Below the pieces are notes generated by a model, which was not told the origin of the DNA, ran no database searches, and saw only the letters and a program-made list of their open reading frames with translations. A DNA stretch of 53,336 nucleotides. Origin: Methanosaeta sp. PtaU1.Bin060 (lineage in GTDB: Archaea; Halobacteriota; Methanosarcinia; Methanotrichales; Methanotrichaceae). How positions within the stretch are numbered: the stretch's first letter is position 1; the number at the start of each line of letters is the position of its first letter. The translations under genes and the position numbers were made by a program. Of the stretch, positions 1-53,336 are shown piece by piece. Location of the stretch: NCBI GenBank assembly GCA_002067365.1, contig MVRK01000018.1:1-53336 (forward strand). The letters run 5' to 3'.

Positions 1-12
1 GCCCTAAAGGGC
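1..12 (-). repeat. Right-end hairpin of the tnpB element (truncated)
   Basis: GCCCT-AA-AGGGC inverted repeat directly overlapping the TAG stop codon of tnpB at 4-6. On the minus strand the context GAAGCTCCGCCCTTTAGGGC fits the 3' hairpin that ends both the element and its omega-RNA scaffold. The trailing bases would lie left of position 1. Confidence 0.6.
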
Positions 13-1122
13 GGAGCTTCTAGCGTTTTGCAGAGATTGTGTTCCCAATCTCAATATGTTTATTGCTGCGTTCCAGTCTCTATCCAAGGAGAGGCCACAC
101 TGAGAACAGTTATGAGTTCTCTCGGAGAGATCTTTTTCAACCAGAATGCCACACCTTGAGCACATCTTAGACGTATTCCTTGGATCTACCAGGACTACCA
201 TCGAACCAGCACTTGCAGCCTTGTACGATGTTATGTTCACCAGCATATTCCAAGCAACATCTCCGATGCTTTTTGCCAGGCAGTGGTTATGCATCATTCC
301 TTTGATATTCAGATCTTCAAAGGCTATCAGGCCAAATCGGTCAACCAGATCACGGCTGACCTGATGAGCAAATTCATATCGCTTGTTAGCGATCCTCTCA
401 TGAACCCGCTCGACAACTTTGAGAGCCTTCTTTCGTTCATGAGTTCCTTTAGGAGCTTTCGATAGCTTTCTTTGGACTCTGGCAAGCTCTTGTTCCTCTT
501 CTCTGAAGAACCGAGGATTAGGGATCTTCTCGCCATTGGACAGGGTTGCAAAAGATTCAAGACCTACGTCGATCCCAACCATTGATCCGTCTTTCCAAGG
601 GGGTTTAGGCAGGTCTTCGATCTCCACAGAGAAACAAGCAAACCATTTCCCTGTTGCAGATCTCCTGACGGTCAGTCGCTTGATCTTGCCTTCAATTGGC
701 CTGTGAAACTTGATCTTGAGGTTGCCTATCTTAGAAAGCTTAAGAAGGCCGTTCTCAAGTCTGAATCCCATCTGAGGATAGCTGAAAGAGTCGTACCAGC
801 CCTTCCCTTTGAAGCGTGGATATCCGGGCTTCTCTCCAGCCTTAACTCGTCTGAAGAATGCTTTGAAAGCCAGATCTACCCTTTCTTGGACATTCTGAAG
901 AGTTTGTGAGAAGACTTCCTTGAGTTCTGGCTTATCTTTTTTCCACAGGGGGAGAAGATTATGGGTTTCATACTTTGATACGGTTATGCTTTCCTTTTCG
1001 TAGGCATTCTTTCGATATGCTAAGGTCTCGTTATAGGTCCATCTACATAGCTCTAAAGTCCGATTCATCTTCGTATTTTGGGACTTTGTTGGATAGATCC
1101 TATACTTGAAAGCCTTAAGCAT
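4..1122 (-). CDS. tnpB: RNA-guided nuclease TnpB of an IS200/IS605-type element
   Basis: 372 residues, a normal full-length TnpB. An N-terminal OrfB_IS605 helix-turn-helix region is followed by a RuvC-like core: Asp185 in GIDVGLES, Glu269 in IAFEDLNIKG, and the DRDWNAAINI motif near residues 347-356 supply the three acidic residues. A zinc finger (CSRCG at 321-325, CSQCG at 339-343) sits between the second and third RuvC motifs as usual. No frameshift or missing catalytic residue is seen, so the protein is probably active. The start ATG lies directly inside the left-end hairpin region. TnpB proteins cut DNA guided by an RNA from the element's 3' end and help retain the element at its donor site (family knowledge). 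No accessory gene shares its strand nearby. Confidence 0.95.
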   Translation of the reverse strand: MLKAFKYRIYPTKSQNTKMNRTLELCRWTYNETLAYRKNAYEKESITVSKYETHNLLPLWKKDKPELKEVFSQTLQNVQERVDLAFKAFFRRVKAGEKPGYPRFKGKGWYDSFSYPQMGFRLENGLLKLSKIGNLKIKFHRPIEGKIKRLTVRRSATGKWFACFSVEIEDLPKPPWKDGSMVGIDVGLESFATLSNGEKIPNPRFFREEEQELARVQRKLSKAPKGTHERKKALKVVERVHERIANKRYEFAHQVSRDLVDRFGLIAFEDLNIKGMMHNHCLAKSIGDVAWNMLVNITSYKAASAGSMVVLVDPRNTSKMCSRCGILVEKDLSERTHNCSQCGLSLDRDWNAAINILRLGTQSLQNARSSAL

Positions 1123-1130
1123 CGCTGCAT

Positions 1131-1151
1131 TTTATGCTTTTATGGCATAAA
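1131..1151 (-). repeat. Left-end hairpin candidate of the tnpB element
   Basis: TTTATGC (1131-1137), 7-nt loop, GCATAAA (1145-1151): a perfect 7-bp inverted repeat 9 nt upstream of the tnpB start, the usual place of the subterminal left-end hairpin. The string ATGCTTTTATG at 1134-1144 recurs at 1245-1255. Confidence 0.55.
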
Positions 1152-1187
1152 TAGATTTGTAGCATAATGGAAGGACTCAGCTTTCAT

Positions 1188-1207
1188 CCCCACCGTGAAC
1201 TGTGGGG
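1188..1207 (-). repeat. Orphan second right-end hairpin of an IS200/IS605-type element
   Basis: CCCCAC (1188-1193) and GTGGGG (1202-1207) are perfect inverted arms with an 8-nt loop. On the minus strand the hairpin is preceded by GAGAAGA and followed by ATGAAAGC, the typical context of an IS1341-type right end, yet no tnpB lies to its right. With the ATGCTTTTATG string at 1245-1255 it may be a miniature relic of a second copy. 1208-1498 holds nothing else I can name beyond the promoter area of the next gene. Confidence 0.45.
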
Positions 1208-1498
1208 TCTTCTCGCTCCGTCCTTTCCGATCCTGCTAGATAAAATGCTTTTATGAGATCCGGGAGTGTGTGGAGTCTCGGATTGCGAAAGCACCCGGGG
1301 ATCTCGATCTGCCCGAAGACGCAAAGCAGAGATTGATACGACGGAGGACGAGTTTTAGGCACGATCTATGAAGCTTGTAAGTAATTTCAAATAAGAATAA
1401 ATGGTAAGATACACTCATATGAAATCTCATCCCTGATTATCATTTCGAAGAGCAATCTCATCAGACATCACTGAAAACTTCTAGGGGGAAACGGGATC

Positions 1499-1762
1499 AT
1501 GAGAGAGAGGCGGAGCAAAGACAGGATCATCTATGAGATCTTGAAAATATGCGCCGAGGGGGAGAACATAACGAGGGTTGTGTACCAGGCCAACACAAAT
1601 TTCACCACAATCAGGGTCTACATGAATCTGCTGATAAAGAATGAGCTCGTGGAGGTTCTCCAGGGTTATCCGGTCCTGTATAAGACAACCCAGAAGGGTG
1701 TTGCCATGAGGGACCAACTGGGGGCGCTTTATCAGGAACTGGACGACCTGGAGCCGCCGTGA
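1499..1762 (+). CDS. Archaeal winged helix-turn-helix regulator (small)
   Basis: 87 residues with the pattern of the archaeal single-domain winged-helix proteins: helix 'RSKDRIIYEILKIC', a recognition-helix stretch around 'TTIRVYMNLLIKNELVEV', and a wing ending in 'YKTTQKG'. This layout is common in methanogens (PF14947-like, or similar); I cannot name the target. The ATG is preceded by AGGGGGAAACGGGATC, a good ribosome site. It is monocistronic, facing away from the tnpB element and convergent with the prenyltransferase gene. The ligand is unknown. Confidence 0.8.
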   Translation: MRERRSKDRIIYEILKICAEGENITRVVYQANTNFTTIRVYMNLLIKNELVEVLQGYPVLYKTTQKGVAMRDQLGALYQELDDLEPP

Positions 1763-1900
1763 GGAGGCTGGTGATGGCCGTCTTGCGAGGCTATCCCGTG
1801 AGACCTGCGGCTCTTTGCTCGCCTCACCAGACAGCATATGGATCATTGTCCTCATTGATCCCTGCGAAGAGCCCTTCTTCCTGCGACTTCAATATGCTCA

Positions 1901-2707
1901 TCAAATCAAGGCGGCAGTCGCGAATGCCAATAATGCCACTGCCATGCCCAGCTTCAGTCTCCTCTGAGCACCCGGGGCATCGCCCCTCAGGATTTTCGGA
2001 ACCGATGCCAGGAACAGGATGTCCGCCACAGCGACTACTACGAGGTAGGCGGTGCCGAAGGGCGCGAAGAAGCTCAGGATCACCGCCGCCAGGACGAAGG
2101 CCGAGGCGAGGGCTGCACAGGCTCTCTCTCCTGCCAGGAGGGGCAGCGTCAGGGCTCCACCATGACGGTCGCCCTCCATGTCCTCGATGTCCTTGGCCAG
2201 CTCCCTGCTCATGGTGGCGAGGAAGGATAGAAGGAAGGGGACCATGTCCAGTCTGATTCCCTCCAGGCCGAAGGCTGCGCCTCCGAAGAGGAATGTCGAG
2301 CCTGTGAGAAAGGAGACGCAGATATTGCCGGCTAGAGGCATGGCCTTCAGGTTCCGTGCGTAGAATATGAGCAGGATTGAGTTGACGGCTGCCAGGGCAA
2401 GGCAGAGATGGTTCACGAGACCCGCAGCGACGCATCCGGCAATGAAAAGGAGAATAGAATAATTGAGCGCTGCACCAGGACGGAGACGCCCGCTCGGGAT
2501 GGGACGCTCGGGTCTGTTGACGGAGTCTATCTCCCGATCATAGTAATCATTTATGGCATTTCCGGCTCCAGTCACAATGAAGACAGCCAGAAAGATGAGG
2601 GCCGAAGTCTGGATAGAAAAGCCCCCTGCGATGAGCTGGCCGATTATGGCAGCAGCGCTGGCCATGACACAGTTAAAAGGACGCAGAATCTCCAGAAACG
2701 CCTTCAA
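1901..2707 (-). CDS. UbiA-family prenyltransferase, probable digeranylgeranylglyceryl phosphate synthase
   Basis: 268-residue integral membrane enzyme with about eight hydrophobic helices. The first Asp-rich motif is 'NAINDYYDREID' and the second is 'KDIEDMEGD', the two Mg-diphosphate-binding motifs of UbiA prenyltransferases. In archaea this subfamily usually transfers the second geranylgeranyl chain to geranylgeranylglyceryl phosphate, making the core of archaeal membrane lipids; the early 'LEILRPFN' and the short length fit that group. I set the start at the TTG at 2705-2707, giving MKAFLEILRPF, because GGGTGGGG lies just upstream; an alternative TTG at 2731 lacks a site. It follows a winged-helix gene by 17 nt, suggesting co-transcription. 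Exact substrate is inferred. Confidence 0.85.
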   Translation of the reverse strand: MKAFLEILRPFNCVMASAAAIIGQLIAGGFSIQTSALIFLAVFIVTGAGNAINDYYDREIDSVNRPERPIPSGRLRPGAALNYSILLFIAGCVAAGLVNHLCLALAAVNSILLIFYARNLKAMPLAGNICVSFLTGSTFLFGGAAFGLEGIRLDMVPFLLSFLATMSRELAKDIEDMEGDRHGGALTLPLLAGERACAALASAFVLAAVILSFFAPFGTAYLVVVAVADILFLASVPKILRGDAPGAQRRLKLGMAVALLAFATAALI

Positions 2708-2724
2708 TGCCCCACCCTGCAGAC

Positions 2725-3093
2725 TCAGCAAATGTTGCGTATCAGATATAGCAGATAGATCTCAGTTAAGTAGCTATCGACCAGCCTGCAGGACGCACTC
2801 TTGATGCTCTTGCGGGTCAGGTTGATGAGGAAGCTTCGACTGGCAGGGACCCGCTCTCGCCTTATGAGCCCCCGGCTCTCCAGCTTGGAAACGACTTTGG
2901 AGCACTTGCTGCTCTCGATGTCGAGAAGCCGCCGCAGCTCCGACTGAAAGATGCCACTGGATCTTGAGCCGATGAGGTCCAGTGCTCTCTCCTGCAGCGA
3001 GGGAGTCTCCTTTGCTGGGGCATTGCCAATTGATCCAGCCATCGCGATCACGCTGACCAAGATCGGAGGATGAATGGCCGAGCAGCAGCCCAT
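2725..3093 (-). CDS. Winged helix-turn-helix transcriptional regulator
   Basis: 122 residues from the first ATG. The core 'LQERALDLIGSRSSGIFQSELRRL' followed by 'SKVVSKLESRGLIRRERV' is a MarR/Lrp-like winged helix with a wing ending in 'SFLINLTRK'. The N-terminal 18 residues are atypical, so a start at Met19 (3037-3039 region, MAGSIGN) is also possible; GTGATC precedes it. A TATA-like TTAAAATTAA sits near 3115-3125. The gene ends 17 nt before the prenyltransferase start, so it may regulate, or merely share a transcript with, membrane lipid synthesis. The target is unknown. Confidence 0.75.
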   Translation of the reverse strand: MGCCSAIHPPILVSVIAMAGSIGNAPAKETPSLQERALDLIGSRSSGIFQSELRRLLDIESSKCSKVVSKLESRGLIRRERVPASRSFLINLTRKSIKSASCRLVDSYLTEIYLLYLIRNIC

Positions 3094-3416
3094 CCGAGAG
3101 AATTAATCCGATCTATTAATTTTAATATACAGTAATTAACTTATAGGTATATATCTTTTTTGCTATCTTTGCATACTATTGTTCTAAAATACTCTGAAAA
3201 TACTCTAAGGATATGTCAAGATGTTTATGAAGGTCAATATATGATCAAATATCTTCGTAGTAGTATGCAAGCGCCCTGTATCTCCATGGCGGCATAGATC
3301 ATCGATGATGGCTTATTGAGGCCGGGAGGCACCAAACATGAGTTGAGGAGAAGATATCTCTTGATCAGGGAAGTCCCCTCGAAAGCGCCTTCTGGGTCTT
3401 GACGGTCCGCCCGACA
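3094..3416. other. Gene-free stretch with AT-rich promoter of the HTH gene
   Basis: 323 bases between two leftward genes. The right-hand part (3100-3250) is AT-rich and holds the promoter of the HTH gene. I see no tRNA, hairpin of note, or plausible short gene in the rest. Confidence 0.5.
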
Positions 3417-4253
3417 CTACTGTTCGTTGCATTGAGGTTCAATCTGTTCTTTCGCAGGGAACCTGGCACGAATCTCCTTGCCGCTCATCGAGGGGATCGC
3501 GAGGTCTTCGAGGATTGTCCGAACCAGCTTCTTCTCCTCAGATCGCAGGGACTTGAGGTCGACATAGGCATATTCTGCGCCGGACTTCCGCATGGCTTCC
3601 TCCACCAGCCAAGCGTCCAGGGAGCCGAGCTGGTAGCGTGAAAACAGATGCCCAAAGGAGATCTCGGCCTGGTATATCAGCTCCGTCTGCCTCTGCACAT
3701 AATGCCCGCCGCCAAAGCCGATAAACACGGGAAGATCGGCTGGGTCAAGTCCCAGGATGGCCCTGGCCACAAACTCGCCTGCGACTGGATCGCGCCATTG
3801 CTGCTCGCTGCTTCCGATCTCCGCGAAGAACGATGGCGTTTGCATATCGGTGGGCCCGTGGTGGGTTGCCTCTGCAGATATGCCGTAGCCTGCAGGTGCC
3901 AGCCTTTTGATCTTCCAGAGGAAGGACCTCAGGCCCGAGGGAGCGGCTGCAGAAAGCTCGCGCTGGCCCTCTTTGAGATTGCCTGTGAAATGGCCGCCAA
4001 ACCAGGGCAGGCGTGCCTTGGACTCATGCCTGCAAGGAAAGACCACCATCCCGGGGCTGAGCCCGAGGCCAGCTAGGGTAGAATCAAGGCCCTTCAGGGC
4101 TGTCTGCCCCTCGCTGTGAACGACCAGGCGAAAGGGGCCGAATGAGCTGTAGCCGCCGTGATCCTCCCAGCTTACCAGCCGCATCAACTGCTCTGCTATG
4201 TTGAGGCTTGCCGGATCTGACCTGGAGCAGACTACGGCTACCTCATCCCTCAT
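3417..4253 (-). CDS. dtdA: D-aminoacyl-tRNA deacylase, archaeal type
   Basis: 278 residues matching the archaeal/plant DTD2 family, which hydrolyses D-aminoacyl-tRNAs and protects translation from D-amino acids. Supporting motifs are 'SAEATHHGPTDMQTPSFF' in the middle and 'VFIGFGGGHYVQRQTEL' with the GGGHY metal/active-site signature, plus the opening 'VVCSRSDPASLNIAEQL'. Length is normal for the family. Its ATG overlaps the stop of the upstream tandem-HTH gene by 4 nt (4250-4253), so the two are translationally coupled, which is unusual for this housekeeping enzyme. Confidence 0.93.
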   Translation of the reverse strand: MRDEVAVVCSRSDPASLNIAEQLMRLVSWEDHGGYSSFGPFRLVVHSEGQTALKGLDSTLAGLGLSPGMVVFPCRHESKARLPWFGGHFTGNLKEGQRELSAAAPSGLRSFLWKIKRLAPAGYGISAEATHHGPTDMQTPSFFAEIGSSEQQWRDPVAGEFVARAILGLDPADLPVFIGFGGGHYVQRQTELIYQAEISFGHLFSRYQLGSLDAWLVEEAMRKSGAEYAYVDLKSLRSEEKKLVRTILEDLAIPSMSGKEIRARFPAKEQIEPQCNEQ

Positions 4254-5311
4254 ATCTCCTTGTCCACTGCCAGCATCTTTGCAACCATGGGAGCGTAATC
4301 TATCTTCGTGATCTTGATCTCCGAGAGGGGCATGATCACGAGCAGAGGATTCTCGATGAGAAGGCCCTCTGAGGAGAGGACGCGCAGCTCCTGATCCATA
4401 TGGCTCTTCAGCTCGGGGTAGCTGGTGGAAAGAAACGCTCCGAAGATCTCGCCCGGTTGCAGGTAAGAGAACAGCGGCGCTCCTATCTTGCGGAAAGCCC
4501 TGTAAACCTTGGCAACATCAGACCGATCATGGCCATGGCGAATCTTGACATGGTAGAACGACATCAGCTCGCAGCAGATCTTCTGCCAGTCCACGTATGC
4601 CTCGCGCGTCAGAAGGCCGCTCTGGAAGAACTTCGTTCTCTTGCCCGAGATGGTGGGCCGCGAGATTCCCGTCCTCCTGGAAAGCTCCAGATCTGAGAGC
4701 ATGGGGTACTTCACGAAGGCATACAGCGTCAGCTTATCCTTCTCGGTGAGCCTCCCATCCTCAGCCGAAGCGGGCTTTGGCGAAGCGATCTCTTCCTGCT
4801 GATCTGTTCTGCCAAGCTCAAAGAGGCTGTTCACAGCCAGGGCTGCATCGGCCGAGTAGCTCGAAACCTGGAAGGGATAGTGGAAATACTTTATATCCTC
4901 CACAAAATCGTTCCGGAAGTATTCGTCGATGAGGGGATCGAAGTTGACCTTGAAGTCGGTGAGGCTGCGGGAGTAGAAGGTCGAGACCGAGTCTGTGTCA
5001 GTGGCCGCGATGGAGACGCAATTGGGATAATTCATCCACGTCTTGAAAGCCTCAGTCTCTTTTCGCAGGTCGAAGGGTGCAGTCGGCTTGTACCTGACGA
5101 AGACGGAGGTCATGATCTCAGCGCCTACTGCTTCCCCAGAAGGAACATTCAGGAGCTTTATCAGTTTCCAGTCCCTGAACTTTCGCTTGCTCTTGAAGAT
5201 AGTAGATCTGTCAACCCCTATGTTTGAAGCGAGATCTATGTCGCTGAAACCAGGATATCTGGCAAGACCGTAAAGAACTAACCTTTCCTTTGATGTCAAT
5301 TTTAGCTGCAT
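4250..5311 (-). CDS. Tandem-duplicated winged-helix regulator
   Basis: 353 residues made of two related halves. Each starts with a winged helix: 'LTSKERLVLYGLARYPGFSD' at residue 5 and 'LTEKDKLTLYAFVKYPMLSD' near residue 188, each followed by 'DLASNIGVDRSTIFKSKRKF' and its equivalent 'ELSRRTGISRPTISGKRTKF'. Each HTH is followed by about 120 residues of alpha/beta sequence that may be a ligand or dimer domain. A linker near 165-187 separates them. The protein is probably a one-chain pseudo-dimer DNA-binding protein. It is coupled by a 4-nt overlap to dtdA. The ATG at 5311 follows an AT-rich TATA region at 5315-5345. I do not know the family name or effector. Confidence 0.8.
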   Translation of the reverse strand: MQLKLTSKERLVLYGLARYPGFSDIDLASNIGVDRSTIFKSKRKFRDWKLIKLLNVPSGEAVGAEIMTSVFVRYKPTAPFDLRKETEAFKTWMNYPNCVSIAATDTDSVSTFYSRSLTDFKVNFDPLIDEYFRNDFVEDIKYFHYPFQVSSYSADAALAVNSLFELGRTDQQEEIASPKPASAEDGRLTEKDKLTLYAFVKYPMLSDLELSRRTGISRPTISGKRTKFFQSGLLTREAYVDWQKICCELMSFYHVKIRHGHDRSDVAKVYRAFRKIGAPLFSYLQPGEIFGAFLSTSYPELKSHMDQELRVLSSEGLLIENPLLVIMPLSEIKITKIDYAPMVAKMLAVDKEI

Positions 5312-5419
5312 TTACTCATATTATACTTTTTTTAAGTATTTATAGATTGCCTAAACTTAGATTTATGAGTATAAGAGTAGCTCCTATTCGAGGATTGTGC
5401 GAGATCAATTTGCCAGAAA

Positions 5420-6025
5420 TCAATCCGGCAAAGGATACTCTGCACTTCGCCTCTCAAGGAACTCCGCGTACTCACCTGTCTTCACAAAGAAGGGACGGTC
5501 GTGGCCCGGGACGACCACGTCCGCAGCGCCTATTATCCTCTTCATGCTGGCGATCGCCAGATCTCTATCAACATGAAACGCAGGCGGAAGATCCTTCTGG
5601 AAATTGCCGAGGGTCGGGAGGGCATCTCCCGCTACGACTATTCTCATCTTCTCCCCCACGCAGGTCGCCACCAGGGAGATGCTGTCCATGGTATGGCCTG
5701 GCGTCTCCATCACCCTGACGCCAGGGGCGATCGTCTCGCCCTCTTCTGGGGTCAGGACCTCTGCCCCGGAGAAGAGATGGTTGTTTCCGCAATGGTCAGG
5801 ATGGGAATGAGTGTTGATTATGAGATCGATATCCTCGGGCGTAAGGTCCAGCTCTTCGAGGGCGCAGAGGATCTGCTCCCCCTCACCCACCTGGCCGGTG
5901 TCCGCGACCATCCTCCTGCTGCCCGAGACTATCAGTGTCACAGACGACCTGGCATCAAGGATTCTGCCGGACTCATCCCTCAGGATCGATCCCGGCTTGA
6001 GAAGAAACACCTTCGGCATGGACAT
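5420..6025 (-). CDS. Metallo-beta-lactamase-fold hydrolase
   Basis: 201 residues with the full di-metal site of the superfamily: 'INTHSHPDHCGNN' (HxHxDH) near residue 70, 'METPGHTMDSIS' (His), 'VVAGDALPTLG' (bridging Asp) and 'VVVPGHDRPF' (last His). It is a compact, single-domain member resembling MBLAC1/lactonase-type proteins rather than RNase J or glyoxalase II. The substrate cannot be told. It is 52 nt downstream of purB on the same strand and may be read through from it; no strong ribosome site is seen upstream of ATG 6025. Confidence 0.88.
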   Translation of the reverse strand: MSMPKVFLLKPGSILRDESGRILDARSSVTLIVSGSRRMVADTGQVGEGEQILCALEELDLTPEDIDLIINTHSHPDHCGNNHLFSGAEVLTPEEGETIAPGVRVMETPGHTMDSISLVATCVGEKMRIVVAGDALPTLGNFQKDLPPAFHVDRDLAIASMKRIIGAADVVVPGHDRPFFVKTGEYAEFLERRSAEYPLPD

Positions 6026-6077
6026 GAAAAATTGAACGGGGATTTCGTCAGAGCTGCCTGATGGACGGCATCTTTCG

Positions 6078-7430
6078 CTACTTCTCGGCCAGGTAGCGCT
6101 CCTGCAGCTTCTCGTTGAGCCTCTCCACCTGCTTTACAGCTGTGCCGATGTACTGGTAAGGGTCCAGCAGCGCCCTGATCTCCGCGGGCTTGAGGCATTC
6201 AGTCACCTTCGGATTCTGCATGAGGACGTCTGATAGCTCGCGCTTCTGCTCGAATGCAACCATAGATGCCTGCCTCACCATCTCGTGGGCCTGCTGCCTG
6301 CCGACGCCGCGCCTGGCAAGCTCCACCATGACGTTCTCGGCCATGTTCAGGCCATGCAAGAGGGTCAGGTTCCTCTCGATGTTCTCGGGCCTCAAGCGAA
6401 GCCCTGTGAGGGTTCTGATGGCGAGGGTGATCAGGTGGTCGGTGAGAACGAAGGCCTCAGGAAAGACGACGCGCTCGCAGCTGGAGTTTGTCAGATCGCG
6501 CTCGTCCCAGAGGGGCATATTCTCAAAGGCCGGGAGCACCTGCGCGCGCACCACCCGGGCGAGGCCGCAGATCTGCTCCGACTTGATGGGATTTCTCTTG
6601 TGGGGCATTGTCGAAGATCCGACCTGCTTTTTGCCGAAGCCCTCCTCGACCTCAGCGATCTCTGTGCGCTGCAAAGAGCGCATCTCCACGAAGATCTTGT
6701 CGAGCGTCGTTGAGACGAGCGCCATCCAGCAGATCAGCTCAGCGTGGCGATCGCGCTGGACAACCTGATTTGAGACATCGACCTCGTTCAGGCCGAGGTG
6801 GTGCATCACTCTCGCCTGAAGCTCGATGCCGTGTGGGCCGTAGGCAGCCTGGGTTCCCACTGCGCCGCTCATCTTGCCGACTGCCGCACGCGGCAAAAGC
6901 TGCTCCTGCCTCTCTATGTGCCGCGCAATCTCAGAGGCCCAGATCGCGAACCTCAGGCCGTAGGTCGTCGGGACTGCGATCTGGCCGTGAGTCCTGCCTG
7001 CGCAGACCAGGTTCTTGTTCTTCACAGCCAGATCGAGGAGCAGAGCCAGAAGCCTCTTCAGTTTCGGCTCGAGGATATCGAGGGACGCCTTGATCTGAAG
7101 TCCTGTGGCTGTGTCGAGGATGTCGTTGGAGGTCGCGCCGAGGTGAATCCAGTCCCCTGCAGTTCCTGAGCAGGCCTCTGCCATCGCCAGGACGACTGCC
7201 ATCATGTCGTGGCCGATCTCATCCTCGATCTGCTTCGCGCGCTCGGGGCTCGCAGCCTCGGCAGCTCTGGCGATCTCTGCCGCAGCGCCCTTCGGGATCA
7301 TTCCCAGCTCCTCCTCAGCCCTCGCGAGGGCTGCCTCGACCCTGAAGAGAGAGCGCAGCCGGAAGTCCTCCTCCCAGATCGCCTTCATCTCCTTTGTGCC
7401 GTACCTGAAGTCAATTGGATGAATTGCCAT
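6078..7430 (-). CDS. purB: Adenylosuccinate lyase
   Basis: 450 residues, normal for the archaeal/Bacillus type. PurB splits SAICAR and adenylosuccinate, releasing fumarate, in purine synthesis. The fumarase/aspartase signature 'SSTMPHKRNP' is at residues 272-281, with the catalytic flexible-loop serine in it; 'GATSNDI' at 98-104 and 'GRTHGQ' at 145-150 complete the active site. The start ATG at 7428-7430 gives the usual MAIHPIDFRYG opening. A metallo-beta-lactamase gene follows; a 39-codon membrane ORF and a receiver-domain gene lie upstream on the same strand. Confidence 0.97.
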   Translation of the reverse strand: MAIHPIDFRYGTKEMKAIWEEDFRLRSLFRVEAALARAEEELGMIPKGAAAEIARAAEAASPERAKQIEDEIGHDMMAVVLAMAEACSGTAGDWIHLGATSNDILDTATGLQIKASLDILEPKLKRLLALLLDLAVKNKNLVCAGRTHGQIAVPTTYGLRFAIWASEIARHIERQEQLLPRAAVGKMSGAVGTQAAYGPHGIELQARVMHHLGLNEVDVSNQVVQRDRHAELICWMALVSTTLDKIFVEMRSLQRTEIAEVEEGFGKKQVGSSTMPHKRNPIKSEQICGLARVVRAQVLPAFENMPLWDERDLTNSSCERVVFPEAFVLTDHLITLAIRTLTGLRLRPENIERNLTLLHGLNMAENVMVELARRGVGRQQAHEMVRQASMVAFEQKRELSDVLMQNPKVTECLKPAEIRALLDPYQYIGTAVKQVERLNEKLQERYLAEK

Positions 7431-7528
7431 AAGAGAGGGATGGCGCGAAGGGATTGATGGAGCTTTTGGTTCAGAGGCGGCTAAAATAATATAATATGAT
7501 TCCGGGCTTTCAAAAAAGGTTTAGCGGT

Positions 7529-7648
7529 TTATCTGTGGGGAACTGAGTAGTTCCAGCGCCAGACCTTGAACCCCACGGCAATGATGAGAAGGAAGATTAC
7601 GAGCACCAAAAGCGATTGGAGCCATTCGACGATTGTGATCAGATCCAT
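7529..7648 (-). CDS. 39-aa single-span membrane protein (unannotated small gene)
   Basis: ATG at 7646-7648 to TAA at 7529-7531. The product begins MDLITIVEWLQ, continues with a long hydrophobic run (LLVLVIFLLIIAVGF) and ends in a basic/aromatic tail KVWRWNYSVPHR, so one transmembrane helix with a cytosolic positive tail is expected. AGGTGT lies 5 nt before the ATG. It sits 75 nt after the receiver-domain gene and 98 nt before purB, same strand. I know no family for it. The ribosome site and clean helix-tail architecture favour a real gene; it is short enough that chance cannot be excluded. Confidence 0.55.
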   Translation of the reverse strand: MDLITIVEWLQSLLVLVIFLLIIAVGFKVWRWNYSVPHR

Positions 7649-7723
7649 GCCTACACCTAAATGGAAGCCGCTTTTTGATCTGATAAAGGTTTTGGTTTGC
7701 TCATGGGAGCCGCGATCGGATGA

Positions 7724-8119
7724 CTAACAGGCAGATTCGGCACAGCCATCCACATACATGTTTCGTTTTATGGCGGCACCAAGCTCATCTATCCTCATGG
7801 GCTTGTTGAGAAAATCATCGGCCCCGACGTCAAGGCAGAGGTCGCGACATGCATCAAATGCAGTGACAACTATGATCTTCGGGCCATTGGGCCACCTCTT
7901 TCGGATGAGCTTGGTCGCCTCGATCCCGTCCATCTCAGGCATCTGGATATCCATGAGCACGAGATCGTAAGGGCGGCCCTCCAAGGCAGTCAAAACCTCC
8001 TTGCCGTTGGTGGCTGTATCCGCTTTGTATCCGAGTTTTTTGAGCACTATCAGAGCCATTTTCCTATTAACAGGATTATCCTCGGCGATGAGGATGCTCA
8101 GGGCGGTTTTGGCTGGCAT
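7724..8119 (-). CDS. CheY-like response regulator receiver protein
   Basis: 131 residues, a stand-alone receiver domain. The acidic pocket is 'AEDNPVN' (near residue 13), the phospho-acceptor Asp is in 'LVLMDIQMPEMDG' near residue 57, the switch Thr is in 'IVVTAFDA', and the conserved Lys is in 'LNKPMRI'. There is no output domain, so it works through a partner, probably a hybrid histidine kinase encoded elsewhere. The ATG is preceded by GATGGAGATACA. The inverted repeat ATTCTT/AAGAAT at 8134-8152 overlaps its TATA-like sequence. No kinase gene is adjacent. Confidence 0.93.
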   Translation of the reverse strand: MPAKTALSILIAEDNPVNRKMALIVLKKLGYKADTATNGKEVLTALEGRPYDLVLMDIQMPEMDGIEATKLIRKRWPNGPKIIVVTAFDACRDLCLDVGADDFLNKPMRIDELGAAIKRNMYVDGCAESAC

Positions 8120-8525
8120 TGTATCTCCATCTCATTCTTCTAATATAAGAATTTTTCTTTGGTAATTAATTTTGATACATGATTCAAAAGAAACTTGCAG
8201 TAGTATGATACGCATTTATAGATTATTATTCATTTATGGGAGCGAATCATAATATGACTCAAGTTTAATTTAAATCTCATATGCATCATGAGAAGATCTC
8301 CCGCGCCCGATGCGATCCTGAAGATCACCTTTGCAGCCATCGGATTATCAGATCACTCCAGCCGGGTTTTGCTCACATAATCCCCAATTATTCTGCGGGG
8401 CTGATAACCTGATTTGAGATCATCCGGAGTAGACGCCAGAGGATTAGATGCGCAATTTTGCCGATGAGTCGATGCCCAGGCGACCATTTTATCTCCCATA
8501 AAATGTCTAAAGGCCCTTTGCGAAT
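8120..8525. other. Divergent intergenic region between receiver gene and membrane protein gene
   Basis: 406 bases. Left part (8134-8152): inverted repeat ATTCTT-ctaatat-AAGAAT over the AT-rich promoter of the leftward receiver gene. Right part (8486-8504): inverted repeat next to the rightward gene, listed separately. The middle is AT-rich, then mixed sequence with no RNA gene that I can recognise. Confidence 0.5.
8486..8504 (+). promoter_or_regulatory. Palindromic TATA/operator just upstream of the 8526 gene
   Basis: ATTTTAT-ctccc-ATAAAAT, perfect 7-bp arms. The right arm is TATA-like and centred about 25 nt before the ATG at 8526, and no ribosome site precedes that ATG, so a leaderless mRNA starting at or near the ATG is likely. 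A protein binding the palindrome would block TBP. Confidence 0.45.
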
Positions 8526-8999
8526 ATGCCTGAAGCCTCGAGCAAGATAGAAGACAGCTTCTTTCAGACCCCCATCTTCCAGGCCCTGACCATCGGCGTT
8601 CCCTTCTGCATCTTCAAGCTGCTCCTGGGCACCCTATGCGTCCGCGTGGGCACTGAGCAGCAATCCGGTCTGCTCGTGTTCTCGGGCTGGGCGATCACCG
8701 CCTGGGCTTCGGCCGACCTGGCTATGAACCTGACGCGAGTCTTTTTTTACATCGCTGGACGCAGGTCGCCTGTGGAGTACTGCACCATCGCACAGGTCGG
8801 CAGGCTTTTCAAGAGGCCACAGCTCTTTCTGGCGATAGATACCTTCGTCTCCTTCTTCATCATCTGCTTCGCCCTGTGGTCAGGTTGGATCACTCGCCTC
8901 AATCCCATCGAGTCCTATCTCTGGTATGGTGCGACGACTCTGAACCTCATCAGCCTCTCCATGGTCAATATCTGGCTGGAACTCAAGAGAGGATCCTGA
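8526..8999 (+). CDS. Four-helix membrane protein of unknown function
   Basis: 157 residues with four predicted transmembrane stretches: 'ALTIGVPFCIFKLLLGTLCV', 'LLVFSGWAITAWASADLAMN', 'AIDTFVSFFIICFALWSG' and 'YGATTLNLISLSMVNIWLE'. A loop 'FFYIAGRRSPVEYCTIAQVG' separates helices 2 and 3. No catalytic motif is recognisable and I cannot assign a family. The likely leaderless promoter is described at 8486-8504. It stands alone between genes on the other strand. Confidence 0.75.
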   Translation: MPEASSKIEDSFFQTPIFQALTIGVPFCIFKLLLGTLCVRVGTEQQSGLLVFSGWAITAWASADLAMNLTRVFFYIAGRRSPVEYCTIAQVGRLFKRPQLFLAIDTFVSFFIICFALWSGWITRLNPIESYLWYGATTLNLISLSMVNIWLELKRGS

Positions 9000-9128
9000 G
9001 GAGGAGGAGATCGAGGAAAAAGGTTGTGTGGCGCTGATGGATCAAGGGCCTCCTCGCCAATTATCAGCCTGCCTTTGGGCCTGCTGCACAATCTGCAGAA
9101 TCAGCCGGGCCCCGGCGGTCTCATTGAT

Positions 9129-9617
9129 TCACATGTTATCGGGCGGACAGATCATCATCTTGATGTATCCCTGAAGGGATGGAATCTCCTTGGCTGCCAG
9201 CGGCTTCCAGTCACCATCGACCATCGGCTCCCAGAGATCGCCCTTCTTCGCGAATCGCAGGATCTCATCGTAGGTGCGAAACCCCGAGGATATCCCGTCA
9301 GAGCTATCCTCGAAGAAGCCGAAGAACCTGTGGTTTATCGGCCCATACTCTGCCAGATACCAGTGCATCTTCTTCTGGTTCGAGAGGTGCAAGTAGATCC
9401 TCTCCTCTCCGATGCAAAAATGGTCTGCAGATATGCCCGGCAACTTCGCAAGATCGCCAGCGGTCAAGTCCTTGAATCTTCTGCTCATGATGATGCCCGC
9501 CATATGCATCTGGCATAGCCTTTGCCCGATGCGGCCGTAACCAGCATGGATGCGATCCATATAAAAATCTGCCTGCATCAAGAACTGCGCTGCTGAATCA
9601 GGATGATCTCTGATCAC
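9129..9617 (-). CDS. Conserved hypothetical protein
   Basis: 162 residues from a GTG at 9615-9617, which overlaps the TGA of the upstream SemiSWEET gene (GTGA); a start at Met44 (MSRRFKDL) would also give a compact domain. The core 'FKDLTAGDLAKLPGI', 'MHWYLAEYGPINHRFFGFF' and 'YDEILRFAKKGDLWEPM' reads as a small alpha/beta fold, loosely like DUF2958-type proteins where an 'HF..g..WY..E' pattern recurs, but the match is weak. It is cytosolic, with no signal peptide. The function is unknown. Confidence 0.65.
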   Translation of the reverse strand: MIRDHPDSAAQFLMQADFYMDRIHAGYGRIGQRLCQMHMAGIIMSRRFKDLTAGDLAKLPGISADHFCIGEERIYLHLSNQKKMHWYLAEYGPINHRFFGFFEDSSDGISSGFRTYDEILRFAKKGDLWEPMVDGDWKPLAAKEIPSLQGYIKMMICPPDNM

Positions 9618-9871
9618 GATTTTCTATATTTAATATATAATCCCACTGCCACTATCAAAGTCAAAAATGATACAGCATTTGAGACTATCAAGATCTTGTC
9701 ACGAATGGATATCCCGTAGAGCAACCAGAGGAAAATGCCGATGGTGAACTGAATCAGCATGTAGAAGCTCACATCCTTCACCGACTCCGTCCTATAGATC
9801 TTGAGGATCTGAGGAACGAAGCCGAACATGGTCAGGAGAGCCGCTGCAAAGCCAACCAACTCCCAATGCAT
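9614..9871 (-). CDS. SemiSWEET / PQ-loop sugar transporter
   Basis: 85 residues with three transmembrane helices and the signature 'FGFVPQILKIYRT' (PQ motif) followed by 'SVKDVSFYMLIQFTIGIFLW'. SemiSWEETs are single triple-helix bundles that dimerise into sugar uniporters. Length and helix order are exactly those of the family. Its TGA overlaps the GTG of the next leftward gene, so both are probably translated from one message. The transported substrate is unknown; methanogens of this kind do not live on sugars, so export or another small solute is possible. Confidence 0.88.
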   Translation of the reverse strand: MHWELVGFAAALLTMFGFVPQILKIYRTESVKDVSFYMLIQFTIGIFLWLLYGISIRDKILIVSNAVSFLTLIVAVGLYIKYRKS

Positions 9872-10006
9872 CCATGTCTAAGAGCCGATAGGTGGTATAT
9901 GAGCTGATCTATGAGGCGATCTGGACTTCGGTTTTGCAGGGCCCAGGGAATCCGGACGCCGTGCGCCCGGAGAAGACGAAAAAATGCGGGATCGCTGCCG
10001 TTCCAA

Positions 10007-10762
10007 CTAATCCTTGAACTGCCCCTCCAAATGCCCCTTGATCTCCTGCACTGCTCTATGCAGCACATTTTCATTGTCATAATCTCGCACGATGCCCTCC
10101 AAATCAGAGCGCTGCAGTGATGAGAGCTGCCTGACCTGAGCTGTCAAGTTGGGGGCAGCCCGCAGAATATTGTCCACGATGCTCACATTGGCCCTTCGCG
10201 CCGTCCGCGAGAGGGGATTCAGATCGATGGCAATAACCTTCTTTCCCATCGCCGCAAGGGCCTCGCAGCGGTCACCGTCCTCAAGAGGGATGAGAACAAC
10301 ATCGGCATCATAGATCCCGCCGCGAGTGGCCAGAGCCCTAGCGTGATCGAGCCCCTCTATGGTGGCATCGGGATTCTCCCCGATGACGCGCTCTGCGCCA
10401 CAGCTGCGCAGCAGATCCGCTATCCTCTTCACTCGCTCCTCAGACCTGTGGAAGAGGTTGACCTCCAGAGGCGCTGCAAGAGCGCACGCCAGCTTGACCA
10501 TCTCCTCAGGAACGAGTGCTGCCACGTTCCCATTCACGCTGAACGCCGGCCTCTCGGCCAGGAGAAGCATCGCCGCAGCAGCCTGCGTCGCCGCAGCAGC
10601 CGAAGGCGTTGTCCTCTCGCCAAGGAGGTAGTCGAAGCATTCGCCGCGCCCCTGGGCGATCAGCCCCTGGATGCTGGTCAGGCCCTTTCTCACGCCCTCT
10701 GCAACACGCTCGCGCGCCACCAGCGATGCGTACCTAGGATGGGATTTTGGAATCTCAGTCAA
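10007..10762 (-). CDS. 4-phosphopantoate-beta-alanine ligase (archaeal PPS)
   Basis: 251 residues from the TTG at 10760-10762 (MTEIPKSHPRYASL), chosen because AGGGGGG lies upstream and the archaeal family begins this way; the frame stays open to an ATG at 10813. The enzyme joins 4-phosphopantoate and beta-alanine using ATP, the archaeal replacement for bacterial PanC plus CoaA. Family features seen: 'SHPRYASLVARERV', 'AAAAMLLLAERPAFSVNGN', 'PLEVNLFHRSEERV', 'VIAIDLNPLSRTARRA'. It overlaps the end of the pantoate kinase gene by 8 nt, so its partner enzyme in the pathway is made from the same message. Confidence 0.92.
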   Translation of the reverse strand: MTEIPKSHPRYASLVARERVAEGVRKGLTSIQGLIAQGRGECFDYLLGERTTPSAAAATQAAAAMLLLAERPAFSVNGNVAALVPEEMVKLACALAAPLEVNLFHRSEERVKRIADLLRSCGAERVIGENPDATIEGLDHARALATRGGIYDADVVLIPLEDGDRCEALAAMGKKVIAIDLNPLSRTARRANVSIVDNILRAAPNLTAQVRQLSSLQRSDLEGIVRDYDNENVLHRAVQEIKGHLEGQFKD

Positions 10763-11603
10763 GACGTGCGCCCCCCTGCGATATCGTAGTAGTATGAACC
10801 TCTCCGAACTCATTCAGAGCAGCAGCCCCGCCGAAGGCGAAGACTGCATCCCCCAGCATTATCATGCTCGCCTGGCCACCCGCTGCCTCGACAGCCTCGA
10901 TGGCTTCAAGCGCCCATTCGCTCGCAAGGCCAGCCTCGACTGTGAAGCTCCGGGAGAGATGCATGAACTCCTGCAGAGTCGGCCTCTTCAGCAGGGCCTT
11001 CAGGGCGGCCTCGCCAGCTCTGTTGATCTCCTTCAGGGCGGCCTCGTCTGAGAGCACATCACTGGTCGAGATGGGGCCCCTGACAACATAGTCCACCCTC
11101 AGGGCGGGGACTGGAATCCTGTCCACGCGTCCGATGCCCGGCGCTCCGGGCTCAAGACGCATCACCAGGCCGCCTGTGTTCTGGCCTGCCACGTCGCCTA
11201 AACCTGTCCTGTTCAAGACCTCGGCCACGTGGGCGACGGCCGCAGCCCCGTTGGCTGTGAGGCCCAGATCGAAGAAGGAGTTAAGGGCATAGGCGCAGCC
11301 GAGGGCTCCTGCACCGCTGGCTCCGAATCCCGATCCTAGCGGCATATCCAGCTGAGTGCAAACCATGACCTGCGACCTCGCCAGCCTCTCAACGACATAG
11401 CGGCTCACTGGAGCCTCTGAAGGCCTGCCGTTCAGGAGTATCTCCGTCTCATCTGCCGCCTCGACTGTGGTAACGGCGTCCAGGTTCAGTGTCAGGCCGC
11501 AGCCTATTGATCCAGATAGCTTTGGGTCCACCTGGCGCTTTGCAGCGAAGAAGCCTGTGATGTGTGATGGTACTGTGGCCTTCGCAGCCTTCGCCGCGCT
11601 CAT
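10755..11603 (-). CDS. Pantoate kinase, archaeal GHMP family
   Basis: 282 residues. Phosphorylates pantoate, the first step of the archaeal CoA branch. The GHMP ATP-binding motif is 'PLGSGFGASGAGALGCAYAL', the typical 'P-x3-G(L/F)-x-S-S/A' loop; the N-terminal 'ITGFFAA' and 'GSIGCGLTLNL' are characteristic of PoK. The C-terminal 'GDAVFAFGG' closes the substrate pocket. ATG 11603 overlaps the coaBC stop (ATGA), so coaBC, pok and pps form a tight operon. Confidence 0.93.
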   Translation of the reverse strand: MSAAKAAKATVPSHITGFFAAKRQVDPKLSGSIGCGLTLNLDAVTTVEAADETEILLNGRPSEAPVSRYVVERLARSQVMVCTQLDMPLGSGFGASGAGALGCAYALNSFFDLGLTANGAAAVAHVAEVLNRTGLGDVAGQNTGGLVMRLEPGAPGIGRVDRIPVPALRVDYVVRGPISTSDVLSDEAALKEINRAGEAALKALLKRPTLQEFMHLSRSFTVEAGLASEWALEAIEAVEAAGGQASMIMLGDAVFAFGGAAALNEFGEVHTTTISQGGARLD

Positions 11604-12796
11604 AAAACCTCCACCAGTGCATCGATGATGCTCTTCGCGATCAGGCTCTTCTTGCCTTTCACGATCCTCTTGCGGCCTTCTCTGTCTATGATCATCACCC
11701 GGTTCTCCTCTGTGCCCATCCCCTCATTGCGGACGTCGTTGGCCACAACAAGGCTCAGGTCCGAGGAGCGCAGGGACTCCGCGGCCCGCCTGGCCAGCTC
11801 CTCATCGGCCACGCCCACCTCGGCCTTGAAGCCGACTATCACGAGATCGGGAAAAGCGGCCCTGACTTCTTTGATGATCTTCTTTGTGGGCCTCAAAAGG
11901 AGCGTCAGCTCCTGCCCTGACTTGATCTTTCCCGCCTCAGAGTCGAGGGTGTAGTCTGCCACTGCAGCCGCGCCGATCAGGGCATCGCAGCCAGCCCCGA
12001 CCTCGCTGAGCACCGCATCGAGCATATCCTTCGCGCTCTCGGCCAGAACCTCCCGCAGGGGCAGGCTCTGAGGGAAGCGCGAGATCAGGGTCACTTCAGC
12101 TCCGCGCCTGCGGGCCTCCAGCGCCAGGTAAACGCCCGTCTTTCCAGAGGCGCGGTTGGTCAGGATGCGAATGGAGTCCACCGCCTCGGCGTTGGAGCCG
12201 CTGGTGATGACGATTCTCTTTGCGCGAAGGTCCCAGGGGCCCAGCCGTCTCTCCACCTCCAGCAGAGTGCGGGAATTCTCTGCGATCTTGGCTTTGCCCT
12301 CCTCAATCTTCGGGTCTATTACCGCCACACCCATCTCCCTCAGGGTCTCCAGGTTTTTCAGAACGGCCGGGTGGCGGTACATAGCCTCGTGCATGGCCGG
12401 AACGACCATCACAGGCTTTCCGCTGCCAATCGCAGTCGTGGCGAATGTTGTGACGGGCGTGTCGTCTATCCCTGAGGCCATCTTGCCGATGGTGTTGGCG
12501 GTCGCGGGAACGACGAGCAGCAGATCAGCAGCTCCGCCGACGCCGCAGAACTCGACATGCTCCACCCTCCCGGTTATCTCTGTTATTACAGGATGGCCGC
12601 TCGCATACTCCAGGGCAAAAGGGTGAAGGATCTTCTGTGCAGCAGGGCTCATGACTGCGTGCACCTCTGCGCCTCGCCTGATCAGTTCGCGAATCAGGTC
12701 TACCACCCGTACAGCGGCGATGCTGCCGGTTACTCCCACTACTATAGTCTTTCCCGACAGCGTTTCGCTTATGGTGCCTGAGATGTCTGAGGGCAT
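11600..12796 (-). CDS. coaBC: Bifunctional phosphopantothenoylcysteine decarboxylase/synthase
   Basis: 398 residues from the ATG at 12796; the frame runs open to a TTG at 12877, but that part has no family-like sequence. The N-terminal CoaC flavoprotein half shows 'GVTGSIAAVRVVDLIREL', 'VPAMHEAMYRHPAV' and the catalytic 'HVEFCG' region. The C-terminal CoaB half has 'ITSGSNAEAVDSIRILTNRA' (CTP site, equivalent of G-G-T-x-E-P-I-D) and the 'GFKAEV' motif. It makes 4'-phosphopantetheine from 4'-phosphopantothenate, cysteine and CTP. First gene of the CoA operon; its promoter is divergent from the tRNA promoter. Confidence 0.96.
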   Translation of the reverse strand: MPSDISGTISETLSGKTIVVGVTGSIAAVRVVDLIRELIRRGAEVHAVMSPAAQKILHPFALEYASGHPVITEITGRVEHVEFCGVGGAADLLLVVPATANTIGKMASGIDDTPVTTFATTAIGSGKPVMVVPAMHEAMYRHPAVLKNLETLREMGVAVIDPKIEEGKAKIAENSRTLLEVERRLGPWDLRAKRIVITSGSNAEAVDSIRILTNRASGKTGVYLALEARRRGAEVTLISRFPQSLPLREVLAESAKDMLDAVLSEVGAGCDALIGAAAVADYTLDSEAGKIKSGQELTLLLRPTKKIIKEVRAAFPDLVIVGFKAEVGVADEELARRAAESLRSSDLSLVVANDVRNEGMGTEENRVMIIDREGRKRIVKGKKSLIAKSIIDALVEVL

Positions 12797-12880
12797 GATG
12801 GTCAGAGGGATTTGTGGTCCATCGATAGAAGCTTTTTCCCCCCGGAAGCAACTGGGCTGCCTCCTGGAGAAGCACAAACC

Positions 12881-12888
12881 TTATTTAA
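12881..12888 (+). promoter_or_regulatory. TATA box of tRNA-Met
   Basis: TTATTTAA, preceded by purine-rich CACAAACC (BRE-like), centred about 29 nt before the tRNA 5' end at 12914. Confidence 0.7.
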
Positions 12889-12913
12889 CAATTCACCCGA
12901 GGGACTATGCCAT

Positions 12914-13014
12914 GCCGGGGTGGCCTAGCTGGTTAGGGCGCGAGACTCATAGGGTAAACAGAAATGCGCGCCTGAGGCATCTCGAAGTCGCGGGCTCGAA
13001 TCCCGCCCCCGGCA
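12914..13014 (+). tRNA. tRNA-Met(CAT), elongator, with 27-nt intron
   Basis: Acceptor arms GCCGGGG (12914-12920) and CCCCGGC (13007-13013) with A73 at 13014; no encoded CCA. D stem GCCT/GGGC (U-G pair included), anticodon stem CGAGA/TCTCG, T arm GCGGG-CTCGAAT-CCCGC. Anticodon CAT at 12948-12950, purine 37 at 12951. The intron is 12952-12978, at the canonical 37/38 site. The splice junction folds as bulge-helix-bulge: CTCA (12946-12949) pairs with TGAG (12973-12976), flanked by bulges TAG and GCA. The GCCGGGGTGG start argues for elongator tRNA-Met, not initiator (which normally starts AGCGGG) or the Ile(CAT) species. Confidence 0.95.
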
Positions 13015-13237
13015 CCTAATTACCAGCAATTTTAGAAGATTGGATCGCATCACATTCCTGCTGCCAATATGCACTGCCACCTTTTGCTAGCAGATTTACT
13101 CATGTGAAGGGGCTTCTGAAAGCTGCGCAAGAGAGCACAAAGAGAGAGGATCAAGCTTATTTCGTGAGCGCCCTTCCCGCTGCTCGGCAGGTATTTACCC
13201 TTGAGAATCTTTTAGAAATGGGGGATCTAAAACGAAG

Positions 13238-14473
13238 TTGTTAGCAGCTCTTCTGGTGCTGTTGATCTGCGCCACTGCTCTGGCCGCTCCGGAAAAAGGG
13301 TCAGAAGCAGAGGCCACCACAGCCATTACACTGCCCGTGGACTCCGTCACCATCTATCCCGACGGCCTGATGGCGGTGAAGCGCACGGGTAGCCTCGATG
13401 TGACCGCCGGGGAACACAAGTATGTGATGAATGTCCCCAAGTCAGCGGACAAGAGCACAGTGCTCCTGAGTGTGTCCAACTCCACAGTGGAGAGGGTCGT
13501 CTACGAGGGAAACCCTGTTTACACCCTGAACATCTCATCAGCCGGCTCTCAGAAGTTTGACCTGAGCTATCTCATGTTCGATGCAGGGTCTTGGGAGCCC
13601 ATGTACAACCTTCATCTCGCGAACGATTCCATCCTTATCAAGGCCAACGCCGTGGTCCGCAACAAGGGCGGAGAGGATCTGAATGAAGTCCGCCTCAAGC
13701 TCGTTGCAGGGCTTCCTCCAAGCGTCGAGCCGTACTTTGCCATGAAGACTGTACAGGCTCTGAGGAGCAACGAGGTGGCGGATGCTGCACCGTCTGTCGC
13801 GTACGCCGCTGCTCCAGCTCCCGCGCCATCGCCCGCCACATCTGCGCTTGAGACGCTATATATCTTCGAGCTGGAGGGAAGGAAGGATCTGGAGATGGAC
13901 AAGGAGATAGGGCTGCCCCTCTTCGAGGAGACTGCGCCCCTGGTGAGGATGTACACATGGGATGCCTACAGCGATGAGAACGGCCCAGCCGTCGAGGAGA
14001 TCAGGGCCAACAATACACTTCATCTTCCTTGGCCCTCTGGGGGAGCCCTACTCTATCGCGACGACGATTATATCTCCTCAATAGTCATGCCCTACACGCC
14101 CACGGGGACAAACGCCTCCATCGTGGTGGGTCCGTCCTCAGACCTGAAGGTCTCGAAGAAGCTCCTGGGATATAACATCACTGAGAAGATCAAGGTGATA
14201 AGGGGCAGCGAGAACCAGACCAATGCAGTGAAAGAGACGACAGAGAACTCGACCTACGAGCTCGATGTGGAGAGCAATATCGATCGCCGGGCCAATGTAG
14301 AGGTGACTGACACGCGCCCGAAGGAGAGCAAGATAGTCGCCATATCTCCCGAGCCTTCTGAGAGCACAGCCACGGGCCTGAAGTGGAAGCTGTCTCTTCT
14401 GCCAAGAGAAAAGAAAATGCTGAAATACACCCATCAGGTGGTGACCACTGAGAGCTTGGATCGCTCAAACTAG
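13238..14473 (+). CDS. Secreted DUF4139-like protein
   Basis: 411 residues. TTG at 13238 is the only plausible start before an in-frame TGA at 13202; GGGGGATCT precedes it. An N-terminal signal peptide (LLVLLICATALA, cleavage before APEK) is followed by 'VTIYPDGLMAVKRTGSLDV' and beta-rich segments with 'YLMFDAGSWEPMYNL', 'NAVVRNKGGEDLNEVRLKLV' and 'NYTYEL'-like stretches typical of the DUF4139/mucoidy-inhibitor-A-like C-terminal domain. An Ala/Pro linker (residues 185-205) joins the halves. It should be extracellular or membrane-anchored by the signal only; the function is unknown. A T-rich terminator follows the stop. Confidence 0.85.
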   Translation: MLAALLVLLICATALAAPEKGSEAEATTAITLPVDSVTIYPDGLMAVKRTGSLDVTAGEHKYVMNVPKSADKSTVLLSVSNSTVERVVYEGNPVYTLNISSAGSQKFDLSYLMFDAGSWEPMYNLHLANDSILIKANAVVRNKGGEDLNEVRLKLVAGLPPSVEPYFAMKTVQALRSNEVADAAPSVAYAAAPAPAPSPATSALETLYIFELEGRKDLEMDKEIGLPLFEETAPLVRMYTWDAYSDENGPAVEEIRANNTLHLPWPSGGALLYRDDDYISSIVMPYTPTGTNASIVVGPSSDLKVSKKLLGYNITEKIKVIRGSENQTNAVKETTENSTYELDVESNIDRRANVEVTDTRPKESKIVAISPEPSESTATGLKWKLSLLPREKKMLKYTHQVVTTESLDRSN

Positions 14474-14478
14474 CTCTA

Positions 14479-14496
14479 TTTTTTTGGTTCTTTTTA
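14479..14496 (+). terminator. T-rich archaeal terminator after the DUF4139-like gene
   Basis: Two T runs (7 T and 5 T) within 25 nt of the stop codon at 14473, in the usual form of archaeal oligo-T terminators; no hairpin is needed. Confidence 0.55.
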
Positions 14497-14583
14497 CATC
14501 AGTGCGCAGAGGATCGCTGATGCCCTGACCCGAATGGCGGGGACGAGTGAACCCTCACACGTTTTTGCATTGACCTAAATCGA

Positions 14584-15045
14584 TCAAACAATATCGCAGA
14601 CGAAGAACATCTTCTCAGTATCTCTCATCGGCTTGATGGGAAGGCCGAGTTTGGTGCTGTTTATTATTTTGTGCTGGGGATTGAATGGATTCCATCCGCC
14701 AATGGCATTTCCGATTCTCATCGAACCGACGGGCTCTACAGCAATCTGAGAAGAAGACGCTGTAGCTGCGAGATCCGGCGCTTTCTTGGCGATATTGCTT
14801 ATGCTAACTAGGTCTAGAGGCTTCTCGTTTATTGTGCTCAGGTTCAAAGTCTGATTCAGTTCCTCGCTTGTATTGATCACCTGAGCATCATTCGATATTG
14901 AGCCGTTCAGGGCGTCAGAAGTACTGTTGTTGTTTGTGGCATTCAGTGCGGTCTCGATTTCATCAGCCGATACGGCGAAGGAGAGCATAATCGCTAGAGT
15001 CAGAATGCCCAGTACATATGCGAGCAGTTTAATCATCTCGGTCAT
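14584..15045 (-). CDS. Small secreted Asn/Ser-rich protein
   Basis: 153 residues: an N-terminal signal or anchor segment (ATG at 15045 or Met4), 'YVLGILTLAIMLSFAVSA', then a low-complexity Asn/Ser/Thr-rich region with several N-x-S/T sites (residues 34-70), and a C-terminal globular-looking end with 'GNAIGGWNPFNPQHKI' and 'DTEKMFFVCDIV'. I do not recognise a family. A TATA-like TAATATAAG lies near 15070. The sequence looks like a surface-exposed, possibly glycosylated protein; it is convergent with the preceding gene. Confidence 0.72.
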   Translation of the reverse strand: MTEMIKLLAYVLGILTLAIMLSFAVSADEIETALNATNNNSTSDALNGSISNDAQVINTSEELNQTLNLSTINEKPLDLVSISNIAKKAPDLAATASSSQIAVEPVGSMRIGNAIGGWNPFNPQHKIINSTKLGLPIKPMRDTEKMFFVCDIV

Positions 15046-15300
15046 CAGGGCTGTTGGAGCAGATGGACTTATATTAGAGCTTCCCTCAGATCGAAGGCTT
15101 TCGGATCTCTAAACCTATGAAACTGCCTTCCTATATGATATAAAGAGAGCAGCGCAGCATCATATTCAGCCCCGAGAGCCCCCTGAGCCGCTCGGCCTGA
15201 AGGGTCTGAGGGACTCATGAATTCCGAGCTGTGAAGCACAACAATTCGAAGGATTTATAAGAAGAAGAGTCCAATGATATGGGAATTAGGAGGCATAGAA

Positions 15301-16530
15301 ATGGCAGCAGAGGCCAAATGGACTTTTTTGATTTATATGGCAGGAGATAATTCACTCTCCGATGCAGGATATGAGGATCTTCGGGAGATGAGGAGGATAG
15401 GCTCCACGCCCGAGGTGAATATTCTGGCTCAATTCGATAATGCGGGGGATGAAGCAACAAAGAGGTATTATATCACGAAGGGGGCCGAGGATGCCGTGGA
15501 ATCGCTCGGAGAGACCGACTCGGGAGATCCTGCGATCCTCAATGATTTCATATCGTGGTCTGTAGAAAACTATCCCGCAGAGAGATATGCTCTGGTTCTC
15601 TGGAATCATGGGGGCGGGTGGAAGCCGGATGATCTAGATAGGGCTGCAAAGAATATCAGTGCCAAGAATTTTAATGTTCGCCAGGCCGCCTATCTCTCAA
15701 GCAGACCCATGAAGAGAGCTTTTTTCAGCACAACAGTTGAGAGGATCCTGAGCGAGAACTCTTATCGGCAAAGGGCCATTTGCTCGGATGATATCACAGG
15801 CCACTCCCTTGATACTATCGAGCTGGGGAAGATTCTCTCCGGAGCAAAGAAGATAATGGGCAAATCCATTGATATCCTTGGAATGGATGCCTGTCTGATG
15901 AGCAATCTTGAGGTTGCATATCAGGCATCCCCCTACGTTGACTTCATTGTAGCATCCGAGGAGGAGGAGCCGAATCAAGGGTGGCCTTATAGCGAGAACC
16001 TGAAGATACTCGTGGACAAGCCGGATATTCCAACAAGCGAACTCGCCGCTGATCTCGTCAAATCCTACACTGATTCTTACCGAGAATGGGGCGAGATGGA
16101 GGCAACCCAGTCGGCCTTTGATCTGTCGAGGATCGGCCCTGCAGCAAAAGCCGTGGATGATCTCGCCAGAGTCCTCGTCGATCATATGTCTGATGTGAGC
16201 ACAGACATCTGGAAAGCCCAAAAGAAGGCGAAGAAATTTGCATTTTCTCTATGGGATATCTCCCATCTCTCAGCGGAGATAAATAAGCAGACCAGCATCG
16301 ATGAGATCAGCCAAGCTGCCCGACAAACCTCAGACGTCTTTATGCCTGGCGACGGCAATTTTGTGCGAGCCGAGTCTCATACAGGCCCCTGGTACGATCA
16401 ATGTTGCGGCGCTTCGATTTACCTTATAATGCCGCCCGAGAGGGTCTCAAAGTATTACGCAGAGCTTGAGTTTGCCAAAAATTGCAGAAATTGGCCCTTG
16501 ATGCTGCAGGAATACCTGGAAGCTCCCTAG
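15301..16530 (+). CDS. Clostripain-like cysteine peptidase (family C11)
   Basis: 409 residues from the ATG at 15301, chosen because TAGGAGGC lies 6 nt upstream; the frame stays open from 15274. The fold of clostripain/caspase-like C11 peptidases is shown by 'WTFLIYMAGDNSLSDAG' at the N-terminus, catalytic His103 in 'LWNHGGGW' and catalytic Cys198 in 'ILGMDACLMSNLEVAYQ', the two members of the dyad. The C-terminal part has 'YGASIYLIMPP'-like strands (here CGASIYLIMPP). No signal peptide is seen, so it should act in the cytosol. C11 peptidases cut after Arg or Lys; that specificity is family knowledge. TTTATAAG at 15254-15261 is the likely TATA box. Confidence 0.93.
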   Translation: MAAEAKWTFLIYMAGDNSLSDAGYEDLREMRRIGSTPEVNILAQFDNAGDEATKRYYITKGAEDAVESLGETDSGDPAILNDFISWSVENYPAERYALVLWNHGGGWKPDDLDRAAKNISAKNFNVRQAAYLSSRPMKRAFFSTTVERILSENSYRQRAICSDDITGHSLDTIELGKILSGAKKIMGKSIDILGMDACLMSNLEVAYQASPYVDFIVASEEEEPNQGWPYSENLKILVDKPDIPTSELAADLVKSYTDSYREWGEMEATQSAFDLSRIGPAAKAVDDLARVLVDHMSDVSTDIWKAQKKAKKFAFSLWDISHLSAEINKQTSIDEISQAARQTSDVFMPGDGNFVRAESHTGPWYDQCCGASIYLIMPPERVSKYYAELEFAKNCRNWPLMLQEYLEAP

Positions 16531-16786
16531 AATGTCGTCGTCCAGAGATTCAATGGCGAATTAGGGATGGCGCAGCTGCGCTAGCTATCCGCCTTCGCCA
16601 TCTGCTCTTGAGGCAGAGATCAAGCCCGATCAATATGCTTGACCTATGGAAGAGCCATCTTATGCAGGCTGCTCCCAGGCCATCGTCCCTAGATTGCACC
16701 CTGCCGCGGGAGTGGCAAAAAGGTGCTCTTCCATGTTTAGGATGCCTTCCTGCTGCATCTCATGCGGGTCCTAAATTAGATTTGGT

Positions 16787-17563
16787 CTAAGCATAGGGAT
16801 TCAGCGACACTGCATCATCATTTGATGTTTTAGAGCGGGCACGCATCAATGAATAAGCGTTAGTCGTTCCTTTGAGTCTCCATTTCTTGGATTCGCTGTC
16901 AATAGCCCATTGTTTCCTGTCACTCGCATATCCCGCATTCAATCCCGTAGCCTTCCAAAAGCACTCGTTTGCTTCTTGATTCTTGCCCAGCTTATTGAGA
17001 GCATAACCTTTGTTTTGCCAGGCCTTTGGGTTCCCCGGATCAAGCTCGAGGGCATTATCGTATGCCTCGATCGCCTCTTCATATTTTCCCTGGTTATAGA
17101 GCTTATTTCCCTTGTTCAGCCAATCTTCAGATGTGACAGCCCCATCGAGCGTCGATCTGGTTGATGCTGTCGCATTCTGATCCGTAGATCCGAGTTCCCC
17201 AGCTTTTGCGAAGGCATCATTTGCAGATGCTGTTTTACCAAGTGCTGCCAGGGCCGAGCCCTTGTTATACCAGGCGTCTGCATCTAGCGGATTTGCTTCG
17301 ATGGCCCTATTGAATGCCTCCAAAGAATCATAAAATTTTCTTTGATCATAGAGAACCACCCCTTTGTTATACCAGGCATCTGCGTTCTTCGGGTCCAGAT
17401 TGATAGCTTTTTCAAATGACTGGATAGATTCATTGTATTTGCCTTGGCTATAAAGAGACATCCCCTGATCGATCCACTCCTGCACAGTCGTCTGGGCAAG
17501 GGCATGTGGACATAGCACAGTTAGCATCACTGAGACGAAGACTAATCCCTTCTTAATTAGCAT
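16787..17563 (-). CDS. Secreted tetratricopeptide-repeat protein
   Basis: 258 residues. Signal peptide MLIKKGLVFVSVMLTVLC...AQ, then TPR units beginning 'WIDQGMSLYSQGKYNESIQS', 'AWYNKGVVLYDQRKFYDSLE', 'AWYNKGSALAALGKTASAND', a 30-residue Thr/Ser linker, then 'DWLNKGNKLYNQGKYEEAIE' and 'AWQNKGYALNKLGKNQEANE'. The basic tail 'KKWRLKGTTNAYSLMRARSK' is not repeat-like. TPRs are protein-binding solenoids; the partner is unknown. A close relative lies at 52132-52926. TTTTAAATAC near 17617-17626 is its TATA box. GGAGGG directly abuts the ATG, an unusually short spacing. Confidence 0.88.
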   Translation of the reverse strand: MLIKKGLVFVSVMLTVLCPHALAQTTVQEWIDQGMSLYSQGKYNESIQSFEKAINLDPKNADAWYNKGVVLYDQRKFYDSLEAFNRAIEANPLDADAWYNKGSALAALGKTASANDAFAKAGELGSTDQNATASTRSTLDGAVTSEDWLNKGNKLYNQGKYEEAIEAYDNALELDPGNPKAWQNKGYALNKLGKNQEANECFWKATGLNAGYASDRKQWAIDSESKKWRLKGTTNAYSLMRARSKTSNDDAVSLNPYA

Positions 17564-17793
17564 CCCTCCAGGTACTGATATAGATCGCGCCCATAATTAG
17601 CAGAGAGCTAGTTATGGCAACAGTATTTAAAAGCAACCTCAATCCGGGCACTCCACCAAGAGACTGATTTGGCAGCTCGATGGTACAGATGTGCATCGGC
17701 TGTATAATCTGATGATATTCCTGCGATCTGCAATCCAAAGGTTTATTCTCTTAGATCCTCCAATCAGTGGAGCACAATAGGGAGGGAATGCAT

Positions 17794-19374
17794 ATGGCCT
17801 TCAAAGCAAAGTATTTGGCATTCATTTTGCTTCTGGGGATGATATTTTCCGCTGCGGTATGCGAAGGAGAGTATAGGAACCTTTTACTCGGAGGGATCAA
17901 CGAGGAAAAGCCGGTATGTGATGAGCCTTGTTCCAGTTATGTCAATGCCAACTATAAAGAAATTGCTTCCGATCTGAATGCATATTACTTTCCGATGTAT
18001 TATGGTTCACAAGGGGACAACATTGACGAAGTGCAAAAAGCTGCTACAGGAGACGCAACAGATGAGAATGGGCTGACTAACGCTGCTCTGCACGGCACAG
18101 AAAACAATCCAAAAGAGTATGATACCATTATAGCTTATTCTGGTGGAACTGCCACGGCTTTAACAGCTCTTGCAAACTACGACGAATACAGAGTCAAGTG
18201 CAATACACTGATATTGGTCTCGCCTATGGCCGCTGCAATTGGGGAAGGATATGAGCAATTTACAGAAGTAGCAACTTCCGTAGCTACTGCAGTCGGCGCA
18301 ACTGTGGCAGGTACAGGTACTGCATTGGCTTCAGCATCAAATCCCGCGAGTGCTCTGGCGACCCCAGTGACAGTGCCGGCAGCAACTGTTGCTGGTGGGA
18401 CTGTAACAGCTGCTGTTGTTGGAGGCGGTCTTGCCAAGGCTGCGGACATAAAAGCCAATTCTGTATTTGAGGACCAGATCAAAACTATACTGAAAAACAA
18501 CCCCGACCTTAAAATCATTGTAATTCAGGCACCAGACAAGGATAAGCCGAGCATGTTCAGTGGACTGTATCAATACACGTTTGACGAGGAGGACAAAGCA
18601 TTTGAAGAATACAAAGGCAGGATCCAGGTGATCAACGCGGACGCTGAACTGACGAGTACCGGCGAACAGGCCCACAAAGATCTTTTCTTCAATTATGCCA
18701 AAACACATCTATCATCAAACACCGATGGCGGTGCAGTCGAATTCCATCCCGAAGATCATCCGGATGCAGCCAAAGATGATACAAAATCGGATCAATTAGC
18801 GAGCAAACTGGGGATTGGAGCTATGCAATGGCAAGAAGAAAATCCTGCAGATTCTCCTCAGTCTGAGACGGCCAAATCCACTGATGAATCAAATGCAGTA
18901 GAAAGCTTCGGCGTTAGGGCGTTGCATCCTGGAACGGATCAGCAGTCAGATGTTTCGGGGACAAAAGAGGTCATGGGTATCAGGAAAATGCATCAATCTG
19001 CCAAGCCATATGGTGAAATTGCCCAGCCGATTGAGACGGCAAAATCCACTGATGAATCCAGCTCGAATGGCAACTCCATAGTCGGCAAGTGGAATGTCAT
19101 ACAGATTACAACACCCCACGAGCTTTTCGGGGGCTCTATCAAGATCCAATTTGTCGCAACCTTTGATGAGGATGGCTCTGTCAATAGACCGAGGCAGCAA
19201 CAAGGCCGCATGTGGATTGATGCGTCAACCGGAAGATGGACGCAAAACGGAAACGATGTCAAATGGACCATTGCGAAGGTGACCCACGAAGGAGACATCC
19301 AAGGAGATCACATGAGTGGCGTGATATACTCAAGCGGCGGTACGAGCAGCTGGTCTGCAGAAAGATTGGGGTGA
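17794..19374 (+). CDS. Secreted protein with alpha/beta-hydrolase-like and C-terminal beta domains
   Basis: 526 residues from the ATG at 17794, which has AGGGAGGG 7 nt upstream (GTG at 17767 and ATG at 17788 are worse). A signal peptide (MAFKAKYLAFILLLG...AAVC) is followed by a region with 'YDTIIAYSGGTATALTALAN', resembling a nucleophile elbow, 'NTLILVSPMAA', and 'DLKIIVIQAPDKDK', i.e. alternating strands of an alpha/beta hydrolase. An Ala/Val/Thr/Gly-rich insert (about residues 150-225) breaks this domain. A charged linker carries ETAKSTDES twice. The C-terminal 85 residues 'GNSIVGKWNVIQ...SSWSAERLG' form a beta-rich lipocalin-like repeat domain. The function is unknown; catalysis is uncertain because the acid and His are not clear. 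Confidence 0.75.
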   Translation: MAFKAKYLAFILLLGMIFSAAVCEGEYRNLLLGGINEEKPVCDEPCSSYVNANYKEIASDLNAYYFPMYYGSQGDNIDEVQKAATGDATDENGLTNAALHGTENNPKEYDTIIAYSGGTATALTALANYDEYRVKCNTLILVSPMAAAIGEGYEQFTEVATSVATAVGATVAGTGTALASASNPASALATPVTVPAATVAGGTVTAAVVGGGLAKAADIKANSVFEDQIKTILKNNPDLKIIVIQAPDKDKPSMFSGLYQYTFDEEDKAFEEYKGRIQVINADAELTSTGEQAHKDLFFNYAKTHLSSNTDGGAVEFHPEDHPDAAKDDTKSDQLASKLGIGAMQWQEENPADSPQSETAKSTDESNAVESFGVRALHPGTDQQSDVSGTKEVMGIRKMHQSAKPYGEIAQPIETAKSTDESSSNGNSIVGKWNVIQITTPHELFGGSIKIQFVATFDEDGSVNRPRQQQGRMWIDASTGRWTQNGNDVKWTIAKVTHEGDIQGDHMSGVIYSSGGTSSWSAERLG

Positions 19375-19467
19375 TAGATCCAATCGCTTTTGGAGCGCAG
19401 ATCGACATACACCCTGTCCAGTCCAAAAATCATCAGAAGGCCTCAGGAGTCGAGGCCTTTTCCGCCT

Positions 19468-20895
19468 TCAAGCGGCCTTCCTCATCTCCCCAGCAGAGTG
19501 ATCAGCAGATCGGCCAGTCGCCAGGCTGCCGCCCACATAGGCGATGGTCCCGCAGATCAGGCCGATGAAGACTGGATGAATCAGCGGATTGCCGAAGAAC
19601 TGCCACACCACAACAGATCCAAAGGATGCCAGAAGGCTGACCACAAAGCCCGCGGATGTCCCGCGATCCCAGTACAGTCCGAAGATGAGGGGCACGAAGA
19701 CGCAGCAGGCAATTACGCCCATGCTCACTGATACGAGTGGCACAATCTGCTCGGGGACGTTCACAGCGAGGATGGCGGCCGCAGCTATTATCGCTAGTCC
19801 CACAGCCCTTGTCATCAGAAGCACTTTGTTGTCAGAGACAGTCGGCCTGAGGTATCGAAGGATGTCGGATGTGAGAGACGTCGTCGTTACCAGGACTATG
19901 GCGCTGATAGTGGACATGGCAGCAGATATGGCAGCAAGCAAGATCAATGCGTCGAACCCAGGCGGCAGCATTGTCTTTGCCAGGTAGGGCACGAGGCCGT
20001 CAGGGTTCTTGATGAAGGGCTGGAGAGCCTCAGGGCTTATGGCACCATAGGCGAGGATTCCCAGGGAGAATATGCAGAAGGCGTATATGGCAATGGATAT
20101 CGGCCCGTAGATCCCTGCGAATCGCACCACGCGCGTGTCCTTGGCCGAGAATATCATTATCAAGAGATCAGGCAGCGCCAGCAGCCCAAGGCTGATGGAA
20201 AAAGCCATGCCTAAAGTCTTCTGCCAGGGAACCATCTCGCCGCTCATGTTGGTTATGGCCGCAGGGATGTTGTTCCAGATCTCCATTCCGCCTCCTGCGT
20301 TGAGAAGGCTGCCATAAAGCAACACGGCTCCTCCAAGCATCAGAACTCCCTGGATGAAGCCTATCCAGATGATGGCTGGCAGGCCGCCGATGGCATAGTA
20401 GACGGCCACTATGATCATGGCGATTATCAGGCCATCTATGTAGGTCACTCCTATGAGCCCCTGGAATAATGTAGCGCAGCCTTTGAAGATGGGAACCAGG
20501 TAGACGGCATAAAGGATCAGCATGATAGCCGCCAGGATGACCTTGCCGGTGGGCGAGTTGTGCCGCCTCTCCAGAAGCTGTGGAACTGTCTTGGCATCGT
20601 ACTCTTTGGCCATCGCCCAGATCCTTGGAGCTATCAGCCAGGCGAGGCATGCAAAGCCTACGTGGAAGAAGGCTGCATAGACTACCCAAGGAAGCCCTGC
20701 GACAAGGCCGTACCCGCCTCCGCCAAGGAAGGAAGCTGCGCTGAAATAGGCTGCTGTGTAGGCGATGCCTATGACCGCCGGGAAGGCTATGTTTCTGTCA
20801 GATAGCACAAACCCGGAGAAGGTGCCCTGCCGCAGCTTGATGGAAAGGAGAACTATCAATGCCACATAGACGACAAGCAGGATCTGATTAAGCAT
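19468..20895 (-). CDS. Sodium:solute symporter (SSS family)
   Basis: 475 residues with about 13 hydrophobic helices of the SSF fold. The family-typical segments 'GIAYTAAYFSAASFLGGGG', 'DAKTVPQLLERRHNSPTGKV', 'GGLPAIIWIGFIQGVLMLGG' and 'LAAISAAMSTISAIVLVTTT' (sodium-site helix 8 serines) are present. It takes up an organic solute with Na+; in a Methanothrix-like organism a carboxylate such as acetate or pyruvate is an attractive guess but not shown. TGAGGCGATC precedes the ATG. Its start overlaps the end of the 30-codon membrane ORF at 20888-20980, which suggests a small subunit. It is divergent from iorA. Confidence 0.92.
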   Translation of the reverse strand: MLNQILLVVYVALIVLLSIKLRQGTFSGFVLSDRNIAFPAVIGIAYTAAYFSAASFLGGGGYGLVAGLPWVVYAAFFHVGFACLAWLIAPRIWAMAKEYDAKTVPQLLERRHNSPTGKVILAAIMLILYAVYLVPIFKGCATLFQGLIGVTYIDGLIIAMIIVAVYYAIGGLPAIIWIGFIQGVLMLGGAVLLYGSLLNAGGGMEIWNNIPAAITNMSGEMVPWQKTLGMAFSISLGLLALPDLLIMIFSAKDTRVVRFAGIYGPISIAIYAFCIFSLGILAYGAISPEALQPFIKNPDGLVPYLAKTMLPPGFDALILLAAISAAMSTISAIVLVTTTSLTSDILRYLRPTVSDNKVLLMTRAVGLAIIAAAAILAVNVPEQIVPLVSVSMGVIACCVFVPLIFGLYWDRGTSAGFVVSLLASFGSVVVWQFFGNPLIHPVFIGLICGTIAYVGGSLATGRSADHSAGEMRKAA

Positions 20896-20980
20896 TAGAT
20901 CGCCTCAATGTGATGATCAATGTTACTATAATCATTACTACAATGGATATGATCAGGGCTAGGTAAGGCATAGGCATCAT
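20888..20980 (-). CDS. 30-aa membrane ORF overlapping the symporter start
   Basis: ATG at 20978-20980 (or next codon ATG) to TAA at 20888-20890, overlapping the symporter ATG at 20893-20895 in another frame. The product MMPMPYLALIISIVVMIIVT... then a basic end LRRSNA: one transmembrane helix with positive-inside tail. GAGGGATAGCC precedes it. SSS transporters of the MctP/PutP type often have a tiny upstream membrane partner, which makes this overlap credible. No homologue is known to me. Confidence 0.6.
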   Translation of the reverse strand: MMPMPYLALIISIVVMIIVTLIITLRRSNA

Positions 20981-20982
20981 GG

Positions 20983-21039
20983 CTATCCCTCAGTCTGCTG
21001 AGTGCGGCCTATGGCCATTGGCGAAATCGTGTTGTCCAT
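20983..21039 (-). CDS. Possible 18-codon leader ORF upstream of the symporter pair
   Basis: ATG at 21037-21039, stop TAG at 20983-20985, product MDNTISPMAIGRTQQTEG. GAGGGATTGC lies just before the ATG, mirroring the GAGGGAT before the 30-codon ORF that starts 2 nt after this stop. Very short; could be a translated leader or chance. Confidence 0.25.
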   Translation of the reverse strand: MDNTISPMAIGRTQQTEG

Positions 21040-21096
21040 GCAATCCCTCAAACTATGTACTACTTTGTACTATGATGTCCGAAGAAGAACAATTCA

Positions 21097-21107
21097 GTTT
21101 AAATATG
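21097..21107 (-). promoter_or_regulatory. TATA box of the symporter transcript
   Basis: CATATTTAAAC on the minus strand, placing the mRNA start about 21075-21080. Between it and the first ribosome site, TGTACTA occurs twice, 9 nt apart (21053-21072 region on the plus strand), a possible operator or leader element. The rightward gene iorA has its own TATA candidate GGCATATACG at 21283-21292. The rest of 20981-21348 holds no other gene that I can see. Confidence 0.5.
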
Positions 21108-21348
21108 TTTCCCTTGAAGGCTGCGGCTGACAGCGGCGAGATCGAATAATCGCAATTTTTTTGGGCCACAGCCCGCGGACAGGAGCTGACGAATAACATC
21201 ATTATTATCAGCTTTTCAGCCCTGCCACAAGGATTATAAGCCCAAATCCTGATCGAAACCTGAGCCCTGATGCATAATAGTGGGCATATACGATCAATGA
21301 AGCTCAAGCAGAATCATCAAGTCAGATTTCGATTGAAGGTGGAGAGAT

Positions 21349-23121
21349 TTGAAGCATCTCATGTCCGGAAACGAGGCGATAGCCCGGGGAGCCTATGAGG
21401 CCGGGGTGACAATCGGCGCAGGCTATCCGGGAACTCCGTCTACTGAGATCCTGGAGAACCTGGCCAAGTACAAGCCAGAGGTCTATTGCGAGTGGTCGCC
21501 GAACGAGAAGGTGGCATTCGAGGTGGCAGCAGGCGCATCGATTGCCGGAGCCAGATCCATCGTCACTATGAAGCACGTTGGCCTGAATGTGGCAGCAGAT
21601 CCCCTGATGACATTGAGCTACATCAGCGTGGAAGGCGGTTTTGTCGCCTGCGTGGCAGACGATCCAGGAATGCACAGCTCTCAGAACGAACAGGATACCA
21701 GAAACTATGCCCGCTATGCCAAGGTTCCCCTCTTCGAGCCGTCTGACAGCCAGGAGGCCAAGGACTTTTTAAAGCTAGCCATCTCGATCTCGGAGAGGTA
21801 TAAGACCCCCGCCATCCTCCGATCCACCACGCGAGTCGGCCACTCAAGAAGCCTCGTCTCCTGGGATGAGAGGGTGGCCTCGCCGAATAAAGTCGGCCTC
21901 GTGAAGAACCCTCCGCGCTTCGTTCCCATCCCCGTCTGGGGAAGGCCAATGCGCCAGAGGGTTGAGGAGCGGCTAGGTCTCCTCAAGAGAGAGGCAGAGG
22001 CATCCCCTGCTAACCGCATCGAGAGGCGCGACAGCTCCCTTGGGATCGTCACGGCCTCAATCTCCTACCAGTATGTGCGTGAGGTCTGGCCAGATGCCTC
22101 GGTGCTGAAGCTCGGCTTCTCTTATCCCTTCCCCGACGACCTGATCAGGGAGTTTGCGTCAGGAGTCGATGAAGTCCTGGTTGTGGAGGAGCTGGACGAT
22201 ATACTGGAGCAGCACATAAAGTCCCTCGGAATCGCCTGTCAGGGAAGGAAGTTCGTTTCGGGGATGATGGAGCTCTCTGTCGACAGGCTGCTCGCCTCAA
22301 GGGCTCTGATGGAAGGAAGAGAGCCACCGAAGGAAGAGCCGCCTCTCTTCTACGATGAGCTTCCGCCAAGGCCCCCTGTCCTATGTCCTGGCTGTCCCCA
22401 CAGAGGCGTCTTCTATGCTCTCGGAAAGCACGATGTTGTAGTGACAGGAGATATAGGCTGCTACAGCCTCGGGGCCTTCAAGCCGCTGGACAGAATGGAC
22501 ACAATCCTCTGCATGGGCGCGGGAGTGTCCATGGCCCATGGGATGCAGAAGGCAGGAGAGCCCAAGAGGGTGATAGGTGTAGTGGGCGACTCGACATTCT
22601 TCCACTCTGGGATCACCGGGCTCCTGAACATCGCCTACAACAGGGGGTCCTCGACCATTATAGTTCTCGACAACCGCACGACGGCAATGACAGGCCACCA
22701 GGATCATCCGGGCACCGGAAGGACTCTTCAGGGGGACGTTACTAGGGCCATATCCATCGAGGATATCGGAAGAGCCTGCGGGATTGAGCGCGTCTGCGTT
22801 GTCAACCCCTATGATCTTGAGAGCACACTGAAAGCCATAGACGATGATGTGAACTCCGATGAGCCGTCGCTGATAGTCTCAAGGGCACCCTGTCCTCTGC
22901 GAGAGAGGAGGCGGGTCGGGGCTGTGCGAGAGATAGATGCAGACAGGTGCAAGGGCTGCAAGATCTGTCTTAAGATCGCCTGTCCGGCCATAGAACTCTC
23001 GGCCGATAAGCCTCAGATCAACGAGATATTCTGCGGAGGCTGTGGCATCTGCGAGCAGATCTGCCCGGCAGAGGCGATCTATGCACAGGGTGCAGCCTCT
23101 CAGGCGGAGGCCAGAAAATGA
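21349..23121 (+). CDS. iorA: Indolepyruvate:ferredoxin oxidoreductase, alpha subunit
   Basis: 590 residues. With IorB it decarboxylates aryl-2-oxoacids (indolepyruvate, phenylpyruvate) to acyl-CoA, passing electrons to ferredoxin; the reverse direction makes aromatic 2-oxoacids from aryl-acetate in methanogens. N-terminal 'GAGYPGTPSTEILE' is the pyrimidine-binding domain; the thiamine-PP/Mg motif is 'GVVGDSTFFHSGITGLLNIA' with 'VLDNRTTAMTGHQDHPGTG'. The C-terminus carries two 4Fe-4S motifs, 'CKGCKICLKIACP' and 'CGGCGICEQICP'. The start is TTG at 21349 with GGTGGAGAG upstream (ATG at codon 5 is an alternative). Stop overlaps iorB by 4 nt. Confidence 0.97.
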   Translation: MKHLMSGNEAIARGAYEAGVTIGAGYPGTPSTEILENLAKYKPEVYCEWSPNEKVAFEVAAGASIAGARSIVTMKHVGLNVAADPLMTLSYISVEGGFVACVADDPGMHSSQNEQDTRNYARYAKVPLFEPSDSQEAKDFLKLAISISERYKTPAILRSTTRVGHSRSLVSWDERVASPNKVGLVKNPPRFVPIPVWGRPMRQRVEERLGLLKREAEASPANRIERRDSSLGIVTASISYQYVREVWPDASVLKLGFSYPFPDDLIREFASGVDEVLVVEELDDILEQHIKSLGIACQGRKFVSGMMELSVDRLLASRALMEGREPPKEEPPLFYDELPPRPPVLCPGCPHRGVFYALGKHDVVVTGDIGCYSLGAFKPLDRMDTILCMGAGVSMAHGMQKAGEPKRVIGVVGDSTFFHSGITGLLNIAYNRGSSTIIVLDNRTTAMTGHQDHPGTGRTLQGDVTRAISIEDIGRACGIERVCVVNPYDLESTLKAIDDDVNSDEPSLIVSRAPCPLRERRRVGAVREIDADRCKGCKICLKIACPAIELSADKPQINEIFCGGCGICEQICPAEAIYAQGAASQAEARK

Positions 23122-23705
23122 GCCCCGACACTGAGATCAGGAGCGTCGTGCTGGCTGGTGTTGGGGGCCAGGGCATACTTCTGGCGAGCGAGATACTGGC
23201 GAGGACTGCTATGGAGACTGGATACGACGTGAAGACAAACGAGGTCCACGGGATGGCCCAGAGAGGAGGATCTGTGATTGCGCAGATACGCTATGGCCCA
23301 GAGGTGCACAGCCCGCTTGTGGCCAAAAAGACGGCCGCCGTCTTGGGTGCCCTGGAGCAGGTTGAAGCTATGCGGTTTGCAGACTACCTCTCCCCCGGAG
23401 GGCTGGCAGTGGTCAGTTCTCAGGCGATAATGCCAGTGACTGTATCCATGGAGGCTGCCAGATATCCTGAGGATATAGAGGCCAAGCTCAAGAGAGCCTT
23501 TCCGAGAATGGTTTACATCAGGGCTGCAGAGATGGCATCAGGCCTTGGAGATATACGCACCGCAAACATTGTGGTTCTGGGGGCCATCTCCAAGGGGCTT
23601 GACCTGCAGCAAGATGCCTGGAAGGAGGCGATATCCTCCTGCGTCAAGGAGAAGTTCAGGGAGATCAACCTCAGGGCGTTTGAGCTGGGAAGGCATATCG
23701 AATGA
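23118..23705 (+). CDS. iorB: Indolepyruvate:ferredoxin oxidoreductase, beta subunit
   Basis: 195 residues, the gamma-domain subunit of the 2-oxoacid:ferredoxin oxidoreductase family. 'VVLAGVGGQGILLASEILART' is the CoA/dimer-domain Gly-rich loop, and 'TNEVHGMAQRGGSVIAQIRYG' is the family signature. ATG overlaps the iorA stop (ATGA), giving equal synthesis. The final residues run into the repeat-bearing spacer before the ligase gene. Confidence 0.97.
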   Translation: MSPDTEIRSVVLAGVGGQGILLASEILARTAMETGYDVKTNEVHGMAQRGGSVIAQIRYGPEVHSPLVAKKTAAVLGALEQVEAMRFADYLSPGGLAVVSSQAIMPVTVSMEAARYPEDIEAKLKRAFPRMVYIRAAEMASGLGDIRTANIVVLGAISKGLDLQQDAWKEAISSCVKEKFREINLRAFELGRHIE

Positions 23706-23730
23706 AGAGAGATCTGGTGAATAGCGATCG

Positions 23731-23775
23731 ATTGAAGGGCGATTAAGCGAAGGGCGATTGAATGAAGGGCGAATA
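23731..23775 (+). repeat. Three 15-bp tandem repeats across the ligase start
   Basis: Units ATTGAAGGGCGATTA (23731-23745), AGCGAAGGGCGATTG (23746-23760) and AATGAAGGGCGAATA (23761-23775). The third contains the ATG at 23762 and its first codons AAG GGC GAA; the first two units read xxG AAG GGC GAT stop in that frame, so the translation start region seems to have been duplicated. Confidence 0.8.
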
Positions 23776-25039
23776 TCACAATGAGAAGATGGAGACTGCG
23801 ACTCGTGAAGAGATTGAGGAGCTGCAGACACAGAGACTGAAGGCGGTTGTCAGGCATGTTTACCAGTCGAACCAGATATACAGGAAGCTCTTCGACTCCC
23901 ACGGCGTCCGCCCCGAGGATATCAGGACTCTGAAAGATGTGGCCAAGCTGCCCATGACCAACAAAGAGATCCTCAGGGAGAGCTATCCACTGGGCCTCTC
24001 CTGCGTCCCGAGAGAGAGCATAATCGAGATGCATATGTCGAGCGGCTCGACAGGAACGCCTGTCATAATGCCCTACACCTCATCAGACCTGAATCAGTGG
24101 GCCGAATGCATGGCCCGGTGCTATCGCATGGCAGGAGGGCGGCCGGGCGATGCAGTCCAGATCACGCCCCTCTTCGGGCTCTTCAACGGAGGATTCGGAA
24201 TGTACCACGGGGCGCGGGCTGCAGGGCTGTTCGTGATCCCGGCAGGTCCCGGAAACACTCAAAGGCAGGTGCGCCTGGCAAGAGACCTGAAGACCCGCAT
24301 CCTGACGGGCGTTGTCAGCTACGGCGTGCGCATCATAGAGGTCATGGAGGAGATGAACGAGAAGCTCCCAGACCTGGAGATAGGCATCTTCGGAGCCGAA
24401 GCGTTCTCCGAACCCATGAAGAAGCGGATCAGCGACGGCCTTGGGATTGAGGTCTTCGATATATATGGCATGACTGAGACTGGCGGAGTGGGCACCCTTG
24501 GCCAGGACTGCACTGCCCATGACGGCATACACGTCTGGGAGGACCACTACATCGTCGAGATCATCGATCCAAGAACGGGAGAAGCCGTAGAAGACGGCGA
24601 GACGGGAGAGCTGGTCGTCACCGCCTTGACCCGCGAGGCTCTGCCGGTTATCAGGTTCAGGACAGCAGATCTGACAAGGGTCCTCTCCAGAGATGCCTGC
24701 GACTGCGGCAGGTCTCATGTGCGAATTGCGCCGATAACAGGACGAATCGATGATATGATCATAGTGAAGGGCGTGAACTTCTTCCCGAAGCAAGTGGAGC
24801 AGACATTGATGCAGATTCCGGGCGTTGGCAGCAACTACCAGATAATAGTTGAAGAGGCCGACGGCGTGAATGACATCCGGGTGAATGTGGAGGCAGAAGC
24901 GGGAGTCACAGGGTTCATGGTCGAGAAGGCACTCAAAGAGGCGCTGGGCTTCAGCCCCAAGGGCGACGTCTATCCGATGGGCAAGCTTCCGCGCACAGAG
25001 GGAAAGGCGCAGAGGGTGTTTCACAAAAAGATGAGCTGA
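23762..25039 (+). CDS. Phenylacetate-CoA ligase-like, AMP-forming acyl-CoA synthetase
   Basis: 425 residues, the usual PaaK size. P-loop-like AMP motif 'MSSGSTGTPVIMPYTSSDL', the adenylate-forming motif 'DIYGMTETGG' and the C-terminal 'RIDDMIIVKGVNFFPKQVE' (A8 hinge and CoA domain) are intact; 'CDCGRSHVRI' is the Cys-bearing stretch of PaaK. Such enzymes activate phenylacetate, indoleacetate or similar aryl acids with ATP and CoA, supplying or consuming the acyl-CoA of IorAB. The start ATG at 23762 lies inside a triplicated 15-bp sequence; Met10 is an alternative. Aryl specificity is inferred from the neighbour iorAB. Confidence 0.92.
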   Translation: MKGEYHNEKMETATREEIEELQTQRLKAVVRHVYQSNQIYRKLFDSHGVRPEDIRTLKDVAKLPMTNKEILRESYPLGLSCVPRESIIEMHMSSGSTGTPVIMPYTSSDLNQWAECMARCYRMAGGRPGDAVQITPLFGLFNGGFGMYHGARAAGLFVIPAGPGNTQRQVRLARDLKTRILTGVVSYGVRIIEVMEEMNEKLPDLEIGIFGAEAFSEPMKKRISDGLGIEVFDIYGMTETGGVGTLGQDCTAHDGIHVWEDHYIVEIIDPRTGEAVEDGETGELVVTALTREALPVIRFRTADLTRVLSRDACDCGRSHVRIAPITGRIDDMIIVKGVNFFPKQVEQTLMQIPGVGSNYQIIVEEADGVNDIRVNVEAEAGVTGFMVEKALKEALGFSPKGDVYPMGKLPRTEGKAQRVFHKKMS

Positions 25040-25182
25040 CCTGATGCATGCATACGAGCATCGCTATCTTTTATTTCAATCAGGCTAGGAGTTAAGATTT
25101 AAAATCAGGACTGCGTCTTCAAGCTCATGCTCATGCGCCTCACACGAAGGATGCCATCGCCACGCAATGGCGGCAGATTATC

Positions 25183-26154
25183 ATGAGATCCTTTTCGCCA
25201 CACCTGGCTGCCCGGGCCCTCTGGCAGATGAGGGTGAAAAGAAGGCCCTTCGTCCTCTCGCACGGCATAAACGCCGCCTGCAACCTGAGATGCAGATTCT
25301 GCGAGTACTGGCGAAAGCCGGGAACGCAGATGAGCACTCCCGAGATCTTCTCCATGCTCGATGATGCCAGGTCTTTCGGCATCGGTGTTTATAACGCCTG
25401 GACCCTCGAGCCTCTCTTGAGGAGGGATCTGCCGGAGATCCTGAGGCACGCCAAGCGTCTCGGCCTTGTCACATCTCTCATCACCAATGGACTGCTGCTG
25501 CGCCAGAGAGCCCATGAGCTCGAAGACCTGGACCTCCTATCAGTCTCCGTGGACGGCACTACGAGCTACAGAGAACTGCGGGGTGCAGATCTCGAAGAGG
25601 TTCTGGAGGGCATCAGGGCAGCCCGCGACGAGGGCCACGAGGTTCTCATGAACTGCGTGATAAGCCAAAAGAATGTGAGTGAGCTTGAGGAGCTGGTGCA
25701 TCTGGCAGAGTCGCTGGGAGCCTGGATATCCTTTGAGCCCATCCACGAGTCGCAGGGCATTGATGATGCCGTCTGGGATGAGATAGGCATCAGGGATACA
25801 TTCGCTTACGAGCGAGCAGTCGAGGATCTGATGGAGCGAAAGAGGCGGGGCGCGCCCATAATCAACTCGCTCACGTACCTGGAGATGATAAAATCCAGAA
25901 GGCCCAGATTCAGGTGCCATGCGAGCGATATAATCCTCCATGTCTCGCCTAGCGGCATCATCGAGAACTGCAGGGTCCACCAGGAGCCGCTGGGCATGGT
26001 CTCGGACGGCATCTCAAGGGTCTGGGATGCCACTCTGAAGAAGAGAAAAGGGATATCACAGAGCTGCAAGGGCTGCCTTTTCTTCGGCTACGTGGAGAAC
26101 AGCCTCCTCTACGAGTTCGTGCCCGAGGTCATGGCTCATTACGAATGGATGTAG
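25183..26154 (+). CDS. Radical SAM protein with SPASM-like C-terminus
   Basis: 323 residues. The radical-SAM cluster motif is 'CNLRCRFCEYW' near residue 34; 'ITNGLLL' and 'LLSVSVDGTTSYRELRG' are the following barrel strands. C-terminal cysteines (RCHASD, NCRVHQEP, SCKGCLFFGY) suggest an auxiliary Fe-S cluster of the SPASM/twitch type. Reaction unknown. It lies 143 nt after the ligase, with its own AT-rich stretch (GATTTAAAATC, near 25095-25105) as possible promoter; ribosome site is weak. It may be an independent unit rather than part of the ior cluster. Confidence 0.88.
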   Translation: MRSFSPHLAARALWQMRVKRRPFVLSHGINAACNLRCRFCEYWRKPGTQMSTPEIFSMLDDARSFGIGVYNAWTLEPLLRRDLPEILRHAKRLGLVTSLITNGLLLRQRAHELEDLDLLSVSVDGTTSYRELRGADLEEVLEGIRAARDEGHEVLMNCVISQKNVSELEELVHLAESLGAWISFEPIHESQGIDDAVWDEIGIRDTFAYERAVEDLMERKRRGAPIINSLTYLEMIKSRRPRFRCHASDIILHVSPSGIIENCRVHQEPLGMVSDGISRVWDATLKKRKGISQSCKGCLFFGYVENSLLYEFVPEVMAHYEWM

Positions 26155-26677
26155 CACTAGAGCGTGGCATCGCAGCGTGCAGGTTGTGGATGCGGCCCAT
26201 CCGTTTTTTTCTGAGGGACCAAGAGGAGAAGGCTGACGGCTTGTGTGGTCCAGAGACCATACCAATCCGGCCATCATTCGCGCCTTATCGAGCGCTCCGG
26301 GCTTCACTGGCAGCCATGCGGTGGCGGCCGTGCCTGCGCCCCCACGGCTCACGTCGATCATGCTTCTTTTCAAGAAGAGCAGACAGGCAAAGATCGTCCC
26401 CGGCATCCACTTCAATCTGGATACATATTGCACAGCCCTACAATCTCTTGAGAGCATCGATGATCCAGAAGAAGGCCAAACAAATATAAAAAATAAAGTG
26501 AGTATAAATTATTCACTCAAAATATATATTTTGCTAACAATCCACACTCCCGATGGTTGTATGGCCACGACTGCAAAGCACCATAGAGCAAATCAGCAAA
26601 GGCAGAAAGCTCAGCCGGGAGGACTTGGCGGAAGAAGGCTTTGGTGGGAAACTCTGGAGAAGCTGCCTCCCAGCTGG
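26155..26677. other. Gene-free stretch after the radical SAM gene
   Basis: 523 bases between convergent genes. Open frames on both strands here have no domain-like sequence and no ribosome site. AT-rich part at 26470-26540 contains AGTGA/TCACT arms around an AT core (26498-26518). I see no RNA gene. Confidence 0.45.
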
Positions 26678-27127
26678 CTACTCTCTGCCCTCTGCTTTCC
26701 TTCTATCATAGCTGCTCTGGTGATGTGCAATCTCCTGACCCATTTCCGCAATCAATCTATACTGACGGTTATTTCTGTTGCCCCTTCGCTCCAGAAATCC
26801 GTCCCGATTCATGCGGGAAAGGTATGTCGAGACGGTGCTGAGCTTTATGTCATCGGCCACAGTCTCATACCTCTCTCTCAGCTCCTGAGTTGTGAACCAC
26901 GTGTTGGCGAACTCGAATCTGATGAAGCTCTCCAGTTTGCCCATAAGCGTCCCTCCGCTATCTAGCGGACGAGACACTCCTGCGCGCCCTTCATCTCCCT
27001 CAAAGACGCCCGAGGCCGATAGAAAACCGATGATCTTGTCTCTCAAGACCTCTCCATCCATGTTCTGTGATTCGAACTCATGGGAGGACTTCAGATCCTT
27101 ATCTTCGATCTCTATCCGAATCTTCAT
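26678..27127 (-). CDS. Winged-helix protein with N-terminal acidic domain
   Basis: 149 residues. The first 30 ('MKIRIEIEDKDLKSSHEFES') look like a short beta/acidic segment; residues 62-125 form a winged helix: 'LESFIRFEFANTWFTTQELR', 'STVSTYLSRMNRDGFLERRG', 'NNRQYRLI'. GAGGTG lies 5 nt before the ATG. A 50-codon ORF ends 8 nt upstream on the same strand, so a two-gene operon is likely. The pattern of a small ORF plus HTH recalls self-regulating pairs, but no toxin-like motif is seen. The function is unknown. Confidence 0.75.
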   Translation of the reverse strand: MKIRIEIEDKDLKSSHEFESQNMDGEVLRDKIIGFLSASGVFEGDEGRAGVSRPLDSGGTLMGKLESFIRFEFANTWFTTQELRERYETVADDIKLSTVSTYLSRMNRDGFLERRGNRNNRQYRLIAEMGQEIAHHQSSYDRRKAEGRE

Positions 27128-27135
27128 CTAGCACC

Positions 27136-27288
27136 TCAGATTCTGCCTGGTGTAAATCCCTTGCGGGCCTGCAGGACCAAGTCCTGCAGAGAATCCCCGA
27201 CGGCTCCAGCACCTGCCCTTGCAGCCTTGAACTGCTGTGCCTTATCCTGGTCCATCTGCAAGACGAAGAGCTTTATGTGTCCTCTCAT
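27136..27288 (-). CDS. 50-aa hypothetical protein
   Basis: ATG at 27286-27288 has GAGGGATTCACA upstream; the frame is open further to 27351, but that extension has no ribosome site. Product 'MRGHIKLFVLQMDQDKAQQF' followed by an Ala/Gly/Asp helix-like part 'DSLQDLVLQARKG'. It reads as a small alpha/beta cytosolic protein. It is linked to the winged-helix gene with 8 nt between stop and start. I do not recognise a family. Confidence 0.55.
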   Translation of the reverse strand: MRGHIKLFVLQMDQDKAQQFKAARAGAGAVGDSLQDLVLQARKGFTPGRI

Positions 27289-28459
27289 TGTGAATCCCTC
27301 GAAACGCCTCTCGCCAACTTCCATCTGATTGGATCTACATGAATACCCCATTCACGCAGATCCAATCTCGTTGTTGCACCTTTGTGCCACCCCTTCACAA
27401 ACTAGCGACCTCTGACATGGATACCCTTCTTTATCCTATGCGGTCGCACTCCCCCACCCCAATATCAGATCCTGCACAGTGAATATCGCCCACTGCCGTC
27501 CCTTTCCGGCTGCGAGCGATCTCAGACCCGATAATCCAGGACATGATCTGATTCATAGCCGTCCCTTTCCAGCTGTGAACCAACTGTGCCCAGACAGGAA
27601 TGGATCTTTGACGTTTTCCCCTTCTTGTCGCTTTTGCAATCCATTTCTCGGAAACGCAGTTCTGTGAAGCATTATTGCAGAGATCGCAAGGCCAGTCCAA
27701 GACCGTCGATTCCCCCTTCATTGCTTTTCTCCCTTCATCCCTTCTTTGGTGACGTTTGCTTTCACAGTGGCGAGCAACGCTGAAAGAGGCAGCCCCTATT
27801 GCCGTGAATACGAGGAGAGCCTCTGCTCAAGCATGTTCACCATTTTACGCTTCCCCCTAACATCGTCCTGGAAGGCTATCCACCCCCTCAGATGAACAGT
27901 CCTCTGATTCAACCCTCATGGTGTTATCAGACAGGATGTCGGTTATCCCTTCCGACACAATTACCCTTGTAATAAGAGTATATAAACCTTCCGATAGTTT
28001 TTTGCTGTGGTGAATGGCTAAAAACTTGATTTAAACTTTATTTTTCCAAATAAGTCCGTTATAGTAGTCAGAATAGTAATTCACAAGAGGGGGCGTAGAC
28101 ACATAATTTGTGATGCGAAGTGAAGTGAAAAAGAGGTCTCTGGCTATTACTACTATGATAATACCCGACGGTGTGCTCGGTTTTTACATGCGCGATAGAG
28201 TATAACTGGTGTGAAATGGGTTCACAAAATATGGGCATGCCAAGTTTTCAGTAGGCAGCACTTGATCATCATTAAAATATTTCATTATTATGCACAACAA
28301 ATTAGATCAAACACTCCAAAAAAAGAAGGGATTTGCCTGCCGCATCCGATAATTGTGGTATGATATCTGTATTAGGGCCCATTTTGGTAAGAAGGGCCAG
28401 ACGAGAGAAATCTATCGAAAGATGGAGACAAAACTCGTCTGCCGAAATTGAACGCTAGA
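27289..28459. other. Gene desert of 1.17 kb
   Basis: No convincing gene. Contents: an imperfect direct repeat pair at 27495-27580 (below); a drop in GC content after 27970; a 17-bp inverted repeat TGTGAA-atggg-TTCACA at 28210-28226; AT-rich sequence to 28340. It may hold decayed genes or an RNA that cannot be recognised by eye. Confidence 0.5.
27495..27580. repeat. Imperfect 23-bp direct repeat pair, period 63
   Basis: GCCGTCCCTTTCCGGCTGCG plus AGC (27495-27517) and GCCGTCCCTTTCCAGCTGTG plus AAC (27558-27580) differ at three positions. The intervening 40 nt are unrelated. Only two copies, so it is not a CRISPR array; 63 is a multiple of three, so it could be a decayed coding repeat. Confidence 0.6.
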
Positions 28460-28645
28460 TCAAGATGCCTGGTGCAGTTCGAAGTATTCCTCGACAAGCC
28501 AGTCGCCAATCTCCTTGAGATACCTGCGCCTGCGCTCATCCTCGGCAATCATCTGAAAAACTTCAGAGAGATCTTCATCCATTGCTGTTTCATTGGCAGT
28601 GCTCCATTTAAACCTATCGTAAGTCTGCGGCCACAGAGCGTGCAT
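28460..28645 (-). CDS. 61-aa charged hypothetical protein
   Basis: ATG at 28643-28645, 4 nt after the stop of the phosphatase-like gene, with GAGGATGATCGC as ribosome site overlapping that stop. Product is rich in charged residues and predicted helical ('DEDLSEVFQMIAEDERRRRY', 'EIGDWLVEEYFELHQ'). Tight spacing supports a translated second gene of the operon. Function unknown. Confidence 0.55.
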   Translation of the reverse strand: MHALWPQTYDRFKWSTANETAMDEDLSEVFQMIAEDERRRRYLKEIGDWLVEEYFELHQAS

Positions 28646-28649
28646 GCGA

Positions 28650-29435
28650 TCATCCTCGCGCCATTTCCTTTGAAAGAATCAGCACCACAGAGGATGGCTT
28701 TTCGGCCCTTTTCAGTATGCCAGCATGAACTGGATGGTCTCCACAGATGATGAACAGGGTCTCATCATCGGTCGCTGCGACCATCTCGCCCACACATCTA
28801 TCGATCAGGATGGCAGCGCTTCTGATCTCAGCTGGCCCAAGGCCCATGTGCGCTGCTTTGTCGATTCCTATGAAGTATGAGACGAGAAGTCTCGGCCTCT
28901 CTGAAAGGGCTTCCAGGTTATAGCGGCATATCTGCCGATCAAAGTCCTCTGGAGCGAGATCATCTGGTACCCCCCGGACGATCTCGATCAGCCCGCTGTA
29001 GACCTCTGCTCCGTTCTTCTCCATGATCACTGCAGCCTTGAGCCCTGAAGCACTGGCGATCTCGGGAATGCTGAGAAGGCTGGACTCCTTGGCTCCTTGC
29101 TTATCGAATATGCTGTGGTGCTCTGGCAGAAGGCCGCTCAGGATGGTGGCGATGGCAGGGGTTGTATGGTTGGACACAGTCTCCGCCTTCATGACCACTC
29201 CTCTTTTTGCCAGGGCGGGGATGTTTGTAAGATGCGAAGCGAGCCATCTGTATAGGTCGTAGCCGAGGCTGTCCACTATGATCAGCACAACACTCCTGCA
29301 CCCCCAACAGTCCACAGCGTCGATGGCCACGCCATCGGACTGAGTCAGATTTATTCCGAGAACTTTGGCCGCTGTCGGGGCCACATCCAGCAGGCTGATC
29401 CCCCTTATCCCCGTAGGGGCGCTCTCAGAGGCCAT
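28650..29435 (-). CDS. Alkaline-phosphatase-fold hydrolase with permuted motif order
   Basis: 261 residues. Metal/nucleophile residues of the alkaline phosphatase superfamily are present: Asp in 'VVLIIVDSLGYD', nucleophile Thr in 'SNHTTPAIATILSGLLPEHH', Asp and His in 'IGIDKAAHMGLG', Asp-His in 'ICGDHPVHAG'. The segment 'GISLLDVAPTAAKVLGI', which in this superfamily normally follows the last His as a C-terminal 'DIAPTxxxLLG' element, is here at residues 13-29, before the first strand, and the protein ends soon after the last His. This suggests circular permutation or loss and fusion. It is probably a phosphodiesterase, phosphatase or sulfatase; substrate unknown. Confidence 0.85.
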   Translation of the reverse strand: MASESAPTGIRGISLLDVAPTAAKVLGINLTQSDGVAIDAVDCWGCRSVVLIIVDSLGYDLYRWLASHLTNIPALAKRGVVMKAETVSNHTTPAIATILSGLLPEHHSIFDKQGAKESSLLSIPEIASASGLKAAVIMEKNGAEVYSGLIEIVRGVPDDLAPEDFDRQICRYNLEALSERPRLLVSYFIGIDKAAHMGLGPAEIRSAAILIDRCVGEMVAATDDETLFIICGDHPVHAGILKRAEKPSSVVLILSKEMARG

Positions 29436-29564
29436 AGCCCCTCTCTTGGATCAGGCGTCCCTTTGACCCATTTTCGGCGAAGCAATTCTCTTTTTTCGAT
29501 TTCACAGGCCCAAGACTGCCTCATCAGGCTTAAATAATGATGGGTGGAAGAGAGCCAGGAGATC

Positions 29565-29969
29565 ATGTTGAGACCGGCGATTCTTCTTGCCCTGATGATC
29601 ATATCCGGAGGGACCCTCGTAGGCTGCTCAGTGGATATCGACTATACCCACAATGTTGCTGGGACGGGAACAGTCATCACAGATTACAGGATGGGTTACG
29701 ACCAGAACACTGAGGCGACAGGCAGAGTGAGGGGAACGGGGCTTGTGAGCGACAAGTATCTTTTCGCGAGCAGCAACGACTCTGAGAATGTGACATTAGA
29801 GGACAATTTCGTCTTCTCGAAGGCAAAAGTGCCAGAAAGGATCTCTCTGAGCGATTATCCCCAGAGCAAGGAGCGACCTGAGAAGTTCAGGCTGATGGGA
29901 ACGAGTTGGGCAGAAGGACTGAATATCTCGGGCAAGGAAGACTTCACCGGTCAGAATCGCTCCCTTTAG
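29565..29969 (+). CDS. Small predicted lipoprotein
   Basis: 134 residues from ATG 29565, with CAGGAGAT 5 nt upstream. Signal peptide 'LLALMIISGGTLVGC' ends in a lipobox (LVGC), so the mature protein probably begins with a lipid-modified Cys. The rest ('NVAGTGTVITDYRMGYDQN', 'GRVRGTGLVSDKYLF') looks like a beta-strand-rich exported domain with repeated 'GTG' turns. No family recognised. It is divergent from the phosphatase-like gene. Confidence 0.75.
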   Translation: MLRPAILLALMIISGGTLVGCSVDIDYTHNVAGTGTVITDYRMGYDQNTEATGRVRGTGLVSDKYLFASSNDSENVTLEDNFVFSKAKVPERISLSDYPQSKERPEKFRLMGTSWAEGLNISGKEDFTGQNRSL

Positions 29970-30036
29970 GCCAATAGTTTCGCCTCGCGCTCGCGCCAAA
30001 GCTTTATAATCGACTTTATCAAAATTTATCAGAGAC

Positions 30037-31470
30037 ATGAGAGATGCCCAGGAGATATCCGGAAAATTCGCAGATCTGAAAGAGCTTTGCAGAGAGGCTG
30101 CAGGCGAAATCCGGAAGCATCAGGATCTTCTTGTGGTATCTCACGTCGATGCCGACGGCCTCACCTCAGCGGCCGTGGTCTGCACGGCACTTCAAAGGCT
30201 GGGAATCGAGTACAGGCCCCTCTTTTTCAGGCAGCTCGACGTGACAGCCTTAGGGCAGGTCGCAGACCATGGGGCAGACCTCGTGATATTCACGGACCTT
30301 GGCAGCGGAATGGTCAAGGAGATCTGCAGCCTGGGCCTTCGGGCCGTGGTGGCAGACCACCACAAGCCCTCCCTCGCAGAGGATGCACGCCCTCTCGCCC
30401 ATATCAACCCCCATCTGGTAGGAGCTGATGGAGCGACTGATCTCTCAGGCAGCGGAACCTCTTTCCTTCTCGCCTCCGCTCTGGCTGAAGCCGCAGGCTC
30501 TAGCGGCTGCAACGACGACCTATCGGCTCTGGCAGTGGTGGGGGCCGTGGGGGATCTGCAGGACCTGGCGAAGGGACATCTCCTAGGCCTCAACCGCGAG
30601 ATCCTGGAGATCGGGTCGAAAGCCGGAGTGGTCTCCTTTTCGAGGGACATCAAGCTCTTCGGCAGGCAGACCCGACCCGTCTTCAAGATGCTGGAGTACT
30701 CACAGGACCCTTATCTTCCCGGGCTCTCAGGAAATGAGGACGCCTGCATCGCATTCCTGAAGGATGTCGGGATACGCCTCGGCGGAGAAAGATGGAGGCG
30801 CTGGATCGACCTCACCCAGGAGGAGAAAGCATCCGTCGTCACATCTCTTCTGCGAAAGGGCCTGCGAAGTGGTGTTTCTCACGTCAAGCTGGAGCGGCTG
30901 ATAGGAGAGGTCTACGTCCTTCTGCATGAGAGGGAGGGCACTGAGCCAAGAGACGCCTCTGAATACTCCACCCTCCTGAATGCGACAGCGCGCTACGGCT
31001 ACGCAGACGTCGGCCTTCGAGTCTGCATGGGAGACAGAGACAAGGCCTTTGAAGAGGCAAAACACCTGCTCAACCAGCACCGCCAGAACCTCGTGAACGG
31101 CCTCAAGCTCGTCAGTCAGCGGGGGATCACGCCCCTGAGAAACATTCAGTACTTCGATGCAGGTGAAGCTATCCTCGACACCATCGTCGGCATCGTCGCC
31201 GGCATGTGCTTTCAGATGGCTGATAGGTCAAGGCCGATCCTCGCCTTTGCCAGAACGCCCGAAGGGAACCTCAAGGTCTCGGCGCGCGGCACCCAGGATC
31301 TCGTCAGATCCGGCCTGGACCTGGCCCTGGCGATGTCCGGCGCTGCGAAGGCAGTCGGGGGCGTCGGCGGCGGCCACAATGTCGCCGCTGGCGCGACCAT
31401 CCCGCCAGAAGCAAAGCAGCAGTTCCTGGATCTTGTGGACTCTACCGTCGGCTGCCAGCTCTCCTCTTGA
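30037..31470 (+). CDS. RecJ-like DHH/DHHA1 single-strand nuclease or phosphodiesterase
   Basis: 477 residues. DHH motif I 'VVSHVDADGLTSAAVVC' near residue 35, motif III 'DLVIFTDLGSGM', motif 'VVADHHKPSL' (the DHH), and the C-terminal DHHA1 signature 'GGVGGGHNVAAGATIP' near residue 445. This is the archaeal RecJ-like group, which includes the GINS-associated nuclease GAN and other nucleases; which one it is cannot be told. GCTTTATAATCG at 30001-30012 is the TATA box and the ATG would be close to the mRNA start. Confidence 0.9.
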   Translation: MRDAQEISGKFADLKELCREAAGEIRKHQDLLVVSHVDADGLTSAAVVCTALQRLGIEYRPLFFRQLDVTALGQVADHGADLVIFTDLGSGMVKEICSLGLRAVVADHHKPSLAEDARPLAHINPHLVGADGATDLSGSGTSFLLASALAEAAGSSGCNDDLSALAVVGAVGDLQDLAKGHLLGLNREILEIGSKAGVVSFSRDIKLFGRQTRPVFKMLEYSQDPYLPGLSGNEDACIAFLKDVGIRLGGERWRRWIDLTQEEKASVVTSLLRKGLRSGVSHVKLERLIGEVYVLLHEREGTEPRDASEYSTLLNATARYGYADVGLRVCMGDRDKAFEEAKHLLNQHRQNLVNGLKLVSQRGITPLRNIQYFDAGEAILDTIVGIVAGMCFQMADRSRPILAFARTPEGNLKVSARGTQDLVRSGLDLALAMSGAAKAVGGVGGGHNVAAGATIPPEAKQQFLDLVDSTVGCQLSS

Positions 31471-31511
31471 GGTTTATATCGAGCTTGATGCAGCGCTTAA
31501 AACATTTATGA

Positions 31512-31970
31512 TCATGCGCAGGGCAGGTATCCGCATTCGCACATATGATCCTTGACCACCTTGATATGCTCATCGATGCTGAAGTTTCCGACGAACATAT
31601 GATCGATGCGCGCCTGCTCCTCCTTCACATCTTTCGTCTCAGGGTCCAGGACCCTGTATCCTATCATGCCAGTGCCTATGAAGTCGGCGTCGATCTGCAT
31701 ATCAGTCAGGTTGGGCGTAGCCAGAAGCTCCATCCTTGTGGCCAAACGTGTGGCGTCGTTGAACTCCTTGGAGGCAGATGTATCCGTGAAGTAGTTTTGA
31801 AGGCGAGTGCTCTCGCGAAATTTTTGATCGTATGCGAAGAGATGGGCATTAGGATTGCTCTTGCTGCCTATCTGCATGACGTAGTGATCTGCGAGAGCTG
31901 AGATTCCGATGAGCGCTATCCCTGCGATTGCGATCATGCCGACGACTGTGATTATGCCCCTGGACACCAT
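31512..31970 (-). CDS. Membrane-anchored exported hypothetical protein
   Basis: 152 residues: one N-terminal transmembrane helix 'GIITVVGMIAIAGIALIGIS' then a soluble domain with 'DADFIGTGMIGYRVLDPETK' and a Cys-containing end 'HMCECGYLPCA'. Probably anchored outside the membrane. Family not recognised. Starts 25 nt before the end of dapF on the same strand, so it is probably co-transcribed downstream of it. Confidence 0.7.
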   Translation of the reverse strand: MVSRGIITVVGMIAIAGIALIGISALADHYVMQIGSKSNPNAHLFAYDQKFRESTRLQNYFTDTSASKEFNDATRLATRMELLATPNLTDMQIDADFIGTGMIGYRVLDPETKDVKEEQARIDHMFVGNFSIDEHIKVVKDHMCECGYLPCA

Positions 31971-31995
31971 CTTTGCCTCCCTCCCTTCTGCGACC

Positions 31996-32895
31996 TCACA
32001 TCCCCTGGAGGAGGCCCCATCGAAATTCTTCGCTCACATCTCCGGAATAAACAGTCACCGCCGGTCCCTCCATGAAGGCGTCGTCCCCCTCGAAGGTCAC
32101 TATCAGAGGGCCGCCCCGGGTCTTTACGAGAACCTCGTCGCCTACAAATCCCAGCCGCCGCGCCACGGAAGCGCAGGCCACTGCCCCTGTGCCGCACGAT
32201 AATGTCTCGGCCTCCACGCCCCTCTCAAAGGTCCTGACCTCGAAAGGCTCCTTTGGTCTGACGAAGTTGACGTTGGCCCCCTCTGGAAAGACGCTGTTGT
32301 GCCTGATCAGCGGCGCGATCTCATCTACCGACAGGTCGATGTCGTCCACGAAGATGACCGCATGGGGAACGCCCGTGTTCACCGCAGAGATCTGCATCCC
32401 ATCGAGCTCCTCCATCAGAAACTCGCCAGAGCCGATGGCCGGAATGGCCCCCCTATCGAACTTGGGGACCCCCATCTTCACCTTGGCCCAGAAGCAGTCG
32501 TCCATCTCTCTCACCTGCACAGGCACAACGCCAGCGAGAGTCTCGACGCTGAAGCCCTCTCCGACATATCCACAATCCCAGGCGTATTTGGCCAGGCAGC
32601 GAATGCCGTTGCCGCACATCTCTGCCTCAGAGCCGTCAGGCTGAAAGAGCCTCATCCCCAGCTCGGCCCGGGGGCTGTTCACCAGGAATAAAACTCCGTC
32701 GGCCCCAATACCGAAGTTGCGATGGCAGCATCCGATGGCAAAGCCGCTCTTCTTGGACTCCGCCACCTGCTCGGATCGCATCTCGTCTATTATTATGAAG
32801 TCGTTTCCATTCCCGTGCATCTTGGTGAATGCCAAGGTGCGGGGCCGAAAGGGCTCCTCGTCAATCTCAATCTCAGAAATATCTGCCAGCTTCAT
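31996..32895 (-). CDS. dapF: Diaminopimelate epimerase
   Basis: 299 residues. Interconverts LL- and meso-diaminopimelate in lysine synthesis with two active-site cysteines. They are in 'AEMCGNGIRCLAKY' (first Cys) and 'ETLSCGTGAVACASVARR' (second Cys); 'LAFTKMHGNGNDFIIID' is the N-terminal signature. The family usually starts just before 'FTKMHG', so the 20-residue extension from ATG 32895 may be real or a TTG at 32835 may be the start. A TTTAATATC on the minus strand near 32948-32956 is the likely TATA; it overlaps the divergent gene's start. Confidence 0.95.
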   Translation of the reverse strand: MKLADISEIEIDEEPFRPRTLAFTKMHGNGNDFIIIDEMRSEQVAESKKSGFAIGCCHRNFGIGADGVLFLVNSPRAELGMRLFQPDGSEAEMCGNGIRCLAKYAWDCGYVGEGFSVETLAGVVPVQVREMDDCFWAKVKMGVPKFDRGAIPAIGSGEFLMEELDGMQISAVNTGVPHAVIFVDDIDLSVDEIAPLIRHNSVFPEGANVNFVRPKEPFEVRTFERGVEAETLSCGTGAVACASVARRLGFVGDEVLVKTRGGPLIVTFEGDDAFMEGPAVTVYSGDVSEEFRWGLLQGM

Positions 32896-32957
32896 TTATA
32901 TACCATGCTTCTGATTACTCTTGCCTGTGCTGTTGTGGTGGTGATGTGATATTAAAC
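32896..32957. promoter_or_regulatory. Interleaved divergent promoters of dapF and HPS-RraA
   Basis: Plus strand: TTTATATAC at 32896-32904 would start the HPS-RraA mRNA near 32930. Minus strand: GGGTTTAATATC at about 32946-32957 would start dapF near 32925. The two core promoters lie across each other in 62 nt, so simultaneous occupation by polymerase is unlikely. GGTGAT at 32940-32945 is the ribosome site of the rightward gene. Confidence 0.5.
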
Positions 32958-34231
32958 CCATTCTACAGGTGGCACTGGATCTCCTGGAACTTGACAGGTC
33001 GATCCAGATAGCCAAAGAGGCTGTTGCGGGTGGCGCTGACTGGATTGAGGCCGGAACTCCACTCATCAAGAGCGAGGGTATGGATGCCGTGCGCGAGCTT
33101 AAGAAGGCACTGCCCGGAACGAAGATCGTCGCTGATATGAAGACAGTGGACACGGGCTCCATCGAGATGGAGATGGCAGCCAAGGCGGGGGCAGATATTG
33201 TGGCAATGCTCGCGACCTCGGACAACTCCACCATCGAGGATGCCCTGCGGTCGGCACGCCAGTATGGCGTTCAGATCATGATGGACCTGCTGACGGTGCC
33301 TGACCCTGTCAAGCGATCGAAGGAGCTCGCAATGCTCGGCGTGGACTACATCTGCGTTCATGTGGGGATTGACCAGCAGATGACCGGCAGGGATACCATA
33401 GATTTCCTCAAGCAGATCGTGAAGGAGGTGAGCCTTCCGGTTGCAGCTGCCGGGGGCATCAATGCCTCCTCGGGTGCCGAGGCCGTCGCCACTGGAGCCG
33501 CCATTGTGATCGTCGGCGGAAGCGTGGTGCGAAGCGCAAATGTCACCGACTCGGCCCGCAGGATTCGCGAGGCCATCGACCACGCCAGCGTGAGCGCTCA
33601 TAAAAGAAAGAGCCTGGAAGAGGAGATGATAGAGATCTTCCGGAAGGTATCGACCCCCAACATCTCGGATGCCATGCACAAAAAGGGAGCGATGCGCGAC
33701 ATACATCCTATTAATCTCGGAACGAAGATTGTGGGGTCGGCCATCACAGTTCAGACCTTTGCAGGAGACTGGGCGAAGAGCGTTGAGGCTATAGACCAGG
33801 GCGGCCCCGGAGATGTGATAGTCATCTACAATGGGAGCAAGTACATCGCCCCGTGGGGCGGGCTTGCCACCCTGAGCTGCAAGAACAAGGGGATCGAGGG
33901 CGTGGTGGTCGATGGAGCCGTCAGGGACGTGGACGAGATCAGGGCCATGAAGTACCCCGTCTTCGCCTCGGGCATCACTCCCAACGCCGGTGAGCCCAAG
34001 GGGATGGGGGAGATCGACGCCGAAATAACCTGTGGCGGCCAGGAGGTGCGACCTGGCGACTACATCGTGGGAGACGAGAGCGGTGTCGTCGTCATCCCGC
34101 GGGAGAGGGCCTACGAGATAGCCCGCCGCGCCAAGATGGTGCAGGAGAACGAGAGCAGGCTCTACGAGGAGATCAGACGTGGCAAGACGCTCTCCCAGGT
34201 GGCAAACCTCAAGAGATGGGAGAAGGTTTAA
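32951..34231 (+). CDS. 3-hexulose-6-phosphate synthase fused to RraA-like domain, apparent ATT start
   Basis: 426 residues if read from the ATT at 32951. N-terminal OMP-decarboxylase-like HPS barrel: '[18 protein letters not shown]', '[18 protein letters not shown]', '[14 protein letters not shown]'. C-terminal RraA domain from about residue 215: '[16 protein letters not shown]', '[14 protein letters not shown]', '[15 protein letters not shown]'. In archaea HPS runs backwards, making ribulose 5-phosphate from hexulose phosphate for nucleotide synthesis; the RraA role there is unclear. In-frame TGA at 32942 and the first normal start, GTG 32969, bracket the region; only ATT 32951 has a GGTGAT ribosome site at 5 nt, and the residues KPILQ between ATT and GTG resemble the family N-terminus. 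GTG 32969 (420 residues) is the fallback. Confidence 0.9.
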
Positions 34232-34372
34232 CGAGAAGTCGTAAATAGATCGAAACAGCTTAAAAGGGCTTCACAAGGCGTTAATGCATCACATCCACCA
34301 TTGATCATCATGCGAGAGGGCTGTAGCAGAAATGATCAGTGGTTGACATAGCATGAGTTCGAGGAGAATAAC

Positions 34373-35263
34373 ATGGAATTGGAGGATATCGTTTCTAAAT
34401 ATCCACCCAGGCAGATAATGCTGATTCCCATAGCGATAATAGCTTTAGCATTTATCAGCCTGGGCGTGACATATCTCAGCACAGGCTCACCTGTGCAACT
34501 GGGCATAGAGTTCACAGGAGGCACTCTTGTCACAGTGCCTGCAACGGAATCACAAGACGCAGTGACAGCGAAGTTCGCAGGATACCCGCTGGTAGACATA
34601 AGGAACATAGGCAGCAGGTACATGATCCAGTTCGGTCCCATGAGCGACGAGGATTACACAGCGCTTGCAAAGCTCGTCAACTCGCAGTACGCTAGTGCAG
34701 AGATCAGGTACATGGGGCCCATCTACAGCAAGGAGCTTCAGGCTCAGGCCATGAAGTACCTCCCCATATCCTTCCTGCTCATGGCCATTGTGGTCTTCGT
34801 GGTCTTCAGGGAGCCCATGGTCAGTCTGCTGGTTGTGGTAAGCGCAATAGCTGACATTCTGACAGCAGCTGCCTCCATGAATATAACTGGCGTGAAGCTC
34901 TCCCTTGGAACAGTCGCTGCTCTTCTTATGCTCATCGGCTACTCCGTGGATACAGATATTCTTCTTTCCATGAGGGTCCTGAAGAGGAAGGGCACAGTGG
35001 AGGAGAAGATAATAGGAGCCATGGGAACGGGCTTCATGATGACGGCCACCACCATCGCTGCGGTCTTCTCACTGATAGTCGTCTCGAACCTCCTGTATCT
35101 CGTGATACCCTCCTTCACCAGAATGGATATCATAGCCGACATCTCGACTGTTCTGATCTTTGGCCTGGCCGCGGACGTCTTCAATACATGGATCACGAAT
35201 GCCCAGGGCCTGAGATGGTATATGAACAGGACCAAGAAAGCTGTCAGGGGGCAGAGAAGATGA
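34373..35263 (+). CDS. secF: Protein-export membrane protein SecF
   Basis: 296 residues, six transmembrane helices with one large external loop after the first. Signatures: 'LGIEFTGGTLVTV' (the D-F-x-G-G-type motif of SecDF) near residue 44, and 'VKLSLGTVAALLMLIGYSVD' with 'TDILLSMRVLK' in the second half. SecDF uses the ion gradient to help pull exported proteins after SecYEG. GAGGAGAATAAC precedes the ATG. The ATGA overlap with secD at 35260-35263 couples the pair. Gene order F-D is the archaeal one. Confidence 0.96.
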   Translation: MELEDIVSKYPPRQIMLIPIAIIALAFISLGVTYLSTGSPVQLGIEFTGGTLVTVPATESQDAVTAKFAGYPLVDIRNIGSRYMIQFGPMSDEDYTALAKLVNSQYASAEIRYMGPIYSKELQAQAMKYLPISFLLMAIVVFVVFREPMVSLLVVVSAIADILTAAASMNITGVKLSLGTVAALLMLIGYSVDTDILLSMRVLKRKGTVEEKIIGAMGTGFMMTATTIAAVFSLIVVSNLLYLVIPSFTRMDIIADISTVLIFGLAADVFNTWITNAQGLRWYMNRTKKAVRGQRR

Positions 35264-36945
35264 GCCTCTCAAATGATCTTTTCAAGGATAAGAGGGTCGT
35301 TCTGTACATCGCTGCTGTCGCCCTGGCTCTGATCTTCATAGGCGTATTCGGCCTCAAGTTCGGCCTGGATCTGGAGGGTGGATCTTACCTGCAGCTGCAG
35401 CTGCAGGGCGCTGTCGCTCAGATAGATGTCTCCCCAGAGAATATACTCGAACATCAGTTCAATGCCACCTCTGTGGAGAAGCACGGGGACAGCTACGTAA
35501 TGACAGTTCTCGGAAAAGTCCCCGCGACGTTGCCAGATGATCTCGGTTATCCTGGAGCAAAGATTGTGCAGGGAGGCAACATCACGAAGGTGACAATAAC
35601 AGCGACTTCTGAATCCGTGGTCACCAACTACCTCCGGAAGAACCTGGACGCTGACGTGAATATAGTAGGCGTCGCGCCCGTTCAGTACGAGATCAGGACG
35701 AATGTGACGAGGGCATCCCTGAATGCTCTTCTGGCGCCTGTCGGCGGGTCGGTGCCAGTGGGAGAGGACGCCTTCGTGGAGGGGCTGACACCTGACACTG
35801 TGGACGAGACGAAGAAGGTTCTCGACTCCAAGCTCAACCGCGTGGGGCTGCAGGACATAAAGGTCAGAGTCGTTGACAACAAGTACCTCCTCATAGATCT
35901 GGCAGGCATAGACGTGGATAACGCCCAGGATCTTGTGGGCAAGCCGGGCAAGTTCGAGATTCGCATCCAGACAACTGGAAATGATACAGTCCACGTTCTT
36001 TACGGAGATGCAGTCGAGTCGGTGGATATACCAAGAGGCGATCGCGAGAACTCATGGTCGGTGCCCTTCGTGATGTCTGAGGACGGTGCTCAGCTCTTCC
36101 AGAAAGCGGCAATAGATTCAGGTGCCACCAAGAATCCGGATGCCCACAACGTCATCATGTACCTGGACAAGGATGAGATCTTCAGCGCGCCTCTGGCTGC
36201 GGAGCTTGCAGCGAGCCTTCAGAAGGCACCCATCAGGTCCATGGAGGCGAGGGTGGGAACGGGCGACGAAGGCCAGCAGAAGGCCAAGGAGCTCTACATC
36301 CATCTGAGGGAGGGCGCATTGCCCGTCAATGTTAACGTCGTCGGATCCGGACAGGTCTCTGCTGCTCTAGGAAAGCAGTTCAAGTTCCAGATGATCATCG
36401 CAGGGCTGATATCCCTCTTGGCAGTGGCGGGCATGATCTACTACCGCTACCGCGAGAGGAGGATTGTGCTGCCCATGATCACCACCTCCTGCAGCGAGGT
36501 AGTGATGATGCTGGGCATCTGGGCATTGGCCGGATGGCGGCTCGATCTGGCAAGCCTCGCAGGCATCATCACAGTGATCGGCACGGGCGTCGATCAGCTT
36601 GTCATAATCACAGACGAGCTGATTCGCGGCGGTGAGGCTGCCGCTGTCAATGCCGATAGGAGCGTGAAGGAGAGGGCTGCCGCTGCAGCAGAGAAGGCTG
36701 GAGTGGGCACAAAGGCTGCGCCTGCCGCCACGAGCAAGGTCTACCTGGCCAGGCTCTCCAGGGCATTCACCATCATCCTCGGAGCCGCGGCGACCACTGC
36801 AGTTGCGATGCTGCCCCTGCTTTACATGGGCTTCGGAGCGCTCACGGGCTTCGCCCTCATAATAATCCTGGGCGTGATCCTGGGAGTGGCAATCGCGAGG
36901 CCTGCATACGGCAGGATCATCGGCTACATCCTGGCAGAGGGATAG
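35260..36945 (+). CDS. secD: Protein-export membrane protein SecD
   Basis: 561 residues from the ATG at 35260 (the frame is open to 35188 inside secF). 'FGLKFGLDLEGGSYLQLQL' is the first-helix SecD motif D-L-x-G-G; two P1-type external folds follow (residues 60-370), then helices 'IAGLISLLAVAGMIYYRYR', 'WRLDLASLAGIITVIGTGVD' (charged transmembrane motif) and 'FALIIILGVILGVAIARPAYG'. An Ala-rich, charged cytosolic insert (about residues 465-500) lies between later helices. Partner SecF is immediately upstream; a hairpin terminator follows. Confidence 0.96.
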   Translation: MSLSNDLFKDKRVVLYIAAVALALIFIGVFGLKFGLDLEGGSYLQLQLQGAVAQIDVSPENILEHQFNATSVEKHGDSYVMTVLGKVPATLPDDLGYPGAKIVQGGNITKVTITATSESVVTNYLRKNLDADVNIVGVAPVQYEIRTNVTRASLNALLAPVGGSVPVGEDAFVEGLTPDTVDETKKVLDSKLNRVGLQDIKVRVVDNKYLLIDLAGIDVDNAQDLVGKPGKFEIRIQTTGNDTVHVLYGDAVESVDIPRGDRENSWSVPFVMSEDGAQLFQKAAIDSGATKNPDAHNVIMYLDKDEIFSAPLAAELAASLQKAPIRSMEARVGTGDEGQQKAKELYIHLREGALPVNVNVVGSGQVSAALGKQFKFQMIIAGLISLLAVAGMIYYRYRERRIVLPMITTSCSEVVMMLGIWALAGWRLDLASLAGIITVIGTGVDQLVIITDELIRGGEAAAVNADRSVKERAAAAAEKAGVGTKAAPAATSKVYLARLSRAFTIILGAAATTAVAMLPLLYMGFGALTGFALIIILGVILGVAIARPAYGRIIGYILAEG

Positions 36946-36961
36946 ACACAAGAAGGAGCGC

Positions 36962-36999
36962 CTGCGGATCAGAGAGGATCTGCAGGATCAAATTTTTTT
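36962..36999 (+). terminator. Hairpin plus T-tract terminator of secFD
   Basis: CTGCGGATC (36962-36970), 6-nt loop, GATCTGCAG (36977-36985), a 9-bp stem with one G-U pair, followed 7 nt later by seven T (36993-36999). It looks like a bacterial intrinsic terminator, which is uncommon in archaea. Confidence 0.55.
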
Positions 37000-37003
37000 G
37001 AAA

Positions 37004-37138
37004 TTAATATCTGATAAGTTAATATTTAACAAGTTGATATTTAACAAATTAATATTTAGGAGAATGATATTTAATAGATTGATATTTGATGAATTGATAT
37101 TTGATTGATTGATATTCAATAAATTAATAGTTTCGGTT
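37004..37138. repeat. 15-bp tandem repeat, eight units plus partial ninth
   Basis: Units start at 37004, 37019, 37034, 37049, 37064, 37079, 37094, 37109, with a decayed ninth at 37124. Consensus TTRATATTTRAYARA. Exact phase is kept throughout with no indels. In one frame each unit would read Leu-Ile-Phe-Asn-Lys-like, but a TGA in unit 7 and no start or ribosome site make this noncoding. Confidence 0.9.
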
Positions 37139-37214
37139 AAAATTATATTGAGCTAACTGCCCATGGCCGATGATAATTAAGCAATAAAATGTAAAATAGG
37201 TTTGCCTTTTTTAA

Positions 37215-37391
37215 CTACAACATGCTGATGATCACCAGCAACAAGAAGATGATCGTCAGCCCTGCGATGATGTTCGTCGTCTCAGGCCTTTTGACTCCGT
37301 GAGCCTTGGGATATTTAGGTTTATTTTTATAAATCGATTCAGTCGTCTTCCCATATTGATGCATCGCATCCGTTATTCCTGTAATGGCCAT
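37215..37391 (-). CDS. 58-aa tail-anchored small membrane protein (unannotated small gene)
   Basis: ATG at 37389-37391, TAG at 37215-37217. GAGGTGA lies 5 nt before the ATG, a near-perfect ribosome site. Product: hydrophilic N-terminal 40 residues (MAITGITDAMHQYGKTTESI, then KNKPKYPKAHGVKRPETT) and a single C-terminal helix NIIAGLTIIFLLLVIISML, i.e. tail-anchored with the N-terminus inside. Size and topology recall archaeal Sec61-beta (SecG), but the usual Sec61-beta 'GLMRF' segment is not seen, so I leave it unnamed. CATAAATAGG near 37454-37463 (minus strand) is a TATA candidate. Confidence 0.75.
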   Translation of the reverse strand: MAITGITDAMHQYGKTTESIYKNKPKYPKAHGVKRPETTNIIAGLTIIFLLLVIISML

Positions 37392-37846
37392 CTAGTTCAC
37401 CTCACACCATCTCATGCTTTTACCTATTTTACCTTTTTGGAAAAAGGGAAAAAACCTATTTATGGAAAAGCCTCAGCGAGGTAGATGAGAAATGGATTCA
37501 CGCCATCGGACATCACATCGAAAATCCGTCACATCGGAATAATGTCCATTTCAGGAGGCGATATGTGGATCATGGAAGAAGGAGATGCTCCGATCGCCTT
37601 GATGGCATTGAATTCATGAGATTCATGCCCAACGATAATTTTTTACTGAATCGTATATATTTATACTGGAAGAGCGGCTAATCGGATGGCTGTTTTACGC
37701 AATGCGAAATTGAGTCGAAAAATTCAATTCAGGACTTGAGACAGCTTAGGCCTGTGTCATGGATGAGATGAGCACTGTGATCTCAAACCAGAAGGCAGGC
37801 CTGCCGCATAAGCCCGACCTGCTGTAGACGACCTAGGCCCCGCCCA
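37392..37846. other. Intergenic region with palindrome between two leftward genes
   Basis: 455 bases. CCTTTTT-GG-AAAAAGG (37432-37447) lies between the TATA candidate and start of the 58-aa gene and could act as operator or RNA hairpin; the string ACCTATTT occurs on both sides of it (37422-37429 and 37454-37461). An AT-rich stretch at 37632-37670 resembles another promoter. No further gene is seen. Confidence 0.5.
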
Positions 37847-38707
37847 TCAGCGCAGTCTCTTTAAGGCAGAGGCTATCAGAGGAGCCACAGAGACAGTGCT
37901 CACAGCTCTATCCAGGGTGTCTGTGGCGAGGATCGCCTCAACTCCCGAGCGGCAGAGTTTAAGCACAGCGCTTCCTGTGAGCACTGGGTGGACAGCTGCC
38001 AGGTAGACGGACCTTGCTCCCTGCTGGCGCAGGAGAGAGATGGCAGTGGCCATGGTGCCACCTGTGGCGATCATGTCATCGAAGATCACAACATCCCTCT
38101 CCCTGACGTCGATCTCTTTTGGAGCCATGGAGACCTCAGTGCCGCTGAGCCTCGTCTTCTGCAGATAATCGCAATCAGCGCCCAGAGCGGATGCTGCTGT
38201 CCTGGCCATCGCCACAGCGCCCTTGTCTGGAGAGATCACGACTGCATCCCTGAGCCGAAGGGATGCTATCCTCTCGGCCAGCAGGGGCGTAGCATCCAGG
38301 TTCTCGGCAGGGACATCGAAATGAGAGAGGATCGAAGGGGCATGGATATTTATGAGATAGACCCGCCCCTCTTTTCCGAGGAGGGGATTGATTGCCGCCG
38401 CCACAGCGCGGGCGGTCATAGGCTCGCCGGGCTTGAAGATCTTGTCCTGGCGCGCGTAGCCGAAGTAGGGTATTACCAGGGCGATCTTCCTATCCCGGCA
38501 GGCATCCAGGAGCTGCAGGAGGTAAACCAGGTCCTGATCCGAAGGCGTCGACTGGATTATCGTCAGATCGTCCGCCAGAGGCGTTATCACCTGGGTATAG
38601 GATTCTCCATCAGGGAATTTCTTGTAATCGCAAAGAGCAAGCTCTTCTCCTGAAATGGCCGCTACTCTGCCCGCCAGGAGCTGCGAGGCCGGCCCGCCGA
38701 TGATCAT
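37847..38707 (-). CDS. prs: Ribose-phosphate pyrophosphokinase
   Basis: 286 residues, the short archaeal class III-like form. Makes PRPP from ribose 5-phosphate and ATP. Signatures: 'DYKKFPDGESYTQV', 'VIPYFGYARQDKIFKPGEPM' (ATP site/flag loop), 'VVISPDKGAVAMA', and the PRPP loop 'DVVIFDDMIATGGTMATA'. It is the last gene of the long leftward housekeeping run, 10 nt after pmbA. PRPP feeds the pyrF and purB pathways found in this window. Confidence 0.97.
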   Translation of the reverse strand: MIIGGPASQLLAGRVAAISGEELALCDYKKFPDGESYTQVITPLADDLTIIQSTPSDQDLVYLLQLLDACRDRKIALVIPYFGYARQDKIFKPGEPMTARAVAAAINPLLGKEGRVYLINIHAPSILSHFDVPAENLDATPLLAERIASLRLRDAVVISPDKGAVAMARTAASALGADCDYLQKTRLSGTEVSMAPKEIDVRERDVVIFDDMIATGGTMATAISLLRQQGARSVYLAAVHPVLTGSAVLKLCRSGVEAILATDTLDRAVSTVSVAPLIASALKRLR

Positions 38708-38717
38708 GATCTTCTCC

Positions 38718-40052
38718 TCAACTGCCTACCGCCTTCATCTTCATCCTCACCGTGGGGGTGAGTATCGCTCCCACGGCGCGCACATCAGTGCCCACCACAA
38801 CGTCCTTCAGAAGCTCGAAGATATTTCCTGCCAGCATCAAAGACCGAAGAGGCTTCGGCTCCTCTCCCGGCACCACGCAGAAGGCGTTTCTCGCCTCGAC
38901 TGAGAAGTCTCCCGAGATGGAGTTGGCTGTGTGAGCACCTATCAGGCCGCTCACCAGAAACCCCTTTGTCTCGGCCAGGAGGTCGTGTGACTCAGGGGAG
39001 CTCACCATCAGATTCCTGATGCCCACGCGGGGTGCCTCGGAGTAACCGGAGCGCACAGCATTGCCTGTGGACGAGAGGCCCGCCTTGCCTGCAGTATAGC
39101 TGTCATATAGGAAGCCCACAAGGACACCATCCTCTATCAGCGCCGTCCTTCTGGAGGGCACTCCCTCTCCATCAAAGGATGATGAGTCCATGCCACCCGA
39201 GAGCAGCCCGTCGTCCAAGATCTTGAAGCCGTCAGATGCAATCCTCTCGCCGATGCGCCCCTTCAGAGCAGATCTTCCTTTCTGGATGCTTTCCGCAGAG
39301 AGGGACGGCAGAAGCGTATACTCCATCAGCTCGGCAAAGGCCAGAGGCCTCAGAAGCACATCGAAGGTCCCGCTCTCGGCCTTCGCGCCTCCAAGGGATG
39401 CAAGAGCCATCTCGGCTGCTGCTCTTCCCACATCAGATAGGTCCTGCTGCAGACTCCTTGAGTTCTGAAACTCGCTGCCAGTTGCCACGTCAGACCCCTT
39501 TGCTATGGCATCAAGCGACGAATGCATCAGGGTTGAGGTCTCCTGCAGCTCTATCCCGCGGGAGTTCACCACGAACTCTGTGCCGCACATGCATGCTACG
39601 CCTCCGGACACAGGCTTCGCTCCGCTGACCTGCGTGCAGCCCTGCAGCAATCCCTGTGCAAGATCAAGGCACTCCTCCGGCCCGATCCTCGCCAGCCGCC
39701 GATCGAAGATCCCTTCGGGACGCGTGATCTTCTCGGGAAGGGGGAGCGAGCGCCATTCCTCATCCGACCCGCGCGCACGGGCTGTCTTCACAGCGCTGGC
39801 TGCGACTGACTCAAGAAGCTTCATGTCGCTTGTGCTGGAAAATCCCACTGCACCCTTCAGCACCGCCCTCAGGCCGAGGCCGCAGTGAAAGCTCTCGCTC
39901 ACAAGCTCCACAGAATCCCTGCGCAGGTCCACATCAGCCGAGCGCCCGCAGATGCCGAAGACCTCCGCCTCCTCAGCGCCCTCGCGCTCTGCCAGGGCCA
40001 GGAGCCGGTGAGCATTCTCGATGAGGCTATCCGATGTACCTGAGATCCTCAT
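38718..40052 (-). CDS. TldD/PmbA family protein (PmbA-like)
   Basis: 444 residues from ATG 40052, where AGGGGGCG precedes; the frame runs open to 40157 inside the PAC2 gene, and the first 26 nt still overlap it. Family features: 'EGAEEAEVFGICGRSADVDL' at the N-terminus, 'GLRAVLKGAVGFSSTSD', 'VLLRPLAFAELMEYTLLPSL' and 'VGIRNLMV' and 'GLIGAHTANSISGDFSVEA' at the C-terminus. It lacks the HExxxH motif of TldD, so it is the PmbA (TldE)-type non-catalytic subunit; no tldD partner is in the window. TldD-TldE pairs cleave peptides in peptide-modification pathways. Confidence 0.9.
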   Translation of the reverse strand: MRISGTSDSLIENAHRLLALAEREGAEEAEVFGICGRSADVDLRRDSVELVSESFHCGLGLRAVLKGAVGFSSTSDMKLLESVAASAVKTARARGSDEEWRSLPLPEKITRPEGIFDRRLARIGPEECLDLAQGLLQGCTQVSGAKPVSGGVACMCGTEFVVNSRGIELQETSTLMHSSLDAIAKGSDVATGSEFQNSRSLQQDLSDVGRAAAEMALASLGGAKAESGTFDVLLRPLAFAELMEYTLLPSLSAESIQKGRSALKGRIGERIASDGFKILDDGLLSGGMDSSSFDGEGVPSRRTALIEDGVLVGFLYDSYTAGKAGLSSTGNAVRSGYSEAPRVGIRNLMVSSPESHDLLAETKGFLVSGLIGAHTANSISGDFSVEARNAFCVVPGEEPKPLRSLMLAGNIFELLKDVVVGTDVRAVGAILTPTVRMKMKAVGS

Positions 40053-40797
40053 CGCCCCCTGCTTCGCAGGACCCTTGGGCTCTCTCCATCTCCTGGAGCT
40101 TGCCAATGATCTTCTCCATCTCCTTCGCACGCTCTTCGAGAGCCTGCATGTCCACATTGATCCCTAGAATCCCCGAGAGGATTCGGAGGACCTCTTGGGC
40201 AGCCTTGGGGTCCACCAGATATCCGCTTGTCACCCCCATCAGACAGACTGCATCCATCTCGCGCAGGCGGCCGAGGCCGAGCAAAAGGCCCGAGACGCCT
40301 ATGATCCCGCCGCCGGGCTCATTCTCCTGGAAGACGACCCCCTGCTGCTTCATCTCCTCCACAAGCTCCAGGCGGTTGGCTGCGCCCATGACCATCGGCT
40401 TTTCCACAAACTGGCCAGTGCCGTAGCCTCCCAGGGCATAGATGCGCCTGACATGGAACTCCTCGGCGATGTCTAAGAAGATGCTCGTGAGCTCGTAGTG
40501 CCCCTCGTTAGTCGCGCTCTGGTAGTCGCCTATCAGGATTAGCAGATCAGGCTCGTTCTCCTTCCCGTGATAGGCATATATCTCGTTTCTCACCTGCCTG
40601 ATGGTGCCGTCATCCTTCACCATCACCTGCGGAGGGAAGTGGGGCGAGTAGATCTCGATGATCAACTCAGCCTTCAGCTCCTCGACGATGTGATCCGCCA
40701 CCAGCTTTCCCACATGACCGACGCCGGGCAAGCCCTCTATCAGGACAGGGTCCTTCAGCGTCGCTCCTTTTATCCTGTGAATCAGGGTCTCTTTCAT
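40027..40797 (-). CDS. PAC2 family (proteasome-assembly-chaperone-like) protein
   Basis: 256 residues. 'DPVLIEGLPGVGHVGKLVAD' is the PAC2 N-terminal signature, with 'EIYSPHFPPQVMV', 'LILIGDYQS', 'YALGGYGTGQFVEKPMV' and 'GVSGLLLGLG' following. In archaea this ATP-grasp-unrelated fold is thought to act in proteasome or complex assembly, but its role is unsettled. The C-terminal 40 residues form a coiled coil (ALEERAKEMEKIIGKLQEME). ATG overlaps the nop10 stop (ATGA), and its end overlaps pmbA. Confidence 0.93.
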   Translation of the reverse strand: MKETLIHRIKGATLKDPVLIEGLPGVGHVGKLVADHIVEELKAELIIEIYSPHFPPQVMVKDDGTIRQVRNEIYAYHGKENEPDLLILIGDYQSATNEGHYELTSIFLDIAEEFHVRRIYALGGYGTGQFVEKPMVMGAANRLELVEEMKQQGVVFQENEPGGGIIGVSGLLLGLGRLREMDAVCLMGVTSGYLVDPKAAQEVLRILSGILGINVDMQALEERAKEMEKIIGKLQEMERAQGSCEAGGDEDLRYIG

Positions 40798-40955
40798 TCA
40801 GCCTCCTGAATAAGCGCTCTCCTGTACTTGCCGTAGGGATCGTCGGGAGAGAATCTCGCGGGTTTGGTGGTAGCCGTCAGAGCGCCGCAGACAGGGCAGA
40901 CGGCCCTGAGGGTGTAGCGCCCGCAGGCCGTGCACCGAAGGATCTTCGACCTCAT
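40794..40955 (-). CDS. nop10: H/ACA ribonucleoprotein subunit Nop10
   Basis: 53 residues, too short for many cut-offs but unmistakable: zinc ribbon 'ILRCTACGRYTLRAVCPVCG' (CxxC and CxxC), then 'TKPARFSPDDPYGKYRRALI'. Nop10 binds Cbf5 and guide RNAs in rRNA pseudouridylation. The ATG at 40953-40955 overlaps the aIF2-alpha stop (ATGA), and its TGA overlaps the PAC2 start. Position after aif2A is the usual archaeal order. Confidence 0.97.
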   Translation of the reverse strand: MRSKILRCTACGRYTLRAVCPVCGALTATTKPARFSPDDPYGKYRRALIQEAE

Positions 40956-41725
40956 GCTTCTCGGTGGAATGAGCCTTCTCCGCCGTGCTGCTCGATATAT
41001 TTTACTGCTGCCTGGGCCGACTTTTTGAGAACAGATTCGGCGTGCTTGTAGTCTGGCGCTATAACATGGATGCGGTATCGAGGAGCGCCTATGTAGGTGA
41101 TGCTGAGCGTGGCGTCTTTGTCCTTGATGCGCTTAGCCTGCTTCAGGGCTTTCCTGATCACCTCGACGCCGTCAGGCGCTGGAGAGGTTATGTCCACATA
41201 GCCGCTGATCTCGACTGAGGGAATTTTGACGTTGTCCCGGGAAAGGCTCTCCAGGATCTTCAAATCCTCCTCAGATAGGTCAGCTCCCTTGAGGGCTGCA
41301 GCCCCTCCAACAGCCGTCTCCTCCATAGCCAAATAGAGACTGTCATAGGCCGACATCAGGGCATCTGCTACGCGCTGGGCCTCGTCAGGCCGATCCTTAT
41401 AGGCCATCTGCAGCCATTTCCATGCCTTCTGATCGGCCTTCCACTCCTGGATCTTCTCGCGCCTCTGATGCTCGTTCACATCCTTGAGGGAGAGGTCGAT
41501 GTGGTGGCGGGAAGTATCAACATTCAGGACCTTGCAGACTATCTTCTGGCCCTCACGAACGTGGTCTCGAATGTATTTTATCCATCCGCTGGCGACCTCC
41601 GATATGTGGATCAGGCCCTGCTTGCCCCCGTATTCGTCCAAGGAGACGAAGGCTCCGAAATCCACAACCTGGGTTACAGTGCAGACGACTAAAGATCCGG
41701 GCTCTGGCCAGCCCTCGCGTTCCAT
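40952..41725 (-). CDS. Translation initiation factor aIF2, alpha subunit
   Basis: 257 residues from ATG 41725 (MEREGWPEPGSLVV, the family opening), with GTGATC 4 nt upstream; a GTG at 41734 overlapping the S27e stop is an alternative. Domains: S1 RNA-binding domain 1-85 ('LVVCTVTQVVDFGAFVSLDE', 'GLIHISEVASGWIKYIRDHV'), helical domain 86-170, and C-terminal alpha/beta domain ('ISGYVDITSPAPDGVEVIRK'). It forms the aIF2 heterotrimer that brings Met-tRNAi to the ribosome. Confidence 0.96.
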   Translation of the reverse strand: MEREGWPEPGSLVVCTVTQVVDFGAFVSLDEYGGKQGLIHISEVASGWIKYIRDHVREGQKIVCKVLNVDTSRHHIDLSLKDVNEHQRREKIQEWKADQKAWKWLQMAYKDRPDEAQRVADALMSAYDSLYLAMEETAVGGAAALKGADLSEEDLKILESLSRDNVKIPSVEISGYVDITSPAPDGVEVIRKALKQAKRIKDKDATLSITYIGAPRYRIHVIAPDYKHAESVLKKSAQAAVKYIEQHGGEGSFHREA

Positions 41726-41730
41726 CTCGA

Positions 41731-41904
41731 TCACTCTAGCACTGTTACTACCTGGGTCTTGATCTCAGCCTTGCCGCCGGTGGGCTCTGCGAGAGTCCTT
41801 CCGCATACGAGGCACTTCACGACGGTGGAGGCGTGAGCGAAGATTATCTGCTCGTTCTCGCAGTCGTTGCACTTTACTTTGATGAACTTGGAAGACAAAA
41901 TCAT
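41731..41904 (-). CDS. rps27e: Small ribosomal subunit protein eS27
   Basis: 57 residues. C4 zinc ribbon: '[20 protein letters not shown]' and '[19 protein letters not shown]', the typical S27e sequence. ATG at 41902-41904 is directly abutted by AGAGGG, so a TTG two codons later (41896-41898, giving MSSKFIKV) may be the true start because it has normal spacing. It sits between L44e and aIF2-alpha as in most archaea; TGA overlaps the alternative GTG of aif2A. Confidence 0.95.
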
Positions 41905-41911
41905 CCCTCTA

Positions 41912-42187
41912 TTATGCCTCTATCAGGTCGAACTTGCCCGCCCTGAATCCGGCACGGTTGTGAGCCTTCTTGCAGACACTGCAGCGGTACCTGAGGTTAA
42001 GCCTCTTCGTGGGCTTGTCGCCGCCGGGCACCTTGGAGAACTTACCGCGGTTTCCTATGCCATTGGCCCTGAGCTTCTGTCTCGATATATGAGTCAGGGA
42101 GGAGGCCCGGCCTTTTTTCACCCGCTCCACCGTCTGAGCGGTATGCTTCTTGCAGAACGGGCAGTAAGTGTTAAGCTTCTTTGGCAT
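41912..42187 (-). CDS. rpl44e: Large ribosomal subunit protein eL42 (L44e)
   Basis: 91 residues from ATG 42187 ([20 protein letters not shown]); a GTG two codons earlier is open but not family-like. Zinc ribbon cysteines are in 'YCPFCKKH' and '[20 protein letters not shown]'. The basic middle '[20 protein letters not shown]' binds 23S rRNA near the E site and carries the GGxKxT-type region linked to cycloheximide sensitivity in eukaryotes. First gene of the long translation operon running left to prs. Confidence 0.97.
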
Positions 42188-42556
42188 CTTCACTTAGCAT
42201 CAACTCTTTTTTCACGTCTCACTTCACAAGCTTGATTCGTCTCACGGCAATGGCCTAGAACACCTCGGGAGCCGCGAATGCACCGCATTTCGCTAGAAGT
42301 CAGATCCGCCCCGCTCCCTGGATCCATAAGACACGCTGTCGAGCAACCAGGACCAATCTGATTCCTATGTTATATCTTTTTTGCCTCACTGAGATCGGTG
42401 CAGAATCCCAAAATCATTTCGCGTCCATCCGAACCTCTGACGAAAGCGAGGCAGAGATATTTCGGGCGGGACGGCACTCGATTATCTGCCCGGATGCTGT
42501 AGCATGTGATCAGTATGCTATCAGAGGGAGGGTTCGTTGTTTTGGCCTGTATAGCT
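42188..42556. other. Gene-free stretch upstream of the ribosomal operon
   Basis: 369 bases between the L44e start and the end of the next leftward gene; it should hold the operon promoter. An obvious TATA box near the start is not visible; an AT-rich AAAAAGATATAACATAGG (minus strand, near 42366-42383) is the best candidate, implying a long leader of about 160 nt. Short open frames across it look like shadows. Confidence 0.45.
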
Positions 42557-43378
42557 TCAGATATCCTCTTCAGGCGGGATATATGTGACCACAAGTCTTA
42601 CGGAGCCGAACTGCAAGATGTCCTTCTGGTTGGACGACCTCGCTTCTCGCGTTTTTGGCTCCTCTGTATCGCAGGGCTTCCATTCTCCTCCGACGAAGGT
42701 ATAGCCCGAGGATGATAGATCCCGCTTCTCGCCCTCCCTTCCGCTGAACAGCTTCTCTTTCTTCCCGACTATGTTTGTCTCCCGCCTGTCGAACTGGAGG
42801 CGCATCTGGAATCGTTCGGAGCCAACTGAGTCCTGAAGGGCATTGACGAGCCCCGGATAGGTCTTCTGCGTGGTCTTAAGATCGGCTGAGGTGCAGATCC
42901 TCATTATGTCGCCACGGGGCACACCCATATAGTATTCCTCCGGGCTCAGGGTGTCATAAAATACAGGATACGCCTTCAGGCATGCGAGGTTGAGAAAAGG
43001 ATCTCCCAGAACATCGCACCGCCTCATGTCCACTGCCACTTTCTTGATGACAGCGCCATCGGGAATGCCCGATGTGTTGAAGCTGAGAAATGCCTGGGAA
43101 CCGACGTCCCCTGCGATGTGGCCGGTGCATAGGGAATGGAAGACGGTCCTGTTGGAGCACACGCTTCCGCTCTCGTTGGATATACAAATAAGGGTGATTT
43201 TCTTGGTGGGCTGCACATCTGTTTTGTTGCTATCGCCAGGAGATGCTATGGCACAGGGGCCTGCTCCACCAACAGCGATTCCACCTTGAGGCTCATCCTG
43301 ATCGGCTAGAACGATGGTCACAATAACGGCAGTGACCAACAGCATTGCTAAAGCCATGGAAGTGAGGGGGACTTTCAT
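42557..43378 (-). CDS. Secreted Cys-containing protein, DNRLRE-like
   Basis: 273 residues with an N-terminal signal/anchor 'MALAMLLVTAVIVTIVLA'. The mature part shows 'SQAFLSFNTSGIPDGAVIKK' and 'SVRLVVTYIPPEE', the pattern of jelly-roll DNRLRE or carbohydrate-binding-like domains in which an early 'FdtSgIPdga' and a final 'VtY' strand pair. Seven or more cysteines (CAIA, CISN, VCSN, LCTG, RRCDVL, LACLK) may form disulfides outside the cell. Its closest relatives are probably lineage-specific. It is divergent from the HAD gene. Confidence 0.72.
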   Translation of the reverse strand: MKVPLTSMALAMLLVTAVIVTIVLADQDEPQGGIAVGGAGPCAIASPGDSNKTDVQPTKKITLICISNESGSVCSNRTVFHSLCTGHIAGDVGSQAFLSFNTSGIPDGAVIKKVAVDMRRCDVLGDPFLNLACLKAYPVFYDTLSPEEYYMGVPRGDIMRICTSADLKTTQKTYPGLVNALQDSVGSERFQMRLQFDRRETNIVGKKEKLFSGREGEKRDLSSSGYTFVGGEWKPCDTEEPKTREARSSNQKDILQFGSVRLVVTYIPPEEDI

Positions 43379-43531
43379 GACGCACCACCAGCTACATCTG
43401 CATAAATTTCGTATTATTAGTCTCCTCGGTGTATAAAATATTTTCGAGACTTCTCAGAGAAGACCGCCCCAAAAGGATAATAGCCTAGGAGCAGAGAGCT
43501 ATGAGAGGCATTGGACCCTGCGGAGCATTGA

Positions 43532-44170
43532 ATGATTCGTTTCATATCCCTGGACATGGACGGCACCCTGGTCAACTCCAGGTTCGTGGAAAAGGTCTGG
43601 ATGGAGGGCATCCCTCGCCTGTACGCTGAGCGCACAGGCATGGATTTCCCCTCAGCCAAAGAGTACGTCGTCGGAGAGTACATGAAGATAGGAAGCGGCA
43701 GGCTGGAATGGTATGAGATGAATTACTGGCTCAACAGGTTTCAGCTGAAGATCGAGAAGGAGCAACTTCTCGAGAGCTTCGAGGATGAGATAGAGACATA
43801 TCCCGAGGTCCAGGAAGCCCTGGAGATGCTTTCTGAGAGCTATGAGCTGGTAGTCACATCCAACGCCGCCCGCGAGTTCATAGAGATCGAGCTCGACTGC
43901 CTGCATGATTACTTCCGCGAGACCTTCTCGGCCACGAGCGACTTCAGGGAGGTGAAGAAGTCGCCCCTTCTCTACGGGGCTGTCTGCGCTCATCTCGATG
44001 CCCGCCCCTTTGAGGTATTGCATATCGGAGACCACTACAGCTACGATTACGAGTCCCCCCTCGAAGCGGGGCTGGATGCACTCTTCCTGGACCGCAAAGG
44101 CATGCGCAGCGGCAGCGAGGTTGTGGGCGACCTGCGGGAGGCTGTGGAGCGGATCTACGGCTGCGCCTGA
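43532..44170 (+). CDS. HAD superfamily hydrolase
   Basis: 212 residues. Motif I 'ISLDMDGTLVNSRFVEK' (DxDGT/V nucleophile and acid Asp), motif II 'LVVTSNAAREF' (Ser/Thr), motif III Lys in 'REVKKSPLLYG', motif IV 'HIGDHYSYDYESPLEAG' (GDxxxxD). A helical cap lies between motifs I and II (residues 20-95). It is probably a small-molecule phosphatase of unknown substrate, 33 nt upstream of pyrF, with which it is likely co-transcribed. Confidence 0.93.
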   Translation: MIRFISLDMDGTLVNSRFVEKVWMEGIPRLYAERTGMDFPSAKEYVVGEYMKIGSGRLEWYEMNYWLNRFQLKIEKEQLLESFEDEIETYPEVQEALEMLSESYELVVTSNAAREFIEIELDCLHDYFRETFSATSDFREVKKSPLLYGAVCAHLDARPFEVLHIGDHYSYDYESPLEAGLDALFLDRKGMRSGSEVVGDLREAVERIYGCA

Positions 44171-44203
44171 ATCCCGAGAATCTCTCTTTTTGCGGTTGAT
44201 GCT

Positions 44204-44845
44204 ATGAAGAAAGAACGAAGGTTGATCCTGGCGCTGGACGTCACTTCCAGAGAGAGGGCCCTCGCCCTCGCCGATATGCTGAGAGGCCACTTCGATGCCA
44301 TAAAGATAGGCTATCCTCTGATCCTCTCGGCAGGGCTTGAGGTGGTGAAGGAGATCTCTGATCATGCGCCAGTCATCGCCGATCTGAAGATCGCCGACAT
44401 CCCCAACACCAACAGGCTCATCTGCGAGGCGGTGCTCAGAGCTGGCGCGAGGGGCATCATCGCCCACGCATTCCCGGGAAAAGACGCCCTTTTGGCATGC
44501 GCAGACTCTGCCGCGGAGAGCGGGGCAGAGCTATATGTGGTGACTGAGATGAGCCATCCCGGTGCCTTGCAGTTCATGGCTCCCCTCGCCGAGGAGCTGG
44601 CACGCCTCGCAGTCGATGTGAACGCATCAGGTGTCGTGGCCCCCGCCACGAGGCCTGAGAGGATAAGGCAGATCCGCTCCATCATCGGGAGCAGGACCAT
44701 CATATCGCCGGGCGTCGGAGTCCAGGGCGGCTCAGCCCTGCAGGCACTCGAAGCTGGCTCAGACTACCTGATCGTCGGCAGATCTATCACAGATGCGAAG
44801 GACCCTCTGGCCGCAGCTGATGCAATCCTCGCCCAAATCAGCTAG
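44204..44845 (+). CDS. pyrF: Orotidine 5'-phosphate decarboxylase
   Basis: 213 residues, last step of UMP synthesis. The barrel strands are clear: 'LILALDVTSRERALALAD', the catalytic Asp-Lys-x-x-Asp in 'VIADLKIADIPNTN' (residues 65-78), 'PGVGVQGG' and 'SDYLIVGRSITDAKDP' (phosphate-binding GR). ATG 44204 follows TGATGCT. Upstream HAD gene on the same strand. Confidence 0.97.
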   Translation: MKKERRLILALDVTSRERALALADMLRGHFDAIKIGYPLILSAGLEVVKEISDHAPVIADLKIADIPNTNRLICEAVLRAGARGIIAHAFPGKDALLACADSAAESGAELYVVTEMSHPGALQFMAPLAEELARLAVDVNASGVVAPATRPERIRQIRSIIGSRTIISPGVGVQGGSALQALEAGSDYLIVGRSITDAKDPLAAADAILAQIS

Positions 44846-44930
44846 GCGAGAGCATGATGGATGCTGGATAATAGGCCCTGCCACCATGTGAGACATAATC
44901 CCGATCTGTAAAGCTGGTGTTTTCCAATCG

Positions 44931-45458
44931 CTAGACCATCCCCAAGCCACCATAGTAATCGGGCGAATCAGTCGGATATCCAAGCCAAGGGTAGGCTGAT
45001 GATGCAGGAGTGCCGTAATAGGGCGAGTATGGTGGGATGGATGATCCGCCTTCAATGCCTGAATTGATGTAAACAGGCTGCCCTGTCTTGGGATCTATAT
45101 AGAAATAGTCCGGATATCCCGTATAGGGATCAACGAAAGCATAGACAGGGTTTCCTGTATCGGGATCCACATAAACCTGGCCCATCCAGCCACTCGTCAG
45201 GTTAAGCGATTTCCAGATGTAGTATGGATCGGCTACCAGCGCTCCATTCTGAATGATGCTCCCCTTGGGAGCCCCACCCCAGTTCCATAGCCCCTCGGAA
45301 TTTTGGGTCGTGGCTGGATTCTGGCTCTGGAATTCCTTGAGCCAGGTCCGACCAAAATCACCACTTACCGTCTGGAAATCGCCTGCCGCTTGGGCCTGAA
45401 AGATGGCCGAGGTCATCACCAATGCTAGTACCAATGCCGCTGGGAAACTATAGCCCAT
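44931..45458 (-). CDS. Secreted Tyr/Pro/Gly-rich protein with DPxTGxP repeats
   Basis: 175 residues. Signal peptide 'ALVLALVMTSAIFQAQAAG'. The middle has three copies of a short unit: 'VYVDPDTGNPVYAFVDPYTG' and 'YIDPKTGQPVYI', each VDPxTGxP-like with aromatic flanks; the tail is very rich in Tyr, Pro, Gly and Ser ('PPYSPYYGTPASSAYPW'). This resembles structural or surface-coat proteins. No catalytic motif. In a filamentous methanogen it could belong to the sheath or cell envelope, but that is a guess from composition. Confidence 0.72.
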   Translation of the reverse strand: MGYSFPAALVLALVMTSAIFQAQAAGDFQTVSGDFGRTWLKEFQSQNPATTQNSEGLWNWGGAPKGSIIQNGALVADPYYIWKSLNLTSGWMGQVYVDPDTGNPVYAFVDPYTGYPDYFYIDPKTGQPVYINSGIEGGSSIPPYSPYYGTPASSAYPWLGYPTDSPDYYGGLGMV

Positions 45459-45789
45459 TCAAGATCCACCTCAGGTCAATGAACCCCGGTGCGATAAAAG
45501 CATTTCTAGCTGTGAATTAAAGCCTGGGCCAAGCCTGATCTCGTGGGATATTTCTGGCGTTCTCTGAGCAAAAAGCATCATCGGAAACAGTGCAGATCGC
45601 ATAGGAATTGCAGCCGCCAAAGAGACAATTACTATTATTATTTACGAAAAGTATAAATAAAGGCAAACTACAATGCTAACTATATTAGTATTATGAAACA
45701 GTGATGATCATTATAAATCGAGAGAGGAAGTTTCGCAAGGCGCTGGAAGGATAGAACGAGAAAAATATATCATGAAGGGATGGCACGGG
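45459..45789. other. AT-rich intergenic region
   Basis: 331 bases upstream of the secreted Tyr/Pro-rich gene. 45620-45720 is AT-rich with several TATA-like strings (TATAAATAAAG, ATTATAAATC). Nothing else is recognisable. Confidence 0.45.
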
Positions 45790-46986
45790 TCAGCCTTCCA
45801 CCGCCCTCCAACCTTCCTCTTCCACTTTTCTTATTACGACCTTCAAAGGCAGGTCTGCCGCTCTGGCTATTCTCAGAGAATCCTCGTACTCGGCCTTGAT
45901 GCCGAGAACCACGCCATCAATCCTGCTCACTTTGACTTGAGCACAGTGGATTGAGCCATCGATCTTTACACTCACCTGCCTCGTCTCGCGCTGTGCTATG
46001 TAGCGGTGAAGGCTCGGGAAGACCCGGACGCCTAGCGTTCCAGTCTCCCTCATGATCACCCTGGAGAGCTTTTCCGCATCATAGTGCCCGGCTATCACCC
46101 TGATCACATTTCCGCTCCGGCCCTTCTTCATTATCGCCGGCAGGATGGTGACGTCCAGCGCCCCTGCATCCATGAGGAGATCTATCAGGTTGCCCAGAAC
46201 CTCGCCAGTCACGTCGTCCACATTGGTCTCAAGCTGCACCACGTGGTCTCCATCTTTTAGGTGACCCTGCTCGCCGCTTGATGTCGTGCCAATCGTTCCC
46301 CGAAGGGCGTTGGACACCAGAAGCTCCATCTCGCCCGATCCATAGCCTACCCTTTCCGCCCGGATCAGGGGGTAGTTGTCGAGAAACCTATCGACGATGA
46401 CTGCGAGCATTGCCGCACCAGTTGGAGTCAGAAGCTCTCTCTCGACGGGCCCGCCCCTCCAAGGAAGGCCGCGCGAGCGCAGGATCTCCAGGGCCGCGGG
46501 ACCCGGGACGGAGAGGAGGCCGTGCTGCGTAGAGACGAAGCCGCCGCCGACGGAAATAGGAAGCGAGAGGACCTCCTCCACCTCCAGGCTCTCCAGGGCT
46601 GCACAGCCCCCGGCTATGTCCGCCAGGGCGTCGAGGGCACCCACCTCGTGAAAGTGCGCCTCCTCCTTGAGAACGCCGTGAACCCGGCTCTCGGCTGAGG
46701 CCAGGAGATCTACGGCCTGCAGCGCTTGCTCGAGCGCTTTTCCCGAGAGGCTTGAGCCCTTCAGGATGGTGAGCGCCTCGCCGAGGTTGCGGTATCTGCC
46801 GTTCGCGATTACCCTGGCCCTAGTGGTCTGGATGTGGCCCCGCTCCTCGCGCGAGATCTCCAGCCTGCAGCCCACAGACTCCACAGCCTCGCGAACTGCA
46901 TTCGCGTCTGCTCCGAGGTCTAGGAGGCAGCCCATGATCATGTCGCCAGAAGCGCCGGAGTAGGGATCTAAGAGAAGGGCCTTCAT
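45790..46986 (-). CDS. larC: Nickel-pincer cofactor biosynthesis protein LarC
   Basis: 398 residues from ATG 46986 (MKALLLDPYSGASGDMIMGC, the family start); the frame is open to 47112 without family sequence. LarC inserts nickel into the pyridinium bis-thiocarboxylate cofactor used by lactate racemase and related LarA enzymes. 'HFHEVGALDALADIAG' carries the metal-binding His pair (near residue 105), and 'LETNVDDVTGEVLG' plus 'KKGRSGNVIRVIAG' mark the C-terminal half. No larA, larB or larE is adjacent, so the client enzyme lies elsewhere or differs. Confidence 0.94.
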   Translation of the reverse strand: MKALLLDPYSGASGDMIMGCLLDLGADANAVREAVESVGCRLEISREERGHIQTTRARVIANGRYRNLGEALTILKGSSLSGKALEQALQAVDLLASAESRVHGVLKEEAHFHEVGALDALADIAGGCAALESLEVEEVLSLPISVGGGFVSTQHGLLSVPGPAALEILRSRGLPWRGGPVERELLTPTGAAMLAVIVDRFLDNYPLIRAERVGYGSGEMELLVSNALRGTIGTTSSGEQGHLKDGDHVVQLETNVDDVTGEVLGNLIDLLMDAGALDVTILPAIMKKGRSGNVIRVIAGHYDAEKLSRVIMRETGTLGVRVFPSLHRYIAQRETRQVSVKIDGSIHCAQVKVSRIDGVVLGIKAEYEDSLRIARAADLPLKVVIRKVEEEGWRAVEG

Positions 46987-47209
46987 TTCTCTAGTTACTT
47001 GATGGAATTCAGTTAAATACAAATTGGTCCAGCAGGAGCCTCCAAGGATTGTCTCCTCTGAGAGATCAGCTTTCCAAGAAGCCGGGCGTCTCTGCTGAAT
47101 TGTCGAAATCAATAACAGGCCAACTTTCTTCAGATCCGCATCTCATGATTGTGTCGTCGATCGACTAAAAGCCGAAAACTTTATATTCGTTTATGATCGT
47201 AGTAGTAGC

Positions 47210-47259
47210 CAGCAAAAGTCGAATCTCTATTATTCTCCCTCCTTAGCGTCGACTTTTGC
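47210..47259. repeat. 12-bp perfect inverted repeat downstream of ogg
   Basis: AGCAAAAGTCGA (47210-47221) and TCGACTTTTGCT (47248-47259), 26-nt loop 47222-47247, starting 14 nt after the ogg stop codon. On the ogg strand the loop contains AAGGAGGGAG, a purine-rich Shine-Dalgarno-like string. Possible 3' hairpin, processing site, small RNA, or element end. Confidence 0.75.
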
Positions 47260-47273
47260 TCCCCTCCTTCTCA

Positions 47274-47936
47274 TCATTTGAAGATCTCCCCCGCCTCCTT
47301 GTACCAGAGAAGAAGGTCGAGGTGGCCCATGGGGATGCCCACGTCCTTTGAAAACCCTGTCATCCTCCTCTCGATCTCGAGATAGCTGCTCCTGGAGAGG
47401 GAGGCTGGAGGACTGTCTATCACCCCGAGGGCCAGAAGGTTCTTGAGGATATGTCTGTCGAGGATGGCCAGATCCTCGCCAAGGCCGATGTTCCTCAGGA
47501 AATGGCTGGCCTCCTTGTAGCCCAGGCCCAGCACATTCTTGACGAGCCACTCCCTGGCAGCAAAGGAGCCGGAGAATTCATTGAGGGTGGATCTCATAGA
47601 GGCATCAGAGAACATCTCCCGGGCCCTGCAGATGTACTCCGCCTTTCGCTGATGGAACCTGACCCCAGCCAGCTCCTCCTGGACCCGGCAGGCTTCGCCC
47701 TGGGCGACCAGGCCCTTTCTCTCAAGCCGCAAGACTGCGTTCCAGCAGGTTCTGGCTCTCGATTGGGGTGTCAGAAGGCAGAAGACCAGTTCCCTGAATA
47801 GCTCCTCTTCGCTGGCATTCTCCCAGATCAGCCTGAACTCTCCGAGTCTGGCCTCGATCTGAGGCCGCACGGGAGCATAGATCCTCATCAGCTCGATCTC
47901 TCCAAAGGTCTCAGCTTCTTTTTCTTGCGAGTCCAT
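47274..47936 (-). CDS. ogg: 8-oxoguanine DNA glycosylase/AP lyase (archaeal Ogg2 type)
   Basis: 220 residues from ATG 47936, where GGTGAT lies 4 nt upstream; GTG at 47945 is open. HhH-GPD fold: helix-hairpin-helix 'NVLGLGYKEASHFLRNIG' contains the catalytic Lys, and 'LAILDRHILKNLLALGVI' supplies the catalytic Asp. The early 'FRELVFCLLTPQSRARTCWN' is the family opening. Short length and missing Fe-S cysteines place it in Ogg2 rather than EndoIII. It excises oxidised guanine in base excision repair. Confidence 0.93.
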   Translation of the reverse strand: MDSQEKEAETFGEIELMRIYAPVRPQIEARLGEFRLIWENASEEELFRELVFCLLTPQSRARTCWNAVLRLERKGLVAQGEACRVQEELAGVRFHQRKAEYICRAREMFSDASMRSTLNEFSGSFAAREWLVKNVLGLGYKEASHFLRNIGLGEDLAILDRHILKNLLALGVIDSPPASLSRSSYLEIERRMTGFSKDVGIPMGHLDLLLWYKEAGEIFK

Positions 47937-47955
47937 CTTCATCACCGAGAGTCCA

Positions 47956-48690
47956 TCAAGGTTCCAGCCAGAGCCTTGTCCTGCCGACCCCTGATGTCAC
48001 AGTGACCCTCAGGGTCGTGCTCGTATTCCTGTAGGCTTCGTTCATGTAGGTGTCGTCCTGGCTCACAAGGCCGCTGGCAGCCTCAATCGATCCGATTCCC
48101 TGGCGGACGTCCACGACGGCCCCAGTCTTCCTCGGGAGGATAATGGTCAGATCTCCTACGCCCGATGTGATGCTCGCGTTGAGGTCCCTCTTCCAGGGGC
48201 CGCTGAGATTCAGGGTGAGATTGCTCGCACCGGCCTTCACGTCGAGGCCGGTCAGCGTCATGCCTCCGAGGCTGAGGCGGGCGTCGCCTGTTCCGAGGAT
48301 TGCGCTCAGATTCAATGGGACTGCGTCGTTAAGGCGAACTATCCACTGGTACGAGACGTCGCCCGAGAGGGAGGCACCGCCGCCCGCCGGCTGCTTGATC
48401 GCGAGGCTTCCGGCGTCGTTCGATGTGGTGTAGCTGACCTCAGGCTTCCACGATGCGATGTTGTAGATGAAGCTGGCATCCATCAGATCTTTCGCCCCGC
48501 CTTCAAGGAAAAGCTCTCCCAGGCCCATTACCACCTGGACGTTCGCTGTCTTCGCCCCTCCGATTGAGACGGCGCTGGACTCATTTTGCAGGGGCCCTAT
48601 CTTTTCCACAGGCTGTATGCAACCAAGAGCTGCATAGACGATGATCGCTATATAGAGAGCGGAGACTAAAAGGGAGGAGTTGGGCTTCAT
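47956..48690 (-). CDS. Lipoprotein with toast-rack/LiaF-like adhesin domain
   Basis: 244 residues. Signal peptide 'LYIAIIVYAALGC' ends in a lipobox (ALGC), so a lipid-anchored exported protein is likely. The mature part is a beta-helical 'toast rack' of repeats: 'VVMGLGELFLEGGAKDLMDA', 'LSAILGTGDARLSLGGMTL', 'ASITSGVGDLTIILPR', 'VVDVRQGIGSIEAAS', 'VTVTSGVGRTRLWLEP'. This domain type is found in envelope-stress sensors. Ends 19 nt before ogg starts; probably co-transcribed. Confidence 0.85.
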   Translation of the reverse strand: MKPNSSLLVSALYIAIIVYAALGCIQPVEKIGPLQNESSAVSIGGAKTANVQVVMGLGELFLEGGAKDLMDASFIYNIASWKPEVSYTTSNDAGSLAIKQPAGGGASLSGDVSYQWIVRLNDAVPLNLSAILGTGDARLSLGGMTLTGLDVKAGASNLTLNLSGPWKRDLNASITSGVGDLTIILPRKTGAVVDVRQGIGSIEAASGLVSQDDTYMNEAYRNTSTTLRVTVTSGVGRTRLWLEP

Positions 48691-48830
48691 GGACTATGCT
48701 CCTTGTGGGAATCTGGAGATGGGGAGTATCCTTCTGCCGAGAAGATAAATTTATTTGAGATTTCGGATCAGGCGAGGCGCAACAGATACAAAAGACTGTC
48801 CGTTGAGGGCAGATCGAGGAGCCAGACGCA

Positions 48831-49661
48831 TCATATCGAAAGGCCGAGCCACGCAAAGACACCCATCATCCTCAGGCCGATGTAGATCATGAGGGCCATG
48901 AAGATGTACATGAGCTTCTCGCCTGGGAGCCTGTGGGCGGCGTGTACACCAATCTGGGCCATGGGCACGCTGGTGCCAGCAAGAAGCACTAGCTGCAGAA
49001 GGTCGATGTACCCCACTGAGTAGGGAGGCAGACCCGCACTCCCAAGGCCATTGAGGGCGTAGGCCAAAATCCCGCCCACAGAGTTGAAGGCGATGACCAT
49101 AGAGGAGGTCCCCACAGCCTTGTGCATGCTGAAGCCGAGGGCTACGACCAGGGCGGGGACCAGTATCACGCCGCCGCCAATGCCGGTCATCCCCGAGACG
49201 ATCCCCACTGCAAATCCCCAGAGGATGTAAGGCAGGAGGCTCTCCTCCTGCACCCCTTTGGAGCAGATCTTCCCGGCCAGGAGCATCCTCAAGGCCCCTG
49301 CCAGTACCACGACGCCGAACGCCATCTTGAGCAGATCTCCGGGAGCATGAGCGGCGATGGTCCCGCCGACCATTGCTCCGGCAAGGCCCGAGAGCCCGAG
49401 AGTGATTCCCGGCCTCAATAGAACGACGCCGCGGCAGTAATGGCCGTGACATCCGCTGAGGGCCGTCGGGAGGATCACCGCGAGGGATGTCCCGAAGGCG
49501 ACCCTGACGGCGATGGTGGGATCGACGCCCGAGGAGGTCAGGGCCCAGATCTGCACTGGAACCATGACGAAGCCGCCGCCCACTCCAAGAAGGCCGCAGG
49601 CGAATCCCACCATCACGCCGGTGGCCGCCAGCACCAGGGCATAGACGATCTGGGGCTCCAT
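48831..49661 (-). CDS. TSUP/TauE-SafE family permease
   Basis: 276 residues, eight hydrophobic helices in two related halves: 'GFACGLLGVGGGFVMVPVQI' and 'GIVSGMTGIGGGVILVPALV' are the paired inverted-repeat signatures (GxGGG-x-x-x-P). Members move sulfite, sulfonates or other organo-sulfur anions across the membrane. Substrate not resolvable here. ATG 49661; an AT-rich region near 49695-49775 holds the promoter. Confidence 0.93.
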   Translation of the reverse strand: MEPQIVYALVLAATGVMVGFACGLLGVGGGFVMVPVQIWALTSSGVDPTIAVRVAFGTSLAVILPTALSGCHGHYCRGVVLLRPGITLGLSGLAGAMVGGTIAAHAPGDLLKMAFGVVVLAGALRMLLAGKICSKGVQEESLLPYILWGFAVGIVSGMTGIGGGVILVPALVVALGFSMHKAVGTSSMVIAFNSVGGILAYALNGLGSAGLPPYSVGYIDLLQLVLLAGTSVPMAQIGVHAAHRLPGEKLMYIFMALMIYIGLRMMGVFAWLGLSI

Positions 49662-49809
49662 TGGTCAAATCCTCTCACGGAGGGTGGTGATATGGATCAT
49701 ATTAATGGGTCATATTGATGATCGATCCCAATATAAATAGCTATGATATCAATAAAATTTTTAATAAAAAATCATAAACCTCTGGGCAGCACGGGTCTCC
49801 AGTCATGCC

Positions 49810-50997
49810 TCAGGCGATCTTCATCTCCCTGTGCGCAGCCAGGATCTCGTCTGCCAGCCGGTCAAGTGCCCGGAAGTCTGCCTCCTTGGGATGGCCCTTG
49901 GCGACCACTGGTTCCAGGAGCTTCAGCTTCAGGCCTGACAGGGCCGCAGCTATCTGCTCCACCATCTTTCCACCCCAGCCGAAAGAGCCTATCACAGAGG
50001 CGAATCTCGTCTTGGGGCGAAGCGCATTGGCGAGGATGCTCGCGTAAAGGGCCAGCGGATGCGCCCCCGCGAGGATAGTCGGAGTGCCTATGACCACAGT
50101 GGCGGCATCGACCAACGCCTCTGCCAGCTCTCCCGAGTCGTAGGCTGTGAGGTCAAAGCGCTTCACTGCAACCCCGCGGGCGATGAGGGCATCCACCAGG
50201 TAATCGACCATGATCCTCGTGGCTCCGTGCATGCTCACATACGGGATGACAACCTCGTTCTTCACATCATCTGACGACCAATCTCGATAGGCATCGAGGA
50301 TGAACTGTGGCCTATCGTAGAGAGGTCCGTGGCTGGGAGCTATCACATCAATCTTGAGATCGCTTATCCTGACCAGGTGTCTCTTGATGTTCTGCCTGAA
50401 GGGCATCATGATCTCGGCATAATACCTCTTGGCCGACTCGTAAACCGTCGCTTCATCAGTGGCATATAGGTCGCTTGTGGCGAGGTGAGAGCCGAGAAAA
50501 TCGCATGTGAAGAGGACCTTCTCCTCCGGCAGGTAGGTGAAGATTGTGTCGGGCCAGTGGACCCAGGGAGCATGGATGAACTGAAGGGTTTTGTCGCCAA
50601 GGGAGATCTTTTCGCCGTCCTTGACCTCTCGAACTCGATCCAGGGTCGCAAGAGAGAACTCCTGCAGCAGCTCAAGGCACCTGCCAGATGCTAGGACCTT
50701 CGCCTCGGGGTAGGCATCCAGAAGACCCTTGATGGTTCCCGAGTGATCCTGCTCAGCGTGCTGAGAGACTATGTAGTCGATCTTCCTTGTGCCGAGCGCT
50801 TCGAGGTTTCCGAGAAGCACATCAGCCTTGGTAGCATCCACAGCATCGATCAGGGCTGTCTTCTCGCTCCCCGAAACAATGTAGGAGTTGTAGCTTGTCC
50901 CTTTGGGCAGAGGGATGAGGGCATCGAAGAGGCGTCTATCCCAATCGATGGCTCCGACCCACTGCACTCCCTGCCTGATCTCCCGAATAAGCGCCAC
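49810..50997 (-). CDS. fprA: A-type flavoprotein FprA (rubredoxin- or F420H2-dependent O2/NO reductase)
   Basis: 395 residues from GTG 50997; the frame is open to 51072 through the rubredoxin gene in another phase. Diiron metallo-beta-lactamase domain: 'IVSQHAEQDHSGTIKGLL' (HxExD), 'WVHWPDTIF', 'FTCDFLGSH', 'APSHGPLY'. C-terminal flavodoxin domain (from residue 250): 'VIPYVSMHGATRIMVDYLVD' FMN phosphate loop, 'VIGTPTILAGAHP', and 'SFGWGGKMVEQI'. It reduces O2 to water, protecting anaerobes. It begins 1 nt after the rubredoxin stop, with GAGGAGATGG as ribosome site. Confidence 0.96.
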   Translation of the reverse strand: MALIREIRQGVQWVGAIDWDRRLFDALIPLPKGTSYNSYIVSGSEKTALIDAVDATKADVLLGNLEALGTRKIDYIVSQHAEQDHSGTIKGLLDAYPEAKVLASGRCLELLQEFSLATLDRVREVKDGEKISLGDKTLQFIHAPWVHWPDTIFTYLPEEKVLFTCDFLGSHLATSDLYATDEATVYESAKRYYAEIMMPFRQNIKRHLVRISDLKIDVIAPSHGPLYDRPQFILDAYRDWSSDDVKNEVVIPYVSMHGATRIMVDYLVDALIARGVAVKRFDLTAYDSGELAEALVDAATVVIGTPTILAGAHPLALYASILANALRPKTRFASVIGSFGWGGKMVEQIAAALSGLKLKLLEPVVAKGHPKEADFRALDRLADEILAAHREMKIA

Positions 50998-50998
50998 A

Positions 50999-51172
50999 CT
51001 AAGCCATCTCCTCAAAATCGCTTTTCGGGGCTCCGCATCGCGGACAGGTCCAATCATCGGGCAGATCTTCAAAGGGCGTTCCCGCAGCTATTCCCGATCC
51101 CGGATCGCCCTTCTCTGGATCGTAGATATAGCCGCAGACTCTGCACTTATACTTCGAGGCGATTGATATCAC
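50999..51172 (-). CDS. Rubredoxin
   Basis: 57 residues, below common ORF cut-offs. Two iron ligand pairs: '[20 protein letters not shown]' and '[20 protein letters not shown]'. Spacing between pairs is canonical (about 30 residues). GTG at 51170-51172 is the start. Stop TAG at 50999-51001 is followed by one nt and the FprA GTG, so this rubredoxin is its likely electron donor. The upstream promoter lies in the AT-rich 51210-51400. Confidence 0.96.
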
Positions 51173-51417
51173 ATCCTTTTACTTCTGAAGGGCATGCGTC
51201 ATCGAGTCCTTCGCTAAATTATAAGAACTCTAAGGTATTTAGATCGATCGCATTATCTGCACTTTTAATCCTGAGGGGGTCGTTTTTCTTCGATCATCCT
51301 GGAGATGACATTTCGAGATCTTCAACGGAAATGAGATTTCTAGGATGATACAATAGCTGCTATGGATCGATCGAATTACGAGATGGTAATCGAAAACGGG
51401 CTATCGAGTCTGAAAGA

Positions 51418-51909
51418 TCATACGCCCCGCTGCATCCACACCACATCGAACTCTCGCCCCATCTTTCGACCGATGCCGACGAATCTGCCGCACTCGACGA
51501 ATCCGTTCTTCTTGTGAAAGGCAATGCTCTGCGAATTCAGAGAGGATATGCTGGCGAGGATTATGGCGATCCCCATATTCTTTGCATCCTGCAAAAGGCG
51601 ATCCAGTATCATCTGGCCGATGCCTTTCCCGACATGTTCGGATGATACGAAGTTCGTGATCTCCGCAGCCTGCGAGAATGTTGAGATGGGGCTGTAGGGG
51701 CGCAGGCATCCGAAGCCGACGACCCTGCCGTTTTGGTCTCTGGCAACAAGGAACGGATAGCCCCGGGTCAAACTTAATAGAGACTGGAAGAACTCAGAGG
51801 GGACCTTGCTCTCAGGATAGGCGGCGAAGCTCTTCGCCACATAGTAGTTGAATAGGTCGATCACCTGATCGCCGTCTTCGGCTGAGACCTCATCGAGCTT
51901 GAAGAACAT
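51418..51909 (-). CDS. GNAT family N-acetyltransferase
   Basis: 163 residues with the GNAT fold: 'GRVVGFGCLRPYSPISTFSQ' (beta4), acetyl-CoA-binding motif 'VSSEHVGKGIGQMILDRLLQ' (Q/R-x-x-G-x-G variant V-G-K-G-I-G), and 'QSIAFHKKNGFVECGRFVGI' (motif B). The 'FHKKNGF' end is typical of phosphinothricin-acetyltransferase-like (Bar/PhnO) members. Acceptor unknown. Confidence 0.92.
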   Translation of the reverse strand: MFFKLDEVSAEDGDQVIDLFNYYVAKSFAAYPESKVPSEFFQSLLSLTRGYPFLVARDQNGRVVGFGCLRPYSPISTFSQAAEITNFVSSEHVGKGIGQMILDRLLQDAKNMGIAIILASISSLNSQSIAFHKKNGFVECGRFVGIGRKMGREFDVVWMQRGV

Positions 51910-52131
51910 GCATCATCATATCACAAATCTATGATTCATATAATCTTTTGCTGATTTTGCCGATCGTGCTTTCATGGCTATAAAAAAGGGAGATAGGTCG
52001 CTTCATCCAGGACCTGATTCGTGGCCCTATGCGCACCTCATATCATCCGCGGGCTGTATAGTCTTTCGAGGAGCATCTTGCCGGGATGGGCGACAAGCGA
52101 GGACCTTCTCAGATGCATCCTTGAAGAGGGC

Positions 52132-52926
52132 TTAGGATGGGCCCTGATACCCCAGCTCCTTGGACTTGGCAAAGGCCGCACTGGATTTGGCGCTCCTGCC
52201 CAGCCATTTGAAGGCCACTCCCTTGTTGTGCCAGGCATCCGCATTGCTTGGATCGATATCAGTGGCATTGTTATATGCTTCTAGGGCATCATTGAATTCA
52301 AAGAGGGCGGTGAAGGAGTTTCCCTTGTTGATCCACGCGTCGGCCGACTTTGGATCGATCTCCAGGGAAGTGTTGTATGCCTGAAGGGCTTCATTGCTCC
52401 TTCCCATGTGATCGAGAACCAGGCCCTTGTCGTTCCATGCCTTAGCAGACTTCGGGTCCAGTTCGATGGTCTTGTTGAATGCTTCTAGGGCATCATGATC
52501 CTTTCCCTGCCGGTATAGAGCAAAGCCCTTGCTCAGCCATGCATCGGCATCTTTTGGATTTATCTTGATAGCCTCATTGTAGGATTTGATAGCCTCATCG
52601 TATCTGCCAAGGTCCAGGAGGGCATTGCCCTGGTTGTACCAGGCCTCTTCGAACTGAGGATTTATCTTCACTGCCTCAGCATATGATTTCACTGCCTCTT
52701 CCCTCAGTCCTTCTGCAAAGAGAGAAATTCCTCTGTTGTTCCATGCCTCTGCCAGCTGCGGATAAAGTTTGATGGCTGCGTCGAAAGCATTCACGGATTC
52801 GTTGTATTTTCCCAGGCTGTAAAGAGTATTGCCTTCCTTGAACCAGTCGTTCACCGTCATTTGACCAAGGGCTGTCATGCATAACACAGCCAAGGATAGC
52901 AAAATCAATCCGGATCTGATGCTCAC
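52132..52926 (-). CDS. Secreted tetratricopeptide-repeat protein
   Basis: 264 residues from GTG 52926 (TTG 52929 is closer to GGTGGGAT but too near it). Signal peptide 'GLILLSLAVLCMTALGQ' followed by seven TPR units of 34 residues: each 'AW..KG..L...G...EA...Y..A...(N/D)P' (for example 'AWYNQGNALLDLGRYDEAIK'). The regular array with no linker should form one superhelix. It is a paralogue of the 16787-17563 protein, which has a shorter array and a linker. Role: protein binding outside the membrane; partner unknown. Confidence 0.9.
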   Translation of the reverse strand: MSIRSGLILLSLAVLCMTALGQMTVNDWFKEGNTLYSLGKYNESVNAFDAAIKLYPQLAEAWNNRGISLFAEGLREEAVKSYAEAVKINPQFEEAWYNQGNALLDLGRYDEAIKSYNEAIKINPKDADAWLSKGFALYRQGKDHDALEAFNKTIELDPKSAKAWNDKGLVLDHMGRSNEALQAYNTSLEIDPKSADAWINKGNSFTALFEFNDALEAYNNATDIDPSNADAWHNKGVAFKWLGRSAKSSAAFAKSKELGYQGPS

Positions 52927-53080
52927 CAATATCCCACCATGCGGCGTCTCTTTAGCCGATCAAGACAAAAAGTTTTGCGTAGCCTCGATCAATTTCTAGA
53001 TCTGCAATTCGTATCAAATCACCTTATCACAGGAATCAAAGGGGAATGATACTGCAGCCCCTTGGAAGATCTCGAAGAAT

Positions 53081-53257
53081 GTGCCAGGGCCTCAGCCGGG
53101 CCAAGCATCCATGAAATTTGCGACATCAGTGCCCCAAGCTGTGGCACCAGCGCCCAAGATCACGGCCCAGGATGACGATCGATCGGCGGGCGAGGCCGAC
53201 CTGGAGCCCAGAGAGCCTGCAGTTCCAGGATGCTCGAAAGGCCAGGGGAGACTGTGA
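53081..53257 (+). pseudogene. Possible remnant of an exported protein
   Basis: A frame open from about 53000 to the TGA at 53255 has protein-like composition: 'NVPGPQPGQASMKFATSVPQ', then Ala/Pro and acidic stretches and 'EPAVPGCSKGQG'. No ribosome site precedes the GTG 53081 or ATG 53111, and the upstream part lacks a start. It could be the decayed end of a secreted protein gene, or chance. The rest of 52930-53304 is the promoter region of two divergent genes. Confidence 0.25.
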
Positions 53258-53304
53258 TGGCGAGGTGAGATATTTAATCATGAAATTCAAAGGATGGAGC
53301 ATTC

Positions 53305-53336
53305 ATGAAAGCGTATCTGAAGAGACGCCTCCTGGA
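53305..53336 (+). CDS. Start of a gene cut by the right edge
   Basis: ATG at 53305 opens MKAYLKRRLL and the frame stays open to the window edge. ATATTTAA near 53270-53277 is a TATA box about 28 nt before it. A second ATG at 53279 is open in another frame to the edge. Only 10 codons are visible, so no function can be given. Confidence 0.4.
   Translation, partial: MKAYLKRRLL

Follow-up and report, generated by a model that had tools for sequence, protein, structure and literature searches.

SGLT2 requires a small membrane protein, MAP17, which contacts M13 at the periphery of the transporter according to the account in PMC9616851, and MgtS, MgtR, MgtU and AcrZ, membrane peptides of 28–49 amino acids, are described in PMC10710835 as modulators of transporters, in their case from families other than the sodium:solute symporter (SSS) family. 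NCBIfam in addition holds a model of 33 positions, NF045580, named 'symporter small accessory protein', for a one-helix protein of about 33 aa encoded immediately 5' of an SSS symporter. No report on small accessory proteins of symporters, or on NF045580, turned up in a literature search, and the terms MAP17, accessory, small protein, subunit, DUF485 and TMs are all absent from the text of a review of prokaryotic SSS transporters (PMC7918813). Here we analyse a locus in the window (the whole 53,336-nt stretch of Methanosaeta sp. PtaU1.Bin060 DNA) in which a 30-codon frame, ORF2, very probably encodes a real and usually overlooked partner of an SSS symporter, since it is conserved in two methanogen families. 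The features of the locus are as follows.

19468–20895, minus strand: SSS transporter, 475 aa (PF00474)
20888–20980, minus strand: ORF2, predicted to encode a one-helix microprotein of 30 aa; the stop codon is reached 8 nt into the symporter gene
20983–21039, minus strand: ORF1, an 18-codon upstream ORF, kept as a frame and not as a peptide
20985–20991, minus strand: GAGGGAT ribosome-binding-type site of ORF2, within the end of ORF1 (read from sequence)
21043–21049, minus strand: GAGGGAT ribosome-binding-type site of ORF1 (read from sequence)
21056–21080, minus strand: three half-sites, GGACA/GTACA/GTACA, with a 10-bp period; likely operator common to trp genes
21097–21107, minus strand: TATA-box-like element CATATTTAAAC of the mini-ORF/symporter transcript (from sequence; similar box in relatives)
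21349–23121, plus strand: iorA, indolepyruvate ferredoxin oxidoreductase alpha (TIGR03336, 722.9 bits, cut-off 650.9)
23118–23705, plus strand: iorB-like gene, indolepyruvate oxidoreductase beta (NF005325, 227.3 bits, just below the cut-off of 230)
23762–25039, plus strand: phenylacetate-CoA-ligase-like AMP ligase (best NCBIfam match TIGR02155, E 4.4e-124, 414 bits, short of the cut-off of 646)

Along the minus strand, in the direction of transcription, the order is TATA-like box, half-sites, GAGGGAT, ORF1, second GAGGGAT, ORF2 and symporter. ORF2 runs from an ATG at 20980 to a stop codon at 20888–20890 and specifies the product MMPMPYLALIISIVVMIIVTLIITLRRSNA; the symporter ATG (20895) sits within its end, giving an 8-nt overlap, while ORF1 (ATG 21039, stop at 20983, 18 aa) ends 2 nt short of the ORF2 ATG, both as the initial annotation of this DNA had described. 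Its two GAGGGAT sites are likewise present, lying 4 nt before the ATG of ORF2 and 3 nt before that of ORF1, and are thus nearly but not exactly equally placed as it had claimed. The TATA box that it had located at 21097–21107 was found there, a similar box lying upstream of the same leader elements in relatives, and what it had called a tandem TGTACTA motif in the leader takes the form, on the plus strand, of TGTAC (21056–21060), TGTAC (21066–21070) and TGTCC (21076–21080). We infer that the TATA box, ORF1, ORF2 and the symporter lie on a single transcript. Elsewhere in the window, positions 37001–37129 hold a tandem repeat of AAATTGATATTTAAT (period 15, 8.6 copies), and a 535-aa ORF on the plus strand (17767–19374) with a repeated TAKSTDES segment gave no convincing family in a Pfam scan.

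A search of 99 related genomes for orthologues of the symporter identified them in 45 genomes, at 63–100% identity, and also found other SSS paralogues. The upstream DNA was read at all 45 orthologue loci (L002–L046), two of which lie on contigs that end before the region (L009 and L013), leaving 43 readable. By its named relatives, the window falls within Methanothrix or beside it. The initial annotation had proposed an accessory-helix ORF and named conservation of its frame as the test: a homologous mini-ORF precedes the symporter in 43 of the 43 readable loci, the window counted, in both Methanotrichaceae and Methanosarcinaceae, with pS about four times pN. Of these 43 mini-ORFs, 42 extend over the symporter ATG, and in 32 the overlap is exactly 8 nt. 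The 30 distinct members share the consensus xMPLPYLALLxSIxxMLxITFFxxLRRxHD, in which Y and T are invariant and P, L and M are invariant or nearly so, with an N-terminal PxPY turn and a positively charged LRR tail whose AGG-AGG codons double as the Shine-Dalgarno sequence of the symporter. At L045 the mini-ORF, found via a search word added after the first look, has no PxPY motif, and the symporter carries an in-frame stop (TAA); at L046 the symporter gene is in pieces (split frames) and the mini-ORF is intact. When 294 genomes from across the phylum were searched with an ORF2 profile, 22 matches fell at E < 1e-12, each just before an orthologous symporter; the other matches were weak (E 6.7e-4 or worse), mostly short stretches within longer frames. 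In this 294-genome search, ORF2 occurs only beside orthologues of the SSS symporter at 19468–20895.

The pattern of substitution in ORF2 reveals purifying selection at the amino-acid level. Across 21 disjoint nearest pairs, compared over 23 codons that stop before the arginine codons doubling as a Shine-Dalgarno sequence (L045 omitted), pS was 0.397 and pN 0.096 (pN/pS 0.24), and across the 820 pairs of 41 sequences, compared over 24 codons (L045 and L046 omitted), pS was 0.69 and pN 0.27. For the 179 pairs with pS below 0.6, the values were 0.48 and 0.22, as against 0.32/0.29 and 0.17/0.34 in the shifted frames, where the synonymous-over-nonsynonymous excess is smaller or reversed. By codon position, differences were fewest at the second (0.15) and more frequent at the first (0.41) and third (0.57), the pattern that a hydrophobic helix would be expected to show. 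ORF2 is thus predicted, with near certainty, to be a translated protein; some of its conservation may reflect membrane compatibility alone, since substitutions are tolerated in single hydrophobic helices. That frames this short are translated is plausible in this class, given the upstream ORFs in 5' leaders of Methanosarcina mazei for which PMC11456600 gives ribosome-profiling results.

Searched against Pfam and NCBIfam, singly and as 30 members, ORF2 gave nothing beyond chance hits to membrane helices, sorting signals among them. ORF2 shares with NF045580 the gene layout seen in the members of that family examined, a one-helix small ORF directly before the symporter, at all 43 readable loci. 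It differs in sequence, NF045580 proteins following the pattern GIDDPxIWxAY...YGxxxW, and in standing before other SSS paralogues: ORF2 falls short of the 35 bits that the NF045580 model demands of a member, none of the 30 ORF2 members matched that model at E <= 10, and profile comparison of the ORF2 family with four NF045580-type sequences returned a probability of 2%. NF045580 itself was found in 85 of the 99 related genomes, beside other SSS paralogues, and once in the window's own genome, where it adjoins a different SSS paralogue and not the symporter downstream of 20888–20980. A third type of mini-helix (alignment A3; GLPxxTF...P...LLLxWALRW, 30–31 aa) was present in at least 6 of 20 other SSS loci fetched. 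Like ORF2, it overlaps or immediately precedes an SSS paralogue and occurs in the same genomes, but its sequence is unrelated (profile-comparison probability 2.8%), and three members scanned had no meaningful Pfam or NCBIfam match. The A3 family was found in 25 of 294 genomes of the phylum, an SSS gene adjoining it in all 20 loci given; its loci (L127, L128, L131, L132, L138 and L145; L162–L181) lie in Methanotrichaceae and other families of the phylum. Judged by these comparisons, ORF2 is a new family within an already known kind, the small symporter accessory proteins, with no model in the libraries searched, because it matches nothing in Pfam or NCBIfam while NF045580 covers a different accessory family. 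The view that such short helices are rarely annotated must be qualified, since NCBIfam already models one other family of the kind. With at least three unrelated sequence families at SSS loci, one-helix partners of SSS symporters are, by the same comparisons, a theme in these archaea.

The symporter itself falls well within the SSS family (PF00474, E 1.2e-49, 169.8 bits, gathering cut-off 22.8), and its predicted fold (mean pLDDT 80.8) matches vSGLT, SGLT1/2 and the sialic acid symporter SiaT, with a best E of 6.7e-12, as well as SGLT2–MAP17 structures. MAP17 with human SGLT1 and SGLT2 resembles the present pair in that a small membrane protein sits at the periphery of an SSS-fold transporter, and we propose by this functional analogy that ORF2 gives its symporter peripheral support of the SGLT2–MAP17 kind; MAP17 is eukaryotic, larger and encoded elsewhere. 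Given the conservation described above, we consider it likely that ORF2 is an accessory of the symporter encoded just downstream. An alternative would make ORF2 a membrane microprotein for regulation or turnover, for example an inhibitor or protease adaptor like MgtS or MgtR, and not a structural subunit. Peptides of 28–31 aa that regulate transporters are among those covered by PMC10710835, and ORF2 is encoded in one unit with its presumed target; yet constant co-encoding and a fixed overlap suggest fixed co-production, not conditional inhibition, and we regard this reading as unlikely.

As to what an accessory ORF2 and its symporter might transport, iorA, iorB and the phenylacetate-CoA-ligase-like gene are transcribed divergently from the symporter unit (a 15-bp repeat, 3.3 copies, spans 23724–23772 between iorB and the start of the PaaK-like gene). 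A divergent iorA lies near the symporter in 17 of 35 named loci (L047–L081), 7 of the other 18 having too little upstream DNA; among the 28 named loci that have 3.6 kb or more of upstream sequence or a partial iorA, 11 show no iorA nearby. The iorA near the symporter in Methanolobus and Methanococcoides is only about 40% identical to that of the window, which indicates that the link between iorA and the symporter is old or was made more than once. Since, as PMC3462420 and PMC4162585 describe, Methanococcus maripaludis uses indolepyruvate oxidoreductase to make aromatic amino acids from aryl acids, and since the operator discussed below also precedes trp genes and a PaaK-type ligase while iorA-iorB-paaK lies divergent, an importer of aryl acids or aromatic amino acids is our best guess, one that we hold somewhat more readily than not. 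The ORF2–symporter pair appears to belong to the aromatic amino-acid supply system of the cell.

TRP boxes read TGTACA, and the half-sites of this leader recur in relatives: at least two of them stand 10 bp apart in 38 of the 43 leaders and at least three in 25, where shuffled sequences gave a mean of 0.7 and a maximum of 3 for the former, a comparison to be read knowing that the pattern was defined after the leaders had been seen and that related loci are not independent. In the window array, the automatic best 16-mer is CGGACATCATAGTACA, and AGTACAAAGTAGTACA is an overlapping step of the same array. Exact matches to TGTACATNATAGYACA occur at 7 sites in 99 genomes, and to the reversed pattern at none; of the 7, four lie in symporter leaders, one before trpC-trpB, one before trpD-trpF and one before a PaaK-type ligase, the trp genes being named by eye from their translations. 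The exact 16-mer operator was not enriched in the window's genome (5 sites, against 12 for the reversed-pattern control). Of the 23 trpC loci scored with a weight matrix built from the symporter leaders, 14 had a forward site reaching 12 or more close to the start; 7 of the 30 trpC loci, all from the window's own family, were not scorable, and a whole-locus scan found a site in one of these. The matrix also placed a site above 11 just upstream in 12 of 24 trpD loci of the window's genus, including that of the window's own genome, and none at the 6 loci of weaker Glycos_trans_3N matches; at trpE loci there was a single weak shared site within the gene region in 7 of 23.

The putative operator is thus common to trp biosynthesis genes in part of the loci, as in a TrpY-type trp regulon. 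TrpY, described in PMC6737238 for Methanothermobacter, represses a methanogen trp operon and binds TRP boxes; the present sites would resemble this repressor-bound operator of a trp operon, and differ in that they additionally precede the symporter and a CoA ligase. Because the array is also found before trp genes and the PaaK-type ligase, the tandem motif is likely a transcription operator common to trp genes, and the trp-type palindrome before a PaaK-type aryl-CoA ligase in one relative (L117:1501–1516, upstream of 98–1435 on the minus strand) suggests a wider aromatic regulon. Were the TGTACA array instead an RNA element or a chance occurrence, its overlap with the expected transcript start and the lack of enrichment of the exact 16-mer in the window's genome would be readily understood, but the identical phased architecture before trpC, trpD and the PaaK-type ligase in relatives speaks for a trp-type operator and makes this alternative improbable, and folding z-scores scattered around zero weigh against an RNA element in particular. 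Leader RNA structure was rejected as the main mechanism, as z-scores for 22 leaders ranged from -2.1 to +1.9 with no common shape.

The leader frame ORF1 behaves differently from ORF2. The 18-codon frame had been proposed in the initial annotation to be chained to the symporter, and what is conserved is a coupled frame and not its peptide. A leader counted as positive if it held a frame of 12 or more codons whose start codon was accompanied by a Shine-Dalgarno-like word and whose stop fell between -18 and +4 nt relative to the start of ORF2. Of the 43 leaders, 36 qualified, against 4.2–5.2 expected from dinucleotide shuffles, as did 20 of 24 representatives, against 2.0–2.8 expected. The start codons, Shine-Dalgarno words and distance limits were fixed after the leaders had been seen, and the loci, being related, are not independent; for both reasons the tail probabilities overstate the significance. 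This test supersedes an earlier shuffle test with starts picked by eye, and hence biased, in which 22 of 22 representatives scored against 8.4 expected; at L042, L044 and L046, ORF1-like frames that fail the rule are readable by eye. Junctions with ORF2 typically read TGATG, TAATG or ATGA. Inheritance alone is unlikely to explain the frame, since its interiors cannot be aligned and its length varies from 13 to 28 codons, and its absence from three related Methanothrix loci (L010–L012), where ORF2 directly follows the leader's ribosome site, implies that ORF1 is dispensable there.

Close pairs of ORF1 gave pS 0.148 and pN 0.100, a pN/pS of 0.68 like that of its other frames and unlike the pattern of amino-acid-level purifying selection; we therefore rejected ORF1 as a conserved peptide. 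Attenuation through Trp, Phe or Tyr codons was likewise rejected, the window's ORF1 having no aromatic codon and other ORF1 peptides few and unaligned ones. The simplest reading makes ORF1 a coupling leader, which we put at an even chance. That ORF2 too is a coupling leader only, its product functionless, would suit the way it runs across the symporter ATG in 42 of 43 loci, the Shine-Dalgarno role of its arginine codons and the example, within the same leader, of a coupled frame without peptide conservation, but is very doubtful given purifying selection upstream of those codons, the contrast between its pN/pS of 0.24 and the 0.68 of ORF1, and its invariant or nearly invariant Y, T, P, L and M.

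The explanation that we favour combines an accessory subunit (ORF2), a coupling leader (ORF1), a trp-type operator and aromatic uptake, and as a whole we think it probable. The ORF2 product would be a single transmembrane helix and an obligate accessory subunit of the downstream SSS symporter, probably binding its periphery and so stabilising or tuning it. Coupled translation would supply the helix along with the symporter: ribosomes that finish ORF1 would be handed on to the start of ORF2, and ribosomes that finish ORF2 to the start of the symporter gene, so that for ORF1 the frame alone would matter and the peptide would not. The unit would be transcribed from the TATA promoter under the GTACA half-site array common to trp genes and, with the divergent iorA-iorB-ligase genes, would bring in aryl acids or aromatic amino acids to feed the synthesis of aromatic amino acids. 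Within this scheme, we infer the translation of ORF2, complex formation, the effect on transport, the substrate and the identity of the regulator.

A bolder version, which we offer tentatively, is that in these methanogens each SSS class has its own co-encoded one-helix subunit, with at least three unrelated families standing together in one genome, and that here a sequence-free ORF1, kept across the divergence of two archaeal families purely for ribosome delivery, gates subunit synthesis. The 30-residue peptide, the operator and the iorA-iorB-ligase genes offer handles on the function of a symporter subunit and on aromatic uptake in methanogens. If the favoured explanation is true, a dedicated one-helix partner would commonly accompany the SSS transporters of prokaryotes, which are mostly regarded as single-polypeptide machines; this would form a prokaryotic parallel to SGLT2–MAP17, and both annotation and heterologous expression of SSS transporters would be missing an essential part.
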